Shown here: piece after piece, positions 1 to 22,941 of the stretch | Layout of the letters: every line of letters begins with the position of its first letter | Position numbering within the stretch: position 1 is the stretch's first letter | Source: a virus | Strand: one strand, 5' to 3' | DNA length: 22,941 nt | IMG/VR virus record: IMGVR_UViG_3300010160_002841 | Location: 1 to 22,941 of that record | Made by a program: the position numbers and the translations under genes | The notes under the pieces: generated by a model | Databases searched by the model: none | What the model saw: the letters and a program-made list of their open reading frames with translations, nothing else | What the model was told of the DNA's origin: nothing

Positions 1-1
1 T

Positions 2-394
2 CCAGGTAACTTAGAAGAATCTTACGCTAGAAATCCAGAGAAGATTGCCAATAGAGTTTACGCATCAAGAATGGGTAATGGAGCAGAAGCTTCAGGAGAT
101 GGTTTCAAATTTAGAGGAAGAGGTGCTCTTCAATTAACTGGTAAAGAAAACTATGCAGCATTTGCTAAGTATTTAAACAAGCCAGAAATTATGACTAATC
201 CAGATCTAGTAGCAACAACTTATTCTTTTGAGTCAGCTATGTTCTTCTTTGACAAAAACAAATTGTGGTCAATATGTGACAAAGGAATCAACGATGCAGC
301 AATTTTAGAATTGACAAAAAGAATTAACGGTGGTACTCATGGATTAGCAGATCGTTCAGAGAAAACTAAAAAATATTACGAATACGTTAAATAG
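2..394 (+). CDS. Endolysin, GH19 chitinase/lysozyme family (3' part)
   Basis: Peptidoglycan-degrading endolysin of the GH19 family, which cleaves the glycan backbone of the cell wall at the end of infection. The frame is open from base 2, so the gene starts upstream; the Met at 71 is internal. The sequence shows the family signature: NRVYASRMGNG, then EASGDGF.FRGRG and QLTGKENY, and near the C-terminus RINGG followed by a short basic tail. The catalytic Glu usually found in an early HES/HET motif lies before the window and cannot be checked. It is followed after 11 bases by a holin gene, so the two form a lysis pair. Family call is secure; whether it carries an extra cell-wall-binding domain upstream is unknown. 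Confidence 0.9.
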   Translation, partial: PGNLEESYARNPEKIANRVYASRMGNGAEASGDGFKFRGRGALQLTGKENYAAFAKYLNKPEIMTNPDLVATTYSFESAMFFFDKNKLWSICDKGINDAAILELTKRINGGTHGLADRSEKTKKYYEYVK

Positions 395-405
395 GTAAAT
401 ATAAG

Positions 406-831
406 ATGAAAACATCACTATTAATTACATTATCATTGACAACAGCATTAGCATTTATCGGTACATATTTTATGCACCTAACAGCAGACAACATCGAACA
501 ATTCCTAGCAGTAGGGTTGGTTATCTTCGCTGATGGCTTCTTTGGCATATGGGCAGGAGTTAAGAGAGAAGGTTTTCAGACTTATAAAGCATTAAGTGTA
601 TTAAAAACATTTGGTTTCTGGGTAGTAATGCTAGCGGCCATCTTATCAATAGAAAAAGGATTTACTGGAACATCTTGGTTAAGTGAGACTATTATGGCTC
701 CCTTCTTAGTGTTCCAGTTAATCTCTATATTGAAAAATGCCTCAATGGTAGGTATAGTAAAAAACGAACTAGTAGCACAAATACTAGACAGATTAGATAA
801 ACATAAAGGAGACAGAGATGTTACAAAATAA
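406..831 (+). CDS. Phage holin, family 4-like membrane protein
   Basis: Small membrane protein of 141 residues with an N-terminal hydrophobic segment (about 5-25), a second around 33-52 (AVGLVIFADGFFGIWAG), a third around 68-84 (FGFWVVMLAAILSI) and a probable fourth at about 93-110, then a charged cytoplasmic tail (DRLDKHKGDRD). This layout fits the Bacteroidota/Firmicutes phage holin_4-type proteins that permeabilise the inner membrane and release the endolysin. Position directly after the GH19 endolysin supports the role. Its end overlaps the next gene by 14 bases. The first segment could instead be read as a signal anchor. Holin is the best call from topology and context, not from a diagnostic motif. 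Confidence 0.75.
   Translation: MKTSLLITLSLTTALAFIGTYFMHLTADNIEQFLAVGLVIFADGFFGIWAGVKREGFQTYKALSVLKTFGFWVVMLAAILSIEKGFTGTSWLSETIMAPFLVFQLISILKNASMVGIVKNELVAQILDRLDKHKGDRDVTK
805..811 (+). promoter_or_regulatory. Shine-Dalgarno site before 818
   Basis: AAAGGAG lies 6 bases before the ATG at 818, inside the holin 3' end. Most other genes in the window lack such a site, so this one decides the start and suggests stronger or more host-independent initiation for this lysis gene. Confidence 0.6.
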
Positions 832-1171
832 GCAAAACTTATTATTGGTTTTAGTAATTGTATTAATTGGTTACAATATATTTACTACAAGCAGTATTAG
901 AACAGACGTTGAAGGATACAAAGCTAAAATAGAATCAATACAAACTAAAGTAGATTCAGCACAAGTAGTCAACAAACAAATTGATACTAAGATTGACTCA
1001 GTAAAAGAGAATGTAATCTCTATTACAAAAGAAATACATCACATAGATAATACCATAACAATTGTAAAAAAACAAACAGATGAAAAAATTAATACTGTTG
1101 ATAAGTTTTCTAACGCTGAGCTTGAATTCTTTTTCACAAACAGATACAACGAAGGTTTGCATACCAACTAA
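818..1171 (+). CDS. Membrane-anchored coiled-coil protein, i-spanin-like
   Basis: Protein of 117 residues with one N-terminal transmembrane segment (about 7-25, LLLVLVIVLIGYNIF) and then a long polar region rich in K, D, E, I and V with heptad spacing, predicted to be a periplasmic coiled coil. This is the topology of inner-membrane spanins (Rz-like), which with an outer-membrane partner fuse the two membranes in the last step of lysis of Gram-negative hosts. It sits in the lysis module and its last 92 bases overlap the next gene in another frame, an arrangement typical of spanin pairs. Spanins diverge too fast for sequence motifs, so the function is inferred from topology and context. Confidence 0.55.
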   Translation: MLQNKQNLLLVLVIVLIGYNIFTTSSIRTDVEGYKAKIESIQTKVDSAQVVNKQIDTKIDSVKENVISITKEIHHIDNTITIVKKQTDEKINTVDKFSNAELEFFFTNRYNEGLHTN

Positions 1172-1478
1172 GGTAGCAAGACAAGCAGCAAAAGACTTAG
1201 TACGCTATGATGGATGTAAGCAAGAATTAAAACTTACTCAAGAAAAAGTTATTAAGCTAGAAGAAAGAGAAGTACAAAAAGATAATATCATTGGACTTCT
1301 AAACGATAAGGATAAGAACAACCAATTCATTATCGGTCAAAAAGATCTACAAATCGGAGAGTATAAAAATATGACTGACGATTTGCAAAAAGAATTAAAA
1401 GGACAAAGAAACAAAACATTTTGGTATAAGGTACTCTCTTTTGTGAGTCTATCCACAGCATTATATTTTGCTAAATAA
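1080..1478 (+). CDS. Secreted coiled-coil protein with C-terminal membrane segment, spanin-like
   Basis: Protein of 132 residues. Residues 1-20 are a clear signal peptide (KK, hydrophobic core LILLISFLTLSL, then NSFSQ), with a cleavage region typical of Bacteroidota proteins. The middle (about 45-110) is charged and coiled-coil-like, and the end (about 114-131) is a hydrophobic segment followed by K. The layout would span the periplasm and recalls unimolecular spanins, but the cleavage region has no lipobox Cys; the first Cys is residue 27. The signal peptide is encoded entirely inside the overlap with the preceding gene. Its stop is followed at once by a terminator, so it closes the lysis operon. 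The gene is well supported; the spanin role is inference. Confidence 0.6.
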   Translation: MKKLILLISFLTLSLNSFSQTDTTKVCIPTKVARQAAKDLVRYDGCKQELKLTQEKVIKLEEREVQKDNIIGLLNDKDKNNQFIIGQKDLQIGEYKNMTDDLQKELKGQRNKTFWYKVLSFVSLSTALYFAK

Positions 1479-1485
1479 TTAAACT

Positions 1486-1513
1486 AAGGCTTGTTTTTAC
1501 AGGCCTTTTTTCT
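1486..1513 (+). terminator. Intrinsic terminator closing the lysis operon
   Basis: AAGGCTTG (1486-1493) pairs with CAGGCCTT (1500-1507), with one G-T wobble, around a six-base loop. The arm runs into a T-rich tract at 1506-1511. It lies 8 bases after the stop of the last lysis gene and before the gene at 1542. Confidence 0.85.
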
Positions 1514-1533
1514 TATATTATAGTTATATAAAA
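1510..1533 (+). promoter_or_regulatory. Candidate phage promoter, AT-rich
   Basis: TTCTTATATTATAGTTATAT lies between the terminator and the ATG at 1542. The 11-mer TTCTTATATTA occurs again at 6187-6197, before the GT2 gene at 6203. A promoter is expected here because the terminator ends the previous operon. The exact motif is uncertain in such AT-rich DNA. Confidence 0.35.
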
Positions 1534-1541
1534 ATGTTATT

Positions 1542-1811
1542 ATGAATCAAAGAGAAGCAATCTTTACTATTGACGAGCCAAGTCCAAAGAAAGAATTAGT
1601 AAATCACCCAAACCATTACGGAGGTAAAGATAATCCCTACGAAGCTATAAAAGTTATTGAGGCCTGGAACTTAGGTTTCTGTTTAGGAAATACTGTTAAA
1701 TACATTTCAAGAGCTGGAAAGAAAGACGAAACAGTTCAGGAGCTTGAAAAAGCTTTATGGTATTTAAAAAGAGAAATCAAAAGACTAAAAGATGGCCAAG
1801 AAAATTCTTAA
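1542..1811 (+). CDS. DUF3310 family protein
   Basis: Protein of 89 residues matching the DUF3310 family, common in tailed phages and including T7 gp1.7-like proteins, for which nucleotide kinase activity has been reported. Visible family features are NHPNHYGG near residue 23, EAIKVIEAWN, then GNTVKYISRAGKK and a helical ELEKALWYLKREIKRL at the C-terminus. It is the first gene after the terminator, and its last 20 bases overlap the start of the nuclease gene, so the two are probably translationally coupled. The family call is firm; a nucleotide-metabolism role is carried over from the family and is not shown by the sequence. Confidence 0.85.
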   Translation: MNQREAIFTIDEPSPKKELVNHPNHYGGKDNPYEAIKVIEAWNLGFCLGNTVKYISRAGKKDETVQELEKALWYLKREIKRLKDGQENS

Positions 1812-2733
1812 GCAGGTAAGCCTGATAAGAGACTTCTGTAATCCAGTTATAGATTATAATATCAGCAAATCCATATCGTATAGTCAAACTCTAGCATATA
1901 ATACCTGTCCTCATCAATGGGCATTAAAGTATGTTAAAGGATTACAAGAGTATAAGCCTTCCATTCATACAGTCTTTGGTACAGCAGTACACGAAGTAAT
2001 GCAGGAATGGTTAACAGAACTCTATGAAGGAACAGTAAAGAAATCAAATGAAATGGATTTGAATACTCTCCTACTGGAAAAAATGCAAACAATTTATGCT
2101 CAAGAGAAAGAAAGGTATGGAAAACACTTCTCTACCTCTCAAGAGCTTTCTGAGTTTCATAATGATGGTATTGAAATTCTAGAGTACGTTCGTAAGAAAC
2201 GCTCTGTTTACTTCGGTACCAAGTACTACAAGCTAGTTGGAGTAGAGATTCCACTGGTGCATCAAATAGCCGAGAATGTTTTCTTTAAAGGATATATCGA
2301 TATTGTTCTCTATGATGAGCAAGATGATAAGTATATTATTCTAGATATTAAAACATCGACCTCAGGATGGAATGATTATGCAAAAAAGGATGATAAAAAG
2401 CTAGCACAATTACTTCTCTATAAAGAATTCCTAGCAAGACAATTCGATATAGATGTAGAGAAAGTAGATGTAAAGTACTTTATCGTTAAGAGAAAAGTTC
2501 CTAAAGATCCAGAATTTGCAGCAATGGGAAGAAGAGTTCAAGAGTTTGTACCTCCTTCAGGAAAGATTAAAAGAGGTCAAGCTACATCAGCTCTTGCAAA
2601 ATTTATCAACGATGCTTTTGACGAGCATGGAAAGTATATCGACAAGGAATATGATAAGACACCTTCAAGATCAAACTGTATGTTCTGTGAATTTAAAGGA
2701 ACAGAGCACTGCCATGCAGGTGTTTTAGGATAG
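1792..2733 (+). CDS. PD-(D/E)XK nuclease, Cas4/RecB-like, with four-Cys cluster
   Basis: Nuclease of 313 residues in the PDDEXK_1 family (RecB/AddB/Cas4-like exonucleases), probably acting in phage DNA recombination, repair or end processing. The core is visible in order: SYSQ...CPHQW with C39, GTAVHE at 63-68 (H67), GYIDIVL with D170, the LDIKTS strand giving D185-x-K187, and the QLLLY helix with Q206 and Y210. C39 together with C296, C299 and C307 at the C-terminus matches the split four-Cys pattern that holds a [4Fe-4S] cluster in AddB and Cas4 proteins. All key residues are present. It overlaps the DUF3310 gene by 20 bases. No CRISPR array or cas genes are nearby, so a Cas4 adaptation role is not supported. 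Confidence 0.88.
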   Translation: MAKKILKQVSLIRDFCNPVIDYNISKSISYSQTLAYNTCPHQWALKYVKGLQEYKPSIHTVFGTAVHEVMQEWLTELYEGTVKKSNEMDLNTLLLEKMQTIYAQEKERYGKHFSTSQELSEFHNDGIEILEYVRKKRSVYFGTKYYKLVGVEIPLVHQIAENVFFKGYIDIVLYDEQDDKYIILDIKTSTSGWNDYAKKDDKKLAQLLLYKEFLARQFDIDVEKVDVKYFIVKRKVPKDPEFAAMGRRVQEFVPPSGKIKRGQATSALAKFINDAFDEHGKYIDKEYDKTPSRSNCMFCEFKGTEHCHAGVLG

Positions 2734-2735
2734 GG

Positions 2736-2750
2736 GTATATTTATATATA
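2736..2750 (+). promoter_or_regulatory. Candidate promoter motif GTATATTTATATATA
   Basis: This 15-mer starts 33 bases before the ATG at 2769 and matches the sequence at 21933-21947 at 14 of 15 positions; that copy starts 35 bases before the ATG at 21968. Two intergenic copies at the same distance from a start suggest a phage promoter. This is inferred from only two sites. Confidence 0.35.
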
Positions 2751-2768
2751 CATATAATTATATAAACA

Positions 2769-2951
2769 ATGAACACTAAGAAACTAACATCGGTTAAGGT
2801 AGAGGAGGATCTTCTACAGGAATTTAAAGAGCAATGCGTAAGGCATAAATTTTCATTACAAAAGCTTGTAGACAGAGCAATTTTTCTCTATCTTACAGAA
2901 GATAACTTCAAGCAAAAGTTACACACACAAACAAATATTAAATTAAAATAG
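2769..2951 (+). CDS. Small ribbon-helix-helix-like protein
   Basis: Protein of 60 residues. A short strand-like stretch with alternating hydrophobics (LTSVKVEEDLLQEF) is followed by two amphipathic helices (EEDLLQEFKEQCVRHK and LQKLVDRAIFLYLTE) and a basic tail. This is the size and pattern of MetJ/Arc-type ribbon-helix-helix DNA-binding proteins. Phages use such proteins as small repressors or as antitoxins, but no toxin gene is adjacent. It has its own candidate promoter upstream and is followed 4 bases later by the first glycosyltransferase, so it could regulate that region. The fold call rests on pattern alone. Confidence 0.6.
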   Translation: MNTKKLTSVKVEEDLLQEFKEQCVRHKFSLQKLVDRAIFLYLTEDNFKQKLHTQTNIKLK

Positions 2952-3060
2952 TTACATGAAAGAAAAATTTCGTTATGTTAAGAAAGAGGATCGTAAGAAG
3001 ATTCTTTTGTTATGCGATGATATTAGGATGCATTCCGGTATCGCAACTATGGCCAGATAG

Positions 3061-3897
3061 ATTGTTGTAGGAACGTCTCACCACTTTAACTGGATTAATC
3101 TAGGAGCAGCAATCAACCACCCAGAAGCAGGAAAAGGATTTGATATCTCAGGAGAGGTAAATAAGTTAAACGGTATTGATGATTCTTGGGTGAGAGTCTT
3201 ACCAAACAACGGATATGGAGATGCAATGCAGGTTAGAGCTTTAATTGCACAAGAGCAACCAGATGCTATTTTTATCTTTACAGATCCAAGATACTGGGTA
3301 TGGTTATTTGAAATAGAAAGAGAGATTAGAAATGAAATTCCTCTAATGTACCTAAACATTTGGGATGACTATCCAGCACCTCTTTATAATAAGCCGTACT
3401 ATGAATCATGTGATCTATTATTAGCTATTTCAAAACAGACTAAAAATATTAATGAACTAGTTTTAGAAGAAAAAGCCAAAGATAAAATTATTAAATACCT
3501 TCCTCACGGAATAAACCACGAACATTTCTTTCCAATGACTTCGGTAGAAGAATTAAAAGCTTTAGGAGAATTTAAGAAAGACTTATTTCAAGGGAAAGAC
3601 ATTGAGTTTGTAGCACTTTTTAACTCTAGAAATATCAGAAGAAAATCTCCAGGAGATGTAATTCTTTCTTATAGAATGTTCTGTGATATGATCGGAGAAG
3701 AGAAAGCAAAAAAATGTGCTTTAGTAATGCATACACAAGCTGTAGATGAAAATGGTACAGATCTTTATGCAGTAAGAGAAGCAATTTGTGATGACAGTTA
3801 TGTGAATGTATTTTTCTCACAAGAGAGATTAGGTACTCCTCAAATGAATTTACTATATAATATAGCAGACGTTGGAATGCTTATTACTTCAAACTAA
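3061..3897 (+). CDS. Fragment: N-terminal and middle part of the broken GT4 glycosyltransferase
   Basis: Open segment between the two premature stops of the gene starting at 2956. The only early start-like codon is a GTG at 3190, with no ribosome binding site and lying inside conserved sequence (DDSWVRVLPNNGYGD), so independent translation is doubtful. It holds the acceptor-side Rossmann half of the GT-B fold and ends one codon before the E-x7-E motif would be completed. Read it as part of one gene, not as a separate protein. Confidence 0.5.
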   Translation: MVVGTSHHFNWINLGAAINHPEAGKGFDISGEVNKLNGIDDSWVRVLPNNGYGDAMQVRALIAQEQPDAIFIFTDPRYWVWLFEIEREIRNEIPLMYLNIWDDYPAPLYNKPYYESCDLLLAISKQTKNINELVLEEKAKDKIIKYLPHGINHEHFFPMTSVEELKALGEFKKDLFQGKDIEFVALFNSRNIRRKSPGDVILSYRMFCDMIGEEKAKKCALVMHTQAVDENGTDLYAVREAICDDSYVNVFFSQERLGTPQMNLLYNIADVGMLITSN

Positions 3898-4398
3898 GGA
3901 TGGGGATTATCTTTAACTGAAACTATGATGGCAGGTAAGATGATTATTGCTAACGTAACAGGAGGTATGCAAGATCAGATGAGATTTGTTGACGAGAATG
4001 GTAAGTGGCTTGACTTTACTTCTGACTTCCCATCTAATCACAGAGGTACTTACAAAGAGCATGGAGAGTGGGCAGTACCAGTATTCCCTTCAAACATCTC
4101 AATGGTAGGTTCAGTTCCAACTCCATACATATTTGATGATAGATTTGCACCAGAAGACGTTGCAAAAGCTTTAGAAGAAGTTTACAACATGGGTAAAGAG
4201 GAGAGAGACAGAAGAGGATTAGCAGCTAGAGCATGGGTAACCTCAGATGAATCAGGAATGTCAGCACGTCAAATGTGTGAGAATGTAATCGATTCAATGG
4301 ATGAAACATTTGAAAAGTTTGTTCCTAGAACAAGATACGATCTACATAAAGTAACAGACAGGCCGAAAAAATACGTTAAACATAAATTAATATACTAG
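3898..4398 (+). CDS. Fragment: C-terminal donor-binding part of the broken GT4 glycosyltransferase
   Basis: Open segment after the TAA at 3895. It begins GWGLSLTE, the second half of the donor-binding motif, and carries the rest of the C-terminal GT-B domain. The first Met codons are at 3925 and 3928, within the motif helix, so a product starting there would lack the motif. It ends 2 bases before the next glycosyltransferase. Confidence 0.5.
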   Translation, partial: GWGLSLTETMMAGKMIIANVTGGMQDQMRFVDENGKWLDFTSDFPSNHRGTYKEHGEWAVPVFPSNISMVGSVPTPYIFDDRFAPEDVAKALEEVYNMGKEERDRRGLAARAWVTSDESGMSARQMCENVIDSMDETFEKFVPRTRYDLHKVTDRPKKYVKHKLIY

Positions 4399-4400
4399 TT

Positions 4401-5714
4401 ATGAGTAAACCTACATTAGTAGTAAGTTGTCCAGTAGATACTTACTCAGGTTATGGAGCAAGAGCAAGAGACTTTGTACAATCAATTATTGATTTGGATA
4501 AGTACGAAGTACAAATATTATCACAGAGATGGGGAGGAACTAGATTCGGATACTTAAAAGATCACAATAACGAATCCTTAGCCTCTAGAATTGTACCAAA
4601 CCTAACTCAACAGCCAGATATTTGGATCCAGATTACTGTACCGAATGAATTTCAAAAGGTTGGAAAGTACAACATTGGAGTAACAGCAGGAATAGAAACT
4701 ACAATTTGTGATCCTTCTTGGGTACAGGGGTGCAATAATATGGACCTAGTACTTGTATCAGCACAACATGCTAAAAAAGTATTTGAAGAAAGTAAATTCA
4801 ATATGCAAGATAGTAGAACAGGGCAGGTTACTGGTACAGTTGAGTTACAGACAAAAGTAGAAGTACTGTTTGAAGGAGCTGATATTGAAAAGTATGCACC
4901 ACTAGCATGGCCAGTAAAATTAAATTTAGATAGTATTGATGAACAGTTTTGCTTTTTAACAGTTGGACATTGGCTTCCAGGAGCACTGGGAGAGGATAGA
5001 AAAAATATTGGATACACTATCAAAGCATTCTTAGAGACATTTAAAAACAAAAAGAACGCACCAGGACTTATTTTAAAAGTACAAGCAGGAGCAGGTACTT
5101 CTATTATGGATAGAGAAGAAGTGTTGAATAGGATTGATGCAATTAGAAAGACTGTAAAAGGAAAGTTACCGAATGTATACTTGCTTCATGGAGATATGAC
5201 TGATGCTGAAATGAACGAACTATACAATCACGGTAAAGTTAAAGCAATGATCTCTTTAACAAAAGGAGAAGGATTTGGAAGACCATTACTTGAGTTTAGT
5301 TTAGTAAACAAACCAATTATAGCTTCAGGATGGTCAGGTCATATTGACTTTCTAGATAATCAATACACTAAGCAGATCGGAGGAGTATTAGCAAACGTAC
5401 ATCCATCAGCAGCAATAGATAAAATGATACTACAGGAGAGTCAATGGTTTAGACCAGACGATGCCCTTACAGGAAAAGCTTTAAAGGATGTTTTTGAAGA
5501 TTATAAAATCTATAAAGAATTAGCCAAGAGACAAGGTTATAAGAGTAGAACTGAGTTCTCTTATGAGAAGATGAGAGAGACGTTAGATAACCTTTTAACA
5601 CAGTACATTCCTGAATTCCCTAAACAAGTTCAACTAAAACTACCTACGCTTAAGAAAATTGAATTACCAAAGCTTAAAAAAGTAGAAGCAGATATAACAG
5701 GAGAAGGATTTTAA
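4401..5714 (+). CDS. GT4-type glycosyltransferase
   Basis: Intact GT-B glycosyltransferase of 437 residues. The N-terminus (LVVSCPVDTYSGYGARARDF) is the sugar-acceptor Rossmann start with a Gly-rich loop. The C-terminal half has FLTVGHWLPGALGEDRKN, then SLTKGEGFGRPLLE with the E-x7-E pair E290/E298, and KPIIASGWSGHIDFL, the usual nucleotide-sugar site. The last 45 residues are Lys- and Leu-rich repeats (LKLPTLKKIELPKLKKVE), probably a flexible or surface-contact tail. It follows the broken GT4 gene by 2 bases, and the two may be an ancient tandem pair. Donor and acceptor cannot be told from sequence; surface or virion glycosylation is likely from the neighbours. Confidence 0.85.
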   Translation: MSKPTLVVSCPVDTYSGYGARARDFVQSIIDLDKYEVQILSQRWGGTRFGYLKDHNNESLASRIVPNLTQQPDIWIQITVPNEFQKVGKYNIGVTAGIETTICDPSWVQGCNNMDLVLVSAQHAKKVFEESKFNMQDSRTGQVTGTVELQTKVEVLFEGADIEKYAPLAWPVKLNLDSIDEQFCFLTVGHWLPGALGEDRKNIGYTIKAFLETFKNKKNAPGLILKVQAGAGTSIMDREEVLNRIDAIRKTVKGKLPNVYLLHGDMTDAEMNELYNHGKVKAMISLTKGEGFGRPLLEFSLVNKPIIASGWSGHIDFLDNQYTKQIGGVLANVHPSAAIDKMILQESQWFRPDDALTGKALKDVFEDYKIYKELAKRQGYKSRTEFSYEKMRETLDNLLTQYIPEFPKQVQLKLPTLKKIELPKLKKVEADITGEGF

Positions 5715-5725
5715 TATACAATAAA

Positions 5726-6184
5726 ATGGAAGAAAAAATGTCAATTTGCCCACATTGTGGAGGAAATGCTTGCTATGAACAAGCAGTAACAGAAGAAGTA
5801 ATAACAAGCTTTTGCTTTGGTTGCGGATATTCAACTTCAACTCTAATGGTTGAAGGAGGAGAATTAGTAACTAAGACTCTAGAAGCATCACCAGAACTAT
5901 ATAAAGATCTTATGTTTATTGACGAAGACAAAAAAGTATGGTTTCCTTCAACAGTTACTCTTCCTGAAAAAGGAATGGTATTCCTAGATGGAAATTCAAA
6001 AGAGAGTTGGAAGTGGGCAGCAGTAAACTCTATAGAGATCTTAGAAGAAGAGAAAGCAAAGTTCCCAAAAGGTCAAACAACTAAAATGGATATGAAAAAT
6101 ATCAAGCATTTTGAAAAAGAAGACTTTATGGAAGCATTAGATGCTATAAACTTCTTTGATGTAGAAGTTGCAGAAAAAGAATAA
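5726..6184 (+). CDS. Zinc-ribbon protein of unknown function
   Basis: Protein of 152 residues beginning with a zinc ribbon: CPHC at C8/C11 and CFGC at C30/C33. The remainder is acidic and includes a segment with several Trp (WFPSTVTLP, SWKWAAVNSIEIL) and a helical C-terminus rich in E. I do not recognise a characterised family. Two starts are possible, ATG at 5726 and ATG at 5738; the second has a purine-rich stretch before it, and both keep the zinc ribbon. It sits between two glycosyltransferases, but zinc-ribbon proteins of this type are scattered widely in phages, so the position says little about its job. Confidence 0.7.
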   Translation: MEEKMSICPHCGGNACYEQAVTEEVITSFCFGCGYSTSTLMVEGGELVTKTLEASPELYKDLMFIDEDKKVWFPSTVTLPEKGMVFLDGNSKESWKWAAVNSIEILEEEKAKFPKGQTTKMDMKNIKHFEKEDFMEALDAINFFDVEVAEKE

Positions 6185-6202
6185 ATTTCTTATATTAATA
6201 TA

Positions 6203-6823
6203 ATGAAAATAAGTTATGCAATAACAGTTTGTAATGAATTGGAGGAAGTGAAAAGACTAGTCAACTTCCTCCTTTCCAACAAACGTAAAGAAGACGAGAT
6301 AGTAGTACTAGCAGATAGTCCTAAAATGTCTCAAGAACTACAAGAAACTCTTAGAGAGTATTCCTCTTTGAATCAAATACTTTTAATCGAATCTGAATTT
6401 GAAGGACACTTTGCTGACTGGAATAATAAATTCTTTAAAGTATGCTCAGGAGATTATATCTTTCAGATAGATGCTGATGAGATTCCACATATCAATTTAA
6501 TTGAAAACCTACCTACAATGTTAGAGTCTAACGATGTTGATATGGTTAGAGTTCCTAGAGTAAATACTGTAGAGGGTTTAACTCAAGAACATATTCAGAA
6601 ATGGGGATGGAATGTAAACGAAAAAGGATGGGTCAATTGGGCTGATTGGCAAATGAGAATCTATAAGAATGCTCCTCACATCAGATGGAAAAATAAAGTA
6701 CACGAAGTACTAGAAGGATTCAAAATACATGGAATGCTTCCAGTAGAAGAGGAATGGGCTCTATACCATCCAAAGACAATCGACAGACAAGAGAGACAGA
6801 ATAACTACTACAACACTTTATGA
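6203..6823 (+). CDS. GT2-family glycosyltransferase
   Basis: Glycosyltransferase of 206 residues with a GT-A fold. The N-terminus (ISYAITVCNELEEVKRLVNFL) is the standard GT2 opening, followed by a strand VVLADS. The metal- and nucleotide-binding DXD is D90-A91-D92 in FQIDADEIPH. A later region with several Trp (WADWQMRIYKN, then IRWKNKVHEVLEGF) matches the acceptor half of small GT2 enzymes such as lipooligosaccharide glucosyltransferases (WaaE/LgtF-like). The protein is short for the family but seems complete. It ends in ATGA overlapping the gmd start, so it is coupled to nucleotide-sugar synthesis. Sugar specificity is not visible. Confidence 0.85.
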   Translation: MKISYAITVCNELEEVKRLVNFLLSNKRKEDEIVVLADSPKMSQELQETLREYSSLNQILLIESEFEGHFADWNNKFFKVCSGDYIFQIDADEIPHINLIENLPTMLESNDVDMVRVPRVNTVEGLTQEHIQKWGWNVNEKGWVNWADWQMRIYKNAPHIRWKNKVHEVLEGFKIHGMLPVEEEWALYHPKTIDRQERQNNYYNTL

Positions 6824-7791
6824 AAAAAGCTTTAATAACAGGAATAAACGGACAAGACGGATCATATCTAGCTGAGTTGTTATTAGAAAAAGGTTACGAG
6901 GTTTGGGGAACAGTAAAGAGAAATTCTGTAGCTGAGAATCAAACAGCAAGACTAGATAAGGTATATAGTAAAATCAAATTGGAATATGCCGACTTAACAG
7001 ACCTAGCATCACTTGTAAGAGTAGTTGCAAAGGTACAGCCAGATGAATTGTATAACCTAGCAGCACAATCACATGTTAGAATATCTTTTGATCAACCACT
7101 ATATACAGCCAATGCAACAGGAATAGGTACTTTGAATGTACTTGAAGCAGTAAAGCTTGTATCACCTAACACGAAAATATACCAAGCATCATCTTCAGAA
7201 ATGTTTGGAAATAGTATTGACGAGGATAGATTCCAAAGAGAAAATACACCTCTTAATCCAGTATCACCTTACGGATGTGCTAAAGTATTTGCATATAACA
7301 TCAGTAGAAATTACCGTAACTCTTACGGTATGTTTGTGTCAAACGGTATCTTATTCAATCATGAATCACCTCGTAGAGGTACAAACTTTGTTACAAATAA
7401 AGTATGTAAGGAAGCAGTTAAGATTAAGTTAGGATTATCGAATGAATTAAAGTTAGGAAACTTAGATGCTACAAGGGACTGGGGTCATGCTAAGGATTAT
7501 GTTTATGCAATGTGGTTAATACTTCAACAAGACAAGCCAGACGATTTTGTTTGCTCAACAGGAGTATCACATTCAGTACAAGAGTTATGTGAATATGTAT
7601 TTGGTAAATTAGGATTAGATTGGAAGGAATATGTTAAGCAGGATGAAAAGTTCTTACGTCCGGAAGAGTTACATGACTTAAAAGGAGATTGTTCTAAGTT
7701 AGTTAAAGCAACAGGATGGAAGCATGAATATACTTTTGAAAGTATGTTAGATGAAATGATTGAATATTGGATAAATTATTATAAAAAATGA
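6820..7791 (+). CDS. gmd: GDP-mannose 4,6-dehydratase
   Basis: Converts GDP-D-mannose to GDP-4-keto-6-deoxy-D-mannose, the first step to GDP-L-fucose, GDP-rhamnose and related sugars. It is an extended SDR of 323 residues. Visible features are the NAD(P) loop TGINGQDGSYLAELLL at 7-22, the VKRNS loop typical of this enzyme, NLAAQSHV, the active-site SSSEMFG near 125, Y151-x3-K155 in SPYGCAKVF, and NHESPRRGTNFVT. All catalytic residues are present. It overlaps both neighbours by ATGA and is followed by GDP-fucose synthase. Host central metabolism would supply GDP-mannose. Confidence 0.95.
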   Translation: MKKALITGINGQDGSYLAELLLEKGYEVWGTVKRNSVAENQTARLDKVYSKIKLEYADLTDLASLVRVVAKVQPDELYNLAAQSHVRISFDQPLYTANATGIGTLNVLEAVKLVSPNTKIYQASSSEMFGNSIDEDRFQRENTPLNPVSPYGCAKVFAYNISRNYRNSYGMFVSNGILFNHESPRRGTNFVTNKVCKEAVKIKLGLSNELKLGNLDATRDWGHAKDYVYAMWLILQQDKPDDFVCSTGVSHSVQELCEYVFGKLGLDWKEYVKQDEKFLRPEELHDLKGDCSKLVKATGWKHEYTFESMLDEMIEYWINYYKK

Positions 7792-8690
7792 AAATACTAG
7801 TAACAGGAGGAACAAGCACAATAGGTAAACATCTTCAGCAAATTATGCCACAAGCAACATACCTTAGTAGTAAGGATTGTGACTTAACAAATTATGAAGA
7901 TACTTTAAAAGTATTTACAGAAATAAAACCAGATGTTGTTATTCATATAGCAGCTTTAGTAGGAGGTATACAAGATAACATAGCACGCCCAGTAGAGTAT
8001 TTAGAACAGAACATACTATTGAATACATATACAATAAAAGCAGCATATGAAGTAGGAGCATCAAGACTAATAGCATTAGCAAGTACATGTATCTACCCGG
8101 ATATTATGAACAGTTACCCTATGAAAGAAGAAGATATCTTTACAGGACCTCCAGCATTAACTAACTTTAACTATGCATACAGTAAAAGATGTATGATAGC
8201 GCAAATTGAAGCATACAATAAACAGTATGGTACAAAATACTGTTATATCACTCCTTCCAACCTTTATAGTGAATTAGATACTCATAAAAAAAGTAGAGCA
8301 CATTACGTAACTGCACTCTTGGATAAAATAATAGCTCAGGAAGAATCTGGCAATAAAGAAGTTAATCTACTAGGAACAGGAAGTCCTCTAAGACAGTTTA
8401 CATATGCCGGGGATATTGCAAAGATATTATACCTAATGGTGGAAGAGGGCATTACAGAATCCTTCAATGTAGCCAATCCAGAAAACTATACAATAGATCA
8501 ATTAGCTAAAATAACACTTACTTCATTAAATAAGACTGATTGGACAATATCATACTCACATCCAGAAATGGATGGACAGCAAAGGAGAGATGTTTCTATT
8601 GAAAAGATGTTAAAGATATTTCCTAATTTTTCTTTTACAAAGTTTGGAGATGGAATAAAAAGTTCATATATTAAGAAGATAAATAAATAG
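7788..8690 (+). CDS. fcl: GDP-L-fucose synthase (epimerase/reductase)
   Basis: Performs the 3,5-epimerisation and NADPH-dependent 4-reduction of GDP-4-keto-6-deoxymannose to GDP-L-fucose. It is an SDR of 300 residues with TGGTSTIGKHL at the N-terminus, HIAALVGGI, and the characteristic STCIYP at S99-C101. C101 and H172 (RAHYVTALL) correspond to the acid/base pair C109 and H179 of the E. coli enzyme, and Y129-x3-K133 is the SDR pair. Most homologs read NLYG where this one reads NLYS, a small change near the active site. It is coupled to gmd by an ATGA overlap, and a fucosyltransferase follows two genes later. Confidence 0.93.
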   Translation: MKILVTGGTSTIGKHLQQIMPQATYLSSKDCDLTNYEDTLKVFTEIKPDVVIHIAALVGGIQDNIARPVEYLEQNILLNTYTIKAAYEVGASRLIALASTCIYPDIMNSYPMKEEDIFTGPPALTNFNYAYSKRCMIAQIEAYNKQYGTKYCYITPSNLYSELDTHKKSRAHYVTALLDKIIAQEESGNKEVNLLGTGSPLRQFTYAGDIAKILYLMVEEGITESFNVANPENYTIDQLAKITLTSLNKTDWTISYSHPEMDGQQRRDVSIEKMLKIFPNFSFTKFGDGIKSSYIKKINK

Positions 8691-8696
8691 AAAGTT

Positions 8697-10043
8697 ATGA
8701 TTAATAAAAAACAAGAGATTTTAAATTCAATTAGAGATTACGTTAAGCAATCACAAAAAGAGAAAACATGGAAAGAAGGAGAAGACTGGGTACAATACTC
8801 AGGGCCGTACTTTGACGATGAGGAATTTGTAGCCGGAGTAGAATCATTACTTAATGGATGGTTTATCTTAGGAGAAAAAGGTAGAGAGTTTGAAAAGAAG
8901 TTTGCACCGTTCTTAGGAAAGACTGATGGTATTATTGTAAACTCTGGAAGTTCTGCTAACCTTTTAATGGTAGCAATGTTAAAATCTAAAAGAGGAGGAG
9001 CATTAGCAGAAGGTAGTAAATTCATTACCCCTGTAGTATGTTTTCCAACAACAATTAATCCTTTAATTCAAAACGGATACATTCCAGTATTTGTTGATGT
9101 TGAATTACCAAACCTAAACTTAAATTTAGATCAAGTAGAAAAGTTATTGGAAGAGGATACTAACAGAGAGATTAAGGGTATTATCTTTGCTCACGTATTA
9201 GGTAATCCACCTGATATGGATCGATTAATGGCTATTGTTAAAAAGTATGACTTAATATACTTAGAAGATTGCTGTGATGCTTTAGGATCAACTTGGGATA
9301 ACCAACCCTTAGGATCTTTCGGAAAGATCTCAACATGCTCATTCTTCCCAGCACATCACATGACAACAGGTGAAGGAGGATTTGTAGCTTGTAATAATAT
9401 TAAACAAAGAATGTTATTGGCTTCTTTAAGAGACTGGGGACGTGCTTGTTACTGTAATACTTCTAAGCCAGGTAACGTTACTTGCGGTACAGCTTGTGGA
9501 GTTAGGATGAGTAACTGGTTTAAAAAGTACCCTGAATTAACTTACGATCACCGTTATGTGTTTGATGAGATTGGATATAACTTAAAGCCAACAGAAATGC
9601 AAGCAGCTATTGGATTAAAACAAATCGAAAAGCTAGATGTGATGCATGAAAGACGTAAAGAGAACTTTAAGAAGTTACGTACTATCTTTGAAAAGTATGA
9701 GCAATACTTCCACTTACCTTACGCTTTAGATAAAGCAGATGTTAGTTGGTTTGGATTCCTATTAACATTAAAAGATGGAGCTCCATTTGAAAAGAATGAT
9801 TTAGTAGAGTTCCTAGAGGCTAGTAAAATCCAAACAAGATCTTACTTTACAGGTAATGCATTATTTCATCCAGCCTATACAGATCTTCCAATGTTTGCTC
9901 ATTATACAGATCCTGTTAATGAATTCCCAATAGCGACTAAGACTACAAAAGATACATTCTTCTTAGGAGTATTTCCAGGAATTACAGAAGCACAGTTAGA
10001 TTATATTGGTAGAATGGTTGATAAATTCTTTGAAACTATTTAA
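8697..10043 (+). CDS. rfbH: RfbH/E1-like NDP-4-keto-6-deoxyhexose 3-dehydratase (PLP, [2Fe-2S])
   Basis: Member of the DegT/DnrJ/EryC1/StrS fold, 448 residues. In aminotransferases of this family a Lys binds PLP; here the motif is SFFPAHHMTTGEGGF with His at 220, the change that marks 3-dehydratases (E1/AscC/RfbH, ColD). C193, C251 and C253 (CYC), with C263 and C267, match the conserved cysteines that hold the [2Fe-2S] cluster of E1, which ColD lacks. E1 removes the C3 hydroxyl of CDP-4-keto-6-deoxyglucose on the way to 3,6-dideoxyhexoses, working with a ferredoxin-type reductase (E3). No E3 and no CDP-glucose enzymes are in the window. The preceding genes supply a GDP-4-keto-6-deoxyhexose, so the substrate is open. 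Confidence 0.85.
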   Translation: MINKKQEILNSIRDYVKQSQKEKTWKEGEDWVQYSGPYFDDEEFVAGVESLLNGWFILGEKGREFEKKFAPFLGKTDGIIVNSGSSANLLMVAMLKSKRGGALAEGSKFITPVVCFPTTINPLIQNGYIPVFVDVELPNLNLNLDQVEKLLEEDTNREIKGIIFAHVLGNPPDMDRLMAIVKKYDLIYLEDCCDALGSTWDNQPLGSFGKISTCSFFPAHHMTTGEGGFVACNNIKQRMLLASLRDWGRACYCNTSKPGNVTCGTACGVRMSNWFKKYPELTYDHRYVFDEIGYNLKPTEMQAAIGLKQIEKLDVMHERRKENFKKLRTIFEKYEQYFHLPYALDKADVSWFGFLLTLKDGAPFEKNDLVEFLEASKIQTRSYFTGNALFHPAYTDLPMFAHYTDPVNEFPIATKTTKDTFFLGVFPGITEAQLDYIGRMVDKFFETI

Positions 10044-10882
10044 TGAGTTATATTACTTTTAAATCTTTAGGAGAAGCAGGTAATTTAGCCTCTCAAATGC
10101 AACAGTATGCTTCTTTGTATGCTGTTGCAAAAGAGACAGGTAAGAAGATAGTATTCCCTGAGTCAAGTATTAATAGAGGATATACTTTTAAGTTTGCTGA
10201 AGTACTGGATATAGATATAGAGGTAAAGCCGGATAGCTTCTTTAGTAACTTTGTAAATGTACGTCCTAATGATAGTCTACTTTTTGATAGTAAGGTATTT
10301 CAATTAGATAAAAATACTAATTACAATATTGAAAATAGGTTTGACTACTACGGGTACTGGTATGAGAAGTATTCCAAAGATATAGCAGATTGGAAATGGA
10401 GAGAGAATTACTACACTACAGCAAACAAGCAATACTCAGAGATAAAAATACAAGGGAAAGAGACAGTAGCAATACACGTAAGAAGAGGAGACTACTTACT
10501 CCCTCAACATAATCATTTCTGTAGATTAGATACGGAGTATTACGGAGCAGCATTAGAGTACTTCTTTGAAGATATTGATAAGTATCAGTTCTTAATATTT
10601 TAAAATGATATTGAATGGTGTAAGGAAAATCTAATTGAAGAGAGTGAAATAGTTGCCTTTATAGAGCCAGGATTAGATTATGTAGATTTAATAATGATGA
10701 GCTTATGTGACCATACAATAACTGCTAACAGTTCTTACAGCTGGTGGGCTGGTTATTTGAATAAAAATATCGGTAAAAAAGTAATATGTCCTACAAATTA
10801 CTTAATGGGATTTAGTCCATGGTCTCATATAAACGAAAACTATTATCCGCCGACTTGGATTAATATTGATAATAAAAATTAA
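10043..10882 (+). pseudogene. GT11 alpha-1,2-fucosyltransferase-like, interrupted by an in-frame stop
   Basis: One frame of 279 codons plus stop, cut by TAA at 10601-10603 (codon 187). The first part has the GT11 opening (SLGEAGNLASQMQQYASLY) and the GDP-binding HVRRGDYL at 145-152. After the stop the same frame continues NDIEWCKENL, then CDHTITANSSYSWWAGYLN, the conserved GT11 C-terminal motif. Both halves are needed for a complete catalytic domain. GT11 enzymes transfer L-fucose from GDP-fucose, the product of the upstream genes. The start overlaps the previous stop (TAATG). The fragments are 10043-10603 and an open part from 10604 with a Met at 10694. Decay, error and readthrough remain possible. 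Confidence 0.85.
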
Positions 10883-10885
10883 AAA

Positions 10886-11842
10886 ATGACAAAAGTAGTT
10901 TACGTAACAGGTTGTTTAGGTTTTATAGGATCTTATGTAACAAGAGCATGTCTGAATAAAGGATGGTATGTGAAAGGAGTTGATAAGATGACCTACGCAG
11001 CTAATAAAAACCTATTAGCAGAATTCAATGAATACAGTAACTTTTCATTTGTTAACTGTGATATAAATGATTTAAAGTTTCTCTACGACTGTGACTATGT
11101 AATTAATACAGCTGCAGAAACACACGTAGGTAACTCCATATCTAACTCAGATGATTTTGTGCATTCAAATGTAAATGGAGTACATAATCTATTGGAGTTA
11201 ATACGGAACCATAGAGGAGAGAATGTCTCTAAGCCTATCTTACTTCACTTTAGTACGGATGAAGTATATGGAGATATTGAAGAGGGAGAGCATATTGAAA
11301 CAGATCTACTTAAGCCTTCCAATCCATACTCAGCTACAAAAGCAGCAGCAGATATGTTAGTAACAGCATGGGGTAGGACTTATAAACTTCCTTACATAAT
11401 TATTAGGCCAACTAACAATTATGGAATAGGTCAGTATGTAGAGAAGTTAATACCTAAAGCTTGTAAGTATTTAAAGCTTGGTAAAAAGATCCCATTACAC
11501 AATAATGGTACTCCAATTAGGAACTGGCTACATGCAAGTGGTACAGCTCAAGCAGTAATTACAATTATTGAATCAGGAGTACAGAATGAAATATATAACA
11601 TCTGTGGAGGATTTGAGCAAAGTAATTTGGATACTATTAAAAAAGTTCTTACATTACATAAAGGTAGTGCTGATATAGATATTGAATCTTATATAGACTT
11701 AACACTAAAGAGGCAAGGACAGGATGTTCGCTATGCTTTAAATGATGACAAGCTAAGAGCATTAGGATGGACACCTCAAGTATCGTTTGATACAGAATTA
11801 AAATATATTGTAGAATATTCTAAAGAAAAATTTATATGGTAA
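10886..11842 (+). CDS. RmlB-like NDP-glucose 4,6-dehydratase (extended SDR)
   Basis: Extended SDR of 318 residues closest in motifs to dTDP-glucose 4,6-dehydratase: TGCLGFIGSYV nucleotide loop, VDKMTYAANKNLL (the RmlB-type D.LTYAGN loop), NTAAETHVGNSI, the active-site STDEVYGD (S123, T124, D125, E126), Y148-x3-K152 in NPYSATKAA, and RPTNNYGIGQYVEKLIP. All catalytic residues are present. It would form a 4-keto-6-deoxyhexose from an NDP-glucose, or act on a related sugar such as UDP-GlcNAc; the nucleotide is not settled by sequence. No RmlA, C or D genes are present. Its end overlaps the HAD gene by 7 bases, so it belongs to the downstream operon. Confidence 0.85.
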   Translation: MTKVVYVTGCLGFIGSYVTRACLNKGWYVKGVDKMTYAANKNLLAEFNEYSNFSFVNCDINDLKFLYDCDYVINTAAETHVGNSISNSDDFVHSNVNGVHNLLELIRNHRGENVSKPILLHFSTDEVYGDIEEGEHIETDLLKPSNPYSATKAAADMLVTAWGRTYKLPYIIIRPTNNYGIGQYVEKLIPKACKYLKLGKKIPLHNNGTPIRNWLHASGTAQAVITIIESGVQNEIYNICGGFEQSNLDTIKKVLTLHKGSADIDIESYIDLTLKRQGQDVRYALNDDKLRALGWTPQVSFDTELKYIVEYSKEKFIW

Positions 11843-12129
11843 TTTATATTGACATAGATGAAACTATCTGCAACAGTCCAGATAAACCAGATTACACTAC
11901 TAGTACACCTATTGTAGAAAATATTAACAAAGCAAATAAATTATACGAAGAAGGAAACTTAATTGTATACTGGACAGCTAGAGGAACAGGAACAGGAGTT
12001 GATTGGACAGAAGTTACTATAAAGCAATTTAAAGAATGGGGAGTAAAGTATCATGGGTTAAAATTTGGAAAACCTAATTACGATCTCTTTATTGATGATA
12101 AAAATATGAACACAAATAATTGGAAATAA
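11836..12129 (+). CDS. Small HAD-type phosphatase
   Basis: Protein of 97 residues with a minimal HAD core: the nucleophile motif DIDETI with D6 and D8, a second motif YWTARG near residue 49, and a third with Lys then FIDDKN (about 84-92). These are the motifs of HAD phosphatases that remove phosphate from sugar phosphates or nucleotides. Capsule and LPS loci often contain such short cap-less versions. Its position between an RmlB-like enzyme and a NeuB-like synthase suggests action on a sugar-phosphate intermediate of the same pathway. The product of a NeuB-type reaction may carry such a phosphate, but the substrate is inference. Confidence 0.75.
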   Translation: MVIYIDIDETICNSPDKPDYTTSTPIVENINKANKLYEEGNLIVYWTARGTGTGVDWTEVTIKQFKEWGVKYHGLKFGKPNYDLFIDDKNMNTNNWK

Positions 12130-12132
12130 ACT

Positions 12133-13209
12133 ATGAATAATAAAATTTTTAAAAACTTATTTGTTTTAGAATTAGCAAATAACCATTGGGGAGATTTAGA
12201 AAGAGGGAAAGAGATAGTTCGACAATTTGCAAAAGTTGTAAAGGATAATAACGTACATGCAGCTATTAAGCTACAGTTTAGAGATACCGATACGTTTATT
12301 CATAAAGACTTTAAAGAAGTAGGTGAAGGAGTAGACCTAACAACACTTCCTAAACGTAGCAGATATATTCAGAAGCAATCAAGAACTAAGTTAAATTATG
12401 AACAATTTAAAGAGTTAGTTGACTATATTAAAAAACATGACTGTATTCCTATGTCAACACCTTTTGATGAAAAATCAGTTGACTGGTGCGTTAGTATGGA
12501 CTTACCTATTATTAAAATAGCAAGCTCAGATATTAACGATTGGGTACTTTTAAATAAAATTGCTACAACAAAAAAGCCTGTAATCATCTCTACAGGTGGT
12601 GCTAATGATAAACAAATTGATGATGTTATCAAGTTCTTTACCAATCGTAACATACCTATTGCCGTAAATCACTGTGTATCGAAATATCCTAGTGAGGATA
12701 ATGAACTTGAATTGGATCAAATTGATTATTTGAAAGGTAAGTATCCTGAGTTAGTTATAGGTCTATCCACGCATGAGTACCACGATTGGCATTCATCAAT
12801 GTATATCTCTTATGCAAAAGGAGCTCGTACTTGGGAACGACATATAGATATTCCTTATCCAAAAGGTCATGAACAAAAAGAAGTTTCTAATTATTGCTCA
12901 CTTCCTCATCAAGTAGATGAATGGTTTAAAGCTTTTAATCGATCAGTAACAATGTGCGGTACATCAGATAACGTAAGAAGAGTTGTAGATGAGAAAGAGT
13001 CAAACTATTTAGAAGCCCTATACCGAGGATTATACCTTAAACAAGATCTTAAAAAAGGTACTAAAATTACATTAGAACATTTATATAGTGCTATTCCGTA
13101 TCAAAAGGAGATAGGACACATTACATCAAGACAGTATTTTGACGGAGATTTTATATTAAATAAAGATATTAAAAAAGATGCTCCGTTAACTAAAGAGGAT
13201 ATTATATGA
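12133..13209 (+). CDS. NeuB-like sialic-acid-synthase family protein with SAF domain
   Basis: Protein of 358 residues: a TIM barrel (about 1-285) and a C-terminal SAF/antifreeze-type domain (about 290-350, LYLKQDLKKGTKITLEHLYSAIP). NeuB enzymes condense phosphoenolpyruvate with an N-acetylhexosamine-type sugar to make nonulosonic acids (sialic, legionaminic or pseudaminic acid). The usual EAGxNHNG opening is replaced by ELANNHWG. Other family landmarks are present: KLQF, MSTPFDEKSV, KIASSDIN, ISTGGAN, NHCVSKYP, GLSTHE and ERHIDI. This divergent subfamily occurs in environmental surface-polysaccharide loci. No NeuA (CMP transferase) or NeuC/NeuD gene lies in the window, so the product may not be a classical sialic acid. 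It is coupled to the ThDP gene by ATGA. Confidence 0.82.
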   Translation: MNNKIFKNLFVLELANNHWGDLERGKEIVRQFAKVVKDNNVHAAIKLQFRDTDTFIHKDFKEVGEGVDLTTLPKRSRYIQKQSRTKLNYEQFKELVDYIKKHDCIPMSTPFDEKSVDWCVSMDLPIIKIASSDINDWVLLNKIATTKKPVIISTGGANDKQIDDVIKFFTNRNIPIAVNHCVSKYPSEDNELELDQIDYLKGKYPELVIGLSTHEYHDWHSSMYISYAKGARTWERHIDIPYPKGHEQKEVSNYCSLPHQVDEWFKAFNRSVTMCGTSDNVRRVVDEKESNYLEALYRGLYLKQDLKKGTKITLEHLYSAIPYQKEIGHITSRQYFDGDFILNKDIKKDAPLTKEDII

Positions 13210-14945
13210 TAAAAGTTGCAGACTTTGTTATAGATTACTTTGCTAAAAAGAATATAGATACAGCCTTCACAATTTCAGGTGGAGGTTGTATTTATCTTAT
13301 AGAAGCTTTACGTAAATCTAAAATGGACGTAATATGTCCTCACCATGAACAGTCTGCGTTAATGGCAAGTGAAGGGTATTTTAGAATGAAAAATAAACTA
13401 TCACTAAACGTAGTAACAACAGGTCCGGGAGGAACTAATACCATAACAGGTCTATTAGGACTTTGGTTAGATAGTATTCCCTCTATTATTATATCTGGAC
13501 AAGTACCAAGCTCTCAGCTATCGGAAGGTACAGGATGCAGACAGATTGGCGATCAAGAGTTCAACATTGTAGAGGTAGTAAAGCCTATGACCAAGTATGC
13601 AGTAATGGTTAGAAATAGTAGTGAGATTCTTCAAATACTTGATCAAGCTTATTTTGAAGCAACCACAGGAAGGCCAGGTCCTGTATGGATCGACATACCT
13701 TTAGATATTCAAGGAGCTTTTATAGAAGAAGCTTCACTAAAAGGATTTACAGGTAAAGTAGGTACTCTACCTCCTACTAAGGAAGATATTGAAACTTTTA
13801 AACAATTACTACATCAAGCTAAAAAACCTTTAGTAGTTGTAGGTAGTGGAATAAGACTTTCTGATACATACGATGAATTAAATAGCTTTCTAATCAAAAC
13901 AGGTATTCCAGTCGTAACAGGGCCACACTCAGGGGTAGACGTTATAGACAATACACTACCTAACTATTGTGGACGAATAGGTATACTAGGACAGCTTACC
14001 TCAAATACTATTGTACAAGAAGCAGATCTAATAATTGGATTAGGTACAAGACTCCCAGTGAAGATGACCGGATATAATATATCTGAATTTTCACCAAAGT
14101 CTAAAAAAATATTTGTAGATATTGATAAGTTTGAAGTTAATAAACATTCTTTTGCTGTAGAGCAAGCTATCATTACTGACTTAAAGCTATTCTTCAATAG
14201 CATAGAAGATCTTAACTACAACGGAGATATACAAGACTGGGCTAATTATACTATGACGTTGCGAAAAAGTCAACAGTACTATCACCCTAAGCATAAAGAT
14301 ATAAAAGACTATGCTTCTTTCTATTACTTAATCAATAAAGCTCCAAGTATTTTTAAAAATACACCTATTGTTACAAGTAATGGAACTGCACATGTTATTA
14401 CTTTACAGATGTATCAGTTGAATAAAGATCAAAGGCTATTCACTAATGTAGGATGTGCAAGTATGGGATACGGTCTTCCTGCTGCTATTGGAGCATGTAT
14501 TGGAAATGATAGGCAGAATGTTATCTGTATTGAGGGGGATGGAAGTATTATGATGAACTTACAGGACTTAGAAACTATCCGAGGATATAACTTACCAGTT
14601 AAAATTATCATAATAAATAACGAAGGGTACCTATCTATTAAGCTATCACAAGAAGCTTTCTTTGAAGGTAATGAATTCGCAAGTGGCCCATCTAATGGTG
14701 TTACTATTCCTAGCTTTGAAAAAATTGCAAAAGCTTTTGATTTGAATTACCTTAGTATTAAATCAAACGATAAGATAGAAGAAGTACTATCTACAATTAT
14801 GGATCAGGAAGGACCTTGTATTGTAGAAGTATTTACTCATCCAAAAGAGAGACATGAACCTAAAGTCGTACATAAAGGAGTAGATGAAAAAGGACGAATT
14901 ATACGAGGTACATTAACAGATATGTATATATCAGATTCATACTAA
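13206..14945 (+). CDS. Thiamine-diphosphate enzyme, acetolactate synthase family
   Basis: Protein of 579 residues with the three domains of the acetolactate-synthase/pyruvate-decarboxylase family: PYR (about 1-165, with the catalytic Glu as E48 in CPHHEQSA and TGPGGTNT), a central domain (about 185-330) and PP (about 370-560, with G444-D445-G446-S447 and N471-N472, the Mg-ThDP motif). All cofactor residues are present. Relatives transfer two-carbon units from pyruvate; YerE, for example, adds an acetyl branch to a 3,6-dideoxy-4-ketohexose in yersiniose synthesis. This is compatible with the RfbH-like gene upstream, but nothing in the sequence fixes the acceptor. A phage is unlikely to need branched-chain amino acid synthesis, and no regulatory subunit is present. 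Confidence 0.85.
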   Translation: MIKVADFVIDYFAKKNIDTAFTISGGGCIYLIEALRKSKMDVICPHHEQSALMASEGYFRMKNKLSLNVVTTGPGGTNTITGLLGLWLDSIPSIIISGQVPSSQLSEGTGCRQIGDQEFNIVEVVKPMTKYAVMVRNSSEILQILDQAYFEATTGRPGPVWIDIPLDIQGAFIEEASLKGFTGKVGTLPPTKEDIETFKQLLHQAKKPLVVVGSGIRLSDTYDELNSFLIKTGIPVVTGPHSGVDVIDNTLPNYCGRIGILGQLTSNTIVQEADLIIGLGTRLPVKMTGYNISEFSPKSKKIFVDIDKFEVNKHSFAVEQAIITDLKLFFNSIEDLNYNGDIQDWANYTMTLRKSQQYYHPKHKDIKDYASFYYLINKAPSIFKNTPIVTSNGTAHVITLQMYQLNKDQRLFTNVGCASMGYGLPAAIGACIGNDRQNVICIEGDGSIMMNLQDLETIRGYNLPVKIIIINNEGYLSIKLSQEAFFEGNEFASGPSNGVTIPSFEKIAKAFDLNYLSIKSNDKIEEVLSTIMDQEGPCIVEVFTHPKERHEPKVVHKGVDEKGRIIRGTLTDMYISDSY

Positions 14946-14946
14946 T

Positions 14947-15576
14947 ATGAAAATATTTTTAACAGGAGGTAGCAGTGGTATTGGGCTTACAATTAAGAAT
15001 ACTCTACAACAAGCTGGTATTGAAGTAATATCTCCTACATCTAAAGAATTAGATTTAAGTACTGATTTTACTGTAGATCCTATAACTGTAGACGGTTTTA
15101 TACATTGTGCAGGAATTAATCCTATAGCAGATCATAAAGATATTAATCAAATTGACCTACTAAAAACATTTCAGATTAATACTTTTAGCTTTATAAAACT
15201 ATGCACTCAACTATCTTTTACTCAAGGAAGTAATATAGTTGCTATAGGATCACTATACTCAACACAAGCTAAAGAATCTCGTATACAATATACAATGTCC
15301 AAACATGCATTGTACGGAGCAGTAAAGACCTTAGCATTAGAAAAAGCTATAGATAAAATAAAAGTTAATCTAATATCTCCAGGATTTGTCGATACTCCAC
15401 TTACACGTAAGAATGTTTCTGAGGAGAGGATAAGCTTTCTGGATAAAAATATACCATTAGGGTTAACAGACAGTTGTGAAATTGCAAATTTATGCTTATA
15501 TTTAATTAAACAAAACAACGCAATAACAGGACAAAATATAAAAATAGACGGAGGATACTCCTTAAAGAACTTATGA
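14947..15576 (+). CDS. Short-chain dehydrogenase/reductase
   Basis: Classical SDR of 209 residues: TGGSSGIG cofactor loop at 6-13, CAG near residue 56, catalytic S102 with Y115-x3-K119 (YTMSK), SPGFVDTPLT, and the C-terminal IDGGYSL. All catalytic residues are present, so it should oxidise a hydroxyl or reduce a keto group with NAD(P). It is shorter than the usual 240-260 residues, mostly by loss in the first half. It starts 1 base after the ThDP gene and overlaps the cyclase by ATGA, so it probably works on the product of one of them, as YerF-type reductases do after YerE. The substrate is not determined. Confidence 0.87.
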   Translation: MKIFLTGGSSGIGLTIKNTLQQAGIEVISPTSKELDLSTDFTVDPITVDGFIHCAGINPIADHKDINQIDLLKTFQINTFSFIKLCTQLSFTQGSNIVAIGSLYSTQAKESRIQYTMSKHALYGAVKTLALEKAIDKIKVNLISPGFVDTPLTRKNVSEERISFLDKNIPLGLTDSCEIANLCLYLIKQNNAITGQNIKIDGGYSLKNL

Positions 15577-16598
15577 CAAACAAATTTACAATACAGGGAA
15601 AAGAATTTGAAGTATCTACAGATATTCAAACAGAGATGACAATTCAATCAACACCATCACCTTATAAGGTAGTCTTTGAAGACTTTAATAATACATTTAC
15701 AGAAAAAGATGTAGTATTAGTTGATAAAAATGTAAGAGCGTTGTACGATATACAACATACAAAGCTTATTGAAATGGAAGCTATAGAAGAGAATAAATCT
15801 ATTGAAACAGTGCTTGGTATTTGTGAAAAATTATTAGAATATAAATTTGATAAAGGATGTACTCTAGTAGTTATAGGAGGAGGTATCTTACAAGACCTTG
15901 GAGCATTTACTGCTAAGGTATACAAAAGAGGTATTAACTGGTGTTTTGTTCCAACAACACTTCTTTCTCAATGTGATAGTTGTATCGGAGGTAAGACAGC
16001 GTTAAATTTTAAATCCTATAAGAATCAATTAGCATTATTTTCTGCTCCTCAAAAAGTAATAATAGATACAAAGTTCTTAAGTACATTAAAGAAGGAAGAT
16101 ATTGCATCAGGATATGGAGAAATAGTAAAACTATTTTTAATAGGAGGAGAGTATTACGTATCTAATATAGAAAATTTTGATATAAAAACATCAATCTATC
16201 ACTCCTTAGTGATAAAACAAGCTGTAGTAGAGTATGATGAGTTTGAATATCTAGAAAGAAAATCACTTAATTACGGACATTCTTTTGGACACGTAATAGA
16301 AACACTGACAGGGTATAAGATACCTCACGGAGAAGCTGTACTACTAGGTATTTACATTATAAATAAACTATTTAATAACTCAGCAAAGATTACTAATATA
16401 GTAGAGAAGTACGCATCATTAAGTAAGCTATCAGGAATTGATACAGACGCTTTAGTTAATAATCTTGTAACAGATAAGAAAGTTGTAAACGGAATAATTT
16501 CATTAGTGGTAGTGAATGTTCCTGGAGAGACAGTATTTGTAGAATCGCCTATTGATAGTAATTTAGTAAAAAGAGTTTATGAAATATTTGCTAATTGA
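15573..16598 (+). CDS. Sugar-phosphate cyclase, 3-dehydroquinate synthase (AroB)-like
   Basis: Protein of 341 residues with the AroB fold: NAD-binding VVIGGGILQDLGAF at about 94-107, VPTTLLSQCDSCIGGKTALNF, KNQLALF, and the metal ligands E183 (SGYGEIVK), H236 and H252 (LNYGHSFGHVIE, IPHGEAV), whose 16-residue spacing matches E194/H271/H287 of dehydroquinate synthase. The family closes seven-carbon sugar phosphates to cyclic ketones: DAHP to dehydroquinate, or sedoheptulose 7-phosphate to valiolone-type cyclitols. A lone shikimate step would be odd in a glycan operon. The sugar kinase that overlaps its end by 20 bases suggests a specialised cyclitol or sugar product. Dehydroquinate synthase cannot be told from valiolone-type synthase by eye. 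Confidence 0.85.
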   Translation: MTNKFTIQGKEFEVSTDIQTEMTIQSTPSPYKVVFEDFNNTFTEKDVVLVDKNVRALYDIQHTKLIEMEAIEENKSIETVLGICEKLLEYKFDKGCTLVVIGGGILQDLGAFTAKVYKRGINWCFVPTTLLSQCDSCIGGKTALNFKSYKNQLALFSAPQKVIIDTKFLSTLKKEDIASGYGEIVKLFLIGGEYYVSNIENFDIKTSIYHSLVIKQAVVEYDEFEYLERKSLNYGHSFGHVIETLTGYKIPHGEAVLLGIYIINKLFNNSAKITNIVEKYASLSKLSGIDTDALVNNLVTDKKVVNGIISLVVVNVPGETVFVESPIDSNLVKRVYEIFAN

Positions 16599-17526
16599 TT
16601 TTGGTGCATCTTTTATAAAAACAGCTACTTACAATAGTACTAATAACTCTTTAGAAAATTTTCAAGAAATAAAATCACCCTTTGCAGAAAAGAATATTGT
16701 AAGTAAAGATACTATACAGACAATCTTTTTTGAAATAGTAAAGTTATATAAAGATGTAGATAGGGTGGTAGCATGCAGCATATTGGGAGGATATTATAAA
16801 GACAATTTATACTATTCTTGGAAGGTTGCTGAAAAAGTAAAGGGAACCTCTTGTTTACTTAGTGAGTTGTTTAGAGAAGAAAAAACATTTCACGTACATG
16901 AACATCATAGAGATGCAATCGATGCACAGGAGTATGTAAAGGGATTAGAGGTTTTAGGTTATGTTAATAAAATTCCTGTGTATAGCATACTGGGAGATAC
17001 AGACTGTGTTACAGAATCTCTACAACTAACACCAAAGACTGCAGCAATTAATATTGGAACAGGATCACAAGTTATTACTTCTACAGAAAGATATAGCTTT
17101 ATTCCAGCAGGAAGATCTTTTCTAGTATTTGAGGAATTGTTTAACTCGCTAGGACTATCACTCTTTGACTACTTGAACCAACTATCAGTCTCAGATGTTA
17201 GTAATAGTTCTTTGAAGGTAAATTTAAATAATTTTAAACAGTCTCATAAATACAAAACAGGAGGTTCAATTGAATTTATTGAAGAAGGATCTTTTAATAT
17301 AAAAAATTTAGCAGGATCCATACTTAAAGAAATGGTACTTCAATACTCAGAGTACATAGAGAGTAGTGAAATAAATACTCTACTAATTGTAGGAGGTATA
17401 CCTCAAAAGTTACCTATACTGTACGACCTTTTTAAACAATACTATTCAGAAATGGATATTAAAATTGAGAGTAATAAAGTAAGCACACACCAAGGTTTGA
17501 TTAGATACATAAACAAATATTTATAA
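16579..17526 (+). CDS. ASKHA-superfamily sugar kinase, FGGY/sedoheptulokinase-like
   Basis: Protein of 315 residues. The N-terminus LLIDFGASFIKTA is the phosphate-1 loop of the actin-like (ASKHA) kinases. GDTDCVTESL near 140 followed by AAINIGTGSQVITS is the hinge/phosphate-2 region, close in pattern to sedoheptulokinase-type FGGY enzymes. The end has LLIVGGIPQKLP, the adenosine motif. It is shorter than the usual 450-500 residues of FGGY kinases. A kinase for a seven-carbon ketose would supply the substrate of the AroB-like cyclase just upstream; this link is inference. The start codon lies 20 bases inside the cyclase gene and the next gene starts directly after its stop. Confidence 0.7.
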   Translation: MKYLLIDFGASFIKTATYNSTNNSLENFQEIKSPFAEKNIVSKDTIQTIFFEIVKLYKDVDRVVACSILGGYYKDNLYYSWKVAEKVKGTSCLLSELFREEKTFHVHEHHRDAIDAQEYVKGLEVLGYVNKIPVYSILGDTDCVTESLQLTPKTAAINIGTGSQVITSTERYSFIPAGRSFLVFEELFNSLGLSLFDYLNQLSVSDVSNSSLKVNLNNFKQSHKYKTGGSIEFIEEGSFNIKNLAGSILKEMVLQYSEYIESSEINTLLIVGGIPQKLPILYDLFKQYYSEMDIKIESNKVSTHQGLIRYINKYL

Positions 17527-18300
17527 ATGAAAATTTTAATTACAGGAGGGAATGGATATATAGCAAAAAGTATTGCTAATAGTCTCTGGGAAAAATATCA
17601 TATAATATCTCCTGGAAGAGAAGAATTAGATTTGCTTGATTCTAAATCTGTAGATACTTTTTTTGAAGGAAAATATTTCGATGTTGTAATACATACTGCA
17701 ACAGTAGGAGGAAGTAGATTAAAAGAAGAAGATGAGACTGTTAGCTTTTATAATCTAATTATGTTTTATAATTTAATCAGAAAAAAAGAACAGTTTAATA
17801 AATTAATTTCTTTTGGTTCAGGAGCAGAATTTAAAACAGACTATACACCTTATGGGTTTAGTAAAAAGATAATAAATAAACTTATTCATAAACATGATAA
17901 TTTTTATAACTTAAGAATATATGCAGTGTTTGATCAAAATGAATTAGAGACAAGATTTATAAAAGCTAGTATTAAAAATGTATTACAAAATGCTCCGATA
18001 AAAATACATCAAGATAAATTAATGGATTTTATCTATATGCCAGATCTAATCTCTATAGTTGAATACTACCTAACAGGAAAAGATCTTCCAAAAGAGGTAG
18101 ACTGTATATACAACGATACTGTCTCGTTAAGTAAAATAGCTCAGCAAATAAATAATCTATCAACAAATAAAGTTCCAATCAATATAGAAGATCCTCTTCC
18201 AGGACAAAATTATATAGGAACTTACAGCGAGCTTCCAATAGCCTTTATAGGATTGGAACAAGGAATTAAAAATGTTTATACTAAATTAAAGGTAAAATGA
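17527..18300 (+). CDS. NAD-dependent epimerase/dehydratase (SDR)
   Basis: Protein of 257 residues with the extended-SDR opening MKILITGGNGYIAKSIANSL, the strand FDVVIHTATVGGSR, LISFGSGAEF and Y-x3-K as YGFSK near residue 117, then NLRIYAVFDQNE and a C-terminal substrate region. It resembles short sugar-nucleotide epimerases or reductases (RmlD or fucose-synthase type) and keeps the catalytic Tyr/Lys. The stretch after the YxxxK is shorter than usual. It begins immediately after the kinase stop and overlaps the next gene by ATGA. It probably finishes or modifies the sugar built by the preceding genes. Substrate unknown. Confidence 0.8.
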   Translation: MKILITGGNGYIAKSIANSLWEKYHIISPGREELDLLDSKSVDTFFEGKYFDVVIHTATVGGSRLKEEDETVSFYNLIMFYNLIRKKEQFNKLISFGSGAEFKTDYTPYGFSKKIINKLIHKHDNFYNLRIYAVFDQNELETRFIKASIKNVLQNAPIKIHQDKLMDFIYMPDLISIVEYYLTGKDLPKEVDCIYNDTVSLSKIAQQINNLSTNKVPINIEDPLPGQNYIGTYSELPIAFIGLEQGIKNVYTKLKVK

Positions 18301-18659
18301 GTACTAGATTAGAACAAATAGGATAATTATTATTAGAAGAAATTGCATCAAGATTTGAGGCAGAACCATTACATTTTGAAGGAGTAGAATGGTCAGATAA
18401 CTTTGCAGAAATGTTAGAGAAGTATATTATACTTCATATAAGAATGTGGAAGATTGAAGATGCTTGTGCAGAATCAAATGATCCGCAAGAGGTTTATGAC
18501 CTAAAAAGAAAATTAGATTTTTGTTTTAAAGATAGAAGACCTAAATTAACAAAAGCAATTAACTGTTACTTAGATGCTTATATAAATAAGAATAGTATAA
18601 GACCTTTTGACGACGGTAATGTAAAACAGTACAAAGGGTTTAGTAACAATAACAACTAG
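18297..18659 (+). pseudogene. Small DUF4254-like protein interrupted by an in-frame stop
   Basis: A 120-codon frame from the ATGA overlap at 18297 is cut by TAA at 18324-18326 (codon 10). After the stop the same frame continues without a break: LLLEEIASRFEAEPLHF, then EKYIILHIRMWKIEDACAE, LKRKLDFCFKDRRPKLTKAIN and an Asn-rich end. The helical pattern (RMWKIED followed by a K-R-K-L-D segment) distantly recalls DUF4254 proteins found beside LPS heptosyltransferases in Bacteroidota, and a GT-B-like gene follows 1 base later. The first in-frame Met after the stop is at 18411, deep in the conserved part. With the stop read as Glu the N-terminus forms one continuous helix. Family assignment is tentative. 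Confidence 0.6.
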
Positions 18660-18660
18660 T

Positions 18661-19656
18661 ATGATAAAGAGAATAGTATTTTTTAATGGACATCAAAATG
18701 GAGATGTAGCTAATTCAAGAGGAATAGTAGAATACCTCAGTAAACACCTAGGAGAGTTTTATGAATACTACTTCTTAACTCTAAGAACTGAACTAGGGAG
18801 CTCAGGAGCTATTACTTTTGGTAATCATATTAAGATTCATAATCCAATTGTACAAGGACTTCTTCCATTTATGCCAGAAGGGTGGGATCCTGATATTAAA
18901 ACTGCTCATGTAAGAGGTGAGGTTTGTTTCGTATACAAAGATACTCTCTTCTTAAATGTATGGATAGGCTGTTCTCCATTCTTTATAGAAAATAGAGCAA
19001 GTAAGAGAGGTATAACTAGAAAATCTTTACAGTATCAAATATGTGAATGTATTGAAGTTATTAAACAAGTAACAGGCGTAGAGGTACCGTACCCTGCAGA
19101 GTTAGAATCTCTTTCTTCTAGAACATCTAATCCAAAAAACAAAGAGTTAGTCGATAATTTTACATCAACACTGAAGAGTAATTTTAAGAAAGTTATACTG
19201 ATATGTAATGGAAATGTTATGTCAGATCAAACACCACAGTTTAGCTTTGGAGAAATATTAAGACAAGTAGTAGACAACTCTCCGGATACTGCATTCTTAT
19301 TTACAGATAAGAATTTTGATAGTACAGCAGGTAACTGTCTCTTTACCGATGACATATTTCCAGTACCTAATCTTAGTGAAATAGATTATTTAAGTAAAGA
19401 CATCGACATCATAGTTTCTAGAATGTCAGGACCAGGAATTATAACAATGAACAGAGAGAATTATTTGGATAGCTCTAAGACACTAATATCTTTTACTACT
19501 GACCCTAATATTGCTTTCGAAGCTTTAAGTAGTGATGAAGAGATAGAAGCTGAGAAATGGGGAATAGAGGGAGGAGCTAAGCTAATCTGGTCAAGAGATA
19601 TGAATCCAGAAAGCATCGCAAATATAATAAAACAAGCAATAGATGAAATCAATTAG
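18661..19656 (+). CDS. Putative GT-B glycosyltransferase (GT9-like)
   Basis: Protein of 331 residues without a clear catalytic motif. The start (IVFFNGHQNGDVANSRGIVEYL) resembles the first Rossmann unit of heptosyltransferase-like GT-B proteins (GxxGD), and a second unit begins at about 177 (KKVILICNGNVMSDQTPQF). A possible donor-side region reads IDIIVSRMSGPGIITMN, and the C-terminal helix follows LIWSRDMNPESIA. The fold assignment rests on the two-Rossmann pattern and on neighbours: a DUF4254-like gene before and a GT2 enzyme after, overlapping by 14 bases. A non-catalytic glycan-binding protein or a polysaccharide-related hydrolase cannot be ruled out. Confidence 0.55.
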   Translation: MIKRIVFFNGHQNGDVANSRGIVEYLSKHLGEFYEYYFLTLRTELGSSGAITFGNHIKIHNPIVQGLLPFMPEGWDPDIKTAHVRGEVCFVYKDTLFLNVWIGCSPFFIENRASKRGITRKSLQYQICECIEVIKQVTGVEVPYPAELESLSSRTSNPKNKELVDNFTSTLKSNFKKVILICNGNVMSDQTPQFSFGEILRQVVDNSPDTAFLFTDKNFDSTAGNCLFTDDIFPVPNLSEIDYLSKDIDIIVSRMSGPGIITMNRENYLDSSKTLISFTTDPNIAFEALSSDEEIEAEKWGIEGGAKLIWSRDMNPESIANIIKQAIDEIN

Positions 19657-20950
19657 TTTTTGTATAGCTTCGGCTAATAACGAAAAGGAGTATACAAAGC
19701 TTCTTTTAAAGTCTTTAAAAGATCATACACAGATTGATCTTCATGAAATCTTAATCTTTATAGATTCAGATAATCAAAACACATACGAAGCATTACAGGA
19801 ACTTCAAAAAGAAATACCTGGACTAAAGCTTTGTAAGAATCCAAATCCATTTCCAATTGGAAGTCAGAGGAATGTATCGGTAATGTTTGATGCAGCTAAA
19901 AATGATATAGTATGTTACTTGCAATCAGATATGGTAGTTGGTAAGGACTTTGATAAACATTTACTAGAAAGTCTGACATCTGAGAATAGAGTACTATCAA
20001 TGGCTAGAATAGAACCACCACTACATCCAGGCTCTCCAGAGAAGATTGTAAAAGACTTTGGAATTACTCCTGAGGCTTTTGACTATAAAGCTTTTAATTT
20101 ATTTGTAGATGAGTTACAAAAAGAGAATAGACCAAACATGGTTGGACACTTTGCTCCATTTGCTGTATATAAAAAGACATGGTTTGATGTACTAGGAGGC
20201 TTTGACACACAATTCAGATGCTCTAGAGAAGATTCTGATACTATTATTAGAATGGAGCTTTGTGACTTAGAGACGATACAGACTTGGAATGCTTGTGTAT
20301 ATCATTTTACTTGTGTATCAAGTAGGGGTACAGATTGGTACAAGTCAAATGCAGATGCAGCGTATAAGAATGAATTACAACAGCATGCAGATATGCAAGA
20401 GCTAAAAAGATTTATTCGCAAGTGGGGCTTCTTTGGACATCATCCACAGCCTGTTTATAACATAGTATTTAAAGTAGAGATAGATAGAATGGTTAACTTT
20501 GACTTACTTCAATGGTTAGAGCCTTATTGTAAAAAGTTATATATAACAGATAGTCAGATTGTAGACGAACTTATAAATAGATTAGAGTTTGAAGCTCACT
20601 ACTATAGTAACCTACGATGGAAATATCCTAATGAATATTGGCAATCAGTTAAAGAACTTTTTAACCCTACAGATTTCAGTACAAGAATATTACATGCAGA
20701 TATAGATTTAAAACCAGAAGAAGATATTATAATCTCATTTAAGTATTCAGAACTGAAGGAAAGTTTTAATGAAGAGTTAAGAAGTGTAATAGAGAACATT
20801 CATGCTGTTGTAGATCAAAATGAAGAAGGTATTTTAAGTTATGGGCCTTTCACATTTGATATAAAGAAGAAGAATAACATAATGCAGACATATAAAAAAC
20901 AACTAACCACAGACAAATTAATATCTTCACAGAAATTTATATTTGTATAG
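19643..20950 (+). CDS. GT2-family glycosyltransferase with long C-terminal extension
   Basis: Protein of 435 residues. Residues 1-230 form a GT-A domain: opening ISFCIASANNEKEY, strand ILIFIDSDNQN, GSQRNVSV and the metal site as Q94-S95-D96-M97 rather than a full DXD, then MVGHFAPFAVYKK and GGFDTQFRCSREDSD, the usual acceptor/base region. The last 200 residues are not recognised; they contain a Trp/His-rich link (KWGFFGHHPQPVYNI) and a mixed alpha/beta region, possibly a second binding domain or a polymer-recognition unit. The variant DXD still offers one Asp, as in many active GT2 enzymes. It closes the glycan operon; a palindrome and a short intergenic stretch follow. Confidence 0.82.
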   Translation: MKSISFCIASANNEKEYTKLLLKSLKDHTQIDLHEILIFIDSDNQNTYEALQELQKEIPGLKLCKNPNPFPIGSQRNVSVMFDAAKNDIVCYLQSDMVVGKDFDKHLLESLTSENRVLSMARIEPPLHPGSPEKIVKDFGITPEAFDYKAFNLFVDELQKENRPNMVGHFAPFAVYKKTWFDVLGGFDTQFRCSREDSDTIIRMELCDLETIQTWNACVYHFTCVSSRGTDWYKSNADAAYKNELQQHADMQELKRFIRKWGFFGHHPQPVYNIVFKVEIDRMVNFDLLQWLEPYCKKLYITDSQIVDELINRLEFEAHYYSNLRWKYPNEYWQSVKELFNPTDFSTRILHADIDLKPEEDIIISFKYSELKESFNEELRSVIENIHAVVDQNEEGILSYGPFTFDIKKKNNIMQTYKKQLTTDKLISSQKFIFV

Positions 20951-20960
20951 TAATTACTAT
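20947..20960. promoter_or_regulatory. 14-base perfect palindrome, possible operator
   Basis: ATAGTAATTACTAT is a perfect inverted repeat covering the TAG stop of the GT2 gene and the first ten bases of the 25-base gap before 20976. It could be a binding site for a small dimeric regulator controlling the 3' gene group. In AT-rich DNA such palindromes also arise by chance. Confidence 0.3.
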
Positions 20961-20975
20961 TTATACTAAAAACAT

Positions 20976-21329
20976 ATGAGCTTAATCAACGAAATAAAAG
21001 AAATGCTATCCGAAGTTACAAAAGTAAACTTCAAAGGAAATAAGTTTGTTCTTAAGATAGATGTAAATGAAGATCCAAATAAGAAAGGAATCAAAATACA
21101 ATTCCTTCCAACTACATTTGCTGGGATGTCAAAGCAGCAGCAAGACGATATTGCTATGGACTTAGGAGCTAAATTGAATCAAGGACTAGCACCTTTAGGG
21201 TTAGCAGTAGAGAGAGACAGGGAGTTAAAAGATAAGACGATTGTAGGTTTCTTTATCTACATCGAATATCTAGATAAGATTATTATTAATGCTCTAAATC
21301 AAGCAGCAAACGAACCAAGTAACGACTAA
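20976..21329 (+). CDS. Hypothetical phage protein, 117 aa
   Basis: Soluble alpha/beta protein of 117 residues with no signal peptide or membrane segment. It has an N-terminal helix (LINEIKEMLSEV), a strand-rich part (KFVLKIDVNED, GIKIQFLPTTF), a helix with QQQDDIAMDLGAKLNQ and a final strand/helix (VGFFIYIEYLDKIIINALNQA). I do not recognise the family. It is the first gene after the glycan operon, with a 25-base gap holding a palindrome and AT-rich sequence, so it may start a new transcript together with the small genes downstream. The pattern could suit a small structural or accessory protein; no function is proposed. Confidence 0.6.
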   Translation: MSLINEIKEMLSEVTKVNFKGNKFVLKIDVNEDPNKKGIKIQFLPTTFAGMSKQQQDDIAMDLGAKLNQGLAPLGLAVERDRELKDKTIVGFFIYIEYLDKIIINALNQAANEPSND

Positions 21330-21339
21330 TTAGAAAGAT

Positions 21340-21552
21340 ATGCCACAGTTTTGTTTTTATTCAAAAAATAATCCTACACAAGAACCAGTAGGAGTAATTT
21401 ACGCAGCAAGTAGAGAGGAAGCAGTAAGGTTTTTCTCACTATCAAAACAGTTATCAACAAATGATTTTCTAACAATTTTTGAAGTAAAGAGCTACACATA
21501 TGGTGCACAAGAAGGAATTGCGGAAAGTACTAAACAGCTACTTAAAGGCTAG
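21340..21552 (+). CDS. Hypothetical small phage protein, 70 aa
   Basis: Protein of 70 residues that opens with strands (PQFCFYSKNN, EPVGVIYAAS), continues with a helix (REEAVRFFSLSKQL) and ends with a strand (FLTIFEVKSYTYG) and a short helix. The compact beta-alpha-beta pattern and the intact frame support a real gene. There is no signal peptide or known motif. It lies 10 bases after the preceding gene and 22 bases before the chosen start of the next one. Confidence 0.5.
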   Translation: MPQFCFYSKNNPTQEPVGVIYAASREEAVRFFSLSKQLSTNDFLTIFEVKSYTYGAQEGIAESTKQLLKG

Positions 21553-21561
21553 TATTAGTAT

Positions 21562-21573
21562 AAAGGAAAAGGA
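21562..21573 (+). promoter_or_regulatory. Shine-Dalgarno-like site before 21575
   Basis: AAAGGAAAAGGA lies directly before the ATG at 21575. It favours that start over the upstream in-frame ATG at 21500, which would overlap the previous gene by 53 bases. Confidence 0.5.
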
Positions 21574-21574
21574 T

Positions 21575-21910
21575 ATGGCTAGAGAGGTAATTGAAAAGAA
21601 GCTCTTCATAGAAAATATTATCCTTTTGAGAGAGATAGAGGATAGGAGAGACTTCATGGAAGAAGAGATAGGAGTAGACATGTCTATCTACGAAGAAAAG
21701 TTTCTACAAATAATAGAGAATCTATTCAAAATACACTTCAGCAAAGAACAATTTGCATTAATCCAGTATTACCTATACCAGGTACCCACCATAGACAACT
21801 GGGATGGAATGATAGATCTTTCAGATGGAAAGGATATGATTACAGTTAAGTTTGAAACACCGGAAGAGGTTTGGAATGTGATTACTAGCTTAAAAGAAGT
21901 AAAGAAATAG
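21575..21910 (+). CDS. Hypothetical acidic helical protein, 111 aa
   Basis: Protein of 111 residues from the ATG at 21575, chosen because of the purine-rich site before it; an upstream ATG at 21500 in the same frame would add 25 residues and overlap the previous gene. The N-terminal half is charged helix (EVIEKKLFIENIILLREIEDRRDFMEEEI, heptad-like) and the C-terminal half is mixed (FALIQYYLYQVP, MIDLSDGKDMITVKF, PEEVWNVITSLKE). I do not recognise the family. It ends the small-gene group before a 57-base gap that holds a hairpin and the second copy of the candidate promoter motif. Confidence 0.6.
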   Translation: MAREVIEKKLFIENIILLREIEDRRDFMEEEIGVDMSIYEEKFLQIIENLFKIHFSKEQFALIQYYLYQVPTIDNWDGMIDLSDGKDMITVKFETPEEVWNVITSLKEVKK

Positions 21911-21916
21911 TTGCTA

Positions 21917-21932
21917 GAACGAATCTTTGTTC
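21917..21932 (+). other. Small hairpin in the intergenic gap
   Basis: GAACGA and TTGTTC (one G-T wobble) enclose a four-base loop just after the stop at 21910. It has no T-run after it, so it is a weak terminator candidate at best, or a structure at the end of the mRNA. Confidence 0.3.
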
Positions 21933-21947
21933 GTATATTTAGATATA
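21933..21947 (+). promoter_or_regulatory. Candidate promoter motif GTATATTTAGATATA
   Basis: Matches 2736-2750 at 14 of 15 positions and starts 35 bases before the ATG at 21968, almost the same distance as in the first copy. Inferred to be a phage promoter for the gene pair that follows. Confidence 0.35.
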
Positions 21948-21967
21948 ATTATTAAATAAAAACGGTT

Positions 21968-22372
21968 ATGATAGAACAAATTAAGTGTACAAAATGTAAG
22001 AATGATATGCCAAAAGCTAGATTAGACCTATATGGCTATGACTTTTGCATAACATGTTCAGATGTTAAACCTAAAGTAGGACGTATTAGAGTAGTAGGAG
22101 AAGGAGATTATACCGCTACTGAACTAGATGTCCTGGATCAAGACACAGCTAGAAAGCTTCAAGAGATGGAAAATACTTCAAGAGGAGTAAGAAATGTTCC
22201 ATTAGAAATCTTAAACTTTGACGAAGATGAACTATCAGATGATAGTAGAGCAATCTCAGAAGCTACTGAAAAGGCATTAGAAGGAGAGTTAGAAGTTGAA
22301 GAAGTAGAAGAAGATGTAGAAGATCTAGAGGACGTTGAAGATGTAGAGCTTGAAGATGAAGACGACGAATAG
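21968..22372 (+). CDS. DksA/TraR-like zinc-finger protein with acidic tail
   Basis: Protein of 134 residues. The N-terminus is a zinc finger with C7-x2-C10 and C27-x2-C30, and the linking sequence MPKARLDLYGYDFCITC follows the CxxC..IPxxRL...CxxC pattern of DksA/TraR proteins, which bind in the RNA polymerase secondary channel. The coiled-coil arm that precedes the finger in true DksA is absent. The last 30 residues are almost all E, D and V (a repeated VEDLEDVEDVE pattern), an acidic tail that may mimic DNA or contact a basic partner. A role in modulating host transcription is possible but inferred. It has its own candidate promoter and abuts the next gene without a gap. Confidence 0.65.
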   Translation: MIEQIKCTKCKNDMPKARLDLYGYDFCITCSDVKPKVGRIRVVGEGDYTATELDVLDQDTARKLQEMENTSRGVRNVPLEILNFDEDELSDDSRAISEATEKALEGELEVEEVEEDVEDLEDVEDVELEDEDDE

Positions 22373-22941
22373 ATGCCAAAAGCTAAATTTATATCTAAAG
22401 ACGATTGCCTCAGAGCAATGGATAACACTAAAAGTAATAGAGGAGCAGCTCGATTTCTTCGTTGCAGCTTTGTCCATTATAAGAAGTATGCCAGAACTTA
22501 TGTAAATGATCAAGGAATAACTCTATGGGAGGTTCATAAGAATCCAGCCGGAATAGGTATTCCTAAATATCTTCCTAACAAAGGCAAGCAAGCACCTCTT
22601 AAAGAATTAATAGAAGGAAAGATATCAGTTGCTTCTTTTGAACCGGCCAAAATCAAACAGAGATTAATCTTTAAGGGTACTTGAAAGAGGAATGTAGTCG
22701 ATGTGGCTTTCATGAAGAGAGAGTAACAGATCATAAAATACCTTTGATACTTCAATTCAAGGATAAGAATAAAGTTAACTATGAGCTTACCAATATAGAA
22801 CTTATGTGCTACAATTGCTCTTTCCTGTACTCGGTATCACCTATTACCGACAAGCAAGTAGCAGCAGCAGAGGATTCTGTAGACAGACAAGTAAGAGATT
22901 TTGATTGGGAGGTAGATGATGCAATGAAAGAGCATCTAGAA
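22373..22941 (+). pseudogene. HTH plus HNH-type zinc protein, broken by a 1-base frameshift; 3' end outside window
   Basis: The first frame (22373-22684, 103 residues) has a helix-turn-helix-like segment (NRGAARFLRCSFVHYKKYA) and ends abruptly at RLIFKGT. From 22678 another frame continues with YLKEECSRCGFHE, a DHKIPL segment and ELTNIELMCYNCSF: two CxxC pairs around a DH...N core, as in HNH-type nucleases. Adding one base in TTTAAGGG (22670-22677) would join them as F-K-G-Y-L-K-E-E-C. As I recall, related marine phages carry this as one protein with both parts. The second frame is open to the end of the window. It is probably a DNA-binding or nicking protein; the lesion is a true mutation or a homopolymer error. 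Confidence 0.7.

Follow-up and report, generated by a model that had tools for sequence, protein, structure and literature searches.

The closest described relatives of the locus analysed here are two bacterial pathways to branched sugars, to erwiniose in Pectobacterium and to caryophyllose in Mycobacterium marinum, whose ThDP enzymes, ErwE and MMAR_2332, reportedly take 4-hydroxy-2-oxo acids as donors (PMC12247030). ErwE is reported to refuse pyruvate, and its acceptor is CDP-4-keto-3,6-dideoxyglucose (PMC12247030). YerE, from the yersiniose A pathway, favours pyruvate, and the chain that it transfers is no longer than C3 (PMC12247030). The caryophyllose branch is 1,3,4,5-tetrahydroxyhexyl, with a CH2 beside the graft carbon and a CH3 at its end (PMC5706390), as expected for a 2-oxo-3-deoxy acid donor. 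Viruses figure in a 2025 review only as a possible source of such enzymes (PMC12247030), and we found no description in the literature of virus-borne synthesis of a sugar of the erwiniose/caryophyllose class.

Here we describe a cassette in 22,941 nucleotides of viral DNA (IMG/VR record IMGVR_UViG_3300010160_002841; hereafter, the window). With the ErwE and MMAR_2332 pathways it has in common an ErwE/YerE-type ThDP enzyme and an expected 4-hydroxy-2-oxo acid donor, and its bacterial relatives resemble them in the supply of CDP-4-keto-3,6-dideoxyhexose by RfbF/G/H. Unlike those pathways, it is phage-borne, makes its donor with a NeuB-like enzyme, relies on an RmlB-like rather than RfbG supply and carries an extra kinase-AroB-SDR block. 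Like the YerE system it would graft onto a 4-ketosugar with ThDP, but probably from a longer donor, a 2-oxo acid with hydroxyl groups.

Results

The six open reading frames from the NeuB-like gene to the epimerase/reductase-like gene (Epi) are all intact (Table 1). The NeuB/ThDP and SDR/AroB junctions are ATGA overlaps, AroB and the kinase overlap by 20 bases, and the ThDP/SDR and kinase/Epi junctions are gaps of one and zero bases, so the tight packing described in the first-pass annotation is borne out. The catalytic residues that it named are also in place: E48, GDGS at 444 and NN at 471 in the ThDP protein; S102, Y115 and K119 in the SDR; and E183, H236 and H252, the conserved zinc ligands, in the AroB-like protein. 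Its remark that none of these is a normal phage gene calls for caution, since the ThDP protein hits phrog_11199, an uncharacterised family of phage proteins, at 328 bits. The functional block extends beyond these six genes: the RmlB-like dehydratase, and often the small HAD-like gene, travel with it. The HAD-like protein gave no match in a Pfam search, and the GMD-like gene has homologs in related phages with up to 78% identity.

Table 1. Genes of the cassette and its surroundings in the window.
Feature	Position	Strand	Basis
GDP-mannose 4,6-dehydratase (GMD)-like gene, possible 4-ketosugar supplier, optional part	6820..7791	+	Sequence likeness to GMD
RfbH-like PLP 3-dehydratase (to 3-deoxy-4-ketosugar)	8697..10043	+	NCBIfam RfbH NF011936, 458 bits (cut-off 423 exceeded)
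RmlB-like 4,6-dehydratase, proposed source of NDP-4-keto-6-deoxyhexose acceptor	10886..11842	+	TIGR01181, 298 bits (cut-off 365)
Small HAD-like protein, possible phosphatase	11836..12129	+	phrog_1238, 94 bits
NeuB-like PEP-condensing synthase with SAF domain	12133..13209	+	PF03102, 140 bits; SAF
YerE/ErwE/JanthE-type ThDP carboligase (predicted)	13206..14945	+	Top PDB match JanthE 8rph; three TPP domains (Pfam)
SDR reductase, partner of AroB-like enzyme	14947..15576	+	adh_short_C2, 109 bits
AroB-like phospholyase/cyclase with dehydroquinate-synthase residue set	15573..16598	+	DHQ_synthase/DHQS_C (Pfam); residues; tree
Compact FGGY/ASKHA-type sugar kinase	16579..17526	+	AlphaFold model, Foldseek
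NAD-dependent epimerase/reductase-like protein (Epi)	17527..18300	+	PF01370 (Epimerase), 55 bits

The first-pass annotation had staked its reading on homologs of these genes occurring together in other genomes, and they do so repeatedly, both in numerous phages of IMG/VR and in nucleotide-sugar clusters of bacteria. The NeuB-like protein has 32 viral homologs (54-86% identity), and a NeuB query alone retrieved 14 other phage loci, some of them near-duplicates, that keep NeuB-ThDP-SDR-AroB-Kin in the same order, which places the grouping far above chance. Among 31 phage loci with NeuB and ThDP, 29 have an RfbH-cluster homolog, 27 an RmlB-cluster homolog and 29 an Epi homolog, and RfbF, RfbG or RfbH is found in 44 of 55 bacterial loci. 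In 86 of 102 dereplicated loci the gene immediately before AroB encodes an SDR. Scanning viral contigs with a single AroB sequence gave no match, and matches were found with an alignment query. The phage-collection matches to the AroB query that we opened, an Acinetobacter ‘phage’ contig and a Salmonella contig, both carry an aroK-aroB operon and were discarded as host aroB.

Compared with both candidate types, the ThDP protein is nearer to the YerE-like JanthE (PDB 8rph, 353 bits; PMC12188165) than to the best acetolactate synthase in the PDB (261 bits). Its scores against acetolactate-synthase equivalog models fall far below their cut-offs (best 357 against 738 bits; acolac_lg 352 against 538), and in a quick tree with long branches it groups with ThDP proteins of bacterial and mycobacterial clusters, apart from mycobacterial acetolactate synthase. 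A predicted supply of NDP-4-keto-deoxyhexose is also at hand, from the RmlB-like and RfbH proteins in the window and RfbF/G/H in the bacterial loci. The acceptor arginine of AHAS proved an unclean discriminator between the two types, being R in many cluster ThDP proteins and K in the window. Judged by sequence, the ThDP protein is a putative carboligase of the YerE/ErwE/JanthE type, not an acetolactate synthase, and is predicted to carry out carboligation onto a ketone. The earlier suggestion of a YerE-like enzyme that adds a pyruvate-derived two-carbon unit to a deoxy-ketosugar was therefore right in kind, with JanthE as closest match and RfbF, RfbG or RfbH in the bacterial loci. The pyruvate origin of the unit is probably incorrect, given that the ThDP gene goes together with makers of 2-oxo-3-deoxy acids and that ErwE is reported to refuse pyruvate.

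These makers are several and unrelated: a NeuB-like protein, an HpcH/HpaI aldolase or an HMGL-like aldolase adjoins the ThDP gene. Exactly one of the three is present in 68 of 77 dereplicated loci with AroB and ThDP, two are present in 2, and none lies within 7.5 kb in the other 7. In mycobacteria, the partner of the ThDP gene is NeuB or HpcH, in one case an MR_MLE dehydratase, and RfbF/G/H lie beside it. The HMGL version is present in Clostridium thailandense PL3 and Desulfosporosinus metallidurans OL. The donor-making enzyme is thus exchanged between loci with the same ThDP gene. The NeuB-like protein of the window scores only 125 and 140 bits against the NeuB and PseI equivalog models (cut-offs 400 and 340), and synthesis of sialic or pseudaminic acid was set aside. 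A kinase accompanies NeuB in 23 of 24 loci and HpcH/HMGL in none of 44 (Fisher p = 3e-17, a value that overstates the evidence because the loci counted are related lineages). The pairing is not exclusive, since three mycobacterial HpcH loci also carry an FGGY kinase, and we dropped a strict rule of ‘kinase only with NeuB’.

The kinase of the window has no match in Pfam or NCBIfam. Its AlphaFold model (pLDDT 87) finds glycerol kinase and xylulokinase as best Foldseek matches (TM about 0.6 on the query), and the sequence carries an N-terminal DFGAS loop and a GTGSQ loop. The earlier ASKHA reading holds, given the resemblance of the model to FGGY/glycerol kinases.

SDR, AroB and kinase are all-or-none in the phage NeuB loci. 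On the phage ThDP tree, AroB presence requires a single change (in 99% of bootstrap trees); the NeuB and Epi trees require 6 and 9. Between the window and an AroB-lacking phage (L007), flanks on both sides match at 78-87% in DNA while the block at 13.7-17.5 kb is replaced; Epi is common to the AroB-lacking phages, with 86% identity to its L007 homolog. The type of ThDP enzyme is thus coupled to the presence of the SDR-AroB-kinase block. As the ThDP tree splits perfectly by presence of this sub-block and the NeuB and Epi trees do not, the sub-block probably modifies the donor after NeuB and before ThDP, although the common history of ThDP and AroB could partly be linkage because the two are physically adjacent.

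The AroB-like protein has the fold of dehydroquinate synthase (model pLDDT 91) and, besides the zinc ligands, keeps the substrate-binding residues R119, D135, K141, N151, K186, K215, R229, N233, H240, K302 and K303, so that every active-site residue tested is as in AroB. We take K215 and R229 to be the carboxylate-binding positions of dehydroquinate synthase. At 215, 229, 233 and 240 the window has K, R, N and H; the corresponding residues are M, E/K, D and P in two annotated sedoheptulose-7-phosphate cyclases, which also replace K302/K303 by A/V then L/R. The presence of the dehydroquinate-synthase residues and absence of the cyclase ones point to a 2-oxo acid substrate. The protein nonetheless differs from true AroB: 100 AroB-like sequences form a separate branch (SH-aLRT 99; quick tree, midpoint root), the placement on which the first-pass reading depended, and its score against the aroB model TIGR01357 is 226 bits, below the cut-off of 305. 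Moreover, a separate canonical aroB is present in 8 of 12 tested genomes that carry the AroB-like gene, which thus accompanies rather than replaces it in most of them. The best NCBIfam model is TIGR04425, at 286 bits against a cut-off of 400; its function is putative, and NCBI names it an AroB-related putative sugar phosphate phospholyase ‘(cyclizing)’.

Discussion

On balance, the likely product of the cassette is a 4-C-branched higher sugar in the same class as erwiniose and caryophyllose. What we observe is which genes are present, which families they belong to, which residues are conserved, that the enzyme making the donor is exchanged between loci and that ThDP type goes with the SDR-AroB-kinase block; from this we infer the following substrates, order of steps and absence of ring closure. 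The RmlB-like protein and RfbH would supply an NDP-4-keto-6-deoxyhexose (or 3,6-dideoxyhexose) acceptor (step 1), and the NeuB-like protein would condense PEP with an aldose to give a 2-oxo-3-deoxy acid donor (step 2). Step 3 would act on this donor ahead of the ThDP enzyme: the kinase would phosphorylate its free end, the AroB-like enzyme would strip the terminal phosphate by the oxidation, elimination and reduction of dehydroquinate synthase, most likely halting ahead of ring closure, which would leave the 2-oxo acid intact and a methyl ketone at the chain end, and the SDR would reduce that ketone. The ThDP enzyme would then decarboxylate the 2-oxo acid and attach the acyl unit to the NDP-sugar at its C4 ketone (step 4), and Epi would reduce the grafted ketone (step 5). 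The product would be used in a phage or host surface glycan.

That AroB and SDR form a deoxygenation module without ring formation, by which phages and bacteria tailor the donor for a branched sugar built by the ThDP enzyme, is a more tentative proposal, to which we give somewhat less than even chances. To our knowledge, every characterised enzyme of the AroB family cyclises, and a seven-carbon DAHP-like intermediate closes its ring readily in solution; both count against such a step, as does the ‘(cyclizing)’ in the NCBI name of TIGR04425. The active site of the AroB-like protein holds no residue that marks lost cyclisation.

It is unlikely, but worth weighing, that the AroB-like enzyme does close a ring, turning the phosphorylated 2-oxo-3-deoxy acid into a carbocyclic acid like dehydroquinate, which the SDR would reduce to a quinate-like cyclitol acid; the ThDP enzyme would separately use pyruvate or some other acid for a branched sugar. 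The fold and the fully conserved dehydroquinate-synthase residues suit this reaction, and SDR-AroB pairs without ThDP, found in Pelagibacteraceae and some phages, suggest that the pair can act alone. However, such a cyclisation gives no account of why ThDP and a 2-oxo-acid maker co-occur both with and without AroB, or why ThDP type tracks AroB presence, unlike the types of NeuB and Epi.

We would put lower the chance that AroB follows ThDP, such that a phosphorylated acyl unit is grafted on C4 of the NDP-sugar, the ring is closed onto the grafted ketone to give a cyclitol C-linked to that sugar and the SDR reduces the ring ketone. Most of the genes would be used, and a kinase acting ahead of ThDP also predicts a differing ThDP enzyme in AroB-positive phages. 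Yet the presumed carboxylate-binding residues would be left without a carboxylate, and the graft ketone would be consumed, while Epi, its proposed reductase, occurs equally in phages with and without AroB and is phylogenetically mixed between them. Bradyrhizose and caryose were set aside as ring products: all of their ring carbons bear oxygen, and AroB chemistry leaves a ring CH2.

A seven-carbon cyclitol made by a sedoheptulose-7-phosphate cyclase, the second pathway offered by the first-pass annotation, is very improbable. The protein belongs to the sugar-phosphate-cyclase superfamily and a kinase adjoins its gene, but it keeps K215, R229, N233, H240 and K302/K303, sedoheptulose 7-phosphate requires no kinase, and the cyclase branch is separate in the tree. 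Least credible of all is auxiliary metabolism by ordinary nonulosonic (sialic-like) acid, branched-chain amino-acid and shikimate genes, as automatic family names suggest: the sub-cut-off NeuB and AroB scores, the likeness of ThDP to JanthE, the separate aroB genes and the conserved nucleotide-sugar context argue against it.

The exchange of unrelated donor-makers beside one ThDP enzyme provides a rule for reading bacterial clusters, mycobacterial ones included, that are annotated as ‘sialic acid synthase / acetolactate synthase / 3-dehydroquinate synthase’. The AroB-like protein, a relative of an enzyme of aromatic amino-acid synthesis, seems to have been recruited to a new role; if the proposed phosphate elimination without cyclisation is true, it would be a new reaction in an old enzyme family.

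The cassette is intact and recurs in phages and cellular genomes

In the window, a virus record of 22,941 bases, the first-pass annotation had described six tightly packed genes with preserved catalytic residues. Indeed, the cassette is intact: its genes share one strand, no overlap or gap between neighbours exceeds 20 bases, and the named residues are all present. Glycosyltransferase-like genes flank it on both sides, and nearby phage-type genes include one for an exonuclease (phrog_69) and one that weakly matches a holin. The two glycosyltransferase genes with in-frame stops have unbroken counterparts, the first in related phages such as L007 and the family-11 gene in relatives. Related phages also carry, often between RmlB and NeuB, a conserved protein of ~175 residues (positions 9455-9982 of phage locus L003) with no Pfam match.

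Cassette genes and sugar-related genes of the window
Feature	Coordinates	Remark
Glycosyltransferase	2956-4395	in-frame stops at 3058 and 3895
GDP-mannose dehydratase-like		upstream of cassette
GDP-fucose-synthase-like		upstream of cassette
RfbH-type dehydratase		upstream of cassette; 458 bits, exceeds its cut-off
Family-11 glycosyltransferase (fucosyltransferase-like)	10043-10882	upstream of cassette; in-frame stop at 10601
RmlB-like dehydratase		upstream of cassette
Small HAD-like		upstream of cassette
Six-gene cassette	12133-18300	+ strand
ThDP enzyme	13206-14945	in cassette
AroB-like	15573-16598	in cassette

The six genes, previously read as one possible pathway, do recur together. Querying IMG/VR with the NeuB-like protein returned at least 32 loci (54-86% identity); 14 of the 32, including some near-duplicates, keep the order NeuB-ThDP-SDR-AroB-kinase, with the epimerase-like gene (Epi) directly after or one gene on. 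Most others have NeuB-ThDP-Epi with a methyltransferase or other gene instead of SDR, AroB and kinase, and a few contigs stop too early to judge. One phage without these three genes, L031, retains a 33-residue kinase match between ThDP and Epi (12894-12992), likely a deletion scar. Using an AroB alignment as query, we found at least 47 loci in viruses: NeuB is present in 18, an HpcH/HpaI-type aldolase takes its place in 18, and 9 have no ThDP. In bacteria and archaea the alignment matched at least 80 loci, among them Elusimicrobiota, Legionella and relatives, Clostridia, Chloroflexota and a Methanomassiliicoccaceae archaeon. All locus counts are lower bounds from pattern-based scans, and the loci are not independent of one another. 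A literature search limited to open-licence papers found none describing the cassette in phages.

Interchangeable partners point to the ThDP donor

The closest solved structure to the ThDP protein is JanthE (8rph; PMC12188165), which scores 353 bits; no acetolactate synthase exceeds 261. ErwE is reported to use hydroxylated 2-oxo acids, not pyruvate, with CDP-4-keto-3,6-dideoxyglucose to give erwiniose (2025 review, PMC12247030). The review also reports 4-hydroxy-2-oxo acids as substrates for MMAR_2332, from the caryophyllose pathway of M. marinum. Caryophyllose, a 3,6-dideoxy-4-C-(1,3,4,5-tetrahydroxyhexyl)-hexose (PMC5706390), has a CH2 adjoining the graft carbon, as expected from a 2-oxo-3-deoxy donor.

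Among 106 dereplicated AroB-like loci, with partner families assigned by Pfam/NCBIfam on representatives, AroB is immediately preceded by an SDR gene in 86 of 102 assessable cases. ThDP is present in 77, and 68 of these hold exactly one of NeuB (24), HpcH (22) or an HMGL-like aldolase (22); two hold two donor-making enzymes and seven none within 7.5 kb. NeuB-type PEP synthases, class II pyruvate aldolases, HMGL-type aldolases and sugar-acid dehydratases are sequence-distinct families whose common product is 2-oxo-3-deoxy (4-hydroxy-2-oxo) acids. That unrelated acid-making enzymes interchange beside one ThDP gene is our main reason to think that such an acid is the ThDP donor. The kinase accompanies 23/24 NeuB loci versus 0/44 HpcH or HMGL loci. 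RfbF, RfbG or RfbH occurs in 44 of 55 bacterial loci, and in one Elusimicrobium all three score well over curated cut-offs.

We sampled Mycobacterium through a PE-protein marker, which also defines the genus here. Nine of 198 genomes encode a ThDP enzyme scoring 242-356 bits, against at most 216 for acetolactate synthases. Beside RfbF/G/H, five of the nine have ThDP and NeuB, while three have ThDP, HpcH, AroB and an FGGY kinase, with SDR recognised in two; these three are exceptions to the NeuB-kinase pairing. In another, L239, a YerE-like ThDP gene adjoins RfbF/G/H and an enolase-superfamily dehydratase, apparently a fourth route to the 2-oxo acid, in a single case. L239 also carries mannitol-dehydrogenase-family and inositol-monophosphatase-family genes. 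In a broader ThDP tree, a quick one with long branches, the window's enzyme falls among bacterial and mycobacterial cluster enzymes and away from mycobacterial acetolactate synthases.

The SDR-AroB-kinase block tracks the ThDP enzyme

Across 31 phage loci, presence of the SDR-AroB-kinase block requires one change on the ThDP tree (99% of bootstrap trees), versus six on the NeuB tree (at least three forced) and nine on the Epi tree (at least five forced). The clearest swap pair is the window and L007, whose flanks share 78-87% DNA identity around an exchanged segment at positions 13.7-17.5 kb; two more such pairings are the phage loci L033/L013 and L023-L024/L022. On the simplest interpretation, NeuB makes a common acid in both phage kinds, the block alters it, and ThDP must fit the altered donor. 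This interpretation assumes functional coupling of ThDP and block rather than physical linkage alone.

A proposed AroB-like step without ring closure

The first-pass annotation had set these genes apart from shikimate synthesis. In a quick tree, the AroB-like proteins occupy a branch of their own (support 99), separate from canonical AroB as well as from two annotated sedoheptulose-7-phosphate cyclases. Canonical AroB is present above cut-off alongside the AroB-like gene in 8 of 12 genomes; none exceeds it in the other four, all metagenome-assembled (L035, L038, L040 and L043: a Legionella, two Elusimicrobiota and one archaeon). The model (pLDDT 91) best matches dehydroquinate synthases, whose active-site positions are retained at 14 of 14 checked, among them K215 and R229, which are substituted in sedoheptulose-7-phosphate cyclases.

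Every ThDP-linked locus has Lys at position 186, whereas 14 of the 15 associated with GmhA-like/PGDH-like genes have His; therefore, there are two AroB-like sub-types. The second, mostly His186, lacks a ThDP neighbour in nearly all loci (Pelagibacteraceae L060, L084, L092, L098, L110 and L113; viruses L132-L139, L157 and L158). Its bacterial loci combine SDR-AroB with GmhA-like, PGDH-like, Gfo/Idh and KdsB-like genes, and it looks like a different sugar-acid pathway.

Dehydroquinate synthase closes its ring onto the 2-keto carbon. Because such closure would cost ThDP its donor, we tentatively propose that the AroB-like step forms no ring. The enzyme would halt after elimination and reduction, leaving a methyl ketone as substrate for SDR and a terminal methyl group, as caryophyllose has. 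Closure is easy for a seven-carbon substrate, but in the six-carbon case Baldwin's rules disfavour forming a five-membered ring from an endocyclic enolate, so the proposal sits better with a shorter chain or with an enzyme keeping the intermediate open.

Since glycosyltransferases surround the cassette and known relatives serve surface polysaccharides, we infer that the sugar probably goes into a surface glycan of the phage or its host. A phage family listed as function unknown, phrog_11199, matches the ThDP protein at 328 bits, and our analysis suggests a function for it.
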